DNA from: Lasiosphaeria ovina
Taxonomy: Eukaryota; Ascomycota; Sordariomycetes; Sordariales; Lasiosphaeriaceae
Assembly: GCA_033439765.1 (NCBI GenBank)
Contig: JAULSN010000003.1
Span: 5,332,001-5,396,000 of the forward strand
DNA length: 64,000 bases
Direction of reading: 5' to 3'
This document shows, piece by piece, positions 1-64,000 of this stretch. The notes beneath the pieces are model-generated. The model did no database searches. It worked only from the letters and a program-made list of their open reading frames with translations, and was not told the origin of the DNA. Every line of letters starts with the position of its first letter. Within the stretch, counting starts at the first letter, position 1. A program made the translations under genes and the position numbers.

Positions 1-37
1 TTTTGATTACGGCTTGTCGTGTCGTAGTTGCGTGGGG

Positions 38-608
38 CTAGCCCGGCTTCTGCGCCGTCCAGAATATGTACTCCATGTAGCTGTGGTAGTCGTTGTTTTT
101 CAGATCCTGGCGCACGCCCGCGAGGAAGACTTCGATTTCGACCTGAGACATGCCCAACGCGGCGAACGGCTTCGCCCCGAACACGCCCAGCATCTGCTCG
201 AGGGTGTGGCGGAAGTACAGCCCAACCAACCGTAACCGTTTGTCCTGCACGCAAGCTGTCAGTTTCGTTGTCTTGTTCTGTGCCGGTCGTCTAGCACGTT
301 CCCTGGAGGAGTTCCTTACCTTTGGCCACGTGCCCACGGGCACCTTGAACTTCTTGGCCGTTATGTTCACAAACCCGGCGGCCTTGATCGGCTCCTCGAG
401 CTTGGTGGCGATCTGCATGTCGGAGCCGAACTTTCTCAGGGCCTGCGCGGCTAGATTCAGAAACTTGCCCAAGCTGTAGTCGGCAGGGACCGTCCCGTCG
501 TCGCATAACGCGATGGCGCTGAGTTCTTGGCACTCGAACCAGCCCCCGGGCTTGAGGTGTCTGCTTGTCCAACACCCACGGTCAGCATCTGTCAACTCCA
601 TACCTATG

Positions 609-640
<32 letters not shown>

Positions 641-1663
641 CAAGACCGAGGGAAGGCGCTACTAGAACAGGGGGTGGCAAGACCAGCAGGCAAAGTGGTG
701 GGCCTTACGCGAAGGACTCGGCGAGGACTTTGTTGGGCCTCGTGAGCAGCGGGAACATCTGGCGCGCGTGCACGAAGTCGAAGCCTTCGCCGTTGAGCCA
801 GTCATCTTGGATGTCGTCGACAATGAAGCGCAAGTTGGGCGGCACCCAGAGCGGCTGTATTGGTGTGATATCGATACCCAACACCTCGGCCGAGGGGAAC
901 TGGTCGGCGACTGCGGATAGGGTCGTTAGTATGTAGGCTAACTAGGCGCGGCATTTCGGGACTGGCGGAGGGCAAAAGAAAAACCACACACCCTCAATCG
1001 CCCATATGCCTGTGCCGGTACCCAAGTCGATGATCTTCTGCGGACTGTCGCCTATCGGCGCAAAGAAGTGTATCCCGCTGCATGCAGAGCACGAATGCGT
1101 TAGTTTGGTTCTGGGGTCATCCGAGACATATGATGTCGGGAATGGAGGAATGAAGAATAAATCTCCTCCAAAGCACGAAGCAAGAGACTCGCACCGAGCA
1201 AAGGTAGAGCAGTACTGACTCGGTCAACTCCAGCATCATGGCGTGCTTCATGTCTTCGCGGCTCTGCTCCATGTCGTCGTTGGGGATCGGGTACCGCGAG
1301 TTCTTGTACGAGTGGTACTAATAAGGGAAGAAAAGGACGAAGCACACAAGGTCAGGAACTGTCGCTGGTTTATGGCGGAGAAAACAGGGGTTGCTGCCTG
1401 CTCACCCTTCTGCCATGCTCAAAGTTGTGCTCGTAGATGCTCGACGTGACGCTGGTGGAGGCGCCGCTCGCATTGTCGTCGATGTCCTGCGGCTCGAACT
1501 CGTCGCTCGACACATCCTCGGGCGCTGCGACCTCGATTGCGTCGGGCAGCGCAGTTGCGCTAGGAGACTCGGCGGCAGCTGGGCTTGCGGCGGTTGGACT
1601 TGTAGAGGCGGCGATAGCGCCAGTGGTAGCGTCCGGCTGGGCGCCTTCAGAGATCGCACCCAT
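38..1663 (-). CDS. LaeA-like SAM-dependent methyltransferase, 6 exons
   Basis: Probable class I S-adenosylmethionine methyltransferase of the fungal LaeA/TAM type; the substrate cannot be told. Exons read 1663-1406, 1317-1220, 1077-992, 910-709, 560-320 and 244-38, giving a 363-residue protein with consistent phases and GT/AG borders. The first ~75 residues are an acidic Ser/Ala/Pro-rich tail. A SIYEHNFEHGRRYHSYK stretch typical of the family follows, then LTDGIHFFAPIG, then SAM-binding motif I IIDLGTGTGIWAIE, an acidic ending GIDITPIQP for the ribose, and the post-core HLKPGGWFECQE. The C-terminus ends IFWTAQKPG, as in relatives. Family members include regulators of secondary metabolism and development, but most paralogues are uncharacterised, so the link to LaeA is by fold only. 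Confidence 0.85.
608..642. repeat. CAGG tetranucleotide microsatellite
   Basis: About eight uninterrupted GCAG/CAGG units lie inside the 148-bp intron (561-708) of the LaeA-like methyltransferase gene. Copy-number change here would alter intron length only. Confidence 0.9.
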
Positions 1664-3140
1664 CTGGCAGCGCGCCGCAGGTGTGCGGCTCTGCGCGGGG
1701 TTTTCGTCCGATCTTGATTAGGTGGTCGACGGATCGCTGCTTCGTTCTGCTAGTTGGATGTGGGCGGCGCGTTCCGCTGGTTGGATGTGGGCGGCGCGAT
1801 TCGCGGGTCGATGGAGCGAGCAATAGGCAGGCGCAGATCGAGAGATTGATGGGCTGACTTGACAGGGGCAGGTTCCTGGGACCCGGGGAGAAGAGAGGAA
1901 GAATCTAGAACCCAGAGCCGCCGGAATTCCAGCGCTCCGGCGCCGCAACTGCGAACGCAGGCAGGGGGGATGCAATAAAAGCAGTTAGGACGGCCAGGCC
2001 TTAGCGTCACTGTTAATTGGAGGCGCTGAATCGGGCATTGTCGTATTACATGTCTCAATCCGGACGCACCCGGCGTATTTGGCAGTATCCGTATACACAG
2101 TGACATCCAGAGCACAAAGCAGCGGAATTTTGCAGCCATCCTGGCTCTAATACATAAGGTAGCTTCCGGGAAGTGTAAATAATTACAACTTTAGTGATTA
2201 GATCCTGTTTCTTACACGAGGAGAGCTCCGCCATCAATTGCCATCGAGATGTCGAGTTATCTGGGTTGATGTTTCTGTCGACAGGACCTATCATCCCGCC
2301 CCTGGCCCAACCCTGGCCACTACACGTGTACTCGTACATGGTAAGCCCGCAGAATCGGCAATGTCACGACGCCGTCAGAACCATAAACCTGTTAGCGCAC
2401 GGGACGGACGTTGACCGGGAATCCCCCGCACTTGTTCCGGATTCTGGGGCACTCCTTTCCGTTATCAAGGCTATGCACAAAAGGGGTCTTCAGCATTCCC
2501 ACAATAACAAGACAACTGAATATAAGGCAAGACGTAATTTAGGTTGTTGGGCCATTGGATTTGCAGTGGGTTCTAATTTTTCTAACATAGTTAATCATGA
2601 TCCCCAACGGAAATGATGTGGACGGTTTCCATCTTCGGATTACTTCGGACTACTTCGGAATACCTCGGATTTAAGACGCAAAGTTATCCAAGATAAGCCC
2701 ATGATATGGGGATAGCCCATTCTATTATTAACAACCAAGTATTGAAAGTGAAATCGAGATAACCTCCAATGTAAAAACAATGTTGACACGTATATTAGAG
2801 TGGTGTGTTTCTTACCTCTGTTATTGTGATCAGTCACTTTCACGTGTGTTCCTCTTCATAATTACCGCGAAGGTCATAACGTTACCCCAAAGAATTTAAA
2901 TCACAATACGACATATCCACTATCCTTGGCATAATACACCAAACATAGAAAACGCTGAGATTCAGGACGTATGTACATATATCCCACTATTTTTCTCTGC
3001 TATATACATGGTTATTGCATCTGTCGGCCGTCAGACAACTACTCGTCAGGGTTACAAAAACACCTTGATTGCGGAGCACCTTTACCCCTTGGTCAGGGCG
3101 TTCTGGCGGCCCTGACCAGTTCTAGAACAGACAAGACGGC
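1664..3140. other. Gene-free stretch between methyltransferase and GH30 genes
   Basis: I see no credible coding region here. Around 1751-1799 an 18-20-bp GC-rich unit (TTGGATGTGGGCGGCGCG core) occurs twice in direct orientation just upstream of the methyltransferase start. Around 2634-2671 a ~10-bp unit of the form TTCGGANTAC recurs about four times. The stretch 2640-2960 is AT-rich. The rest is promoter of the methyltransferase and 3' flank of the galactanase-like gene. Confidence 0.5.
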
Positions 3141-4604
3141 TCACAACACCACGCCGGCAATCTCAAACGTCTGGACCGAGTTCTTCTCAAACTTGGACCA
3201 GAACTTCTTCCCGCTGATATGCGTGTCGCTGGCCGCAGCATACAGGCTGCCGCCGGAGCCGATCTTGGTCGTCCAGCGCTTGACGAGAGCGCCATCCACA
3301 CCGGGGGTACCAAAGCGCGAGAGGTCAAAGTTGAGGTACTGGGCATCGCCCCAGTTGACGGCAACAATCACAAGCGTGCGGGCAGCCGCGTCGTAGGCGG
3401 CGACTGCGTAGTCGGCACCGGCGTCGAGCACGCGCATGCCGGGGCGGATGTGGCGCGTGAACTGCGCCAGCACAAAGTACTTTTGGTTGACGGCGGCGAC
3501 CGTCTTGGCGTCATTGTCAGCATCGACAAGCCCCCAGCCCCCGCCGTCCAGCACCTGCCAGTACACCCAGGCCGTCGGCTTCAGCCACCGGAAGTCGAGC
3601 AGCAGGTTGCTGGCCAGCCGCTGGCCCGTCGCGTCGCCCTCGCCGTACTCGCTGTTCCACAGCTTCTTGCCTGCCGCCGTCGCCAGGCTGCGCACCTTGT
3701 CGCGCGCGCCCTTGTCGTACTGGTAGCCGTGCACGTTGATGCGGGCTACCTTGGACAGTGCGGCCGAGCCGAGTTTCTGGAGCGTGGTTACGGCCTGGTC
3801 GTAGTAGCTCTCGTCCGACGCCGAGATGATGGTCGCCGCGAGGCCGCGGCTGTCGAGCTCGGCGCGCATGTTGCCGATGACGGTGGCCTGCGTGGCGATG
3901 TCGAAGTGGCAGCCCTCCTGCGTGCCCGTCTTGCCGCTCCACCACGTCGCCGACGGCTCGTTGAACGGGTCGACGGCCTGGAACTTGAAGCCCCAGTTGT
4001 CGGCGGCGTACTTGGCGACGGTGGCCAGGTAGAGGGCGTGGTCCTTGTAGTTCCACGACTGCAGGTTGTCGCTGCCGCCGTCGTCGGAGCCCGCCGGGTT
4101 CTTGTTCTTTAGCATCCACCACATGGGCGAGTTGGAGAAGAGCTCGAACACGTCGGCGCCCCTGTCGCGCGCCTTCCACAGCATGTTGCGCTGCGCCGAG
4201 TCGACGTTCCAGTTCCAGCTGCTTGACGACGGGCTGGTGCTGGCCCAGTCATGCCAGAAGCCCTCCATCTCCCGCGACCGGATCATCTTGGGCGACACGG
4301 CCATCCTGGAGCCGTTGTAGCTGTTGGTGCTGCACGCCCCCGCGTTGTAGCGCACAATGTTGAGCCCCAGCCCCGGCACGGTCTTGCCTTTAAAAGTCTG
4401 CGTCTTGGTGGTGAAGAAGATGTCGGCCAGGTCGTCTCGCGTGCCAAAGGCTTGAGCCCACCATGCGAGCGAGGTGCCCCATCCCTCCCACGTTCCAAGG
4501 TTCGACTTGGCGTCGATGGTCGTGGTGAGATCTGCAGCTACCGTTAGGATGTTTGATATGGCAAAACACAGGCCGGTGGCCAACCGCAGCAGAGAATAAT
4601 GCAT
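3141..4604 (-). CDS. Secreted GH30 endo-beta-1,6-galactanase-like glycoside hydrolase
   Basis: Intronless, 487 residues. A hydrophobic signal peptide covers residues 1-23 or so, with a likely cut after TVAA. The body matches glycoside hydrolase family 30, most like the fungal endo-beta-1,6-galactanases (subfamily 5): N-terminal GWGTSLAWWA, PGLGLNIVRYNAGAC, the acid/base Glu in AVDPFNEPSA (Glu216) and the nucleophile Glu in LWNSEYGEGD (Glu319), then a C-terminal beta-sandwich side domain. The enzyme would act outside the cell on beta-1,6-galactan side chains of arabinogalactan proteins. Length and both catalytic residues are as expected, so it looks functional. The galactanase assignment is by resemblance; another GH30 specificity is possible. 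Confidence 0.88.
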   Translation of the reverse strand: MHYSLLRLATGLCFAISNILTVAADLTTTIDAKSNLGTWEGWGTSLAWWAQAFGTRDDLADIFFTTKTQTFKGKTVPGLGLNIVRYNAGACSTNSYNGSRMAVSPKMIRSREMEGFWHDWASTSPSSSSWNWNVDSAQRNMLWKARDRGADVFELFSNSPMWWMLKNKNPAGSDDGGSDNLQSWNYKDHALYLATVAKYAADNWGFKFQAVDPFNEPSATWWSGKTGTQEGCHFDIATQATVIGNMRAELDSRGLAATIISASDESYYDQAVTTLQKLGSAALSKVARINVHGYQYDKGARDKVRSLATAAGKKLWNSEYGEGDATGQRLASNLLLDFRWLKPTAWVYWQVLDGGGWGLVDADNDAKTVAAVNQKYFVLAQFTRHIRPGMRVLDAGADYAVAAYDAAARTLVIVAVNWGDAQYLNFDLSRFGTPGVDGALVKRWTTKIGSGGSLYAAASDTHISGKKFWSKFEKNSVQTFEIAGVVL

Positions 4605-5630
4605 CCTCGCGGTTGCGTCTAATTACTTGGTTGCCAAAGATAGATAACCCGAAAGAGTGACACCTGGCTGTCGGCGTCGTGATTCCAGTGCAGCCACAGC
4701 ATCTATCGGGGGGTATACGCTGCTCTTATACTCCCCGTGCAACCCGGATTTGAAGTAGCATTTCCCCGTACTGCGGCTGCAAAGATAATTGTCCCAGCTT
4801 GGCTACCGGGGTAGTCGGTAGATGTAGAGAGCCTTGTTTGTTTGAAATCGGCTGTTTTTGGCATTTCCACCAATGCAGGATCCTCGTCCAGAGTCAAATG
4901 AGCCTGCGGAGTTTAGTCCCCCGCAAAAAGAGTGGTGTCAGCCTGGATGGACGGGAGACTTCGGTCGGGGTGGATGCCAGAGGCGAAACAATCCTGGCAC
5001 TCACCGTCCCGACTATCCGGGGCTGAGTGCAACCGGGGAAGCAGGAGCCGAGCCTGAGGTTCCGTGGACGTGCTGGGCTTTGAATCACACCCTCAACACC
5101 AAGCCTCCCCCCGAAATGGTAATAACGAAGAAATGACCAATTCTGATCAGAAGCTAGGTACTCCGTACAGAAAGAAGCGAGCGCTCTAATTAGGTACCTT
5201 ACGTAGAAAGCCACTTTTCGATGTAATAACTACTATGAACTATTCTCTAAGGAAAAAAATGCAGCCCCATGGATATTAAGGCAACCAGTATAAAGAATTT
5301 ACCTACCTAATCACAGCGTAGGTTTAGTATTTAGACTAATTAATACACGAGAAAGCCGTCTGTTCCGAGGGTGGCGGGCGCGCCACTGCCAACGAAAGCC
5401 TAGGTTGTACATGTACAAGTACATGTAGAGATACGGCTTATTTATTAGCTTTTTACCAACCTAAGCCACCAAATGAAATTTCTAGCACCCGGCTGGAACC
5501 AACTGAGCATATTAAGGAAGGCGGGCGATTCCCGTCTCTTCTTTTCTCCATCCCACTTGACACTTGATAGCATCCTAATCTTTGTGTGGAAGTTATCCAA
5601 TTCGCAGCATCACACCAACTTACATTCAAT
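4605..5630. other. Gene-free stretch, GH30 promoter side
   Basis: Contains the upstream region of the galactanase-like gene. A near-palindromic GTACAT-rich tract lies at about 5406-5427. No coding region is supported. Confidence 0.45.
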
Positions 5631-6570
5631 ATGGACAGTCATATCGAGCAGATCACGACTACGAGATCTATATCTCAACTTGAGAGAATTGGCTATGGCT
5701 CCTGTGGGACTCTCTGGGCCGATGCGTTCGAGGATGTCGATGTAGACGCGCAACACTCAGCCATCGCGTTGAAGCGAGGAGACGGCCTTCCAGATCGATC
5801 CATCTCCAACGAAAGCCGTATTCATCGACAGATTCTATCGTCGATCCAGATGCACGGCAATAACCCGTTATTCTTCTGCGTTAATATTCCGTCGGCTATC
5901 GAGTTTTTTGCCTCCTCAATCTGACAAATGGAACAAGATTCTTCCGCGGCTCCCAACGGGGTTTATGGCGTGTGAAGCACTTATCAGCGAACGCATCTTG
6001 CCAGTGCCCCGCCAAACCCGTCGTCTCCTGGTATAAAGATTTTGGAATGGAGATGTTGACTCGGTAGTCAACGATAAACGAAACGAGCACTACCTCATCC
6101 GCCCGTACCTTGGTCGTCGCCGGCAAGGAGCACGGCAAAGTCGCCTGTAATCGATCAGCCTTCGCAATTATCCCCTTTACGCCGACCAGATCGAAGAACT
6201 GGGCCTTCCGATTGACGAATACGCGTCGGCGATGGCAGACACATTGGCATTTCTTCTCTGGACCGTGAGAGTTGATGCCAACGATGTCGAGTTCGTTCTC
6301 GCCCGCCCCCGAACCTTAGCAATAATCATAACCACCGAGTCGCACTCGCGGAACACAAGACCAGCAGCGCCGGGTCCGAGCGTTGGAACGACGGAGCTCA
6401 CTCCGGGAATTCTCGGTTCATATGCTATGTGGCTCCTCGATTTCGACTATTGTAAGGAACTCGATATGAACGGGACCGGTATTAATATCGCTGCCCAGCG
6501 GTTTTGGTGGAATGATCTATTCTACCCCAACCCGAATTGCAAATGTCCCGAGGACAAAAGACTCTGGGCA

Positions 6571-6578
6571 TTATTTAA
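6571..6578. repeat. MULE target-site duplication, left copy
   Basis: TTATTTAA, repeated at 8358-8365. The following G makes the match 9 bp, so the duplication is 8 or 9 bp, within the usual MULE range. Confidence 0.85.
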
Positions 6579-6637
6579 GAGCTTTGATCTACGCACCCAC
6601 CTACTTTTTCCACGCACCACCCTGGAGGTCCTTGGCA
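6579..6637 (+). repeat. MULE left terminal inverted repeat
   Basis: 59 bp, identical over its whole length to the reverse complement of 8299-8357. Starts GAGCTTTGATC and ends CCTTGGCA. Confidence 0.93.
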
Positions 6638-6757
6638 CCTGGTAACGCAGGGACCGCTTTTTGTATGGTAAAATGCCGTATTGCATGGCAGCCACCCAAC
6701 GCCCTACCGGCCACCAAGGAAGCCACTCAAAGTTAAAGGAAGCCCGGTAAAGTTAAG

Positions 6758-7917
6758 ATGCCACTATTTACACTTCCAAATGCCGGCATTGATACGCGGG
6801 CTTGGTGTTTTAAGGTCCGTAATGCGGGCACACGAACCACATCGCCAAACGAATCCAGTAACGGCTCAGTCAAGTCGGAAAACCTGTCGGCTCGGTCGGG
6901 CCTTACCGAAGTGTATGAGGCTGTTGATCGGCACATCAGCCGTCGTTACGACGCCTACAAAGAAGCAACAGCTGCATCGTCAAGTACTGTGCGGAAGTCA
7001 TACCTCAAGAAGAAGTGGCTTGGTGACTGCCTCATGCAGATCACTCGGTGGGCCCTTGATCTTCTTGTTGAACAACACCAAAGGATTACTTTCCCGACCA
7101 AAACAACACCCGGGCGACCTCTTCCCCCCTGCACTCAACAATTCAGTAGTCAATATGGTCTACCCTGTGCGCATAAACTACTCGAAAGGTTTAACGATGA
7201 CGAAGACGGCCCTCTAGTTAACCCTGCTGACTGCGACCGTGTCTGGCATCTCAGGAAGCATCGAGTAGGTCGTCAGGAATCTAATCATCTCTTCTTTCCT
7301 AGCTAATTTGCCTTCAGGATACGGAAAACAAATATCTACGGATCCGAGAGTCTGACAAAGCGGTCGCCAAAGGTCGCCCTGTCAATCAGGCCGGTCCATT
7401 TGGAAATGAAGCCATTCTACCAGAGCCGCCGGCGCCGAAGACAAAGACGAAAGCCCGGAGCGGCACGATTGCCCGGGACGCGCGGCGTTACTATTCGCAG
7501 TTTGAACTCGCCGGGCCGAGTCTTGAAGAGCAGGATGAACAAGATGCACAAGAAGAGATTGAGGTTGACTCGGACTGCATTGTCGTCGGTACAGGGCCAA
7601 GTCCAAAGAGAGGTCAGAAAAGGAAGGCAACAACACAACAGAGAGGAAAAGGAAAGAAGAGAAAGACAGCGAAGAAAGCGAGCCAGCCTGCACGGGCAAC
7701 CCGGGCGACCCGGCACAAGACCCCGGTTCCTGATCCTTACCTTGTCGAGGTAACGGAATGGAAGGCCCGCAGGGCTCAACGCCGTCAATTTTGGGAGGCA
7801 CACACTCATACTGAAGAGGAAGAAGACGCCTTCAATTCCATGGAAGAAGATGATCCTTTTCCTCGTAAGGAAAGTGACGATGTGGAGGACGACGACGACC
7901 CGGACTTTGTTTACTAG
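6758..7917 (+). CDS. MULE transposase C-terminal portion, 2 exons
   Basis: Exons 6758-7264 and 7318-7917 give 368 residues; the intron has GTAGGT and TTCAG borders and keeps phase. Residues ~120-140 contain a SWIM-like zinc finger (CTQQFSSQYGLPCAHKL), as found near the C-terminus of Mutator-like transposases. The preceding helices (VYEAVDRHISRRYDAYKEA) fit the region after the DDE core. The C-terminal third is basic then strongly acidic (KRKATTQQRGKGKKRK; EEEEDAFNSMEEDD). The catalytic DDE domain expected upstream is absent and only ~120 bp separates the ORF from the inverted repeat. The frame is open throughout, so a truncated protein could still be made, perhaps one that binds the repeats. 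Confidence 0.65.
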
Positions 7918-8298
7918 GTTACTAGTTAGATTGATAGACTCAACACCAAGGAATTGCATCACCATGTCAACAAATCCACTATGTCAGTATGCTAGATTCA
8001 ATGGATCATTCAGGCAACTGGGCGCCTGCCATAATATTTGGCTATTTTACGTGCAAATCCGGGCCTCAGAGTTGCCATTTGCAAGTTGCCTGTATTTCGA
8101 GGCTGACTCAGCAACGAAGAAATCGTCAAAATGGAAAACACCACGGCAAACGCGTCTTGAGGGCTTTTGAAGGTTTTGACGGCTTCAACGCCGTTGACCC
8201 GGGCTGCCGGGCTGCATGGCAGGCATATGGGCGGTTGGATCGTATTTCAGGATTTTACCGGCTTAAATTAGGCTCTGAGTATCTCAGTTGCCAGCAGC

Positions 8299-8357
8299 TG
8301 CCAAGGACCTCCAGGGTGGTGCGTGGAAAAAGTAGGTGGGTGCGTAGATCAAAGCTC
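8299..8357 (-). repeat. MULE right terminal inverted repeat
   Basis: 59 bp, exact reverse complement of 6579-6637. Followed directly by the second copy of the target-site duplication. Confidence 0.93.
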
Positions 8358-8365
8358 TTATTTAA
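8358..8365. repeat. MULE target-site duplication, right copy
   Basis: Second copy of TTATTTAA. It continues into the final codons of the DUF3669 pseudogene. Confidence 0.85.
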
Positions 8366-8390
8366 GGACAAGTTTACTAGATCCAGTTGA

Positions 8391-9169
8391 TTAATTCTAG
8401 AAGGAGAGTGCGAAGCAATTCAAGAGCTGCTAGAGCTATTAATAGCAGGGATTGTGCAGACAATAGGTGTCTATTCTAAAGGCACCTAATTAGGTGGCGA
8501 ACACGGAATATTTGTAATTAAATCATCAAATACCTACTTTATGAGCCCGCGTTCCGTGGACACGTGCTGCAGGAGAGGCTCCTGCGCAGGGCAGCCAGAC
8601 TGACTAGGACAATCAACAGGCTTGTTGACACATTTCCAAAAAGAAATTCAAGGAAAAAATGGATTCGCCAGCGCCACATAGTAAGAAACGAGTCGAAATA
8701 GCGTGGGGTATCATGAGAAGTATAATCGTCGCCGCGCCTCTTCCTTGAGCAAGCAAACATCCCGACCTAGCACTAATCACAAATCTCACCAACCCGAGCC
8801 ATCGCCATCTATTCCATAACCACGATTGTTGTTTCCAGATCCAGGCCTTTGGGACCAGTGCGGCCAGTAGCTGCCTCTCCTATCGCCCCCGATTGTGGAG
8901 CTATTTCTGCACGACGGTTGTTCGTGGGATTCTCTATCTCCAAAGGGCCACATGGCCACGAAGCAGACCTCGTCGTATTCGCAGAGAGGACACTGTTTCC
9001 ACCTTGTCCACTACAGGCGATCTACCAATTCTTGAAAAATCTTTACGGCTGCTGAAAGCGAAACCTGGTCTGCGTAGGGATCCGCCACGACGAGTTTCCG
9101 GACGGAGAACAGCGCCGAACATATGCTCGACGTGACGTGTTCTATCCCGGCAAGGATCAAGCGGTCCTC
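8391..9169. other. Gene-free stretch after the DUF3669 relic
   Basis: No supported gene. On the plus strand at about 8555-8690 a short open stretch reads QERLLRRAARLTRTINRL and then a basic tail, which resembles fragments of mobile-element proteins but is too short to assign. Confidence 0.35.
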
Positions 9170-10482
9170 CTATGTCTGCGGGACAAGAAGGGCAGTGTCG
9201 TGTTTCGTGCACCGTTCGAGCTCAACCTTTCCCATCTCTTTCTTACCCTCCGGAGGATAGTCGATATGAAGATTCAGGAGCTGGTTGATGGCGCCCCGTA
9301 TGGCGCCTAGAGACTTGGTTTTGTCCGCCATGCTCTTGAGCCTGTCTGCGTATCGGGCGACAATCATGTCCGCGACTCCCTGCCAATTAATGGAGCTTGC
9401 GGGTGTGTCCCTGCTACGCGCCTTGACGACCTCTGCAAGCCGCAGCCTGATTGCATGCAGCTGCTTTTCGGTGGCGCCCGCCAAGCGCAGTAGCTCCGGG
9501 CGCTCGGGATCCGGGTTGGTGAGATTGACGGGGTAGAATAGCGCCGAGACCATGGAGGAAAAGTCCAGCACGGCGCGACCCGATCCGATGCCGTGATAGC
9601 GCTACGAGACGGCTCTCATATACTCGAGGTGGGAGACTTCAAAGTAGTCCCTTGACCCCGGGTCGGCGAGTGCGGGCCGCTGGCGCACAGAAACCACTTC
9701 GACGCTGTCGGAAAAGTTGCATTTGATTATCTCAAAGCCCGCCTCCATCCGAAGCACGCCCTGTAGCCCCCAGGCAACGGCAATGTCACACAGGTCCTGG
9801 CCGCGCTCGTAGTCTCTAATCGGATGCTCTGACCGGCTATTGCGGAGAAGGAAGTCCTGCGTGTCCAGCGTGCCGAGGTCTGTCTTACCGGCGCCCATTC
9901 CGTCGACGTAGAGAACACGGAGGGGCTTTGTTACTCGGTAGATTTGGAGATAGCCGGGGTACTCGTGAGGCTCTTCGTCGCCGTCGTCGTGCGCGGATTT
10001 AGCCTGCCCACCCTGTGCATGCTGGTTGAGGAGGCCAGGTGGAGGATCGGGCATGCGCCGAGATCTCCTCGGGCGTGCGAACTGCTCAGCATGCTCAATC
10101 TCAAAGGCTAGCCACTCAAAGCTCGGCGGCAGGTCGGGCACGTTATCGCCGTGATAGAGGAGGACATCGTTGGGCACCGTGGCCAAGAACAGCGAGAGGC
10201 CGTTGTGGTTCAGTGAAGACCCCCCTTGAGATTGTCAATACTTGTTTTAAAGATCTAAGAAATTATGATATTGAATAATGGCTTACACTGACGTAGCGCC
10301 GAGTGCACGGCGTTGAAGATGTGGAAACCATTGTGGCGGGCCGCTTCCTCGCTGGGTCCGAAGTCAAAATTTGGGGCAGGGTCTACGGCGACGTTAACGG
10401 CTGACGCGGCGCCCCAGAGGATTAGGAACGTGACCGCTGCCAAGCCGGCTGCAAAATGCCGCAGGACCGGGCGGTTTTTCAT
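9170..10482 (-). pseudogene. Fungal membrane-anchored protein of unknown function, broken
   Basis: Exon 1 (10482-10287) starts MKNRPVLRHF, followed by a hydrophobic signal anchor (AAGLAAVTFLILWGAASAV). After an intron with a GTAAGC donor, exon 2 from 10226 continues QWGSSLNHNG. I recognise this as a conserved Sordariomycete protein with no known function. Two lesions are visible. A 2-nt excess (or 1-nt loss) at about 10200 breaks the frame between NHNG and the downstream LSLFLATVP. An in-frame TAG at 9602-9604 interrupts MRAVS-stop-RYHGIGSGRA. Downstream the frame is open to 9170 (SSMVSALFYPVNLTNPDPER). Apart from these points the codons look well conserved, so decay is recent. A sequencing error could explain one lesion but less easily both. 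Confidence 0.7.
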
Positions 10483-11251
10483 GGCAAAAAAGCAGGAGCA
10501 GGCCAAGTTTGGGGTGAGAATTCTGCAAATAAGGCGGTCCTGGTCGGGTATTAGGTGTCGAGCGAAGAGAAGGAAAGACCGATCGCGCTGTTCCGATATC
10601 ACGGCGGGATTTCGCGGCCAAGTGGTACCCGTTCCGATCCGTTCCGTACTGTGGGGGGTGGGGGGTTTCGCCAGGTTAAATCACGACACCCACCTTGTCT
10701 TCACCGCCTTGCCAACTTCGGACAGCCATCAGGAATGGGCAACTTAGGCAGCCAACAGGAAGCGAATGCGCTTATCTGCCATCCTCTATTTCACAGAGAT
10801 TTTTCCGTGGCCCTTTCGAGCACCTGGCATTGCATTGACAGTCAGAGATGACTGGCGCTCTATGTCGAAGCCCAGGGACTCATGGACCTGAAAATCCTAA
10901 CTAACAGCGAGCGACGTGCAGCTGAAGTGGCCCACAGTGTGCATGCCGCTAACATTTCTATATGTAGCGCAGGAGTCGCTTCCGTCTCAGCATTTTCGTC
11001 TCAGGTTCTAGTGGGTTCCCTTCTGTGCCTCCCGCAACCCACCGCTCCACTGGGGATTTCCTAACAGCGTTCAATGCGGTCCCGTCCTGCCGGCGGCGCG
11101 ATGTCGGGAATATCCACCACGCTCTCCACCGTGTTTGAAGTCAACCCCCTGAATGCTCACAACCTTCTCCTCTCAACCAGACCTTGATAAGCAACGGAAT
11201 CGGGCCTCCGAAACAAGAACCCACAGGTGCTCAACCAGCACCTCGGTAATA
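10483..11251. other. Gene-free stretch
   Basis: Upstream flank of the broken membrane-anchored gene and 5' flank of the tRNA-Asn gene. I see no supported coding region. Confidence 0.45.
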
Positions 11252-11325
11252 TCCCTCGTGGCGCAATTGGCTAGCGCGTCAGACTGTTAATCTGGAGGCT
11301 GTTGGTTCGACCCCAACCGAGGGAG
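11252..11325 (+). tRNA. tRNA-Asn(GTT)
   Basis: The acceptor stem pairs TCCCTCG (11252-11258) with CGAGGGA (11318-11324). The D arm contains the A box TGGCGCAATTGG, the anticodon loop CTGTTAA has GTT at 11286-11288, and the T arm contains GGTTCGACCCC. No intron. A T run at about 11336-11340 is a plausible RNA polymerase III terminator. Confidence 0.95.
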
Positions 11326-11501
11326 ATAGCTTTCCTTTTTGGTGGCTGGCCTGTCAACATCACGGAACCTGCGAGTCCTAGTGTGCGGACGAATTCTTTT
11401 TTATTTTATTTTATTTTGTCTTCTCTTGTCCTTCAATTGGTTGCCCTAGACATCGCTCTCTAAATCCGAACACGCACAAACGCCAGCAATGCACTTGGAA
11501 T

Positions 11502-12218
11502 CTAGCCCTCAACGGCCGTAATGCCCTTTGCGTCTGGCGCTAACTCCGCCTCGTTGAACTCGTCGTCGTCGGTCGGCAGCTCTAGGTGGAATTTGGAGAG
11601 CTGCGCGGCCGCAACATCCACCTCGCCTTCGGACTCCAACGCTAGGATGTGGCCGCCCTCCTTCCGGTCGTCGCTGATGAAGTGTATGTGTATTCCAGCC
11701 ACGTTGATGCCCATGAAGTAGTCTGGCGCGCGGAAGCCGAAGACGGTTCCGCGCACAGAGCGGAACGTGTTCACCTTTTGCCGGCCGGCTACGTCGGTTG
11801 CCGACTCGCGGGGCGACTGCTGCCCGCCTGCCGTGCGTACGTTGACGCTCTTGAAGACGCCGTCGATGCGGACTGCTACGAAGTGGTTGGCCGCCGAGGG
11901 AAAGAGGCGCGTGAGGAGGTCCAGCAGGTCCTCCTTGCTCCCGACGGCCGTCTTTGCATTGGCCGTGGCCTTGAAGCGCGTCACTGTCGCGAACGGCGTG
12001 ATGACGTCCGCTGGCGACTCGATAGCCACGACGGACCCGTCCGACTTCATCTGGTAGACCGCCCCGTCGAGCACGATCATCTCTCCGTCCATGTTGCGGA
12101 ACGTCCCGAGGCCGTGGTCGCCGTGTTCGAGCACACTGGAGATGGCTGCGCCGTGCGACGCAACGCCGGCCATCAGGGCTGACATGGTGGAGTACTGGAA
12201 GACTTCATTCTGTGCCAT
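11502..12218 (-). CDS. Alpha-acetolactate decarboxylase
   Basis: Intronless, 238 residues starting MAQNEVFQYSTMSALMAGV; an open frame extends further upstream but this ATG matches the usual bacterial N-terminus. The enzyme converts alpha-acetolactate to acetoin and CO2 (EC 4.1.1.5). Family hallmarks are present: the early GTFRNMDGEMIVLDGAVYQ, which carries the catalytic Glu region, and the metal-binding GIHIHFISDDRKEGGHIL with the three zinc-ligand histidines. No signal or mitochondrial presequence is seen, so it should be cytosolic. It is transcribed divergently from an acetolactate synthase gene across a 391-bp gap. That arrangement points to a dedicated acetoin route, as in bacterial budA/alsD-budB/alsS operons. 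Transfer from bacteria is possible but not tested. Confidence 0.93.
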   Translation of the reverse strand: MAQNEVFQYSTMSALMAGVASHGAAISSVLEHGDHGLGTFRNMDGEMIVLDGAVYQMKSDGSVVAIESPADVITPFATVTRFKATANAKTAVGSKEDLLDLLTRLFPSAANHFVAVRIDGVFKSVNVRTAGGQQSPRESATDVAGRQKVNTFRSVRGTVFGFRAPDYFMGINVAGIHIHFISDDRKEGGHILALESEGEVDVAAAQLSKFHLELPTDDDEFNEAELAPDAKGITAVEG

Positions 12219-12609
12219 TTTGCCTGGATATTTGGGTGGTGTTTTTTTTTTGTTGTAGTCTTCTGCTGTGTTTTTCTTGGTGAGGATTGCCGACACTCGA
12301 CGACAATTGATGGCCCTGTTGGTTACCTTAGGTACTCTGCAGCCTGTACCCAGTGTCCCGCCCCGAATCTGCCCCGACAACGCCGGTCGGGATTCGGTCT
12401 TTAATGCATGTGTCCGCCACCGCTGCACGATGAGTTCATGGTTCGCCCTTGCACCGCATGAGCGGCAAACTTCGGATGCAACCGGCAGGAACACCTCCCG
12501 CTCTGCACTGACTGGCACCGGCTGCCATGTATTAAATTAAACTTCACCATCCCACCACTCAGCCCCTGTCTCGTCCGGTCACTACATCCGATAACCCCCC
12601 TCTTTGACA
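12219..12609. promoter_or_regulatory. Shared divergent promoter of the acetoin gene pair
   Basis: 391 bp separate the two start codons, so both genes probably share control elements. A T-rich tract lies at 12241-12251. ATTAAATTAAA at about 12531-12541 is the only TATA-like tract, on the synthase side. No binding site can be named with confidence. Confidence 0.5.
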
Positions 12610-14322
12610 ATGGCGGCCGAAACAGAAACCGTGCAGATTGTGATCGACTCGCTTCTCGCTGCCGGCGTAAAATACGTCTTCGGCGTGCCGGGCGCCAAGA
12701 TCGACTCCGTCTTCAATGCGCTTATCGACCACCCCGAGATCAAGCTCGTGGTCTGCCGCCACGAGCAGAATGCCGCCTTCATTGCCGCCGCTATCGGGAG
12801 GCTCACCGACCGGCCTGGCGTGTGCATCGCCACGTCGGGTCCGGGCACAAGCAATCTCGTCACCGGTCTCATCACAGCCACGGACGAGGGCGCACCAATG
12901 GTCGCCATCGTCGGAACCGTCAAGCGCTCCCAGGCATCAAAGCGGACCCACCAGAGCTTGCGTGCCACAGAACTGCTGGCGCCCGTCACTAAGAAGGTGC
13001 TCGACGTCGTGATGCCCGACCAGATTGCCGAGATCATGGTAGAGGCCTTCCGGGTGGCCAATTCCCACCACCGGGGTGCAACCGCCGTAACCCTGCCAAT
13101 CGATGTCATGACGGCCGGCATTAAGTCGTCCATTCCCGCCTTCCCACCTAGCGCATTTGTCCCGCCGGAATACGGTTGTGCACCAAACCAGGCTCTCAGC
13201 AAAGCAGGTGACCTCATCGCGCAGTCCAAGTTTCCCGTGCTTTTCCTCGGCGCACGCGCTGCAGACGCGCCCGTAGTCCAAGCAGTGCACGCCTTCCTGC
13301 GCAAGCACCCCATTCCCGTCGTCGAGACGTTTCAGGCGGCCGGAGCAATCTCGAAGGAGCTGGTTCACCTGTTCTTTGGGCGCATCGGACTTTTTCGCAA
13401 CCAGACTGGCGACAAGCTGCTGCAGCAAGCCGACCTTGTGATCACCGTCGGTTATGACCAGGCAGAGTATGATGCCAACCAGTGGAACCCCAACAACCGT
13501 TTTGATATCATCCACCTCGACACCGGCCCGGCCGATCTTGGGTTCAACTACGCCCCAAAGCTCGAGCTGATGGGGTCGCTGGCCGGAAACATTGATGCTC
13601 TGGCCACCATCCTCGACACTCGGGTCCCGTCCTCTGTCTTGGCTCGTCCGCACGAGACCGACGTCGCGAAGAAGCTCTTTGCCGAGTTCCACGCATGGGA
13701 GACGGACGTTGACGCAGCGCCCAAGCCCAACGGCGGGCCGGTCCACCCCCTGTACTTCATCTGCTTGCTGCAGTCCCTGATCGACCCCGGCACGACTGTC
13801 ATCTCGGACGTCGGCAGCGTGTACATCTGGCTGAGCCGGTTCTTCTACTCGTACGCGCCCAAGACGTTCCTCGTGTCCAACGCGCAGCAGACGCTGGGCG
13901 TGGCGCTTCCGTGGGCGATCGGCGCGTCGTTTGCCCAGACTCCTGTCCCGTGCGCGCGCAAAGTCGTCAGCATCAGCGGCGACGGCGGCTTCCTGTTCAG
14001 TGGCCAGGAGCTCGCCACGGCCGTGAAGCAGGGCTGCGACATCACGCACTTTATTTGGAACGATGGGGCCTATAACATGGTAGAATTCCAGGAGGTCGAC
14101 AAGTACGGCCGCAGCTCGGGCGTCGAGCTCGGCGGCGTCGACTTCAAGAGGTACGCCGAGGCCTTTGGCGCAAAGGGCATCAAAGTCACCAGCTCGACCG
14201 AGATGGAGGCGGCCATGAAGGAAGCCCTGGCACACAAGGGCGTCTGCGTCGTCGACATCACCATTGACTATTCGCGCAACTATGAGCTTATGGCCAATGT
14301 TGTTGCTGACAACGTTTCCTGA
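12610..14322 (+). CDS. Catabolic-type acetolactate synthase
   Basis: Intronless, 570 residues from the ATG at 12610 in a good context (GACAATGGC). It is a thiamine-diphosphate enzyme condensing two pyruvates to alpha-acetolactate and CO2 (EC 2.2.1.6). The cofactor-activating Glu52 lies in VVCRHEQNAAF. The ThDP/Mg motif runs from GDGG (Asp458) to Asn484 in FIWNDGAYN. The overall pattern (YVFGVPGAKIDSVF, SGPGTSNLVTGLITATDEG) resembles bacterial AlsS/BudB rather than the biosynthetic fungal Ilv2: no mitochondrial presequence, and tight linkage to acetolactate decarboxylase. It probably feeds acetoin formation from cytosolic pyruvate. Phylogeny would be needed to exclude a diverged eukaryotic ThDP enzyme. 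Confidence 0.92.
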   Translation: MAAETETVQIVIDSLLAAGVKYVFGVPGAKIDSVFNALIDHPEIKLVVCRHEQNAAFIAAAIGRLTDRPGVCIATSGPGTSNLVTGLITATDEGAPMVAIVGTVKRSQASKRTHQSLRATELLAPVTKKVLDVVMPDQIAEIMVEAFRVANSHHRGATAVTLPIDVMTAGIKSSIPAFPPSAFVPPEYGCAPNQALSKAGDLIAQSKFPVLFLGARAADAPVVQAVHAFLRKHPIPVVETFQAAGAISKELVHLFFGRIGLFRNQTGDKLLQQADLVITVGYDQAEYDANQWNPNNRFDIIHLDTGPADLGFNYAPKLELMGSLAGNIDALATILDTRVPSSVLARPHETDVAKKLFAEFHAWETDVDAAPKPNGGPVHPLYFICLLQSLIDPGTTVISDVGSVYIWLSRFFYSYAPKTFLVSNAQQTLGVALPWAIGASFAQTPVPCARKVVSISGDGGFLFSGQELATAVKQGCDITHFIWNDGAYNMVEFQEVDKYGRSSGVELGGVDFKRYAEAFGAKGIKVTSSTEMEAAMKEALAHKGVCVVDITIDYSRNYELMANVVADNVS

Positions 14323-15130
14323 TTGGTTACATACCATTGGTAGTCAAAGCGTGATTTGGAGATCGTGTCCATCAGAGTTGACTGTATGTGGTTGGAATCT
14401 CTTCTCCGTTTTCGCATATACGCCTCGGCCTTAGATCTGATTTCTGTCAAATTTGTCAAGTTTAGCAATTTCCTGTCAACACTTGAGAATAATTACTGGA
14501 AATAGGAGTTGCCGAAGATAAACAACTGACAACATGGTCAAGGCTCTTTCTGCCCAAGACACAGCCGGTTTCGAGGTGCTGGCACACACTGCTCAGCCAC
14601 TTACGCCGAGTCTTCAGCTCTGCTCCACAACTAAATCCCTGGATGCTTGTTATATGGCTCGACCTCAAGAATTTTTGCAGAGGGAGGTAATAAATATTGG
14701 AATCTCTATTTTAGAACCCTAGTCGCATATTACTTTTCTAAAAACACCTATTGAAGGCCTTTTCTAGCCAGTTTATTTGCGATAATCATTTCTTTCATCC
14801 CAAGTACAAAGTACCACGGCAACAAACATTCAGGGATTAGAGTGTTCATTTGATCTTCTGCTTAGCTTGCAGGAGGCGCCCGGGCTATGCACCTGCAGAA
14901 CAGCCTAGCCAGCCGGTCACCTGACAGACAACCCCGAAATGCCCCTCCTTCGCCCAACCCAACACAGATGAGGCTCTGTCCAGGGCCAAGACACTCTTGG
15001 GAAGCTGACCGCACTTCGAGTCTCTCTCTTCTACTGTGCTCAGGGACAATTTGCGGTGTTCACTGTACTTGTCTTTCACCCCTTCAATGATTGTGAACAG
15101 GTCTGGGGACATCTCGCGCATGTGTCAGTC
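14323..15130. other. Gene-free stretch
   Basis: 3' flank of the acetolactate synthase gene and 5' flank of the HeLo-like gene. Nothing further recognised. Confidence 0.45.
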
Positions 15131-18100
15131 ATGGACCCGCTGTCGATTGTTGTCTCGTCAGCGAGCCTCGCCGCATTCTGCGGCAAGGTGAGTTTGTGGC
15201 CCCTCTCTTCCACAGCTCTCACACGTTGCCAATTACTAAATACGCCGACACACCTATACGCAGGTCTCTATCCTGATTTATGATTTCGTAGACGGAACCG
15301 CAAATGTCGACGATAACCTTGCCGGCATGAAGCGCGAGGTGGAGGGCCTTGGCCGCGTTCTCGACGCCATCGGCCATAGCAAAGTTGGCTCTTCAGATAT
15401 TGAAGCTGCCTCACGAGACTCTGGCAGAGAGCTGGTGAGCAGCCTGCACGAGTCGCTCTGGGACTGTCGAGGGAGCCTTGAGAAGCTTGCCGAAGCCCTC
15501 GCCAGCGTCAATAAACCGCGCAGTCTCCTGTGGTCGAGCCGGCCAGGCCGACAGATCCGCCTGTCGCTCAAGGCCAAAGATATAGCTCAGTACCGACAGC
15601 AGATCAAATCTCATACGCAGGATATGCAACTCAGTCTGGGTGTCATATCCCTGTAAGTCCCTTTCACGATTCACAGGAACTAGCGAGTTAAAGATTGGCT
15701 AACTCAACCCACACAATTAGTTGCCTTCAACTCAAAGACAGAGCAAATTCGGATGGAATTCTTCAGAGCCTTCACAACTTGGAAGCGCAGATTGGCGGTG
15801 CAGGCAGGGCCCGTCCTGGGACTCACCGCAAGCAACTCGTAGACGCTGCCGAGTCGATTTGTTCCAATGCCAGCGTCATCGTGGGCAGGTCAACGACGTC
15901 ATCCCACTACAACCCGAGTATTCACGGCGAGCGCCTGAGCGAGGCCAAAAAAGAAGGCATTCTGGGTTGGATACCACCGCCCATTTCCGAGGACACCGAA
16001 AGCTTTGACAGGTCTCGGACAGCCGTCGACGACGGTGACGAGGCCGACATCGACAATGAGTTCCTCCAAAAGCTAAAGCAGTTAGCGCTGAACAGCTTCT
16101 CGGCGGGCAAGTACGACGCCGCTGCAACCTACCTGTCCAAGCTTATTTCATCCGGAGGCGCCGAGGACACGGCAGCGAGACTTATGCTGGCGATTAGCCA
16201 GGCATCCATAGGTAAATGGCAAGAGGTGGACCAGTCCGTCCTGCTGCCGGAGGCTTGTCCGTCATACGACCCCGTGGCAGTCCACCACTACTTCCACCTC
16301 CTCCACGCCGCAGCTCTTCATCACCTGGCCCAGGAAGAGGCCACAACGGCCCTTGAGTTTTGCCGCCGTGCCGTCAAGGGAAAGAAGACCTTCTTTGGCA
16401 AGTCGACCGACTCCTACAACTATTCGCTCGCCCTGCTGTCCGCTATCAGCATCTCTCTGGGGGACAAGGTAAGTGGGGAGGTCTACCGAGAGATGCTTCC
16501 CACGGGAAAGGTCTACGAGCTCTTCTTCGAAGCCCCTGGAATGGCTATCCAAAAATACATTCACTGGGCTCTCAATTCCGGCCGCTTTCCAGAAGGGGAG
16601 GCACCAGGCCCGCGGGATGAAGACGCAGACCTGCCTGGGGCATTGCCCAAAGGCAAAGGCCTGATGTCCTCAGATGATGACGAAATTCCCAACCCAGAGG
16701 TCTCGGCTCGGCTTGCTGTTCCAGTAGTCGAGCACGTGGAGGACAACCTTGAGCCTGAGGCGTCAATTCAGCCTCTAGAACTAGTCCCAGTACTACGGAG
16801 TGCGGAGCACCAAACCGGGCCAGATATCCAGCTTCATCCCCCATTATCAGTCCTTCACAACGTGGACCACCAAACTGGACCAAAGGTTATTATAGGGTTG
16901 GCTTTGAGTGCCACTCAGACCTTTGCTGCATTCACCGTGGTCGATGGTTCTGGGAAATTCACGAAAGCCCGACGATTTGAGCTCTGGCCTCAGTTCGAAA
17001 AGCCTGGGGTTCTGGCGGAGTCTAGCGCCGTAAGTTTCCGATCTTGGTGTATTCAAGCACTTTAAGCTAAATTTATCATCCCATGACTAGGTCACAAACC
17101 AATATTCACTCACCAGTGGACGAAGAAAAACTTCCATGATGTGGGGCAATTTGTACCCGGGTCAAGTCACTGGGTCACCAATACAACCTCTATCCCTCTC
17201 TTGTTTCAGGGAGCTATATTTTCAAAGAGGTCTCTCGTCCGAGTATTCGAAGTACTGTGGCATGCTTCGACTGTTTGTCGCCACGGTTAAGGAGTTCGTG
17301 CACAAGAAAGTGTGCGCTATGGAGGGACTCAAGGGCCATGTTCCCTGCGAAAGCTATCTTGTTTGGCCATTTGAGTTACGGGGCATGGGCCAGGGGGTTC
17401 AGGAGGCCTATAAAGAGCTCCTGAAAGGTATCCCTAACACGGCCAGCATGTCTCCGCATTCGGCGGAATATGCCGATCTCAACTACTCTCGATGCTTTGA
17501 CTTGAGGAAAGGGTCTCACATCTTGTCATTGATGTTTGACACCGGCATTGCTAGCGCGAAGGTATTTCGAGTGGTAGGGATCAGGCCATTCTCGGTCGAA
17601 CAGATTGATCACACCAGGGCTTTGGCCTTCGGGTAAGTCATGGACTATCTTGCGTATATTTAATATTATCCCTAGTTACTAATTAAGACCAATGCTCTAG
17701 GGAACTAATTCTTCAAGACGCGAAGAAGCGGGATCAGTCATCTACTAAAGGCTCTGACTCGGAGCCAGAATATTACGACATTAAACTCCCTCTCCACTCG
17801 CCAGACCCTGTTGACAATAGCACCCACATAGAGTGTGATATCGGCGAAGTCAAGTCGTTTCAACCTGCCAACGAACTCAGGCAGATTTTCCAGTTTCTGA
17901 ACAACATCGTTAGGCTACTGCCAGGAACAACAGAGGCACCGAATGTAAGTATTGGCTTTTATAACAGTTGCGTTGCCGCCCACTCCTCGTACCGGCTGAC
18001 CAGCTTCATTAGGTGATACATTTCTTTTGGTCCAGCTTCCTCCATTATCCCATTCAAAAACACGTACACCGCTACATCCACCAAATGCAAGCCGCGGGCC

Positions 18101-18327
18101 TCAACGCTAGACTCGTCAGCGAACCCTCGATTGCGAGGAAGCTCTTCAATGTCCCCGGCATGGCCGAATACGCGTTCATTACTCTCCACTGTAATGTCCC
18201 GCCGCCTCCGAAGCCGACTGCGTCTGATGAGTTGACGGCGCGTTGGATGTCTGCAGCGACTGCTGGCATGGGAAAATCGAGCCTCCCACAACCACACAGA
18301 CGCCTTAGATGGGGCCTAATCCTGTAA
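15131..18327 (+). CDS. HeLo-like N-domain / TPR-like / degenerate Hsp70-like protein, 6 exons
   Basis: Exons 15131-15187, 15264-15652, 15721-17029, 17091-17632, 17701-17944 and 18013-18327 join in phase to 951 residues. Residues 1-150 (MDPLSIVVSSASLAAFCGK, then VSILIYDFVDG) match the helical N-terminal domain of fungal STAND/NLR proteins. Residues ~262-400 form TPR-like helical pairs (LKQLALNSFSAGKYDAAATYL). From ~536 the sequence follows the order of an HSPA12-like Hsp70 ATPase: beta-strand KVIIGLALSATQTFAAFTV, then FELWP, KTSMMWG, YLVWPFEL (where relatives have a TVPAxW-type motif) and ILSLMFDTGIASAKVF (where relatives have DAGGGT). The nucleotide-binding glycines are largely missing, so ATPase activity is doubtful. 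The placement of an Hsp70-like core behind an NLR-type N-domain is my inference. The C-terminal ~105 residues are unassigned and the true 3' end may lie further on. Confidence 0.6.
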
Positions 18328-18423
18328 TTATGTAGTTATCTAATCCAGCAATTAAGACGCCTTCGAGACCATAGGAGTACCAGTACCAGAAATCAAAGAT
18401 TCATTGGAGTCACTTCGGCCCAG

Positions 18424-19068
18424 GTATTATTGGGATTCGATCCCGTGCTGCACGAACAATTGCCTGCAAAAGACGTCAAGGACTGTAAAGAATTCCGTTG
18501 CTACAAGTCAGGCCGCGAACTGCTCGAGCTCGTCAAGGAAATGCATAAAGTGGGTGTCCAAGATAGTAGGACCATCGAGATACATGACCTCTATCCCCAA
18601 TTATTTCATCGACAGGCGAATCACTTTTTGGGGGTCTGGAAGCAGAATATTATCTGCTACTCCATTGTACCACCCTTAACTCTGCTATCAGCATGGAACG
18701 ACGTGGTTACCCGAGGAGAGGGCTTGACATCCTTAGCCTTCAAGCTCCTGGATCCGTCAAGCCATCACTGGGACGAGCTTTCCACTGTCCTCGATGGCAT
18801 CATTCTCTTCATGAGCAAATCTTCTCTAGGTTGCTTCCTAAGACCCCCAAGGCTTCGATGGATACATTCGCCATCAAGCATTCGCTCATGGACTCTTATC
18901 AACCTCCTCAACGTGGTGCGGTTTGACTCACAGACTACCCAGGCTCCTAGTTCCCTTAGTACCATTCTAATAAAAAACCTGAAATCCAGTGCCGAATTGG
19001 AGGATATGCTCACACAACGGCTAGATGTTAGAATTGAGGAGGGAGCTCCTTGGATCCACTATTACTAG
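18424..19068 (+). CDS. Hypothetical ORF, possibly 3' exon of the preceding gene
   Basis: An open frame of ~214 codons follows a plausible acceptor (CCCAG at 18419-18423). It reads GFDPVLHEQLPAKDVKDC through to EEGAPWIHYY and a TAG stop. It has amphipathic helices and a reasonable composition (RSWTLINLLNVVRFD), but I recognise no domain. It could be the last exon of the HeLo-like/Hsp70-like gene if the stop at 18327 is spliced out, a separate small gene, or a mobile-element fragment. No good donor before 18327 was found. Confidence 0.35.
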   Translation, partial: VLLGFDPVLHEQLPAKDVKDCKEFRCYKSGRELLELVKEMHKVGVQDSRTIEIHDLYPQLFHRQANHFLGVWKQNIICYSIVPPLTLLSAWNDVVTRGEGLTSLAFKLLDPSSHHWDELSTVLDGIILFMSKSSLGCFLRPPRLRWIHSPSSIRSWTLINLLNVVRFDSQTTQAPSSLSTILIKNLKSSAELEDMLTQRLDVRIEEGAPWIHYY

Positions 19069-21190
19069 ATAGGGCCTATATATCTTTCACCCAGCCGGTT
19101 GCTGGGCTGGAATTTCCGAGGATCTCTTCTGGAAATGCTTTTCCATTTTGCACACCACCCCACCGAAAATATAACAGCTCCACCGTCTTGCAGACCATGC
19201 GGCCGGATACTTCGATGCGGCGCCTGTCATACTTTCGTTCTGTCAGGGAAAGTCTGCTGCACTGAGAGTAATGGCTTGAGCTATTATTATTGCGAAAATA
19301 TCCTCGAGCTTCTGCTGTTTTAATCGGAGCCTTTAACGATGGAGTAGTACTCCTCGTCTGTTAAGATACTATTAAGTAATACCTAGACTTACTATTAACC
19401 CGCCTTATAGAGAGAGAAATAGCTATTAGCGAAGGTATTCCTAGCTATAATCTGGTATACTAGTAGGGCTATTCTATAATATACGCCGTAGGTAGAAATC
19501 GATATTGTACTATTGACGCGAGGGAGAGTTAGGAGGAGGCTGTGACTGCTATAGCCGGGATGGCAAAATCTGATATGTTCTTGAGAGGGTAATCCGAGAA
19601 CCGGCTTAGGGGGCCGGCGCCGGGCCTGGGGCGGGGCTGTTGTGGCCATCTTGGAACGCGCTGATTCCGGTTCCGGGGGGTTGCTGATGGATTGCGAGGA
19701 TGCGAGGTAAAGAATTCCTGGCGGGGTGCGAGCGCTGTTGATTGGCGTCGTGGATTAATGTAACGCCATAGTCCGGGCGCCACTATTGCATGTGACGAAT
19801 TTAGAGTAATTAGAAATCGGCAGCCCCGACCACGGCTGTTAGACCAATAGTAGGTCCTCAGAATGAAGAAGAAAAGGAGATTCCGATTCTAGAAGCTAAC
19901 AGGTCTGTGGTCCAATGTCTAAATGGGGACCTCCTGGTCCGTACGTAATGATAACGTAATAACTGCCCTTCTTCATGAGCTGCCTACCCTTAGGCAGTCC
20001 CAGATTCTATGATAAGCTTCTATAATTGACGTCCCTTGATGGGAATATTACTCAATGATCTCTTCTATTAATCTTATTATGTAATCTCAATCGCCTTAGT
20101 CTTTTTCCTCCTTAATTACGTCTACCTTATCCTCCTTATATAGTCGTATTTCCTCCTCGTCTAATTCCTTTAGCTTCTTCTTAAGTTCGCGTCTTTAATC
20201 CTTAATTGCCTCGTATTTCCTCTTCCTATCTATCTCTTCATTAAGGTCCTCGAACTTCTTCTTATAGGTGGCAAAACCCAGATCGATAATAGTCTCCTAA
20301 TAATCGAAGCAAATAAAGGCAGCAAAGCGATCGTTAACGCCTAGAAGGAAATACTTCGTAAGTTCGATAAAGTCAAAAATAAGATCATAATAAGGCTCGA
20401 AGGCATGAAGGATAACGGCGAGGATAAGACCAAGAGCAAGGAAATAGAAACCGTCAACAAAGAGAGCAAAGATACACAAAGGACCTCGCAAACGTCACGG
20501 CAGACCTAGCAAAGCTCAAAGACAAGTTCGAGATACACAAAACCAACACCTTAAAACAAGTCTTTAGCCTAATTGAACGAGTTCGTATAATGGAGGAGTA
20601 GCTCGGCCTTAATTATTTTGTCTTTTAGTTGAGGTCCGTGATTGTCCATATAAGTTCCATATCTCTGAAAGCTTCTCGCATCTCTTTTGGCATTTGAGGT
20701 CCCTGTGCCTGCATGGTCTCCTGGTATCCCTTTCCTTGTTTCTTCGCCTTATCGCTATTGGCGTCTAGGATCATTCGCCGATTCCTGAGGCTTTGTGCGG
20801 TGGATGGCGGACCAGGGCAGGGTGCATCGCGTGCGACTGTTCTTTGAGAATAGGCGGTTTGGTGAAATAATCAAATAGAAAGACAGCTCCTATTCGCAGG
20901 AGAAATGAAGCTATACGGCAAAAGGACACGTCTTTTAAATTTTTAGACAGCAGCCGTACATAAAAGGAAATTTGCTATCATGGTTTACTCTGAAAATCCC
21001 GTGCTCCATACCGAACAAGAATCGCTTCGAGATCCTCGGAATAATCTTTGTCGTAGGGTATTGCTTTAGAGGACGTTCTGAAATATGCATATATAGGCCT
21101 AAAGACGTCGAGGTTCCTCGTAATATGGAGTACTTTTCCATTATTTTCCGTTATAAGACAACCAACGACAGACTCTACTATACCTTTCAT
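19069..21190. other. AT-rich decayed region, no intact gene
   Basis: Dense in TA-rich words and stops in all frames. On the minus strand at about 20090-20260 a stop-broken Lys/Glu-rich coiled-coil-like reading can be followed (ELKKKLKELDEEEIRLYKED). At 20978-21190 on the minus strand a 70-codon open stretch reads MKGIVESVVGCLIT and ends ARDFQSKP; it is unassigned. Composition and the stop pattern suggest repeat-induced point mutation of old sequence. Confidence 0.5.
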
Positions 21191-21193
21191 TCC

Positions 21194-22470
21194 CTACGTC
21201 TTACGACCACCATGATGAGCGGCCAGCCACCGCCAGAGGTGGAGGGCAGGGCCTAGGCCGCCCTCGGGTGGCTCGCCATCAAAGATGTCCTCGAGCGCGC
21301 CGGAGGCCTGCGGGCCCGCGATGAGCTTCTGGACGGCGTAGCGTATCTCCAAGAATCGCATATATGGCAGCGGGCGGCCGTCCGGATCGGCCGTGAACAG
21401 CTCGTATACATCGCCATGCTCGAGGTTCGGGAACGTCCCGTCGACGGACCTACGCCGGAAATCCACAATAGTACCCTTTCCGCCATGGTCCCAGGCACCT
21501 CTAACAAGGCCGCCCCGCTTATCCAGATCCTTCAGCCATACTACCTAGAGGTAGATCCTATACTAGGGGTCTATCGGGTACGTAATAGGACGGATCGTAA
21601 ACCTATGCCGATCCCAGAAGTCGTAGGCGTCTACGCGAAGGGGGAGGATATTTCGTAACTCCTGGCCTCTAATAGCGAGCTCTTCGATCTTCTCTAGAGG
21701 CCAAAATATCCTCAGTATATTCCAGAACTTTAAAGTATGAATACCCGAAGCTCTTACGTTTACGATATATACCCCTTCGCGGTCCTTCTAAAACCTATCG
21801 ACGTAATACGCCGAGATATCGGCTTGGTTTACGAGGTGTAAGTAGACTGGCGGATTTTCCGGGTAGCAGAAGAGCTTATAGAACTCATGGTTTGGCCGGG
21901 AGCTGGCGCAAATCTTGACGAGCTCCCCGGCCGCCTACCTTATTAGCGTCTCGGCCAATTTCTCCTAGGCTATCTCCTCGTTTTCTATCCCGTCTCCCTC
22001 GTACTCGTCGAGCCCGTCGATAAAGAGGCAGAACTTATACTTACCATACCCCTCGGCGCTAATAAGGAGCCCAAGTGCCGTCTTGATATCCACCTCTATA
22101 AATTTACGGGTCTCGACGATTCGTTCTCCTGGTTTAGCCTTAAATTTTTACTACTAGGTAGGGAATACCAGCGGCGGCTTAAGATCTCGAAGAGGAGGGT
22201 TCTATAGAGACCCGGTAGGGTTCTCTCTATAATAGTCCTAGCGGTATAAAAGTAAAACTCAGCTAATACGAGAGTCCTCGCTCTTACCCACGTCTAGAGC
22301 TCTTCGCTAGTAGTATTATCTATAGCGACGAATTTCATCTATTAGTATTTAATAATTAGCTAAATACCGTAAGGCGGTATTAGTTAAATAATAAAATACC
22401 CGAGATACTAATTAGAGTTGACTTACCGGCTTTAGGGTTATCCGAGATATATTAGATATTTTACCCCTCC
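21194..22470 (-). pseudogene. NACHT-type NLR pseudogene, RIP-like decay
   Basis: Reading the minus strand, a Walker A relic ISDNPKAGKSTL lies at about 22410-22450. LAEFYFYTARTIIERTLPGL and YRTLLFEIL (the FFFxxxGTxxQKS region of fungal NACHT proteins) follow. Walker B FCLFIDGLDEYEGD is at about 22000-22050, and the sensor-like stretch reads LVKICASSRPNHEF. The frame is interrupted by many TAG codons at positions where family members have Trp (21965-21967, 21935-21937, 21788-21790) and by frameshifts, as expected for G-to-A/C-to-T decay. The stretch 21194-21466 is GC-richer and open (MDFRRRSVDGTFPNLEHGDV); it may be the surviving 3' part or a separate insert. Confidence 0.7.
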
Positions 22471-23079
22471 CTTAGTTAGCGACGAAAGACCTTAGAAGTC
22501 TTAATACGGAATTACTAGTCCGACTTATAATTACCTAGTTTATTACCGTTATATCCGAGGATCTAACCGTAAGTCTCCCTACTAGTATCCCGAATTTGCG
22601 AACGACGGGTTCGATATAGTTATAGTCTCCGTAAATAAGCTACTAGAGGATATAGTACTAGATAGGGATCGTCTATATTATAAATTAAAGCTTGCCTAGT
22701 ATAATGGAGTTCATCTCCAACGGCACCAAGTTGCGGAAGGTGCTCCCCCAAACAGCACTGAGGTAACTAAGTAGGTATGACAACGTTTTTCCCATCCCCG
22801 ACTTGTTCGCAATGATTATCTCTTTGATCATGTCTGTAATCGTGTTTCCCATGTTCTCTGCGTCTATATCTCGGTGGTTAGCATCCTCCTTTATATTGGA
22901 GGTTATGATTTCACGAAAATTCACTCGAGACTTCAACCGGGTTTGGGTGAAGCCTAGTGCTGTTTGGGGCAGCGCGGGTTTTGCGCCAGCAAAGCGTCGA
23001 ACCAGTCTGTCCCGAATTGCTCGAGTCTTGAAGTCGAGTTTTGTTAACAGGTGGGATGAGTTCTCTGTTAGCAATGTAC
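22471..23079. other. Stretch between two pseudogenes, no assigned gene
   Basis: 22471-22680 is AT-rich decay. On the minus strand 23074-22685 is open for 129 codons (MLTENSSHLLTKLDFKTRAI onwards) but matches nothing I recognise. It directly abuts the truncated solute-binding-protein gene, so it may be the sequence that replaced its 3' half. Confidence 0.35.
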
Positions 23080-23677
23080 CTACATCAAATCAAAGGCGTA
23101 GAAGACAGCGTCGTCGTCGTTAGGATACGTTATGACTAGTTTGTCCTTTAACTCCGGACGCAGGATATCGGCAAACTCGGCGAGCGAGATGTTGAGCTTG
23201 TCGGTGTTCCACACAAACGACCACCCGAAAATCTCAACTCCGTACCACGCGGCGTTCGGGTCTCTGAAGGTCGGATAGACCTGCTCGAAGCCCTTGGGGG
23301 CGTAGTGCAGCAGAGCGCCCTCCTGCGTCCAGGTAGTCGTGCAGCGTCTGCACGATGATGCTGTCGTCGTAGACATTGCTGGCCGCGAGCTGCTGGTCGA
23401 GATTGCCGTCAAGGTACTTGGACAAATCGACGGTGACGTTCAGCGTCATACCGTGGAACCAGGACTCGAACGCCTCCTTCACGCCGTCCATCTGGTTTGC
23501 CTCGTCGCCGCCGTGCCAGAGCGTAACGGTGCCTCCTTCGGCCAGCGCGGCCCGGTAGATCTCGTCGAGAGTGCGATTTTCGACGGCCACAGTTGAGTTG
23601 AAACCTAGTGTTACCTCGTACGCAAGGACCTGGGAGATGGCCAACGAGGCAAGGGCTAGCGCTGTGATGTGATGCAT
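23080..23677 (-). pseudogene. Truncated secreted solute-binding (periplasmic-binding-protein-like) gene
   Basis: ATG at 23677 begins a signal peptide (MHHITALALASLAISQVLA) and a mature part typical of fungal proteins with the type II periplasmic binding fold related to bacterial Fe(III)/2-aminoethylphosphonate-type binding proteins (GGTVTLWHGGDEANQMDGVK, DLSKYLDGNLDQQLAASNVY). A one-base frameshift near 23335-23345 moves the signal to another frame (GALLHYAPKGFEQVYP, FGWSFVWNTDKLN, PELKDKLVITYPNDDDAV). The frame then ends at FDLM-stop (23080), roughly halfway through the normal ~380-residue length. Both lesions indicate a dead, 3'-truncated copy. Confidence 0.7.
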
Positions 23678-24017
23678 TGTGAAGTGACTCGGGGTGTTTG
23701 ATGCAGTTGAATATGTCGTTTTTCCATAGTAGTGAAGGTACCACGCCGTAGCAGGTGAAATTCTGCCAGGCCGTTTAAAAAGTTTTCTTTGGCTGCTATA
23801 ATATGCTGCCTGTTTTATATTTCTATTTCGAGACAGGGAAAGGCACCTGTCGCGAATTCGTTTGCGTAACCAGGCCCTCAACCCGCCATCCACCTCCCCG
23901 ACCGCCAACTGTTCGTCCATCTGGCAAGCCGTCACGTCAGCCACGATCTTGCCGATCTCGGCCTTATGCAACCAAGCCAACAGCCCACCTCCTCGTCGCT
24001 GACTGGACCCCCATATC

Positions 24018-25560
24018 TCACGCGGCAACCTTAACAACAAGCTTCCCGCCACTAATCTCACCCTTGCGCATCCTGTCGAGCGCGCCGTTGACGCTGGCGA
24101 GGCCGTGCTCGACGTCGATGATCTCGGGCGGCGCGACGAGGCCGCGGATGAGCAGGCGCTCGAGCCAGGCGGCGAGGGCGTCGCCGACGGCCGGCAGCTC
24201 GTGGAACAGCTTGATGGGCACCGTGTGGAAGAGGGTGCCCTCGGGCGGCGGCGGCTTGGGCAAGCCAGTGAGCCCGATCAGGTGCGCCGACAGCAGCGTC
24301 GACGCGTGCGGTGTCGCCGGCGGCGTCACGGGCGGTGAGCCGTCGCTGGTGGTGGCGGTGGGGGGTTTTGTTGTGGCAGAGGATGTCGGTAGTGTGCTGG
24401 CTAGGTTGCTCGGCGACAATGCTTGTAGTAGGCTCGTCGCCGTGTCGCGGCCGCGCGTGTCGATGCCAAAGCGTACTTGGCCAGGCAGGTTGCCGCGGAT
24501 GATGGCAACGGCCCGCTCTGGGCTGTGGCTGTCGACGAGCAGGTCGGGCCGGAGGACGGTGTGGTTAGCGAGCCGCAGGCCGTGCTTCGCCTTGTCGACC
24601 ACGACAACCGTCTTGATTCCCACGAGCCGCGCCAGCTGGATGGTCAGGTTTGCCGACGTCGATGATCCTGTGGTGCGTTGTTAGCTGTGCCCCCGGTTGA
24701 GTGGATCTGAGCTTCTCGTACCGCCCCAGATGGCGAGCCAGTCGCCGGCCTTGGCTCGCTCGTGGCTCTGGATGCCGTCAAGGCACTCGCTGCGAATGTC
24801 GCTGGCGACGGCCTCGGGATCGACCTGGCGGATTAGGCTGAAGAGATCCGGTCCGTCCAGCGCGCCCGAGAAATCGACGCCCATGCACACGCCTAGCGCT
24901 AGGGCGGCGGCCACAAACGCGACGCCTAGCGTCGAGCCCTCTTCTACCGAGAGGCTCGGCGGCAGCCGCACGATGTTGTAGTCGAACGCTACCACGTATT
25001 CCTGGTACGCGGCCTTGCGGAGGTCCCGGTAGTCTGTGGATATTACTAGGACCTGGGCGGGGTTTTAGATGCAGGACATGCGAGACGGAAGGCTCGGACA
25101 ACAACGTTGTACGTACCTTGTCTCTGGATCTGAGCCGCGACGGACGCGTCGACGTCTGGACCACCTCCCCCGCCAGCTCCCTCCCGGATATGTAGGGAAG
25201 CTCTGGTAATGCGAAGTTGAAGTCCCTGGACCATCCAGTTAGATGGACACGGCCATGATGGAGCTTCGGGGCATGCACTCACGGTGCCTTCCAGTCAATT
25301 GGGTTCAGTCCAATGGCCTGCACCCTCACGAGGACCTCGCGGTCTCCCTGCAGCTGGGGCACCGGGTAGCTGTCGGTCAGCTGGTAGGGCTGCTTGGCGG
25401 CGTGCAGCAGCAGCACCGTCTGTGTCTCAGGCGCAGAAAGGGGCTCATCGTCGACTGGGGCGAGGATGTCGACGGGGGACGGCTGGTCTGTGTGAGAGCT
25501 CGTGGATGACTTGCGGAGTCTGTGCAACGACATGCGCCGAAAAAAAGAAAGGCCGCTCAT
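24018..25560 (-). CDS. MDR-family zinc-type/quinone-reductase-like oxidoreductase, 4 exons
   Basis: Exons 25560-25283, 25225-25117, 25052-24722 and 24667-24018 join in phase to 455 residues. The order is an N-terminal Ser-rich tail of ~40 residues, a GroES-like domain (VLVRVQAIGLNPIDWKAP, then LPYISGRELAGEVV) and a Rossmann NAD(P)-binding domain with the variant glycine motif IWGGSSTSANLTIQLARLVG and acidic strand-2 end KTVVVVD. The C-terminus ends GGKLVVKVA, as in medium-chain dehydrogenase/reductases of the enoyl-reductase/quinone-oxidoreductase branch. No zinc ligands are evident. It should reduce an activated double bond or carbonyl with NADPH; the substrate is unknown. Relatives often sit in biosynthetic clusters. 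It is divergent from an FMN monooxygenase across 919 bp. Confidence 0.82.
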
Positions 25561-26479
25561 GGTGGTGCGAACGTGCGTACTGCGTATATGTGCGTAACAC
25601 TGGGCCCGATATTGAGGCGGCCTTGAGGTTATAAGCCTGGCAGCGAAACAGGGGGCGAGCGGTCCTGAGTGCGAAGAGGGTGGGTAGTCTGCACTCACTC
25701 CAGCAACAAATTTGGCCGGCCGTACGTTCGCTCTTGACGCTCCGGGACGGACGGGGCGGCGGCACCAAATACTACATACATTAGATGTGCTGCAGTGCGG
25801 TGCGGTGCGTTGCAGGGCAGGTCGGCTCGTTGCCACATACCCATCCCCACGGGGTTGCCAATTACAAATCAGGCACGCATTGCGCCATCTCGAGCCATTC
25901 CGACTCATTGGCCTCTACTGGCCAGCACACGACCCCAGACCCGCAGGAGCACTAAGTGCAGACTACTCACTGCTGCTCAGACGCATCGACATGGCTGCTG
26001 GGCCCCCCACCCAGGGGTGTGTCTGGGCCTAGTTCGTATCGGAGATACCGTAGATCCACCGCCCGATCATCGGGGATGGTGTTGGCTTTTATTTCAGTGC
26101 GACGCTGCCTCGTCTCTGGACCCGAGTAGCGGGTGCTTGTTCCGCATCGGGGCCTCGAGGGTGGGAAATGCTTGGCGAGGGTCCGGCGTTGATAAGCACA
26201 TCCCCACGTTAAATCACGCCATCGCCAAACAATCCCCCCCGAGACTCGGACCCGGCAGACCAGCGCTGCGAGCTGCCGACCAGACGGAAAGACTGTGCCG
26301 AAGACGAGAGGACCCCGCCGCCGTCAATCCCCTTGCCTATTTGAGGGGGCGGCCTTTGGGTCGTGGCCCGAACCGAACACCGTTCAAACCGTCTACACAC
26401 CAGCTTCACCCCTGACGGCCATTGCTACCCCCACGCCGAACAAACAAGACAACTGCAGTGCAGCCGCTATCCGGTGACC
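25561..26479. other. Divergent intergenic region between oxidoreductase and monooxygenase genes
   Basis: 919 bp holding both promoters. A short GGTGCG/GTGCGTTGC-type iteration occurs at about 25798-25815. No gene is supported. Confidence 0.45.
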
Positions 26480-28318
26480 ATGGCGTCTCAAAATGTCAAT
26501 GGCGAGACACGCCCAAAGAAGCGGCTCATTATCAATGCGTTTGTTGAAATGTGTAAGTGTCGCTCTCCAAGTTTTGTGGCTTGCCTCGGCCGGGCGAGGG
26601 TCCGGGATGCATCTTAACGCCGAAAGGCGGCAGACTAATCACGGGCGACCCACGAGCGACCCAATGAAAGCGAGCGACTAATCATCCTTCCGACCCTGCA
26701 GGCAGCGGCCACCAGTCGCCCGGACTGTGGCGGCACCCGGAGGACCAGTCGTGGAGATTCAACGACGTCGACCACTGGATCGAGCTGGCGAAGTTCCTAG
26801 AGGAGGCCAAGTTCCACGGCATCTTCATCGCCGACGTGCTGGGGGGATACGACGTGTACTCGCAGTCGCTGGATCCCGCCGTCAGATCCGGCGCGCAATG
26901 GCCCGTCAACGAGCCGCTGTCTGTCGTGCCCTCCATGGCCGCCACCACAAAGTCGATCGGCTTTGGCGTCACCGTGTCGACCACCTACGAGCAGCCGTAC
27001 CACTTGGCCCGGAGGCTGTCGACGGTTGATCACCTCACCAAGGGAAGGTGAGTAATTCGCTCTCCGATCGTTGAAACGAGTGTCGCTGACTTTCTCCGCC
27101 AGACTTGGATGGAATGTGAGTTGCTGCAACTATTCTGAGTTAGGTCCTTTTAACTAACACGACCAAGATCGTGACAAGTTATCTAGACTCCGCTGCCAAG
27201 AACCTCGGACGGTCCGAGCAACTGCCTGTAAGTAGTACCAACTTACCTCGCATCTGGCAACGACTCGCCTGCTAATTGACTGTTGACTACCGCCAGCATG
27301 ACGACAGATATGCCCAGGCGGAAGAGTACATCAAGGTCATGTACAAGCTCTTCCAGTCGTCGTGGCGGGACGACGCGGTGCAGCTAGACCGCAAGGCGGG
27401 CATCTACACGGCGCCGGAGCTGGTGCGGCCCATCAACCACACGGGGCGCTTCTTCACGGTGCCGGGGCCGGCCATCACACAGCCGAGCCCGCAGCGCACG
27501 CCGCTGCTCCTGCAGGCGGGCACGTCGCGTGCGGGCAAGGTTTTTGCGGCGCAGCACGCCGAGGCCATCTTCGTGTCAGCGCACGCGCCGCAGGTGTGCG
27601 CGAGCAGCATTGCCGAGATCCGGGCGCTGGCGGCCAGCGCGCACGGCCGCGACCCGCGCAGCATCAAGGTGCTCGCGCTGGTGACGCCCATCCTGGGGCG
27701 CACCGAGGCCGAGGCGCACGCCAAGCTGGCCGAGTACCGTGAGTACGCGTCGACCGAGGGCGCGCTCGCCCTGTTCGGCGGCTGGACCGGCATCGACCTC
27801 GCCGCCTACGGAGACGACGAGGAGCTGCGCGAGGTTGAGAGCAACGCCGTCAAGTCGACCGTCCAGGCCTACGCTCGCTTCATCCCCGCCGGCTCCAAGT
27901 GGACCAAGCACACCGTCGCCGAACATGTTAGCATTGGCGGCAACGGGCCGATCCTGGTCGGCACCGCGGAGCAGGTCGCCGACGGGCTCGAGACGTGGGT
28001 TGCCGAGGCGGATGTTGATGGGTTCAACTTTGTGAGTTTTTTTTCCCCTCTTCTCTTCACAAGCGAATTGTAGCTAAGTACCGATTTTCACAGGCGTACG
28101 CGCTCTTCCCGCAGTCGTTCAAGGACATCATCGAGCTGCTGCTGCCCGAGCTGCGCAAGCGCGGGCTCTTCTGGGACGACTACGCCGTCCCCGGCGGCAC
28201 GTACCGGGAGAACTTTTATGGTCAGCCCGGTCAAAAGCACCCGCCCACCGAGCACGTCGCGTCGACTTACCAGTGGCGCGCTGGTGTCCCGGCGAGTGAG
28301 CACAAGATTCCAGAGTAG
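26480..28318 (+). CDS. FMN-dependent monooxygenase, NtaA/SnaA/DszA family, 6 exons
   Basis: Exons 26480-26552, 26702-27047, 27103-27115, 27168-27227, 27297-28031 and 28094-28318 join in phase to 483 residues. It belongs to the bacterial luciferase superfamily, nitrilotriacetate/dibenzothiophene-sulfone monooxygenase branch: GLWRHPEDQSWRFNDVDHWI, LEEAKFHGIFIADVLGGYDV, the conserved SVVPSMAATT, GRLGWNIVTSYLDSAAKNLG around the microexon, LLLQAGTSRAGKVFAA, and the C-terminal VDGFNFAYALFPQSFKDII. Such enzymes use FMNH2 from a separate reductase and O2 to oxidise small sulphur, nitrogen or phenolic substrates. Exon 3 is only 13 nt yet encodes the invariant LGWN, which confirms the model. All hallmark segments are intact. 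Confidence 0.9.
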
Positions 28319-28727
28319 ATAGGCAAAAGGAAAGAAGAAATGAGAATAGCTGATTCCTCGAATTGGTTGATCTCAATTGACCCCGCGTCTCGCGATGCCA
28401 TTTGTTGCTCTCTTGGTTGTGCGCTCTCGGTCGTGCCGCTTGCTTGACTGTTTTGTGCGACTGCGAGTTAAGCGACATCAAACCTGCCAAGCTCAGATGA
28501 AGAAGGCGATACGAGTGACGATTCCCCCATTTCTCCATATCCTTCGTCCAATGAAAAGGAAGGTGCAACGTGCGAGCAAACGAGATCGGAGAATGAGATC
28601 CGCGCCACCCCACCGCACAACTCCAAAAATTAAAGTTAGAGTAGTGAGAAGCACAAGCGAAAAAGAAAAACCCACTAGGTCTCCCGTCTTATCTCTAATT
28701 CCCGCACAAAACGCTCGTCAACATCCA

Positions 28728-28833
28728 GGCAAGATGGCCGAGCGGTCTAAGGCGCCACGTTAAGGAATTTCAAACCCTTAATCTCAGTTATCCGTGGTCC
28801 GAAAGGGCGTGGGTTCGAATCCCACTCTTGTCA
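28728..28833 (+). tRNA. tRNA-Leu(AAG) with 26-nt intron
   Basis: Acceptor stem GGCAAGA (28728-28734) pairs with TCTTGTC (28826-28832, one G-T). The anticodon stem is CCACG (28755-28759) with CGTGG (28793-28797). The anticodon AAG is at 28762-28764, followed by G37 and an intron at about 28766-28791 containing CTTAA, which can pair with the anticodon loop in the canonical way. A type II variable arm and T arm GGTTCGAATCC are present. T-rich sequence follows. Confidence 0.92.
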
Positions 28834-29309
28834 CAATCTTTTGTATTTTTACACTTAACCCCCACACCTAGGTGAATGATGTATCCTTTTTTACTTCTGT
28901 TGCTTTGCAGCCCAGGACTTTAGTTATTATAGTAACGTTCTAATTATTGTCCTAACTCATGGGTATTATAGATCCTATATAGGCAAGCGATCTAAAGTAA
29001 TAATAATACGGTAATTAGATAACTCGCTGGCGCCTCTGTGCGTCAACTGTCAAGAGAGCCCCATTTGCAATTTTCTTCACTGCATCGTGCTGACCCAAGT
29101 CGAAGCTGGGATCCAGCCCCCAATTTCCACCATACGCGTCCTGCCTCTGAATTACGGCTCAATCATGCACGCCGGCCACCTGATAAACACACCCATCAAA
29201 TCCGGCTGAGACTCGCGCGTCCACCCTCCACTTCACAAATGCACATCATCAACCGCCGAGTCCGGCCGCAAGCTACCGTCTAGAAATGGCGCCGAAGCGA
29301 ATCCATCTC
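28834..29309. other. Gene-free stretch
   Basis: AT-rich at 28900-29030 with TAT/TTA repeats, then ordinary composition. No gene recognised. Confidence 0.4.
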
Positions 29310-29740
29310 GCCATTAGCCTATGGCTGTTCGCAATGTCAGTCGAGCCCTCACGTCGTTCAAACCGAAGTGCCCGCTCCCCCCTCCCGGCACAGAATTCGT
29401 CTCGGGGCCCAATGTTCGGAGCACTTTAAGTAAAGTCTATAATTGCCTCTCAGTCATTCTCCTTTGCACATGAAACATCCAGCACTTGAATATTCCTGCC
29501 CTCCGACGTCGCCCCGATGGTTTCCTCCAGAAGATGTGGCGGTGGATTCTTGACTCGAGGACCAAGCTCAAGTGGATGGTCTTCACCGTGTTGTCCCCCG
29601 AGTATCTGGTAGGGAAGGCCTTGGGCGAGAGAGTAGCAGTAATATGGACTGAACGAGGGACTTCCATGATTACATCATACAAAAGCGAAATAGCTTATAC
29701 CCATCCCCATGCACACACTAAGATGAACACAGTTAAATAT
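29310..29740 (+). pseudogene. Fragment of a fungal multi-pass membrane protein gene
   Basis: A continuous reading TEFVSGPNVRSTLSKVYNC, LSVILLCT-stop-NIQ, then HLNIPALRRRPDGFLQKMWR and KLKWMVFTVLSPEYLVGKAL matches the N-terminal block of a large, uncharacterised Ascomycete integral membrane protein family (pattern W-T-LHLNVP ... K-W---APE---KA). A TGA at about 29472-29474 stands where the family has Trp (CTWN), a G-to-A change. After about 29700 the similarity stops, so only the N-terminal block survives. An in-frame start for this block is not obvious. Confidence 0.6.
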
Positions 29741-30391
29741 TTCCTGGGTACAGCAAAATGTCAAACAATCGAGCGGCACAGAAAGAGTCATACCGGCCGA
29801 CTCACGAACCTTGTTGACCTAGAGACAGTACCACAATCGCAGGTAGATATCGACACAGTTAGGGTAGTTAATGCTGTTTTTAGGGCTGATTTACTATTAT
29901 ATATATGTCGAGAAACACTTCAAAGACGTTATTGTATGCGATATATAGATTGAAGTTGGTCAGGAAAAAAAAGCCAATACCCGACGGAAGCACGAAGCAA
30001 CAAGTCCCACATGAAAGGTTCTCGGATCCGGCTACAACTGGCGCATCACATGCCGGCCGCTCCTCTCCACACACCCGAACTTTGAATGGCCCGGAGCCGT
30101 AGACGTTATTGTATAAAGAAAACGCGATAATTAAATATTTATTTTTTGAGTGGATTGTTTTTATTCTTCCTTAATGAAGTAATTACTCTAGATATATTCA
30201 GGTATATTCGTTGGATGGTTGGGTTGGGCGAACCACTTTTGCTAGTGTACTCAGCTTTTGATTCGCTAACCACTAGCGCTGTCATCTTCCACGCTTCAAG
30301 AGATCTGGGACATGGGGCTGTCAGGCAGCAGCGCCCGACACTATCCGTCCCCGCATCTCTTCCCCCAACCTTGAACGCCAAAAGTTTGGTG
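29741..30391. other. Gene-free stretch upstream of the NACHT gene
   Basis: AT-rich, with no supported gene. It includes the promoter of the NACHT NLR gene. Confidence 0.4.
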
Positions 30392-32822
30392 ATGGCGGAC
30401 CCTCTATCTGTCGGGGCGAGTCTCTTGGCCTTTATCGGACTCGCGGACCGCATTATCCGGCTAAGCAAATACTGTATCGATGGGCTCAAAGACGCGCCGA
30501 GCGACTTTCGCATGATCCATGGCGAAGTGTCGTCCCTCCGGGCAATTGTTGACGACCTAACAGGAATCGACCAGCTGTCTCTCTTCGCCAAGGGTGGCCC
30601 CCTTGAAGCTTGTTACCGCTGTCTCTCTGACCTCGAGGGCCTTCTTCCTACCGACGCGAGCCAGGGTCAGGGTCATCGCCGCCGCCTCACTATTGCCGAG
30701 CTTGCTTGGCCGCTGAAACAGAACAAAGCTAGGAAATTACTAGCTGAACTCTCACAGCACAAAGCTACTCTACTCCTGATGATTTCGGGTGACATTATGT
30801 GAGCCGCTCATGTTGACGATCAATTGTTAGCACGGATTGCTCATTTCGTTCTATTAGTCACGAGCTGCAAGGTATCAAAACAAGCATCCAAAAGTTGCAA
30901 ATCGATGTCTCTGGTAACTATGGCTTCTTCACCCCACCCACACCCCCTACTCGCCTGACTAACCTAACCGGCCAAGAATCCGAGCGCCGGGATATTCACA
31001 CTTGGCTGGAGAGGACAAATCCGTCACGGCTACACAATGCCGCAGTCAGCAAACATGAACCCTACACATGCGCCTGGCTAGCACGGTCCGCCGAGTTGAA
31101 ATCGTGGATGTCATTAACATCCACCGATCGAATGCTTTGGATCCATGGAATCCCTGGCGCCGGCAAGACAGTTCTGGCATCTTTCGCCATTGAGCACATG
31201 AAGCTCTACTGTGAAGGCACTACGAACCAGAAGTACGCCTACTACTACTGCCATTACTCGAACGGCCAAGACGAATCCCTGCCGCTCATAAGCTGGGTTG
31301 TTTCCCAGGTATGTCGGCAGTTGAGCTGGGCGCCCTCCCAACTCAAACAGCTCCATGATCGAGGCTGTGAGCCCACACTTTCTGAGCTACAATACGTCCT
31401 GGAGCTTGCTCTAGTGCGGCTGGAGAGCCTTTTCATCGTTATAGATGCGGTGGATGAGAGCACACCTCGGGACGAGCTGGTGCGTTTTATTGCTTCTATG
31501 GCCCTGGATAGCCGATTCCGAAAGGTCCGTATTCTCGTAACGAGTCGGAAATACTGGGATATTGAGCGCTTCTTTTCTGGGATCTCGACGTCTATATCGA
31601 TGAAGAACCGATATGTCGATGCCGACATCGAGCGCCACATTCGTTCGAGGCTCAACTCCAGCTTCCGCCTCCAGCGATGGCGTGACTCTTTCCAAGAAAT
31701 TGAAGATGCGCTGGTGGGAAAGGCCAATGGCATGTAAGTTGAGCCCTAGAGACTTGAATGAGTTTTTCTGACTAAAAGAACAGGTTCCGTTGGGTCGATT
31801 GTCAACTCCATAGCATTGAGAGGCTTGGTGATAAGACGAAACTCGTCTCCGTGTTGCAAGACTTGCCCCCAGACCTGAGCGAGACCTATGTCAGAATATT
31901 CGACGCTATCCCAGACGCCGATCGGCAATTCGTCTCTCGTGTTCTCCTATGGGTCTACGGCGACTCCAGAGCACCTTGGTCAGTCCGTCGAGCCATCAAC
32001 GCAAAACTACTACTCGAGGCAGTCACTTTTGACTTGTACGGCAGTGTCCCAGCCGGGGGAAACGGCGTCTTTGACTGGGATTACCTCCAAGATCTCTGCG
32101 GCTGTCTCATCACCGTCAAAAACCGAGACCCCCTCACCGATGCCGCCGCTTGCTCCATCACACTTGCCCACTACACCGTCTGGGAGTTCCTCACTTCCTC
32201 GCATATCCTTTCGACTCGCGTTTCCCAGTTTGCAGTATCGACACAGGCCGTCTACCGAGATTTTGCCACAAGCGTGCTTCGTCAGGCTCTTTCGGCGGAT
32301 CCCGAAGGCGAAGGAACGGACTGGCGGCGCGACCGGGACGCATATTGCCTGGTGCTCGGATGTGCCCTGAAATCGGACAGGTACCTCCAAACCCCCGAAG
32401 ACCTAGAGCTGTACTTTCGCTTCTTGGACCCCTGCAACCCACATTACCGCCGGTTTCGGGCTATCCAGTCCCGGGCTCTTCACAGCCCTTCGGACCGGGC
32501 ATACCGATTCTCCATTTTGAAGATTCCCGCCGAGTTCCGGGCACCAGAGGGTGCCGGAGAGCGAAACTACATGGCTGAGGTTCTGCTCAACGCTCGCCTA
32601 CTCAACGATTGGATGCCCGGGGAGCACGCGGCGTACACGACTCATCTACCACCGGTCGGTCGACTGCCGCAACACGAGATCGAAGAGCTTGGAAACCAGC
32701 GGGCAGCAGGCATCTTCTTGGGCCTGGATGCAAAGGCGCGTGATCAAGAAATTGGATTTGATGGGAAAGTTTGGGATATCGAAGCTCCTCGTCGAGGAAG
32801 TCGAATTATCCAGCACAATTAG
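30392..32822 (+). CDS. NACHT NLR with HeLo-like N-terminal domain, 3 exons
   Basis: Exons 30392-30798, 30858-31733 and 31784-32822 give 773 residues. Residues 1-135 (MADPLSVGASLLAFIGLADR, then LAWPLKQNKARKLLAELSQ) form the helical HeLo/STAND N-domain. A linker leads to DIHTWLERTNPSRLHNAA. The NACHT domain follows: Walker A GIPGAGKT at 233-240, YYYCHYSNGQDES, Walker B LFIVIDAVDES at ~327-337, sensor RILVTSRKYWDIE, then the helical FRWVDCQLHSIERL and LPPDLSETYVRIFDAIP. The C-terminal ~340 residues have no WD, ankyrin or TPR repeats I can see. Such proteins are cytosolic receptors in fungal self/non-self recognition and programmed cell death. All nucleotide-binding motifs are intact. A second in-frame acceptor 27 nt upstream of exon 2 is possible but would leave a 32-nt intron. 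Confidence 0.88.
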
Positions 32823-33783
32823 TGCAAACGCTGCGAGAGACCGCCAGCGGCGAGCCAACCCAAAAGGAGAGAGAAGAGTGAGTCCGGATGAGAGCCAATC
32901 ATGAGGTGAGACAGCAACGGTGATCGAAACACAAAGCTTCTACGTCTAAAGTTGCATTACAAGGTTTTGGAACAAGGGGTACATCAAAGAAACCACAACA
33001 CAAGGCCAGGCGGTTGACTTCCTAATTAATACGCTGCATTATCGCTATTATTCATCACTAGACACTACTGCTCCGGGTATTCTCGTATTACACAATAGGA
33101 TTAGCTGCCGCCCTGAGAATCGCTGATGAATGTGTTGGCTTTCGAGGGGCTGAATTACAGGTCGGGTTCCCAAACCGGACAGCTGCCAGGTACATATCTA
33201 TTTCGGCAGAGATCTTCATGCGCATATTCCCCCGCCACTTTCCTCGTGAAAGAGACAAAGCTTCACTTCCTTCCAGTCTACCAGCGAAACGTCTCTCCCC
33301 GCACCCCTCCAGCCCCTTCTCCGAATTATTAAGCGTTTCTAGACCAACCACCACTTCCTCACCAAGACACCCTACCTGTTGTGGGGCTTGCGGTTATATA
33401 GCTACTGTTGTCTAGAGTGCTAAGTAATAGATATCTGTTTTGCGACTGCTAGCGTAACGGCAAACCGTTACACTACCCCTGCTCATACAAAGCGGCCTTC
33501 ATCAAAGTTGACTTGGTCCATTGGGCCTATTATTCAAGCGTTTCTTTCTAGCGACAAACACGAATTTCGACGAGACATCAACGTACATATATAAACAGTA
33601 GGACGGAGCTAGAGTAATTCATACATTCTATACAATCAGTTCTTGCATGTCATCAAATGTTCGCGAAGTCTTGAGCCTAATGCTTCAAAAATGCGTAACA
33701 AAAAACTAGGTAGGTACCTAATTATGGACCAGATCCCAATCGCTGCTCACCCACCCAAAGCGACGAGCGCACCCCTCCGCCAA
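32823..33783. other. Gene-free stretch between NLR and isochorismatase remnant
   Basis: No supported gene. 33420-33720 is AT-rich. Confidence 0.45.
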
Positions 33784-34200
33784 TCACATCTCATTAGCTG
33801 CATTATACAGGCCCTCGCAGCTAGATAAAAAGCCCCAGTTCCGACGGCAACTATACTCAACACTGAGCTGGGCATATCTGGGGCTATCCGTGCCACACCC
33901 GTCCCCGAGCAAGATACAATCGAATCCCTGGTTGTACGCGTCCAGCAGAGTACCTATCACGCTCTGGTCAGTGTTGATGCCCGTGAACAGCAGTGTTCTA
34001 ATCCCCGTCTCCTCCAGGAACCTGGCCAATGCCAACGCCTCGCCACTCAGGCCCGAGTTCCGGTTCTTGTGGAGCAGGACATCCCCGCGCTCCAGGTTCT
34101 TGCCGCTGGCATACTGCTGGGCAAGCGGGCCATGTAGCTGGGCGTTCCACGAGCATCTGCCATGCTCTTTTGGACCGCCTGAAGGAGAACTATGTTTGTT
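33784..34200 (-). pseudogene. Isochorismatase-like hydrolase, C-terminal remnant with Cys-to-Ser change
   Basis: The minus strand reads SWNAQLHGPLAQQYASGKNL, GDVLLHKNRNSGL, GIRTLLFTGINTDQSVIGTL, DCILLGDGCGTDSP and WGFLSSCEGLYNAANEM, which is the C-terminal two thirds of a fungal isochorismatase-like cysteine hydrolase. The N-terminal part with the catalytic Asp is missing. The nucleophile, expected in NTDQCV, is Ser (AGC, one base from TGC). The Lys-bearing HKNR segment is kept. It lies directly downstream, on the same strand, of a truncated NLR, and the junction sequence EEAHRSGMPVEVVYGL could belong to either. A dead remnant is most likely; an expressed NLR-isochorismatase chimera cannot be excluded. 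Confidence 0.65.
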
Positions 34201-34226
34201 CACCACGCACTGAAGTGGATACGTGC

Positions 34227-35504
34227 TCACGGTAAACCGTACACCACTTCCACCGGCATTCCGCTTCTATGGGCCTCTTCGGGGATTTCACAGAAGATTC
34301 GCTCGTACGGCTTATCCAGGGTTTTTGGCAAGCTTTCCAGTGCGGTATTGACGACATTTCTATCAGGCCTCAGACGTTGCAGCGCGTCAATCTGGCAAAC
34401 GACCCAACGGAACCTGTTGATGACGCGGTTAATAATATAATTCAGTACGAAATGCAACTGACACAATACTTACATTCCCTTTGCTTTGGCCGACAAGGCG
34501 AGAAAGACATCCTCTTTGAGGTTGGGTGGCCAGTTCTTGATCCTCGGGTGCGTGTCAAGCTTTGATCGAACAAAGAGCTTGATATCGTCATCCAGTAAAG
34601 GATCACTCATCCAGAGCGTCGTCGAGATCCCAAACATGACATCTTCAACATCAATATAATCTCGGCTAGTCACCAAAATGTGAACATTCTGGAATCTTTC
34701 GTCGGTTGCGAAATCTCTAATGACCTTGAGAATGTTTTCCCGTGGCATGCTTTCGTCCACAGCGTCCACAACAACGAATATCCTATCATACTCCTTGACA
34801 GTCTCCTCGACGGCCTTGAGAAGATCACCAAGACTTGGTTCCGAGCCTTGGGAGTAGAGCTCATAAAGGTAAGTCGGAATCTCACCTGCCCGTCGGCAGA
34901 GCTGATTCAGGATCCACTTCAAGAAGGGCATAGCCTCGTCCTGAAAATGGTTGTAAAAGCAGTAGTAGTGTAGGGAAATGTTGTCAGTTCCCCCACAACA
35001 GGCTTTGAGGGCTGTGGCTAAGTGCGATACCAAGATGGTCTTACTAGCCCCGGGTATTCCGCGGATCCAAATTGAACGCGAACTACCCTCCAGCCAAGCC
35101 TTCCACTGGTCCAAGCGAAGTACACAATCCCCGGTTCCGCTCTCGTAGCGATCGCAGGCCTGGTGGTGCAATGTAGACGGATCTGTTGCGTGGAGCCAAT
35201 TGTAGATTTCCTGCCTTTGCATTTCTTTCTCGAAGGATTAATCAATTAAGAAACCACTGAGTGGCGGACTTGCACTTCTGCCACTCTCACCTGTCAAAGC
35301 GGCAAAGATTGCCTTGGTATCCCGAACGGACTCCGTGGTCAAAGCCAAACTGATCGCATCCTTGCACTGCTTCAGCTCGCCCAGCAGTTTCTTTGCCTTG
35401 CTATCCTTGAAAGGCCAGGCCAAGGCCGCCAACCTGACGTTTGTTCTTCTCCCTTTCGCCTGGGTGTCGGGGGACGGGACATCCGTGTTGTCAATGTCGG
35501 GCAA
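34227..35504 (-). pseudogene. Truncated NACHT NLR, paralogue of the gene at 30.4-32.8 kb
   Basis: Probable exons are 35504-35291, 35224-34474 and from 34413 downwards. The first reads LAALAWPFKDSKAKKLLGEL, the end of a HeLo-like N-domain; the start of that domain upstream of 35504 is not readable in one frame. The second gives EIYNWLHATDPSTLHHQA, Walker A GIPGASKT (Ser where Gly is usual), YYCFYNHFQDEAMPFLKW, Walker B IFVVVDAVDESMP and VHILVTSRDYIDVE. The third begins FRWVVCQIDALQRL and stops matching after LPKTLDKPYERIF, at about 34280. Domain order, spacing and wording parallel the intact NLR on the opposite strand 2 kb away. Loss of both ends and the altered P-loop suggest a dying duplicate. 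Confidence 0.75.
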
Positions 35505-35679
35505 GAGCGCAGATGGTGTTGCTGTATCCTTTGATGGTGTTGGTTAAGTTGTGCAGCGTGGTCTCTTTGTCACTGCATTCCACACAGACAGCATTTGCCG
35601 CAGTCTGGACTGCTGTTTTTGGCGGGCGTGTGGCCTCAAATTTTAGCAGCCAAGGCCGCCTCAATAAGTACATGTCGGG

Positions 35680-35999
35680 CGGGGCACATGTCCTCTCGGT
35701 ATAAATCCATATCGCACGAGTTCAGCAAGACGCCCGTGGCGGCCTTTACGCTTGTGGCAAGCTACGGCGTCGAAGACGACTGCCACAGAGGGGTGCACGT
35801 GTAGCATCGCAGCCAACTACATATCCTTCCGCCGCCGCCGAACCTGCGGCAGGTGCACCTCATTCCAAAGGAGGTGCTCAGGATTGCGACGAGGAAGTCG
35901 GGCGTTATGGGTACTGTCGAGGTTGGCGGGCCGGTCTCGGTCGGCATGAAAATCGTCGTCGAGAACCCCGGTCATTTCCAGGGGCTGGTGTGTGTGTGA
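35680..35999 (+). pseudogene. MOSC-domain protein gene, 5' fragment with nonsense codon
   Basis: The plus strand reads HEFSKTPVAAFTLVASYGVE, DDCHRGVHV-stop-HRSQLHIL, PPPPNLRQVHLIPKEVLR, then VGMKIVVENPG and a TGA at 35997. This is the start of a MOSC (molybdenum cofactor sulfurase C-terminal type) protein; family members have GVEGDxHxGxxVQHRS and NLRQVHLI. The TAG at 35802-35804 replaces the usual Gln (CAG to TAG). The centre and C-terminus of the domain, with GENI and the conserved Cys, are missing. Confidence 0.65.
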
Positions 36000-36436
36000 T
36001 AACAATCAATTGGGGGCAAACATGCTGTTGCGACATGCCGACTCGGCGGGATTGGGTGCAGACATGACGCCACTCCACATTCGGGAGCTCGAGGGGCTAA
36101 TTCTCTTCAAATTCGGTAAGCTTTGTCATAGATAGTGCAGAGCGAGGCCCTGGATTTGCCATTTAAATTAAGGGGGGACGTTTCAAGGATAAATAATCAG
36201 CTCTTCGAAATTTGTGTGCAAAGCGTTTGTCTGCAATCGAGACTCTTAACTAAGTATCTAGATAACTTTTGAAGGCTTCTAGAAACTCCCAATAAACCTC
36301 TTCAGAGCTTAAGCAGATACTTGAGCCGCACCGCATTTATACGCTTGAGAACTCCTTGGTAGACACTTACACGGCCCTAGTAGCTCCTTCGTCTCTTATT
36401 TAGGCGGTGGAAATGCCAAATGGATATTAGATATGC
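36000..36436. other. Gene-free stretch
   Basis: 3' flank of the amidase gene and of the MOSC relic. Nothing recognised. Confidence 0.4.
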
Positions 36437-38797
36437 CTATAGGTCGTCCGCTATCACCTCAACCTCGGTCGTCTCTTCTCTCTCCACACCAATCTCCGAC
36501 TCCAATTTCTTTCCACTGTCTTCCATCAAAGCACTCACCAACCGCGCAAGAGCTACATCGCTTCCTTTAGCACCTACTAACCCCAATGCGGCAGGAAGAC
36601 TCTCGGCTTGGCCAGTTAACTTGGATATATACGGCGTTACTCCGACTAAAAAAACCTGGAGTTAGTATTTCGACAGACAAAGGAGGGTACTGATTCCGGG
36701 TGAAAGACTTGTCACCTGGAATAATAAGTTCTGGGGCCTCCGCATAGGGCCCGAGGTTGTAGAAGAAGAACCCGATGCCGGTGAATTGCTGGGGCCCATC
36801 ACGATACCTGTCACGATACTCGGGCTCGCCGGTCGTCCAGGGAAGAACAAGAACCGTGCTTGAGTAGCCGGTTTCGTCGGCGGGTGGCATGACGTGTTTG
36901 TAGAACCAGCTTTGGTAGACTTTGAGGCGGCCAACGGCTTCAGCTTGTTGCTCAGGCGTCACGCTCTGCACATATTCTCTGTAACAGGGTATCAGAAACA
37001 AATAGTATCGCACTCAAGCCGTGTGTTTGGATGAACTCGGTAATACATACACTTTGAAGCGTAACTGTGGGTTGAGGACAGGTGGCTTCCCAAATTTGGC
37101 TTCATAGTCTGGGAGAAAGCTGTTGAAGAGACCGGCCCACTGATCCGGGTTGGCCGCCCACTCAAATACGTGTTCAAAGTACTCGCTGAGTGACTCGCTC
37201 ACGCCATCCGGGCGGTGCTTTTGCCATGCACTCTCTAGATTTATCGCGGTGCGGTTAACGTTCAAAAAGGCTTCAAGACGTGATATGAACGCCTCAAACA
37301 CTTCCTGGCTTGGCTCATCATTGGCTGGCCAGTAGTCAACTGGGTAAAGAATTTTGGTGGGTTTCTTGTAGAGGAGAGACTAGGGGGTTAACTTTCAACT
37401 ACAATAGGAATAGAGGTTGGTTCCAACTGACTCTGCCAGCATCCGTAGTACACGGTGAGCCATAGAGAGCTTCCGCGAGGACCTTGAATTCGCCTGCAGT
37501 CCGAGCAAACCCTCCAAGTGTGTCAAATTTGCTGTGTTCCATTTAGCACACAAACAAGCCAAAATGGGGAACTAATACGAGGGTACTGACGGGCTGTACG
37601 GGACGATGCCGCTGAAGCTGGCTGCACCGAGGGAGGATCGCATGCCAAAAATGCCCTGTGCTGCCGCTGGAGCTCTGATGCTACCCAGTGCTGTTACCTG
37701 TTGTGAGTAGACACTCGACGCGTGATTTGGGTGGAAGAAACAGACTGTCTGTGCCAAGGGAGAAGTCGAGCCATTCGTAGGCTGCAATCGCAGCAGCGCT
37801 CCCGGCACTGCTGCCGCTTGTGGTAAGATATCCATCACCTCGCGGGTTGAAAGGCCCGTGGTAATCGACCCAGTCGCATGTCGGCCACTCGCTGTCGGCA
37901 AACTGGGTGGTCTTTAGCTTACCAACGACAACAAATCCAAGGTCCACTAGCCTCTGAACAGCCTCTGCATTCGCCGTTCGTGGGGAGTATAACGCCGTAT
38001 AGGCACGAGACGAAGCCCCCGTCTTGAGACCCTTCAGGTCGATAATATCTTTGATAGCTAATCGTAGTCCCGCGTATGGTTTTTCATCGGTCTTGGTAAA
38101 GTAAAGCCGAGAAGGGACAGCGACGCTAAGTGTGGAAGGATAATCTTCACCGTAGGCAGACACGTCAAGGGATCGGAAGCTGGGGGGTAGTGAACAAAAG
38201 CCTTAATCATCGCATGCTAGTGAGGCCACCATATAGAGAAGCATAGTGGTGAACTTACGTGTTATTGTCGCTTGCAGGAACAGTTGCTACGATAAAAGCG
38301 CCCACGGTATCGGGATACAATCGGTATGCGTGATGGAGATGGCCGTGATGTAAGAAGTAGGGGCCTTGATGGAGGAGTGAAGTGCCAGAAACTTGGACGA
38401 TGTGGACGGCCTTGACACCCGGAATCCGGAAGAGGGTGTTCTGGATTTCCGTGGGATTCAATAAAGTGGGGTTGGATGTCTGAACAACTAAGGTATGCAA
38501 GAAACCCGCTGACCACACATCGTCAACCAGGTCGAACTCATTCAACGTGGTTTCGAACATGTTACTTTGGATGTTGTTGGATGCCTCGACAGAGCTCTCT
38601 AACGTCAAGAGAGTGCATGGTTCAGCCGTCTGGCCAGCACCCAGTGGTGGAGACCCGGCATGGAGAAAAGGCGTTGGAGGCATGTAGTAAGCCACGTTCC
38701 CAAGCCGAACCACTGTCGATACTAGCCTGTTGGCCATGCTCATCAAACCTTGGCTGCACGTGGCAAAGGAAAATAGAGCAAGAAGAAACGAAGCCAT
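36437..38797 (-). CDS. Amidase-signature protein with Arp1-type N-terminal domain, 7 exons
   Basis: Exons 38797-38259, 38179-37746, 37690-37591, 37531-37432, 37379-37051, 36978-36716 and 36645-36437 join in phase to 657 residues. A hydrophobic N-terminus ([17 protein letters not shown]) suggests secretion. Residues ~25-180 match the domain annotated as scytalone-dehydratase-like Arp1 N-terminal. The amidase-signature domain follows: Lys of [20 protein letters not shown], Gly/Ser-rich [20 protein letters not shown] with the cis-Ser and nucleophile region, [20 protein letters not shown], and a C-terminal [19 protein letters not shown]. The catalytic Ser-Ser-Lys triad appears complete, so it should hydrolyse an amide; the substrate is unknown. 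The normal C-terminal segment appears only after splicing out the last intron, which supports the model. It is divergent from an AsaB-like gene. Confidence 0.85.
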
Positions 38798-39308
38798 GGC
38801 GTGTTTGTTCCAGGTGATATAAATTGCGGCGGTCACCTTTGGGGTAATGGGCCGCTGGTGGGTAAAACCCAAATTGTAAGCACGTGATAGCTTAAACAGC
38901 AGCGTGGAAGCCTGTAGGGGGGATTTCGTGTGATGGGAGGGGAAAGGGAGGGAGGAGGGCACGAAGAGAACCCCCAAAAATGATCTTCTCCTCCTCGTGT
39001 AACGCCAACCCCCAGGGGTATGGCGTCCACGCTGATTAGTAACTAGAGCACAGGCCATGCACGATAATGCTGGACGCTGCTTCTCTAGACCCCCGACATC
39101 CAAACCATGGTACATCATGGTACACGGTGCACTCAACGGCTCGCAGCTTTGGCCTCCTCCGTCACTCACGATTGCGTGTGGAGGACAACCAAAGCCTGTA
39201 TAACAGCAGATAATAAAATGGGTTACCAACCCCGCTACTTCTGTGCGGAGTCCAGTGCTTCCCCAAATTCGGCTCTTTCTCTCAGATGCAGATTTGTGTT
39301 CGCCCAAA
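38798..39308. promoter_or_regulatory. Divergent intergenic region, amidase and AsaB-like genes
   Basis: 511 bp between the two starts hold both promoters. TATAAA-like words occur near the amidase start (about 38817-38822). No specific binding site can be named. Confidence 0.45.
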
Positions 39309-40490
39309 ATGACCGGAACCATGGCGCCTGTCGATGATCAGGCGGATTCTTCCCAGACAGTGGCAGCCCCACCGTTTACCAACCTGACTCGAGAATGGGA
39401 GCTTGACCCCGCCAGTCCCTTGCACTTCAATGCCAGCATTTTCTACATGAAACCTGATCCATTATACAACGTCGAAAAGCCCTATTTTATGAACATCCCC
39501 TTGGATCCCACATGGGTCCCCAAGTTGAAGCAAACCAATGTTGCTTACACGCGGAAAACGGTGGCTATCACTGACATTCGAGGCCACGAGGATGTCTTCA
39601 CCTTGGACCAGAGCGGCTTTGAGCTTGGCACGCTGAGGACGGGTCTCTCCTATGATGACTTTGCAAAGACAGACACTATCGTTTCACGCTTCTACGATGA
39701 AGTGAAGGTATTCCTCAAGCAGTACACCGGCGCAGCCGAAGTGCTTCCATTCGACTTCCAAGTCCGGCGAAAGGACCCGACGCTCCCACCTAACTCGAGG
39801 GGCGCTCCTGGTAAGGCCCAGCCCTTTGCTGCCGTTCATGGAGGTAGGTTATTCTCCAACCCATGCTTGCGCCCAAGTGCTCAAAACTTTTGAACTTGGT
39901 AACGATGTGGTGCCGCAGACCAAACGACGAAGGCTGCCATCCGCCGCTTGAAGTACTTCCATCCAATATTCGCTGAGAAGTACGCCGATGGCCGCTTCCA
40001 GATCATCAAGTACCCAACATTCTTCCCCAATATGCGAAAATACTTCTGACCACTTTCTGCTTTGGCAGCGTCTGGAAGCCCTTGCGTGGGCCCGTCTACA
40101 ACTCTCCACTCGCCGTCTGCGATTATCGAACCGTGAAACAAGATGATCTAGTACCGACAGACATCATCTTTCCCGATTACCTCGGCGAAACCTACAATCT
40201 TTAGCCAAACGCAAATCACCGCTTCTACTACGTTAACGGCCAGGAGACCCACGAAGCTTGGATGATAAAATGTTTTGACTCGGCAACGGCCACAGATCCC
40301 AAGATTGCTCAATGTATATCCCCCTTGCTCGCAATCCTTGACATAAACTTAGACTGACAATCTGATGCTACTAGTCTCGCCTCACGTGTCTTTTCCATAT
40401 ACAAGGCCAGGGCCGGGATCTGCCAAGTGGGAAGATTCCATTCCGAGGGAGAGCGTGGAAGTCCGATCGTTTGTATTTCGTCATTCCTAA
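39309..40490 (+). pseudogene. AsaB/CmcJ-family oxidoreductase gene with one in-frame TAG, 4 exons
   Basis: Exons 39309-39843, 39919-40009, 40069-40313 and 40375-40490 join in phase to 328 codons. The protein matches the fungal AsaB/CmcJ/NvfI family (also called GA4-desaturase-like or 7alpha-cephem-methoxylase P8-like), non-haem iron, 2-oxoglutarate-type hydroxylases or desaturases of secondary metabolism: VAITDIRGHEDVFTLDQSGF, VFLKQYTGAAEVLPFDFQVR, the metal-site HxD as AVHGDQTT, FQIINVWKPLRGPVYNSPLA, VCDYRTVKQDDLVPTDI, EAWMIKCFDS, and SPHVSFPYTR with RESVEVRSFVF at the end. The only defect is TAG at 40202-40204, in YNL-stop-PNANHRFYY, where a Gln codon would differ by one C-to-T change. It is either newly dead, truncated at ~243 residues, or read through. 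Confidence 0.75.
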
Positions 40491-40672
40491 ATACCAGTCC
40501 TCGACAGGAGTCCGGCACAACAATTGTCCACAATACATAGCGTCAGTGTTATTTCCAGTAGCACATGATAACTGCTACCTCATGTGACATTTCTTGACAT
40601 GAAGTCGAATCTCGTGCCGCCCGTGCTCAACCACCCTCGGCAACGGTGGAGCAAACATTCTGTCAAGAGTTG

Positions 40673-41011
40673 TTAGACTTTAGGCGGCACTGTAACATAA
40701 TGACTGAAGAGTCTTACGCAACCTGCTCCGTTGCAATGCGGGCATGTGTCGCCTTCGCAAGGCGAATCAACCTCGCCTGCGAAGATATTGACCCAGTCGT
40801 ACCATGGCTTCTCATTCGGGCGACTCGCATCACGCTTCCAGGTGAGCCAGGGCTTGGACGCCAGCTCCTCCTTTGAGAAAACGCTAACGTTGGGCGGCCA
40901 GAACTCCCGCCAAGGTTGGTAAAGCGCCCCTGCAGCCTCTGAGTTGCTTTGAGTGTCCCAAGCTAGGGCGTGCTGGTCTTCCGACCCAGCAATACTGTAG
41001 GTCGAAGGCAT
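40673..41011 (-). CDS. Small Trp-rich protein with a Cys cluster, hypothetical
   Basis: 112 residues, intronless, start MPSTYSIAGSEDQHALAWDT. The middle is Trp/Pro-rich (YQPWREFWPPNVSVF, KPWLTWKRD, KPWYDWVNIFAG). Near the C-terminus CEGDTCPHCNGAGC has four cysteines, CxxxxCxxCxxxxC, of the type that binds zinc. There is no signal peptide or membrane segment. I know no family. Composition favours a real gene over chance, but the length leaves doubt. Confidence 0.4.
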   Translation of the reverse strand: MPSTYSIAGSEDQHALAWDTQSNSEAAGALYQPWREFWPPNVSVFSKEELASKPWLTWKRDASRPNEKPWYDWVNIFAGEVDSPCEGDTCPHCNGAGCVRLFSHYVTVPPKV

Positions 41012-41620
41012 GATGGCGGTACCTATCTGGCTATGGAGTTATCGGTTAATGCGAAACACGGATAGCTTTGCAAATTATCGAGGAGAAAGAGAGGAGTAGC
41101 GAATAAAAAGGTAGGGAGAGTCTGCGTGGAATGGCCGCGAGGCCTGCTGTTCTTATCCTGAAAACAGGTCGAGGAAACGTTTTCCACTCGTGAAGTAGGT
41201 ACTTTGAGGTACGTCGCCTCCAGTGACTTGAACTTCCGCGGGGCGTACGTAGTAAATGTTGTGCCACGTATTTCTCGTTTGTGCCCAATCCGCTGCTGAA
41301 CAGCCTCCCGCAGTGAAACACCAGATTGTGTCGTGGCGCTGGAAAAACAGGGAAAATGGCACCATCTAGCGGCCGTCCGACCCAAGAGAGCAATACCGCA
41401 GCTATTGATTCTGACTTCCCAGCCGTGTAGCCACACCTATAGGCAGCCATCACGTCTTGGGAGGTTACCCACACAGCTGATTAAATCTGGCCCAGTTGCC
41501 ATCTCACATTGCTGCAGCCACTTCTGTAGCGGCCGATGTCAGCGACGGTGTCGGTGACTTTGACAACCTGCTTTTTCTCAGGGCCAGAGATAGATACCAC
41601 CACATCTATCCCGCAACCCA
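41012..41620. other. Gene-free stretch upstream of the NB-ARC gene
   Basis: Promoter region for the small ORF and for the NB-ARC gene. No gene recognised. Confidence 0.45.
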
Positions 41621-44600
41621 ATGGACCCGCTTTCCATTACCGCGTCGACTATTACCCTGGTGGGGGTTATTGTGAGGTTGACAGAGATCACGTCGAATGC
41701 GTTAAACTGCGCCAAGGCCTTGACCGAAATCGATCGTGGACATGACAATATCGCAAACTCATTGCAAAGCACCGTTGAAGTTCTCTACCGTCTGAATACG
41801 CTAAGAGATGCAATTGCGAAGATCGACGACGAGCAACTTCGGACTATCAACATTACTAACCTTCAGCTTGAGCGACACCTCGAAGCAACTGAAGCCCTCC
41901 ATTCATCACTGCGTGCGCAACGGAAACGGCTACGTGGCTTTAGACGATTACGGGTGATCAGTAAAATTATCGGACGTCCAAATGATGTGGAGGGGGACCT
42001 TCAACGGAACGCAGAAAGATTTAGCGAATCCATGGGTTGCTTATCCATATTACACAACACTCTTCATAGGTCAGTGACCTCGGCTATCTTGTCAATGCTA
42101 CCTCTAACTCATATGATTGACATCTTATAGCTTTGTCACACTCTCAACGAGAGAGGTTTCTGTGCAGGGATTTGCAAAGGCAGCCGAATATCACGATGCA
42201 ACTGTCACAAAGCTCGAGCAACTGTCCTCTGACCAGAGCAAATCCGGCAAGGTTCGTACTGCCCACCGTACCATCAAGTATGCTCCATGAAACACGTAGA
42301 ATGAAACTGGCTGACCTGAAATCATATGATGCAGATCTGGGGGGAGGTAATTGGAACAGCGACGCAGCACATGGCACAGTCACTCTCCGCCACAAACGAA
42401 AACATCAGCAAACTGCGCCAAACTCTTATTGACAATAGTATCAATGCATTGGCCACGCCGGGCATGGAGATTAGCACCAAGCAGAGTTGGTTTGGTGTGC
42501 CATACCCTCGGAACCGGTGGTTTACCGGGCGAGATACACTTCTCGGCCGAATTACAAAATGTTTGTTGCCAGATGTTCGGCGACAACCAAGCCTTCCGTC
42601 GGACACAGCTGGGCGTGTGTTTTGCATATACGGACTTCCTGGAATCGGAAAGACACACGCTGCGATCGAGTTTGCCTACCGACAAAAGGATGACTTTACC
42701 CATATCTTTTGGATATCAGCAGACAGTGTGGAGAAGCTGGAACAGGGCTATATAAACATTGCTCGTGCGCTGGGGTTAGCACAGCCAACAGCGATTGAGG
42801 ACCGGGACAAACTCCTGAGCTCGGCCATGTCATGGACGAAGGCTGCACAAAATGGTTTGTGGACCCTCGAAAAAGAAATGCACTTTGGAATACTCCTTCT
42901 GACATTAGCATAGAGACCTCTTGGCTGCTTATTCTCGACAACGTTGACAACTTTGAGGTCTTGAACCGATATTGGTCAGGCTTCGGTGGTGGCGCTGTTC
43001 TAATCACCAGTAGGGATACTATTCCCCGCCTCTCGGCTTTGACAAGCATCAGTGACAGTGCACGTCTCGAGCCCTTTTCACCCCCTGAAGCAAGAGAAAT
43101 GATCAAGAAGCGATTGAGCAGACAGGACAGTAAGGAACTGAGCGACGAGGTGGCTCAGGATCTCGCGAAGCGCTTCGGATTCTATCCCCTCTACATGGAC
43201 CAAATGACCTCCTTCATCGAGTCAGACAAACAGCCCTTGTCGGAGTGGTGTAAGCAACTGGACTCGGAATTCGGCGATAGTGAGCTCCAAGAGGTAGACC
43301 CAGATGGTCTTTATTATCGAGAAAGCGTCGCCAAAGCAATTGAGACGCACGTCAAGCGACTTGACGTGCCAAACAGGATCGTGTTAGCAACGATCGGTTT
43401 CTTCGACCCCGACTACATCCCTGAGAGGCTATTACTATCACAGAGCCAACGAATGACCAATCTCTCGAGCGCAGTAAAGCGCCAGAAAACACTATTTGCT
43501 TTGTCGCGGTCGTCATTTATCCAGCTCAGCCCTGGCAGGGGAACCCGGAGCAGCAGCCGTGATCGCTGCATCAGTCTCCATCGACTGGTGCGCGACTCGG
43601 CAATCCGATCGTGCCCCAATACGCAGGAGGCTTTCGATAACGCAGTTGACATGCTCCGACATGCATTTCCATTGCACAAGCTGTCCCGGGATCATATGGT
43701 CGAGGACTGGGATGATTGCGAGACATTCCAACCCCACGTTCTGGCACTTCATCAGCAATATCTGGGGCTGAATCTCAACGGCCAAGCAACTCTTCCGTCG
43801 TTCGAGTTCATTGAGTTGATCTATTCATGTGCATGGTATGATCCCGCGGCTCCTTCTCTCTCGTAGGGCACAGGCAAATGCGCCTCTTAACTGAAGTTGA
43901 TCCCTTGTCATTCATTGCAGGTACATGTGCGAGAGGGGTCGTTTTAACGTTAGCAAGGGGCTCATTGCGACCGCTCAGACCGGCCATGATCAAATAGTTG
44001 CCGCGAAAGGAGATACCATACCTCCCGCCTTTCTTTCCGATATATACACTGTCCAACAATTCTACCACAATGAGGCCACATCTAACATCAGCATGGTAGA
44101 GTTCGCCCGAAAGGCCATGGACATCCGCGAGGCCGCGGTTGAGCAAGGCCTTATGGACCCGTACCACCCCAACCGGGCAAATGGCTTCATGAATGTCGGG
44201 GTCGCCATGGCCTGGGATGACCCGCGTGGGGCCATCAAGATGCACTCCAAAGCACTCGAGATTCGGCTTGGATCAGATAAGTACAAAGACGGACAGCTCC
44301 ACGGCCTTGCGCTGAACTACCTTAATATTGGGCGATGCTGGTACATGGTGCACCATCTGAAAATGGCCGCTTCCTGCTTCGAAAAATGTCTGTCGCTTAT
44401 GCAAAGTCGAGAATGCGAAGTTGGCAAGAAGTTTGTTCTGTAGGTCACTCTTCACAGACTGTGCGCCGCCAACATGCTCGGCCCCCCCAACTCTTATCAC
44501 CAATCAAACCAACCTGACATTCTCTTCTCTCTCCTCAGCACGGCCTGGGCCATGTCAGCGCTCGGAATAGTGCGAGCCGACCAGAACGACCTCGAAACGG

Positions 44601-45051
44601 CTATTAAGCTCCTGTCAGAGAGTCTATCACTGCATCTGAACACGATGGGCGACAAGCACATGAAAACACTTGCATGTTATTATCGTCTTGCGTGGGTGTG
44701 CAGACGTCTGGGAGAGTTTGAGAGAGCCGAGTAAGCATATTTCTAACAAGGCACTTTCGAGACCACTCAGCAGTCCTACATGCCCCGATTACTCACAACT
44801 CTACTCTCAGACAAATTTTGAGATTAATTCTCAAGACCTACAATAGCCTCAGTCCTAGACCTCAACCTGAGATTGCTCGTACAAAATTTAAACTGTCTCA
44901 GGTTCTTGAAGACCTGGGCGTGCCGCAGTCACAGTACGACCCACTGAGGCAAGAGGCTAGCGAGCTCCTTGCCGGTATTCTAGAGCGAGAAATAACAGAA
45001 CAGGACGGCGAGGAGGAATACGATAGCTGTATTGCATATTTTCTTAGATGA
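41621..45051 (+). CDS. NB-ARC/TPR NLR with HeLo-like N-terminal domain, 7 exons
   Basis: Exons 41621-42069, 42131-42251, 42335-42854, 42914-43835, 43921-44439, 44539-44730 and 44811-45051 join in phase to 987 residues. MDPLSITASTITLVGVIVRL begins a helical HeLo-like/STAND N-domain of ~190 residues. The NB-ARC domain starts at FGVPYPRNRWFTGRDTLLG: Walker A GLPGIGKT at 290-297, Walker B SWLLILDNVDNFE, RNBS-B-like GGAVLITSRDT, FYPLYMDQMTSFI (where plants have GLPLA), and ISLHRLVRDSA as the MHD-like motif. From ~residue 680 to the end, TPR-type helical pairs recur (AIKMHSKALEIRLG, AIKLLSESLSLHLN, ALNYLNIGRCWYMV). This is a complete fungal NLR with all nucleotide-binding motifs, presumably a cytosolic recognition/cell-death receptor. 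Confidence 0.9.
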
Positions 45052-45948
45052 GCCTCTCAGCGAAGCACAGTAGACTACTCTAGGACTAATCGAGGACGGA
45101 AAGACGACTGGAAGTGGGAGCCACAAGAAGACCCAAAGGCTAGAAAGGGGCAACAAATCGAACGAAACAAGTGCCAAGAACGCGAGGACTCGCCCGAGGA
45201 GGGACCAAGGACCACGGGCGCGACCCAAAATAGCATACAAGACCTCGGCGGATCCCCATATCGAAAGTTGTGTCGAAAAAGGCGAAGCACCAGTGCGGTA
45301 TGGTATCACAACATAACTTGACTCTGTATTGCTTTGCACAGCACAAGCCACTCACTCCAACGGTCTTCACCGACAGTGCCAGGTTGTAAGACCATAAGAA
45401 ACAGCCTCCCCAACAATTCGGAGTCAGACCCCAATGCCCAATACGGGACTGACAAGTAATTAGCAAATACGGCCATTACAGCACTCTTGACTAAAGGAAA
45501 GTATGAAGCAGGAGAAAGCCAATTTTCTTACAACAAACCAAGTCAGATAAGTACACGGAATTACCGCTGCCCCATTCACCACCAGTCAGGTTACGGGGAT
45601 ACACCGAAACCAGACCCGAGATCACCAAGGGGCTGATGTAGTACACGAATATATACACGGGACGCTGCAGAAGAGGGGGCACCACGAAAACCAAACCCAA
45701 AACAAGAGAGAAAAAAGCCAAGAAAGACACCGCTCGCCCCTCCCTCCCCCGCCCACCCACCACCGTTTCGCTACCTCCATGTCATGTCAATGTCGTAACT
45801 AGAATACGTATCTCCCCAGGCCCCCAGATACACCGATCAGTTACCCCCGACCCCCACCCTCCCCATCCCAGACACAATTTTATAATCCCCTTTCCTCCCC
45901 CACGAAAGAAAAACAGAAGGAAAAGCCGCGCGGCACACAGCTAATTAG
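45052..45948. other. Convergent 3' flanks of the NB-ARC and CWH43 genes
   Basis: No supported gene. Likely 3' untranslated regions; CCCC/CCTCCC-rich tracts at about 45720-45910. Confidence 0.45.
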
Positions 45949-48900
45949 TTAGTATTTGTAATACCGCGACTCGTTAAAGACGTGGTAAAAGTGGCCTCGG
46001 ACGCCCTCGCCGTTGAACAAAGCGGGGAAGCGCCAACCCGGGGGGACGTCCGACTCCGAAGCCTTCTTGTCTCGCTGCTTAGGCGAGGCTGCCCAGACGC
46101 GGGCGCTGTCGTCGCCGGGGCGGGGAACGACGAACTTGGCGACCTGCAGCTCGGTGTCGGTGATGGTGCTACGACTCACGCGGGCGTAGCCTGTGCGGCG
46201 CAGGCCCTTGTACAGGATGTATTCGCACCAGCGGTCCCAGTCAGAGGGGTCCACGTCTTGCATGCCGCTGGTCTTGGAGACGTATGTGTTGTAGTTGCCC
46301 GTGTGCGGTTTTGTGACAAGGTAGGACAGCAGGACGCTCGGGCGCGGCGAGCTGCCCATCAGGTTGGCGAGGTACTCGGACTGCAGACGGCGGTCCTCTT
46401 CATCCTCTTCCTGGCCCGAGTGGAATACGAAGATGTCTACGAGTGTGCCATAAACATCCAGCGTCGCGTGGATGGCGGGCGCCAACTCGCCGACGGGGCT
46501 TGGGAGCAGGTGATGCGTCGAGTTGAGGATGGGGAATTTGGACAGAAGTGCCGCGCCCCATGTGTGCTTGTTGGGCCCCGGGCCGTAGTCGACATACATT
46601 CCAAGATCCTCGGCAAGGAACTGCGTCGTGTCGCGGTTGCCCATGATGACGCGCTGCAGGTCCGATTCGAGCAAGCCGACAACATCAATTTCCAACTCCT
46701 TGATGAGGTCACGCATCCGATACTCTGAAGACCACATGTCGTTGTCCAGAGAGAAATGAATGGTCCAGATACCAGCTGTGAAAAGCCGGTCCTCGGCGTG
46801 ATACGGTTTATAGTCGTTGGTAGGGAAGCGGAGGTAGTTTGCGCCGAGGAACAAAATATTGAGAAGACCGAGGATGCCAACGTGGTACTTCCTGTGGCCG
46901 GAAGCGCCAAGACGGCGACAGATATTTGCCTTGCCAGCACTCGCCTGTTCCGAGATCAGATCAAAGACACCGGCTCCGATGAAGAACATCGTGGTGATCA
47001 TAATCCAGTCGGTGTGTTCGCGGACCAGAGGCCCGCCAGGGACAAAAGCATATGCAACGACCCAGACATGGAAGAGAACCAGAAAGTTGTAGATAAAGAA
47101 GCCGAGACCAAAAACGATGGCAGGGTTCTTCTTGGAGGCGTTCGTGATCAAAGGCACCGAAATAGCCATTAGATAAGTCGCCAAGGCCAAGGCTCCATAG
47201 TAGCCAAACCACTGTTGGTAAAGGGTGAGCACGGCGGCGCCAATGGAGCCAACCCCGAACGCCGTCCAGGTAGCGACGAGCCCAGGCCTGAAGGTCCCAA
47301 TCACCAAGCCACTTGTCATGGCAGCAATGGTGAACCAAGCATGGACGTTCGACACCGGGCCACGGATCGGGTACCCGTCCCAAACCCAAAGGATCATGGT
47401 GCTAGTGTCCGACAACAAGGAATGCAGGGCGAAGAACAGACCACTAATACCGAAAGCAGAAAGCACTGCCGAGCCGCTCTTCTTCTCAACAGCATTTTCA
47501 GCCTGCAGAGGCGCCCATCGGGTGAACCGCAGAGCCGCAAAGAAGGCCAGAACAAGGCCAGTGGCATTCCAGCCACCGTTATCGCCGTGCATAATGGGCC
47601 ATATGGGATTGTTGGTGTACCAAGCAAATTTGGCAACGGACGACATGACCAGACCGACCATCCACGCGAGAATGCGAGCTTCTAGTCTGGCGGGATGGAC
47701 CGAGTCGGAAAACCAGGTCGCAGCCCAGGCAAGGCAGCCCATTGAGACGCCGAAGCTGACAGTGAAAAGCCGAATGGCTGGGTTGACTACCAGGTACGCC
47801 AGCAGACCGGTTAGGGAAAGGAGATGGAACACGCGCTGGTTGTTGATAACAAAGGAGCGTATGGACTTTACCCCCAGCAGAGCAGGACTGATGGTCGACA
47901 TGACGAAGGCTTCGTAGCCCGAGATGCCCATGTGCCATAGTGGAAAGTCTGTGCATTTTTGGTTAGTTCAGTCGAGAGAAGACAAAAAATGGCCGACTTA
48001 CACCAGACAACGACGCCCAAACTGGTCAAGACGGACCAAAAAACGAACTAAACCTCATTAGACCAATTGTCTACTGGTGGATGCGGGTCGGACAATACAT
48101 ACGCCATGATACGCATCAGCCGCAATATCGAGGGCGTTGCCAAGCCTGAAACCTGCCGAAAACACGCCTAGTGTGGCGCTCTCTTTCCTATTATAACGTC
48201 AACCTCTCTCTCATTCGTCGGCGGCGTGGGGGAACAGAGAGAAACCGGGGAAGCAAAAGATAGGGTAGGGCGGAACAGCTTACTCTTTCTCAAGCACGGC
48301 AGCAGGGACGGAGGACTTGTTGGAGCTATTGACAAACAATTTTAGAACCTGACTTCGTGGTCTCATTGCAACACCGTCTAGATACGTACAAGCCCACGGC
48401 CTCTGTGCACTGTGCACGGAGGCCAGGGCTATCTTGGAAGCCATGTCACGTACCCCTTGTTCGCTCCATTGACATCCCGGATAACCAGTTCGAAGGTGCT
48501 GAAGTCCAGCGCCGTCACGGCATCGAAGGCAACGTCAAACAGAATCAGCGACCACTCAAAAAAGGCGTATGTGGTATAGGCTGAAAGAGGGGCATGTTAG
48601 CGCGCCCGAACGTCGCAAGCAACTACCGACGGCGGGACGGAATGGTCAATCCTACCTCCCGGGACCCGGTGGACCTTGTGTTGGATAAAAAAGTAGACCA
48701 ACGGCAACAAAGTGCCAAAGAATGCGCCGGCAAGGTATTTCCTGTACTTAATCGCTTTCGCGTTGGGAGGGCTAAGCGCGAGACAGCCGGCGGTCCAAGG
48801 AATGGTAAACACGAGGTACGAGATCATCAGGATGTCGTGCCAGTCATGGTCGTCGGTCGACGTGATGTATGTCCACCCCCCGCATGTTAGCGTCCTAATG

Positions 48901-49437
48901 ACGCCGGCAATGGCAACGGCCTTTGGGAGTGTCCGGCCGGGCCTCGCTGTCAGGAGATACCACAGTCCGACGAGCGCAAATCTCGGGCCTGGCGGACATG
49001 ATACAGTTAGCGCCGCATGTTGTTGGGCGCGGATAGAGAGGGATTAGAGGAACAGGACAGATATCGCACCTGACGTGATGGCAATAAAGAGCATAAAGAT
49101 GGACCGCTCGGGGTACCGATCGCCAATGGTCGCGGAGACAGACGGGAACCACTCCTCGGGGTAGCCATACCACTCGTTTTGCACGATCTTGTGAAAGTGG
49201 AGCGAGACGCCGACGATGAGGGCGCTCAGGAACGCGGCTTTCGCACTGGAAGTTAGCACTTTGGCCCTACAGTAGAGTCGTCCGACAATTCCATAATCCG
49301 GTCGATCCCAGCATGGAAGTTGCGCGGTAGACGAGAAACTCACCATATGCAACGGCGGTATGCGTCCAGCTGACCCATTGGCCTCCAAAAGAGAGCAGGA
49401 CGGTGCCCGTTTCCTTGTCCTTGTACCGTGATGCCAT
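45949..49437 (-). CDS. CWH43: CWH43-like GPI-anchor lipid (ceramide) remodelling protein, 8 exons
   Basis: Exons 49437-49344, 49237-49070, 48988-48656, 48580-48454, 48325-48284, 48145-48103, 48047-48002 and 47948-45949 join in phase to 950 residues. The N-terminal third is the multi-pass PGAP2/Frag1-like part ([36 protein letters not shown]). The middle is a second multi-pass region beginning [16 protein letters not shown], and the C-terminal third resembles the endonuclease/exonuclease/phosphatase fold ([30 protein letters not shown], ending FNESRYYKY). In yeast Cwh43 replaces the diacylglycerol of GPI anchors with ceramide in the ER. Length matches the family. Several exons are under 50 nt. 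The exon-2 acceptor (AAAG at 49238-49240) was chosen for frame and is the least certain splice. Confidence 0.92.
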
Positions 49438-50135
49438 GGCGCTCGAGCACGCTAGCTGTGTTGGCGCTCTCTGCGATGATGCGCCTCGAGTTTGAGCGTG
49501 CCGGAAATTAGCACCGGAGAGTACCTATCGAGGTCGCCAATGTATGGATATAAGAGACAGACATAGCAGCCTGGAATCGTTGGTTGCGAGCAGTGACGAC
49601 TAACCGGTCTTTTAAGGCGAAACGAGATGGAGGGGGCACGGGAAAGCAAGCGTGGCATGAAAATGAATGTGAAGACGCCGTGGAACAAACAATACAAATA
49701 TCCTCGGCATTCACGCCGCAGCGCGACTTCCCACACTAAAAACCCACCATGCCTTGGGAATCCCGCCCACATCTCGTCATCCGAGTCGGCCGCAGCTCCC
49801 CTCCAAAAGTCCGTGGTTTCCAGGCACCAAGCCACCCGCAAATAGCTTGATTCGCGAATCACGGTGGGGTAGCTCAGGGTCATTAGCGCTAGCTTAGAAA
49901 GGCTAAGCTGCCTAAACCCGGCAACGCACGGATGCCAGGCCGACAAAAAGTGGGGCCATCTTCTCAACGGGCGCTTTTGCCCCACTAAAAAGTCTCTGTC
50001 CCACCTCTCAAATCCCAAATTCCGAATGGAGCTGGAATTTGGGGACCCTCAAACTCGAAGCTGGTGATGCTCTGCGTCCGACAACGATAACCCTCTCACG
50101 ACTCACGACGGCAACTCGTACCGTGATCTGCTGCA
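49438..50135. other. Divergent intergenic region, CWH43 and UTP6
   Basis: 698 bp with both promoters; no gene recognised. Confidence 0.5.
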
Positions 50136-51497
50136 ATGGCTGGCGTGTCCGACAAAGCCCGCTTCTATCTGGAGCGCGCAGCGCCAGAGCTGCGCGAGTT
50201 TGAGGACAAGGAAATCTTCTCCAAGGCATGTCTCGCTAAGCTCTTGTCCAATTCTCTAGAGACAGACAGAAAAAAAAGCCTTAGAGGCCAGGAGGTTCAA
50301 CCAACTAACTTGCCGGCGGCAAAATAGGATGAGATCCGATCCGTCGTCAACAAGCGGTCCGACTACGAACACCTGGTCCTCGGGCCGCGCACCAAGCCGA
50401 CAGACTTCCTGACCTACGTCGAATGGGAGCAGTCACTGGACCGGCTGCGGGCGAAGCGGTGCCGGCGGCTCAAGGTGCGGTCGTCAAGCTCCAACGCCAG
50501 CCAGGCGCGCACGTTTGGCATCTTTGAGCGCGGCGTCACCAAGCACCCGGGCTGCGTGCCGCTGTGGAGGGCCTACCTCGATTTCGCGGCCCAGATCAAG
50601 GCAACCAAGCGGTGGCGGCGCATCGTCACGCGCGCTATCCGGCTACATCCCACCGACGTCGGGCTGTGGACGCTGGCAGGCCGGCGCGCGGCGCGGAACG
50701 GCGACATGGAGCGCGCGCGCGGCCACTTCCTGCGCGGCTGCCGCTTCTGCACGGCCGGGCCGGCGCTGTGGATCGAGTACGCGCGGTGCGAGATGGAGTG
50801 GCTGGCGCGGATCGAGGCCAAGAAGAACGGCGGCGGCCGGAAGGGTGGCGGCGGCCCTGCGGCCAACGTCATGGAGGCGATCAAGGCCACCGAGGCGGGC
50901 GAACAGGACGGCGACCACATCGCCTTTGACAACGACAGCGACGAAGAGGGCGACGGCGACGACGTGCTGATGCTGCCGGACCCGGACGCGGAGGAGGAGG
51001 GCGCCATGGTGAAGGCGAAGCCCAAGGTCTTCGACGAGGAGGCGACCAGGAAGCTCGAGCAGAGCCCCGCGCTGAGCGGCGCCATCCCAATGGCCATCTT
51101 CGACATTGCCAAGAAGCAGCGCTTCTTCGGCGCGGCGGCGGCCGAGGAGTTTTTCGACATGTTTGCGACCTTCGACCGCGTCTCGTCGCAGGACAAGATC
51201 GTCCAGCATGTCCTCAGCACCATGGAGGAGCTGTTCCCAGCGAGCCCGAGCACATGCAGCTGCGAGATTCGGCTGCCGCTCATCGGCGTCGACGTGCACA
51301 CCCCGGCTTTCCCACAGGCCTTGCGCGAGTCTCTGGCGAGGCTCAAGGCCGGCCTCCTCAAGACGACGGAAAAGAAGACGCTGGCGCGCAAGCTGGTGGC
51401 GTGGCTCGAGACGACTGTCGCGGTCGCGGATCTCGACCCAGCCATTCAGACTGTGCTGGAGCACACCAAGAAGTCGCTGGAGGAGTTGCTCAGTTGA
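50136..51497 (+). CDS. UTP6: U3 snoRNA-associated protein UTP6, 2 exons with a GC-AG intron
   Basis: Exons 50136-50225 and 50328-51497 give 419 residues. The N-terminus (KARFYLERAAPELREFEDKE, then DEIRSVVNKRSDYEHLV) is the conserved UTP6 block. HAT repeats follow (PLWRAYLDFA, GLWTLAGRRAARNGD, ALWIEYARCEMEWLARIEAK), then an acidic insert (DNDSDEEGDGDD) and a helical C-terminus. UTP6 is part of the small-subunit processome (UTP-B) for 18S rRNA maturation in the nucleolus. The intron begins GCATGT: no GT donor gives an open frame, and AAG/GCATGT to TAG/GATGAG restores the conserved FSKDEIRSVV. A CTAAC branch site lies at about 50304. Confidence 0.92.
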
Positions 51498-51670
51498 TAC
51501 CCCCGTTATTTGCAGATCCGGGCTGGCTATAATACAATACAAAATATGGACATTGCCCAACACGCTATTGTTGCCCTCAAAAGGGACTACTCCAAGAAGC
51601 CTAGTGATATTACAATTACAGAGCTGTACAGACGCGGCGCAACCGTGAATTTATTTCCTGTAATCGGTAT

Positions 51671-53180
51671 TTATTTCCCTGCCACTTTGTCCTTGGCGAC
51701 GCCAATGATGTATTGCCACTCGTCAGCCGTGACCTTGCTCACGCTGAGCCTCGCCTGCTTGAGCAGCTGCATGTTCGCGAGCGGCTTGCCGGCCTCGCCC
51801 ATTTCCCGCAATTCCTTGAGCCCGATGGGCACGGCGAACTTGCTGCGGAACTCGACGTGCACGACGCTCCATTTCGGGTCCGCCGGGTCCGACTTGGCGT
51901 CGTAGTACGGCTGCTTGGGGTCGTGGGCGGTTACTTTGGAGGTAGACGGTTAGTGCGGGAGTCTTCATGTCAAGCGTGCTAGTCTATCTGTTTCATGAAA
52001 TGTACGCCTTGTGGCCAAGAGATAGACCGAAGCACAGCTTGGTTGCGAGTTGCCGCAATGGAATATAAAATTCGAGGCGCAGGGCATTGCCGCCGCGTGA
52101 ACACTCCAACAAGCTGATGCAGCTGACTGCTGTGTTGAGATCAAAGAGAGTGAGGCACGGAACTTACGATCAGGCGTGTGTTCTTTCACAATTTCCATGA
52201 TGCCTACAATGCCCGGCTCCTTGCAGTTAGAGTGGTAGAAGAAAGCCAGGTCGCCCTTCTTCATAGCGCGCAGGTTATTGCGGGCCGGATACGAGCGGAT
52301 GCCTAGACAGGGCGGGCGAGAGTTGAGTGTTAATTAGATTCGCTTGTCAAGTCAGAATTCGTGAAGCAACCTACCATCCCAGGGCTCAGGCTTCTTCTTG
52401 GCAGCGAGGTCGTCTATCGAGAACCGCACGTCGATGCCCTTCTCGATCCGCGACTCGGGCTCGGCTTTCATCAGCCAGAAGTTCTTGCCATCCGATGACT
52501 TGGGCGCCGCAGCTAGAGCAGCCGCCTTTGCCTTGGCTACAGGAGCTTTAGCTGCTGCGGTGGCTTTGGCTACGGTGGCTTTCGCCTTGGGCGAGGGCGC
52601 CTGCTTACCCAAGCGCGTCCTCTTTGCCGGTGGTTCAGACTCGGCTTTGGATTCAGCCTTGGGTTCAGACTTGGACTCAGACTCAGATTCGGACTCAGAC
52701 TGAGATTTGGCCTCAGGCTCAGATTCGGCCTCAGGCTCAGATTCGGCATCAGGCTCAGATTCGGCATCAGGCTCAGTATCAGTCTCGTCAGGGTCTGCTT
52801 GCTTGTTTTTCTGTAGAAAAGTTGTTAGGTATTGGCCTTTTTTTTTGTCACGGAAGGTTGAAGTGCGGACAAAGGCGGAATGGGGGTAATGGGCAGAACG
52901 GGCAGAACTGTTTCGAAGTGCTGTTTGACGAGGGATAAGGTACCTCTAAAGTCTCTTTCTGAGCAGACTTCCGAGCTGTGCTTTTATTTGCTTCGGCGAC
53001 CGGCTTTTTGGGGTTTGCTGCTGCTGGTGACGGGCCAGCAGCCTTTTTCACTGGCTTGGACGCTGTTTTCACCGGCGTCGCGTCTTCTTGCGCGGCGGGC
53101 GCTGACGCCAAACTGTTCCGCAGCGAGCGCCGTGGTGCTGACTTTGGCTCGGCGCCTGCTGTCGACTTCCTTTTCGGCAT
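51671..53180 (-). CDS. EVE-domain (THYN1-like) protein with long basic/acidic N-terminal tail, 4 exons
   Basis: Exons 53180-52944, 52810-52375, 52302-52168 and 51933-51671 join in phase to 356 residues. The first ~190 residues are disordered: Lys/Pro/Ala-rich (MPKRKSTAGAEPKSAPRRS), then a Ser/Glu repeat tract, then an Ala/Lys-rich helix-forming stretch. The EVE domain starts FWLMKAEPESRIEKGIDVRF and continues with PWDGIRSYPARNNLRAMKKG, DLAFFYHSNCKEPGIVGIME and WSVVHVEFRSKFAVP. EVE domains are relatives of YTH/PUA folds that bind modified bases in nucleic acids; THYN1 is nuclear. The tail suggests nuclear retention. The acceptor of the last exon (CAAAG) is the weakest splice. Confidence 0.87.
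52640..52790 (-). repeat. Degenerate Ser/Glu-coding minisatellite
   Basis: Repeats of ~6-18 bp built on GACTCAGA/GATTCGG within the EVE-domain gene encode a run of Glu-Ser-Glu-Pro/Ala-Glu units on the minus strand. Likely length-variable. Confidence 0.7.
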
Positions 53181-56100
53181 GATATATGCCACAAGACTAG
53201 CGGTATATACTTAATGGTTGGGAAATTGGGAAAGCTATTGGTAAGTAGCCAAGTCTGCTCAATTCAGGGAGAGATTTCGTATAATGGCTGCTTTTTTCGC
53301 TTTGCAAGGGAAGCGCGTGTTTGCTATGGCCGTATTTTGTATTCGCCGGCCGAAATTTCGGGCTAGGTGACCGACCCCCAGTCGAAACTAGCACAGTGTT
53401 GAGCGTGAGACAACTGGAAGAATTTGCTTGCAAAAGACATGTAAAACAGGTACTTTGAAGCTAATACACACTGTGTACGTGAGTTGCCCTTTCCTGTTCT
53501 TCTGGTCTCTGGGAGAATTCCATACAAAAATTAAATACAGAGCAAGTATATCAAGATGCATAGATCGTCACTGCCATTACTTAGAGCCGAGCCGATCAAT
53601 ATCTTTGTCTCCGGATTGTCAAGACGCAAAAGTTGCTCGACCTCCCTGACAACCAAACCGCCCTACCAGACTTTGCGAGGTGAGAGAGCCGGGCCGGAAT
53701 TGCGACTGCTTACTGCGGGCCGTGCTGATGCGCCGGGGGTATCGGCAAGGACTAGAGAAACCCGCCCGGGCAAGCAGGGAAGCGAAAATCGGATGAATGT
53801 CGCGCGGATGCCGTTGGGTCAGCAAAGGAAGCATTGTTTGCAGCACATGGAACAGGAATAATCCAGAAGAGGGGGGACTGGCGCAGCAATTACGTCTCGT
53901 CCAATGGCGGTTCTGTTCTCCCAGACTGCAGGGGGACAGATTGAGTCGAAAATGATCTCGAAACGTCCAAAAGCATCGGAGGGGGTTGCATTTGGGGGCA
54001 GGGGCCCAATCCCGGGTGCGAAGGTTGTGGCTTCTCAGCGTGCGAACTTGGTGACCGGTCATCGTCGCACCAAGAAAAGGCAAACAACTCAAAATATAAG
54101 TCAGGCGACCATCTCTTTAGCACGATATCTGGGTATCCTCGGGGCCTATCCAGGCTCTTTATGGCGCTCTCCATGAGGCACTTTAGGTATTTATCTATAT
54201 GAGGAAGGCGTGTGGGTTTATTAAGACAGGAACCCGTTTAGGTTGGCTCAAGTCCATCAATCTCGTCATAACAGACAAACCATGATGCCAATTTGAGAGA
54301 CGAGATTGGGAAAAAGGTCTGCTGTTTGGTTTGTGTATTTTCGCAGGGGTAGGGTCGACATGTGTCCTGCACGGCAGGTTTCATGCATCATGTAGGTATG
54401 GGCGCTCTGGATGGGCACTTTGTACAGTACTGGTCGGATGGATTGGCAGCATAGAGACTCCCACGCCGTAAAGCTTCTTGTTTTATCTACAATAAATGGG
54501 TATCGACGCACAACCCAAAAAAGCAAATTGAGCTGTCAGCGTTTCTCGTGGCGGTTTTGATGGCCCAATAATCGCTCTTCTGGCTGCAGAAATAAAAGGC
54601 TCCTAAATCATATTGGGAAAGTCTATATGGCCACCAACAAACACACCAGAGCTGGGTTGTCAGTACTGTACAGGTGAACCGACACAGAGCGGAGGGGCCT
54701 GATTTATTGGCCATGATAGATAGCAGAAGCAAATCCGGATAATTCTTACCTGGTGCTCCACTAATAAAGCAGCGGCAGAGCTCGGCGTGACGACCGACGT
54801 GGGAGTATCTGACGTGTCTGGAGACGGATGTGACAATGGGCATGTCGGTGATCCCATGGGGCCGGGCCGCCTGGGTAGTTCGAGCCAGCGATACGGAATA
54901 GAATGGCTTTTGCCCTCTTGGAAAAGACGGCTATAGAAACGAAGTATATGCAAAGGGGAGGCGATTTCCACCGGCCTTGGGTTTCTGTTTCGGGCGGTTC
55001 CGTGAATGAGGCGTTGAAAGGCGCAAAGGTTTGGCGGCGGCCTGGTTTTCCCTAGTTCCCCAGGACGCTTTGATTGCAAGGCCGATCTGCAACCGCGTGA
55101 ACATTATGTTTCAGCCAATTCATTTCTTCACCGCTGCCGCCGGTGACTTCTGTGGTGTGCTAGGAAATGCTGGCGCACAGGAATTTGGTGTTGGCCATGT
55201 AGGTAGCACTTCACTTGCCTTGTAGCTGTAGAGTCAGAACTGAGATGGCTCGGGGGGTGCGGCGGAGTCAACGAGAACATCCTAACCGGCCCCTCCTCAA
55301 GCCTCCGCATCCCATCGCCATCCCCACTCCCGTCCCCATGCTGCACTCCCAGCTATCCTGGGGAATGTGGCTGTCCTTTCAAGGTGTGCTTGCCGGACAT
55401 GAACACAAAGAAGGAAATAAGACCACACATGCACGGCACATCAGAAGAGGAGACGAGGCATTACGAAATAGAGCCGGGTTTACGGGGGAGGGGATGGGAG
55501 GGGCAGGAGGAGAAATCCACCCCCAATTTTTCACAGGCGTCGAGAGAGCGGCGCTTGTCGAATGGAAACACCAACGGCAACACAGATGTGGCAACGAGCA
55601 GGGGTCCAAAAAGGTTGACAAAGCCGGCTCTGGGGATCAGTCAACGCGCAGGACGGCTTCAGGACGAGGGGGCCTATCAGCAGCTAGCGCCACAGCTCAC
55701 CCATTAAAGGCTGGACGTCTAGTCTACAGCAGGTTGTGGTATCGGGTCGCGAGACACGACAGATCTGCCAGGCAGGGAGCGACACTGCAGCCATTTCGGT
55801 CAGTCTCGACCAGAGTCAAACCAAGCTCGAAGACGAGGGAATTTGGAGCTCCAAATTTCCACAGCAATCAGCAGTCTTGTCGCAAGTCGAGCTAGAAAAA
55901 CAGCCCAGCAAGAAGACAAGGAGACTGCCCTAGTTACTTGTTCCATGGCCGGGAAAGGAAAGGGCAAAGTTTGTAATGGCGTACAGAAGTGAAGCGGCCA
56001 GGCGAGGCACGGAACCCCGGCCGGTGGACAAGGCATCTTTGTGACGCTGGACATGCGGAAGCTTATCCGTTTTCATGGATGTGGACATGTATGTACATAC

Positions 56101-59100
56101 AGGAGGCATGAGAACAAAGCTTGAATCGCCCTCCATCAGAGGGGCTGGGCCGAGCGACGCTTTCTTGACCCGTCATTTCCTGAGCCGGCGAGATTCTGCT
56201 TCCGCGAAATCGTCGTCGTTTTCTCCTACGTCTCAGGTCCTCGCTGTGCCCCGAGCTTTCCAATAAGCGGTTCTGGCGCCTCGGAGACGGGAGTTTAAGA
56301 ATGAGGCACTTCAAGGTTGCAGCCCATCTGCTGAGGTGCGTTTGACTTTGCTGGGTTGCTGGCTTTTGGAATGGGTGGGCGGGCAGATGCGAAATGCCTG
56401 GCGGGCGGAGAATTTTAGTGCCCACCTGTAAAAGTGACTTCGCTGCTGAAGGCCGTTCACATTAAATGGCCCAACTGCCCACCTCCCCCGTCGATTCTTT
56501 CCCCTTTACATCCTTCTATCCTTCATTCTCGGTCGCTTTCTTTCCCTTCCCCCTTTCTCAACCTTCAGACTCCATTGTTGTTGTTCCTGTCGGGCTCTCA
56601 AACTGCCGGCACTAGCACCCTCCAAGTCGCTCCTGTCCCAGAAGCGGCCCAGGGAGTGTTAGTGCAAACGGTCCTCTGGGCTTCTAGCACTCAAGATGGA
56701 AGCGACGCTAAAGAACACGCCCGTCTCGAACAGCGACTGAGATGAGAATCTCAATTTCGGATTGCGCACTAAAAATGTCGCAGAGGTCACTGACTTCAGA
56801 ATTTCCTTCGGGCATTTGGCATGAGGGCGGCGGCGGTGCCTGGGCTGCTGAGCTCATGTCGCGACTCGTTCCCGGCGAATGTGGGCGACAAGGGTGCCCT
56901 CCGCCATGTGGGCGCACCCATATGGTTTATCACCCAGCAGCCGGTCCAGGATGACATAACGCACCACTAATGATACGTATTCCATACGATTACGTCCTTC
57001 CAAAGTACCCGGGACGAAAGCCGAAAAGCCACGCAAGTCCCCAAATCGCCAGTCAAGTCAATCCGAGCGATCTCAAGATTCCGTTTGCACCCGGTTCAAA
57101 CCTCGCACCGCCAAGACCGCAGCTAGAATGGGTGGCAGACTCAATCCATTTATGGCTGGCAGTTCAGATCCCGTCGGTGCCGCCAGTCAGGTGGTGATTT
57201 GACGATTTCGGGGTGGGGCAATCCAGCGGGAACGACGGGGGGGCAGTTGCAGCGGTCAAGCGACCACTCGCTCAAATCTGCAGGCGCACCTGGAACCCTG
57301 GAACGACCCGTGCTGGGTCCTGAGGCCTGCTTGAGTCTTTGGCCCGGCCGCCACCATTATCTCGACTTTGGGTTTGTCGCCCTAGTGCGTCAACATAAAC
57401 TCGGATTGAAATGGCAACCTCGGCGGCCTTCTAGGAGTAGCGGTATTCGGTTGTCGACTTGCCTCCTCAGAAGCCTCTTCTTGAGGCCAATGACAGAGTC
57501 CCGCACACCAATGCACTACCAACGCCAATCACATAGGATCACCCGCTCCTCGATCCCACGAAGAAAGACCCGGATGATTCGATATTCAAGTCACTACAGC
57601 TCTATCAGTCAGGTCTATCTGACTACGCCGTGGAGAAACCCCAACAGACGCAATGCAGAGGTATTCCGTACCCAGGCGCTGTCGGACCTCGGGCGACCAA
57701 ACCTCTCTCGGGGCTTGACTTTGATCATAACGAGAGCTCGGGGTCGTGTTGACTTCATGGGGTCCCTTCTTTCCCTGCCACAAAGGATAACCAGACGGGA
57801 TGGCCTGGATAGAGGGCAGCTGAATAGGCGCAACCTCGGAAACCTACCAGATACCGTGAGCCGTCATCCGGTCATGACTCACGGCTGGTCTGAGTGGCTC
57901 GATTTTTGAACAGACATCGTTGATGGATCCGATATCCGAGCAACGACGATTCGGCGCTGCATCCCAACAGTGCAGAACCAAAGGAACCATCACAACTTCG
58001 CGATCCTCGGCTACTGGTTTTCCATCTTGGAAAGAGGTTGCGAATTTGCCATACCCAAGATGGTTCCGCATGCCACCCTGCAGACGACGAGATGGGCTTG
58101 CCAAGCACACCCTTTCCCCATTCTGGCGCTAAACCACTAAACCCAACAGTGTTCTGTGCAACCGGCTTAACCATGCTTCGGCCAACATGATATATGAACT
58201 GCCTGCTACTGCTAAGTTGGGGATTCCGCATCATCCCTTGAACACTGGAAAGCAGGCTCATAGCATCTGAGAATGGCTGCCCGGTTCTTTGGCTGTTGAC
58301 TGCATTGACGGTGGGTCGCAGCGTGGCTGAGACTCGAGGCCCGTGCTCTTGTCCTCGGCTCCTTGGTAGCGATGGACCTTCAGGAAGCGGAATCTCAGGC
58401 CTCTTACGAGGTACCTGTCTAGTAGTGTTTTGATTGGTTGGATTTGCACTGTCTGACCCGCTGGGCTAAACCTAATGCGGGCGGATGATTTGGCCCGGCT
58501 GAAAAGCAACCAGCTCACCTGAGTGCTCTGCTCGCTCGAAGCACACTGGACAGGACACACCATCCGACAAGCAACGCGCTCGGTACGGAGGTAAGACCTG
58601 CCCTTTCATTCCTCCATTTTCCCACCTTATCCACCCCGGCCCTCCGATTAGGTTCCCATATATACTCAGTCTCGTGATTTCCGACGCTCGAGCTGCACGG
58701 TTCGATGCTGTCGGTGTTGCGCGAGCACTGATTGTTGGCTGGACCTGGACCTGCTGGGCTGGACATTGTCCGCGAAAATTTCTCGCGGCTCACTCCACGC
58801 TGCCTGGGCTGCCTGCTCGCATCCCCCCCGTCAGCCAGTCCCGACCTTAGCCCTCGGAGTACGTCAACCTTAGCCTGTCGCATCCACTCGCTCGTTCTCG
58901 CTGTCGCTGCTGGGCATTTGTTGGCTTGCTTGCGCGCATGCTGAGCTGCTATTCTGTATTGCACTTGTATCCCACGCGGCGCAAGTGTGCTGTTGCGTGC
59001 AGTCGCAGTCGCCCAGGGCGCATTCCACGTTGTTTCCGCCCCAATTTCCCACCGCAGGGCCTGGTCCTGGTTCGGTTCTGCTGTTGCTCGCTTCGGGAGT

Positions 59101-59385
59101 GGACCCAACCCCCCCCCCCCCCCCGATCGCACAGCGCGCACCAGCCAGAAACACTCTGCCCCGTTGACCCATTGCACTGCACATTTGCCTCTGCCTACCT
59201 AACACACCGCGACGCGACTGCTCCATCGCGACAAACCTCTGCCGTGTCACTGCCCATCTCCATCTTGTCGGATCCCGTGTCTACGGACCATGATCAGCCC
59301 TTTTTTTTGTTGTCGCTGACGGTATCGAAGGAATTAACCTGATGGGTTCGACCATTGCCACTGCCGCCCTCGCTTCCCGACCGAC
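53181..59385. other. 6.2-kb gene-free stretch upstream of the SWI1-like gene
   Basis: No open frame here shows a recognisable domain or a convincing splice pattern. Several unrelated frames of 60-240 codons exist on both strands, as expected by chance at this GC content. Pyrimidine-rich CT tracts of the kind found at fungal transcription starts occur at about 56475-56570 and 58985-59230. The stretch may hold a long promoter and 5' leader of the SWI1-like gene, with introns, or a noncoding transcript. Confidence 0.45.
59109..59124. repeat. Poly-C run (16 C) upstream of the SWI1-like gene
   Basis: Sixteen consecutive C, 262 bp before the SWI1-like start codon, probably inside the 5' leader. 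Confidence 0.9.
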
Positions 59386-62300
59386 ATGAGCTCCTGGATC
59401 AACGAGGCCGCTGTCCAGAATCACAATGGCAACGGCTTCTCTCACATCAACGACCCCTCTGCTGTCCCCGGAGCCATGATGGACCCTTCCGCGTACATGG
59501 GCAATCCCGCCCAGTTCAATCCGCAATTCGCGAACCCGCAGCAGATAGTAATGAACAATGGCTCAATGCGCAATGCCTCGCCTTCGTTCCCGAACCCAAT
59601 GTATCAGACGAACCCCGTCATCCCATCGAAGCGGCCTCGCCCGCGCGAGGACAGCTTGGGGCAGTCGCCGCGACAGGCGCCTGGTATGTTGCCGACCTCG
59701 CGCGCCGACACCCCTCAGCAGTCACCCTTCTCGGGTTTCCCGCAGCCGGGGATGCAGCCACAGTCCTCCGGGCAGCCTTCCCCCTATCCTCATCTCCAAA
59801 CGAATGGCTCCGCGAATGCGACGCCTTCGCCCATCATGAGCAACCAGATGCGACCTGGGAGCGTTCCTCAAAGAGTCTCGACAACCTCTCCTCACCCGTT
59901 TTCGCCCGCGACACAACAATTCCCCCAGGCATCCCCAATTCCATCCGATCATAGCGGCACGCCGCAGCCCTTCATGCAACAGAATAACTTCCAGCCCAAC
60001 TTCAACCCCCAGTTCGCGCAAGCGCAATCACCCGCGCGACCGTCACCGACTCCAAACGCAATGGGCGGGCAGATGATGCCGCAGCAAATGGGTCAGATGC
60101 CTCAGCAGATGCAGTTACAAGGTCAAATCCCGCAAATGCCGGGCCAGATGCCAAATCAAATGGGTCAGCTACACAACCAAATGGCAGGTCAGATGCAGAA
60201 TCCCATCTTCCCCCAACAAATGCCGCAGGCTCGGAACACGATAGACCAGCAAAGAGCGATGTACCAGATGCAGCTCCAGCAGCAGCAAGCTCAGCGGAGT
60301 GGGATGCAAATACAGCATATGGGTCCACAAAACATGATGCATCCGCAAGCTAGTCCAAACCAAGCGCAATCTCAAGCACAGGCACAAGCGCAGGCCCAGG
60401 CGCAAGCACACGCTCAGGCGCAAGCTCAGGCGCACAGGAACATGATGGCCCCAAGGCAAGGCATGCCTAATGGCCAGATGCCACCAGGGGCGATGAGGCA
60501 GCAGCCAGGTCTTCCTCAGCAACAGCAGCAACAGCAGCAACATCAGCAACAGCAGCAACAGCAACAACAGCAGCATCCGAAGCAACCGCACCAGCCGCAA
60601 CAACAGCCGCAGCAGCAGTCGATGGGTAGGATGCCAGCACCGGACCAATTCATGAAGAATCTTACAATGTTCATGAATTCGAAAAATATGCCTCTAGACT
60701 TAAATCCGATTGTCGAAGGACGTCCAGTTCACCTGATGAACCTCTTCCAGGTCGTGTATCACAAGTTTGGTGGTTATCGCAACATCTCGCAGTCTAATAA
60801 CTGGCCTCAAGCTTCACATGCGCTAGGATTTCCACCACAGCAGTTCCACTCAGCTCCCCAGCAGCTGAAAAGTATATACGAGCGCAATCTCCTGAGGTTC
60901 GAGGAGGTGTGGTCGTCACAACAGAAGGTTCGAATGCAGCAGCAAGGGGGAGTGCCAAACGCGCCAAATGTACAACCTGGAACTCCCTCCAAGGCTATGC
61001 CACCCGGACCAATGCAGACCTCGCACATGATGCAGCCGGGGCAGCCGCCGCAACAGCTCCAGCAAGGTCCGATGCAGTCTCCTGTCAAGCCACCCGGCCC
61101 ACCGCAAGGCATGAACGGGTTCCCCGGTCCGCAGCATCATCCTGGCCAGCATCCGATGAACTCGGTGCATGGTCATCGAAACAGCGTCTCGAGGAGCGTG
61201 CAGCCGACGCCCACGGCCGAGGAATTCCCATTGGCCTCTCCGGCGCAGAGCAAAGCAGGGTCCATGTCCCTACCCGGCTCTGCTCATCCTGAAAGCCACG
61301 GAATGCAGGATGAGGGGATGGCCTCCATGCAGTTCCCGGCACCATTCGCAACCGACCCGGAAGAATATATGCCTTGCTCGAGGGAGCTCACAACATTTGG
61401 TGGCGTGGATTTGGTCGCAACTGTGAAAACTGCCGATGATCTGTTGAAGTATAAGCCGGACCTTCCTGCTCCCATCGATTTGGGCAACGTCGACATACAC
61501 GCCCTGAACAAGAGCATCCAGAGCGGCATACACGGCGAAATTCGACTTGCCCTGGATACTTTGGCATCCTTGACCTGCATCGAGTCCTACCATGGCATCC
61601 CGATTCCGCAAATTGATCTCCGGGTATGCGACGACCTAGTTGACTCTCTGGTCGAGTGTGCTGAGGAGCAAGCTGATCTGCTCGCTGAAAACTCGGAGGA
61701 GGCATCGAATGAGGTCACTATTACTCTTTACGAGGACGTCATTCGTGCATGCCGGTCCGAGAGGTTCGCATTACGAAACGTGCCGCTATTTGGTTCTCAA
61801 GCGTACGAGCTCGACCGAGCTGTCGACCGACTAATATGTATCACCACCATTCTCCGAAATCTTTCTTGCCGAGAAGACAACCAGCAGTGCCTCGCGGAGG
61901 ACACCGTCATCAAGTTCATCTGCGTGGTGATAAGGTATCTTGGCACCCGGGAGATGCTTCTTAGGACCCAGGTGAACACGTTGGATTTGATGAAAGATCT
62001 GGTCATTCTGCTCTCGAATATCACCAGCAGGGTGGAGATTCCGGGTCGAGAACAGGCTTTCTGTCTTCTCCAGTTTTTGCTGGCCTTTGCGCCGTCCCCG
62101 ATTCCAACACTTTCCAACGACAAACTGTATTTTGCATCATACGATCCAGCTCTTCATCCTTACCTCCCTCACGCCGTCGACTCGCTGGCGAAGCTGTTAG
62201 CAAGGGATGAGCCGAATCGGACATTCTACAAGGCGATATTTGCTTCCGATATTGCAATCACGGCAACCCCGCCTGGCGAACTCCTTACTCGAGCCTTTGG

Positions 62301-62805
62301 ACTTGCCATCTCACCGATCCCCGACCATTCTCGCGACTCTCGGCCTTCGAACCTACCTTCATTGGTTGAGGCGCGGAAGCCTTTCCTGATGCAAGGTCTC
62401 CTTGCTGCCGACATAATAGCTGCTCTAGCACCTGCATTCGAAAGTGGTGTAACGCGCGCGTGGCTTGCGTCAGGCAACGGCTTTGCCCAAAACCTCTTTC
62501 TCCTCGTTCGCCAACTCAGCGCTCAGTTTGAGGGTCAGTCTACCAGGTCCGGAGGTGGACAGCATAGGAACCATGCCAAGAAGGATTCGGAGCTTGTGTA
62601 CATTGTGGGACTTGCCGTGAGCACTTTGAAACGGCTGAGCGAGAAAGCGCGGGATCCGAACAATCCTACAGGGGAGAGTAGCATACCACCCAATGTCCTC
62701 CCTGGCAGAGACAGTCTTCTGGGCGCGCTACAGATGCAGGCGCAGGAATGGAGCAAAGAAGGAATGTTGGCCGACTTGGTCGCGTATGCTGGCCTTGAAG
62801 ATTGA
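59386..62805 (+). CDS. SWI1-like ARID-domain subunit of the SWI/SNF chromatin remodeller
   Basis: Intronless, 1139 residues. Residues 1-410 are low-complexity, rich in Gln, Met, Pro and Asn, with Ala-Gln dipeptides (~330-345) and poly-Gln tracts (~375-410). An ARID DNA-binding domain covers about 418-520 (FMKNLTMFMNSKNMPLDLNP, HLMNLFQVVYHKFGGYRNIS, NNWPQASHALGFPPQQF, LKSIYERNLLRFEEVW). A second Pro/Gln-rich linker runs to ~665, and an ARM/HEAT-like helical C-terminal domain (~680-1135) ends LADLVAYAGLED. This is the layout of fungal Swi1. It would act in the nucleus, targeting SWI/SNF to promoters. The Gln-rich N-terminus resembles the prion-forming part of yeast Swi1 in composition only. Confidence 0.92.
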   Translation: MSSWINEAAVQNHNGNGFSHINDPSAVPGAMMDPSAYMGNPAQFNPQFANPQQIVMNNGSMRNASPSFPNPMYQTNPVIPSKRPRPREDSLGQSPRQAPGMLPTSRADTPQQSPFSGFPQPGMQPQSSGQPSPYPHLQTNGSANATPSPIMSNQMRPGSVPQRVSTTSPHPFSPATQQFPQASPIPSDHSGTPQPFMQQNNFQPNFNPQFAQAQSPARPSPTPNAMGGQMMPQQMGQMPQQMQLQGQIPQMPGQMPNQMGQLHNQMAGQMQNPIFPQQMPQARNTIDQQRAMYQMQLQQQQAQRSGMQIQHMGPQNMMHPQASPNQAQSQAQAQAQAQAQAHAQAQAQAHRNMMAPRQGMPNGQMPPGAMRQQPGLPQQQQQQQQHQQQQQQQQQQHPKQPHQPQQQPQQQSMGRMPAPDQFMKNLTMFMNSKNMPLDLNPIVEGRPVHLMNLFQVVYHKFGGYRNISQSNNWPQASHALGFPPQQFHSAPQQLKSIYERNLLRFEEVWSSQQKVRMQQQGGVPNAPNVQPGTPSKAMPPGPMQTSHMMQPGQPPQQLQQGPMQSPVKPPGPPQGMNGFPGPQHHPGQHPMNSVHGHRNSVSRSVQPTPTAEEFPLASPAQSKAGSMSLPGSAHPESHGMQDEGMASMQFPAPFATDPEEYMPCSRELTTFGGVDLVATVKTADDLLKYKPDLPAPIDLGNVDIHALNKSIQSGIHGEIRLALDTLASLTCIESYHGIPIPQIDLRVCDDLVDSLVECAEEQADLLAENSEEASNEVTITLYEDVIRACRSERFALRNVPLFGSQAYELDRAVDRLICITTILRNLSCREDNQQCLAEDTVIKFICVVIRYLGTREMLLRTQVNTLDLMKDLVILLSNITSRVEIPGREQAFCLLQFLLAFAPSPIPTLSNDKLYFASYDPALHPYLPHAVDSLAKLLARDEPNRTFYKAIFASDIAITATPPGELLTRAFGLAISPIPDHSRDSRPSNLPSLVEARKPFLMQGLLAADIIAALAPAFESGVTRAWLASGNGFAQNLFLLVRQLSAQFEGQSTRSGGGQHRNHAKKDSELVYIVGLAVSTLKRLSEKARDPNNPTGESSIPPNVLPGRDSLLGALQMQAQEWSKEGMLADLVAYAGLED
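60505..60625 (+). repeat. CAG/CAA trinucleotide tract coding poly-Gln
   Basis: Mixed CAG/CAA codons interrupted by CAT, AAG and CCG encode the Gln/His/Pro-rich tract before the ARID domain. Preceded at about 60361-60440 by CAAGCG/CAGGCG units coding Ala-Gln. Confidence 0.85.
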
Positions 62806-62817
62806 GCAGATCGTTCT

Positions 62818-62840
62818 CCCCCCCCCCCCCCCCCCCCCCC
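62818..62840. repeat. Poly-C run (23 C) just after the SWI1-like stop
   Basis: Twenty-three consecutive C beginning 13 bp after the stop codon, in the 3' untranslated region. Such runs are prone to length error in sequencing. Confidence 0.9.
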
Positions 62841-63683
62841 AAATCTAACTTGCAATCTTTGTCTTGACAGGCCGTGGGGGGGTCAACGTGGCCCCAGGTC
62901 GACGAGGTTGAAACAAGGCAGATCACCAAGCTGCAATGTCCCGTGATGAATTTCTGGAGCTGAGAATCGAAAGAAGGACACGCAAATGTACACGATCTGC
63001 TTGTTGCGGGCTTTTCATTTTTTTCGGTTATGGGGCGACGGGAAAGTTAAGGATAAGCGCGTTTGTCATATAGTAGCGGTTGTACTTGCAGGGGCGCATT
63101 GGCAGGCGGGTTAGCTTAGTATAGTTCTTTTCTTCCATTTCTAGCATCTAGTGTTCGAATAGCATGGGGTTTGAAACCGTCGCGTTACATTTGCATCTTG
63201 AAGACTGTTGGTAGCCAACCTTGATAACCGCAGTGATGACCGCCATGGTAGCTTAGTTACGACCATAGTCTAAGATCGATTCTGTTTCGTGCTCGCGTAT
63301 AGGACAACACATGCGTACATTAGAGAGTTTGCAACTTGCAAAGTTACCAGTGGGTATATAATACATTTTGGCTCTGAACTTCTTGGCTCTGAAGTTCACG
63401 CCATCTCTTTCCCTACTTTACATATTGGAGCTAAGCTGTAGCGTCATTGTCCGGGCTTAGTTTGATGGAGGCAAAACTGCTACAGTAAAACGCAACATTG
63501 CATCGTACACGAACAGACACATCGAACCGCCTCATGTTCAGGGAAGCCATTGCCCCATTCCCCTCACGTTGGAATACAGATAATGGTGGCGCTGTCGTTT
63601 GTCGTCGTCCTCACTCCTATATTGCCCATTTCTCATCCCCAGGTAATTCGTTGGATGTGTGAAATGCTTATTGGTTATGCAAT
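62841..63683. other. Convergent 3' flanks of SWI1-like and mL49 genes
   Basis: No supported gene. Untranslated regions and spacer. Confidence 0.45.
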
Positions 63684-64000
63684 TTAACACCCCCTTGACT
63701 CGAGGAACTTGCATATCACCTCTTTGTGAGCCCCCTGTTGTTGGACAAGCTGGTCAGCAACATATCCTAGCAGGCAATGTGAATAGCCATGGGACTCATG
63801 GGACCTCATAACTGAGATCGAAAGGGGCGGGAGAGAGAGTATTACCCAGACGACAACTTTCCCCGACACGTTCTTGTATGTGACGCGCTTGGGTTCGAGC
63901 TTCAAGAGCTCTATCAGGTCCGCCTTCAGGGCCATCGGGTCCCCGCCAACTTTCCTAATCTCCGTCACGAAGGTGTTGAGACGGTTCTTTCTCTCCTGGT
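63684..64000 (-). CDS. IMG2: Mitochondrial large-subunit ribosomal protein mL49 (IMG2), 3' part
   Basis: Partial: the gene runs off the window end. Exon 63846 to beyond 64000 encodes RKNRLNTFVTEIRKVGGDPM, ALKADLIELLKLEPKRVTYK and NVSGKVVVW. After an intron (donor GTAATA at 63845, acceptor CAACAG ending at 63735) the last exon 63734-63684 encodes GAHKEVICKFLESRGC and TAA. This matches the C-terminal domain of mL49/Img2 (RKxxGD...LKxDL...V...TG-VVV-G....V..FLESRGF). It would be imported into mitochondria as part of the 54S subunit. Confidence 0.82.
   Translation of the reverse strand, partial: QERKNRLNTFVTEIRKVGGDPMALKADLIELLKLEPKRVTYKNVSGKVVVWVILSLPPLSISVMRSHESHGYSHCLLGYVADQLVQQQGAHKEVICKFLESRGC

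Follow-up and report, generated by a model that had tools for sequence, protein, structure and literature searches.

A bacterial-type acetoin gene pair in Lasiosphaeria ovina, probably of old bacterial ancestry and found linked in related moulds

A gene pair of the kind considered here has been described in Penicillium digitatum, where two adjacent genes, PDIG_14840 (ALS) and PDIG_14850 (ALD), were called an acetoin biosynthetic cluster and form part of a five-gene stretch that responds to AfpB (PMC10269557). In that fungus, the AfpB response is common to both genes, their expression is highest late in growth, and their life-cycle profiles are qualitatively different; the downstream branched-chain genes show no response alongside the pair, and single and double deletion mutants are unchanged in growth and fruit infection, with a two-fold higher AfpB MIC (PMC10269557). 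A fungal ALS/ALD pair, its joint response and its deletion are already known from this species (PMC10269557). For bacteria, a review lists three roles of the acetoin pathway: it prevents acidification, helps to balance NADH and stores carbon (PMC10466699). Among the matches listed in our search of the PMC literature, which covered titles and the starts of abstracts, none was found that dealt with a transfer history of the pair, with a change from head-to-tail to divergent orientation, or with a fungal clade possessing the decarboxylase only, which is not proof of absence.

The window analysed here is the whole 64,000-nucleotide stretch C23:5332001-5396000 of the L. ovina genome, and the pair sits about 5.34 Mb into contig C23 (6.36 Mb). 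The initial annotation described acetolactate decarboxylase (ALDC) and an acetolactate synthase (AlsS) as divergent neighbours separated by 391 bp. The coordinates bear this out, and both ORFs are uninterrupted. The features to which we refer are as follows:

3141-4604: GH30 ORF, 487 aa, uninterrupted
11502..12218, minus strand: ALDC (acetolactate decarboxylase), 238 aa, one exon, ATG at 12218
12219..12609, no strand: divergent intergenic region, 391 bp, presumed from its position to carry both promoters
12610..14322, plus strand: AlsS (catabolic acetolactate synthase), 570 aa, one exon, matching NF006378 and TIGR02418
45949-47931: PGAP2IP ORF, 660 aa, uninterrupted
59386-62805: ARID ORF, 1139 aa, uninterrupted

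Elsewhere in the window, a tRNA-Asn (GTT) gene lies at 11252-11325 on the plus strand, 176 bp past the ALDC stop codon. NPHP3_N/NACHT-type ORFs of fungal NLR-like genes are located at 30895-31737 (+) and 34470-35222 (-), and an ORF at 27276-28073 belongs to the luciferase-like monooxygenase family (PF00296), which is common in bacteria. From their position, the two genes of the pair would share a promoter region; consensus sites for PacC, CreA, TATA and CCAAT each numbered 0 in the 391-bp gap, against 0.1 to 2.0 in shuffled sequences, a comparison that is uninformative. Neither an AlsR-type regulator nor BudC was found beside the pair in the window, and the 17 matches in the L. ovina genome to the bacterial BudC-type butanediol dehydrogenase model (TIGR02415) reach at best 179 bits, below the cut-off of 304.

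The pair was also thought to stand out as intronless amid genes with several introns. Its two ORFs are indeed uninterrupted, but the neighbours also hold long uninterrupted ORFs (ARID, PGAP2IP and GH30), so the lack of introns is not exceptional in this window. The GC3 values of the two genes (0.83 and 0.79) fall within the span of four neighbouring ORFs (0.62-0.88) and give no sign of foreign origin. As evidence of transfer, both intronlessness and base composition are weak. Bacterial-type genes without introns could also reflect bacterial contamination of the assembly, to which we give a negligible probability: the pair lies deep in its contig, fungal-type genes occupy the window, the closest relatives among the matches listed are named fungi (97% and 77-82%), and the bacterial matches found do not exceed 50%. 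Contamination was accordingly rejected on contig position, fungal neighbours and fungal closest relatives.

In a profile search, the window ALDC scores 207.5 bits against TIGR01252 (cut-off 180.65) and 263.5 bits against PF03306, and its predicted structure (pLDDT 91) has a TM score of 0.91 to the solved ALDC 4bt2. When 82 fungal ALDC rows are aligned with 34 bacterial ones, E46, R128, H177, H179 and H190 are kept in 116/116 and E237 in 114/116; we take these six residues to bind the metal or to act in catalysis. The score above the curated TIGR01252 cut-off, the PF03306 match, the predicted fold and the kept active-site residues all place the protein in the ALDC family, and one copy was found in the 51.7-Mb genome. 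The end branch of the window ALDC measures 0.24 against 0.08 for its sister Podospora didyma in the 116-row tree, and 0.28 against 0.10 in the tree of linked pairs. By these branch lengths, the window ALDC is evolving faster than that of P. didyma, with its predicted active site nonetheless intact.

The synthase had been annotated as catabolic in type and free of a presequence, and both descriptions hold, the second as judged by eye. It scores 697.8 bits against NF006378 (cut-off 510) and 662.2 bits against TIGR02418 (cut-off 551.1), while the biosynthetic model TIGR00118 gives 293.7 bits, below its cut-off of 538.35. A domain search finds three TPP-enzyme domains. Residues 281-288 read GYDQAEYD and match the GYDxxEYD loop found in bacterial AlsS; at this place the Ilv2 of the same genome has RFDDR, the FAD loop of biosynthetic acetolactate synthases. 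There is one AlsS copy in the 51.7-Mb genome; the same search also picks up Ilv2, at 26% identity, encoded on contig C29, with the regulatory subunit Ilv6 on contig C28, both separate from the acetoin pair. Among the matches listed, Lasiosphaeria miniovina (Sordariales) has an AlsS that shares 97% identity with the window enzyme. On the strength of its sequence, the enzyme is a catabolic AlsS and not Ilv2. A duplicated and relocated Ilv2 that lacks a presequence would explain the TPP-enzyme domains common to both proteins, but the low identity and the different FAD loop argue against such an origin, as does a tree in which Ilv2 falls with biosynthetic enzymes and AlsS with bacterial AlsS (100/100). 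We rejected this duplication on tree placement, the 26% identity and the loop, and regard it as scarcely credible.

Judged by eye, neither the N-terminus of AlsS nor that of ALDC has the look of a presequence, and their C-termini are not SKL-like, from which we infer that both enzymes are probably located in the cytosol. Our main reading, to which we assign a probability of roughly 0.82, is that the two genes encode a bacterial-type acetoin pathway, probably cytosolic and derived from an old bacterial transfer, that operates alongside the Ilv2/Ilv6 enzymes, which separately supply valine and isoleucine. AlsS would convert two pyruvates to acetolactate and CO2, using TPP, with no FAD expected and no regulatory subunit, and ALDC would convert acetolactate to acetoin and CO2. 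A route from pyruvate to acetoin is redox-neutral, consumes protons and takes pyruvate from other routes. The least certain part of this reading is the role, most likely the late-growth disposal of surplus pyruvate, which would leave the cell as a neutral volatile. The initial annotation put forward overflow metabolism, pH control or a volatile signal, all of them candidate roles. Overflow disposal is the role we favour, albeit on weak support, and the P. digitatum deletions without a growth or infection phenotype, together with the differing profiles of the two genes, speak against a strong overflow role (PMC10269557). Filamentous ascomycetes would in this way possess a bacterial-type pyruvate outlet in addition to the ethanol and amino-acid routes that they already have.

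Support for a bacterial ancestry comes from the trees. In a 56-row tree, the 26 fungal AlsS that were sampled fall into a single clade (100/100); a branch of length 1.58, also supported at 100/100, unites it with 17 AlsS from bacteria and leaves Ilv2 outside among the biosynthetic enzymes. The initial annotation would have been contradicted by a synthase nested inside mitochondrial Ilv2, a placement that the tree does not show, and its suggestion of horizontal acquisition is favoured by the attachment of the fungal clade to bacterial AlsS, though not by intronlessness or composition. The outgroup, for which the program warns of long branches among the biosynthetic enzymes, places fungal AlsS beside Bacillota weakly (86/71), and AU tests on 45 AlsS rows allow both the bacteria as one clade (p 0.55) and the fungi with Bacillota (p 0.50), singling out no donor phylum. 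Two near-identical enzymes of the Bacillota sample (L035 and L036), 34% identical to AlsS, branch between AlsS and the biosynthetic enzymes.

For ALDC, a 116-row tree made by a quick method splits 82 fungal from 34 bacterial rows (SH-aLRT 100). The fungal rows comprise the window, 69 of 93 species-named rows and 12 of 104 without a species name, eight of these 12 having entered because they were linked to AlsS. The 24 named rows left out are P0097, which was too short, and 23 from Fusarium, Trichoderma and Colletotrichum, thinned for size. A contig scan with the fungal ALDC alignment gave 6 loci, too few to point to a donor. The ALDC of Thermothielavioides terrestris (row P0018), formerly named Thielavia terrestris, lies in the same fungal clade. 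In one study, the T. terrestris ALDC had significant activity in Parageobacillus lysates, while that of Chaetomium thermophilum was outside the three significant activities named, its cassette yielding some 2,3-butanediol (PMC10185769).

The nearest AlsS among the sampled bacteria is 50% identical and the nearest ALDC 44%, so any transfer would be old; the bacterial rows are samples of three phyla plus plasmids, with Actinomycetota and most other phyla outside them. In trees made up of fungi and bacteria, the best reading, although not proof, is an old transfer of AlsS and ALDC from bacteria into filamentous ascomycetes. Old vertical inheritance of both genes in eukaryotes, in which other lineages lost them and fungi received nothing from bacteria, accords with the AU result, which permits the fungal rows and the bacterial rows to form one clade each, in trees where fungi are the sole eukaryotes. 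The outgroup placement beside Bacillota, itself weak (86/71), and the phylogenetic conflict described below, which shows that the pair does move, both tell against vertical inheritance, and we consider it very unlikely.

A related question is how often the two genes lie together. We searched ALDC twice and kept the best 120 rows of each search, giving 197 distinct rows, all named ones being fungal; the AlsS list holds the best 120 rows, down to about 818 bits and 64-66% identity, with one name per cluster, and the AlsS of Fusarium and Trichoderma fall at its lower edge. An ALDC row was called linked when the longest contig of its cluster representative was exactly as long as an AlsS-bearing contig, a criterion that misses true pairs (for example, Lasiosphaeria hispida counts as unlinked whereas a close relative is linked). 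Even so, at least 39 of the 197 listed ALDC rows are linked to AlsS by this criterion, while each of twelve shifted controls yields none or one, which supports linkage of the two genes in many other fungi. Fourteen of the 39 linked contigs are no longer than 60 kb and six no longer than 15 kb, the shortest being 3,737 bp, and in Colletotrichum fioriniae the two genes have consecutive locus tags (COL5a_000369 and COL5a_000370). From these records, the predicted acetoin pair is widespread in related moulds and not peculiar to the Lasiosphaeria genome. In bacteria, a strong AlsS match was obtained in 12 sampled genomes that also have ALDC (7 of 398 in one sample and 5 of 348 in another), and in 12/12 of them the two genes are same-strand neighbours; they also lie side by side on one strand in three annotated bacterial plasmids. 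We infer that genes arranged head-to-tail in bacteria ended up divergent in the fungus.

Distance matrices of ALDC and AlsS for 40 linked pairs agree, with a Mantel r of 0.815 where the best of 2000 permutations reached 0.267; a common species history by itself would produce the same agreement. Aaosphaeria arxii (Dothideomycetes) is more informative: its two genes lie on one contig by the linkage criterion and are sister to those of Dactylonectria estremocensis (Hypocreales) in both gene trees (100/99 and 100/100). Because this conflict with the species tree is common to both linked genes, the pair would have moved together between fungal classes, in either direction. Transfer of the linked pair as a unit thus seems indicated, with the proviso that closer Dothideomycete rows may lie outside the best-120 lists. 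If confirmed, such joint passage of a metabolic pair from one fungal class to another would offer a small and tractable case of gene-cluster transfer. A second AlsS of Aa. arxii (P0233, on a contig of 4,678,637 bp) is sister to that of Trichoderma asperellum (100/100), apart from the first copy, and is possibly a second acquisition. The AlsS of Stachybotrys elegans (P0166, on a 2.73-Mb contig) is 92.9% identical to that of Colletotrichum graminicola and 68-73% to four other Hypocreales rows, and it groups inside Colletotrichum in the 56-row tree; it is likely to represent a second transfer between fungi, or else a mislabelled assembly.

The partnership is not universal. A clade of 29 of the 82 fungal ALDC rows (SH-aLRT 95), mostly Chaetomiaceae and Podosporaceae, was recovered again in a careful tree with 26 of its rows (92/91). 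Species names are attached to 27 of the 29, for example in Chaetomium, Thermothelomyces, Madurella, Triangularia and Cladorrhinum. Linked rows number 0/29 inside the clade and 28/53 outside, a comparison whose Fisher value is inflated since 8 of the 12 rows without a species name were chosen for being linked. With named rows alone, 0/27 in the clade compares with 19/42 elsewhere in the tree (p 1e-5) and with 19/66 over every named row outside the clade (p 1e-3), all these values ignoring kinship. The best 120 AlsS rows listed include none of the 27 species names, and when the 26 best of them are placed in a tree with four more, the three clusters without a name in the Sordariales group lie with other genera. 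AlsS of related paired species is 74-82% identical among the matches listed, well above the list edge near 65%, so an AlsS of the clade should have shown. The simplest reading, given a negative that rests on the best 120 AlsS rows, would be one loss of AlsS with ALDC retained. Five catalytic positions are kept in 29/29 clade rows and the sixth in 28/29. Podospora didyma and P. aff. communis do have AlsS, the Podosporaceae (in the NCBI sense) being mixed. The fungal clade is not unique in this respect, as 5 of the 12 ALDC-bearing genomes of one bacterial sample lack an AlsS match at E 1e-100. The proposal that the pair is under selection as a unit therefore stands in part: linkage in many fungi favours it, whereas the 29 of 82 fungal ALDC rows without an AlsS partner (among the matches listed) and those five bacterial genomes do not.

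In the species of the 29-row clade, ALDC may be fed by the mitochondrial pathway. A wider proposal, which we hold tentatively and at somewhat less than even odds, is that the pair descends from bacteria and wanders as a two-gene unit, and that AlsS was lost, with an active ALDC retained, in an ancestor of Chaetomiaceae and of the Triangularia/Cladorrhinum-type Podosporaceae. In that lineage ALDC would serve as a cytosolic valve for acetolactate escaping the mitochondrial Ilv2 pathway, which would couple valine and isoleucine flux to acetoin release. If confirmed, the contrast between species that have the full pair and those with ALDC alone would provide a natural experiment on whether fungi release acetoin as a product of fermentation or as a by-product of amino-acid synthesis. 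An alternative for the pair itself is that it mainly guards the acetolactate pool, by maintaining branched-chain balance or by removing stray acetolactate before it becomes diacetyl, and is not a fermentation route. ALDC kept without AlsS, in the 29-row fungal clade (among the matches listed) and in five of the 12 genomes with ALDC in one bacterial sample, is in keeping with such a guard, as are the P. digitatum mutants reported to lack a growth phenotype; the downstream branched-chain genes of that fungus, however, showed no response alongside the pair (PMC10269557). At the present locus, moreover, a predicted catabolic AlsS adjoins ALDC and would yield acetolactate outside the valine pathway. 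We therefore judge a mainly protective role unlikely and retain the acetoin pathway as the preferred reading.

Set against known systems, the window pair has the same two enzyme families as the bacterial alsSD and budAB(C) operons, and its genes are likewise adjacent; the bacterial pairs of the sampled genomes, however, run head-to-tail on one strand, whereas the window genes are divergent and so depart from the operon arrangement. The mitochondrial Ilv2/Ilv6 acetohydroxyacid synthase carries out the same first reaction as the window AlsS, but Ilv2 belongs to another clade, has the RFDDR loop and works with a regulatory subunit. The P. digitatum pair, compared here by its published description, its sequences lying outside the rows of our searches, resembles ours in that ALS and ALDC genes are adjacent in a filamentous ascomycete; the window holds two such genes only, in divergent orientation, whereas those of P. 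digitatum belong to a five-gene AfpB-responsive stretch (PMC10269557).
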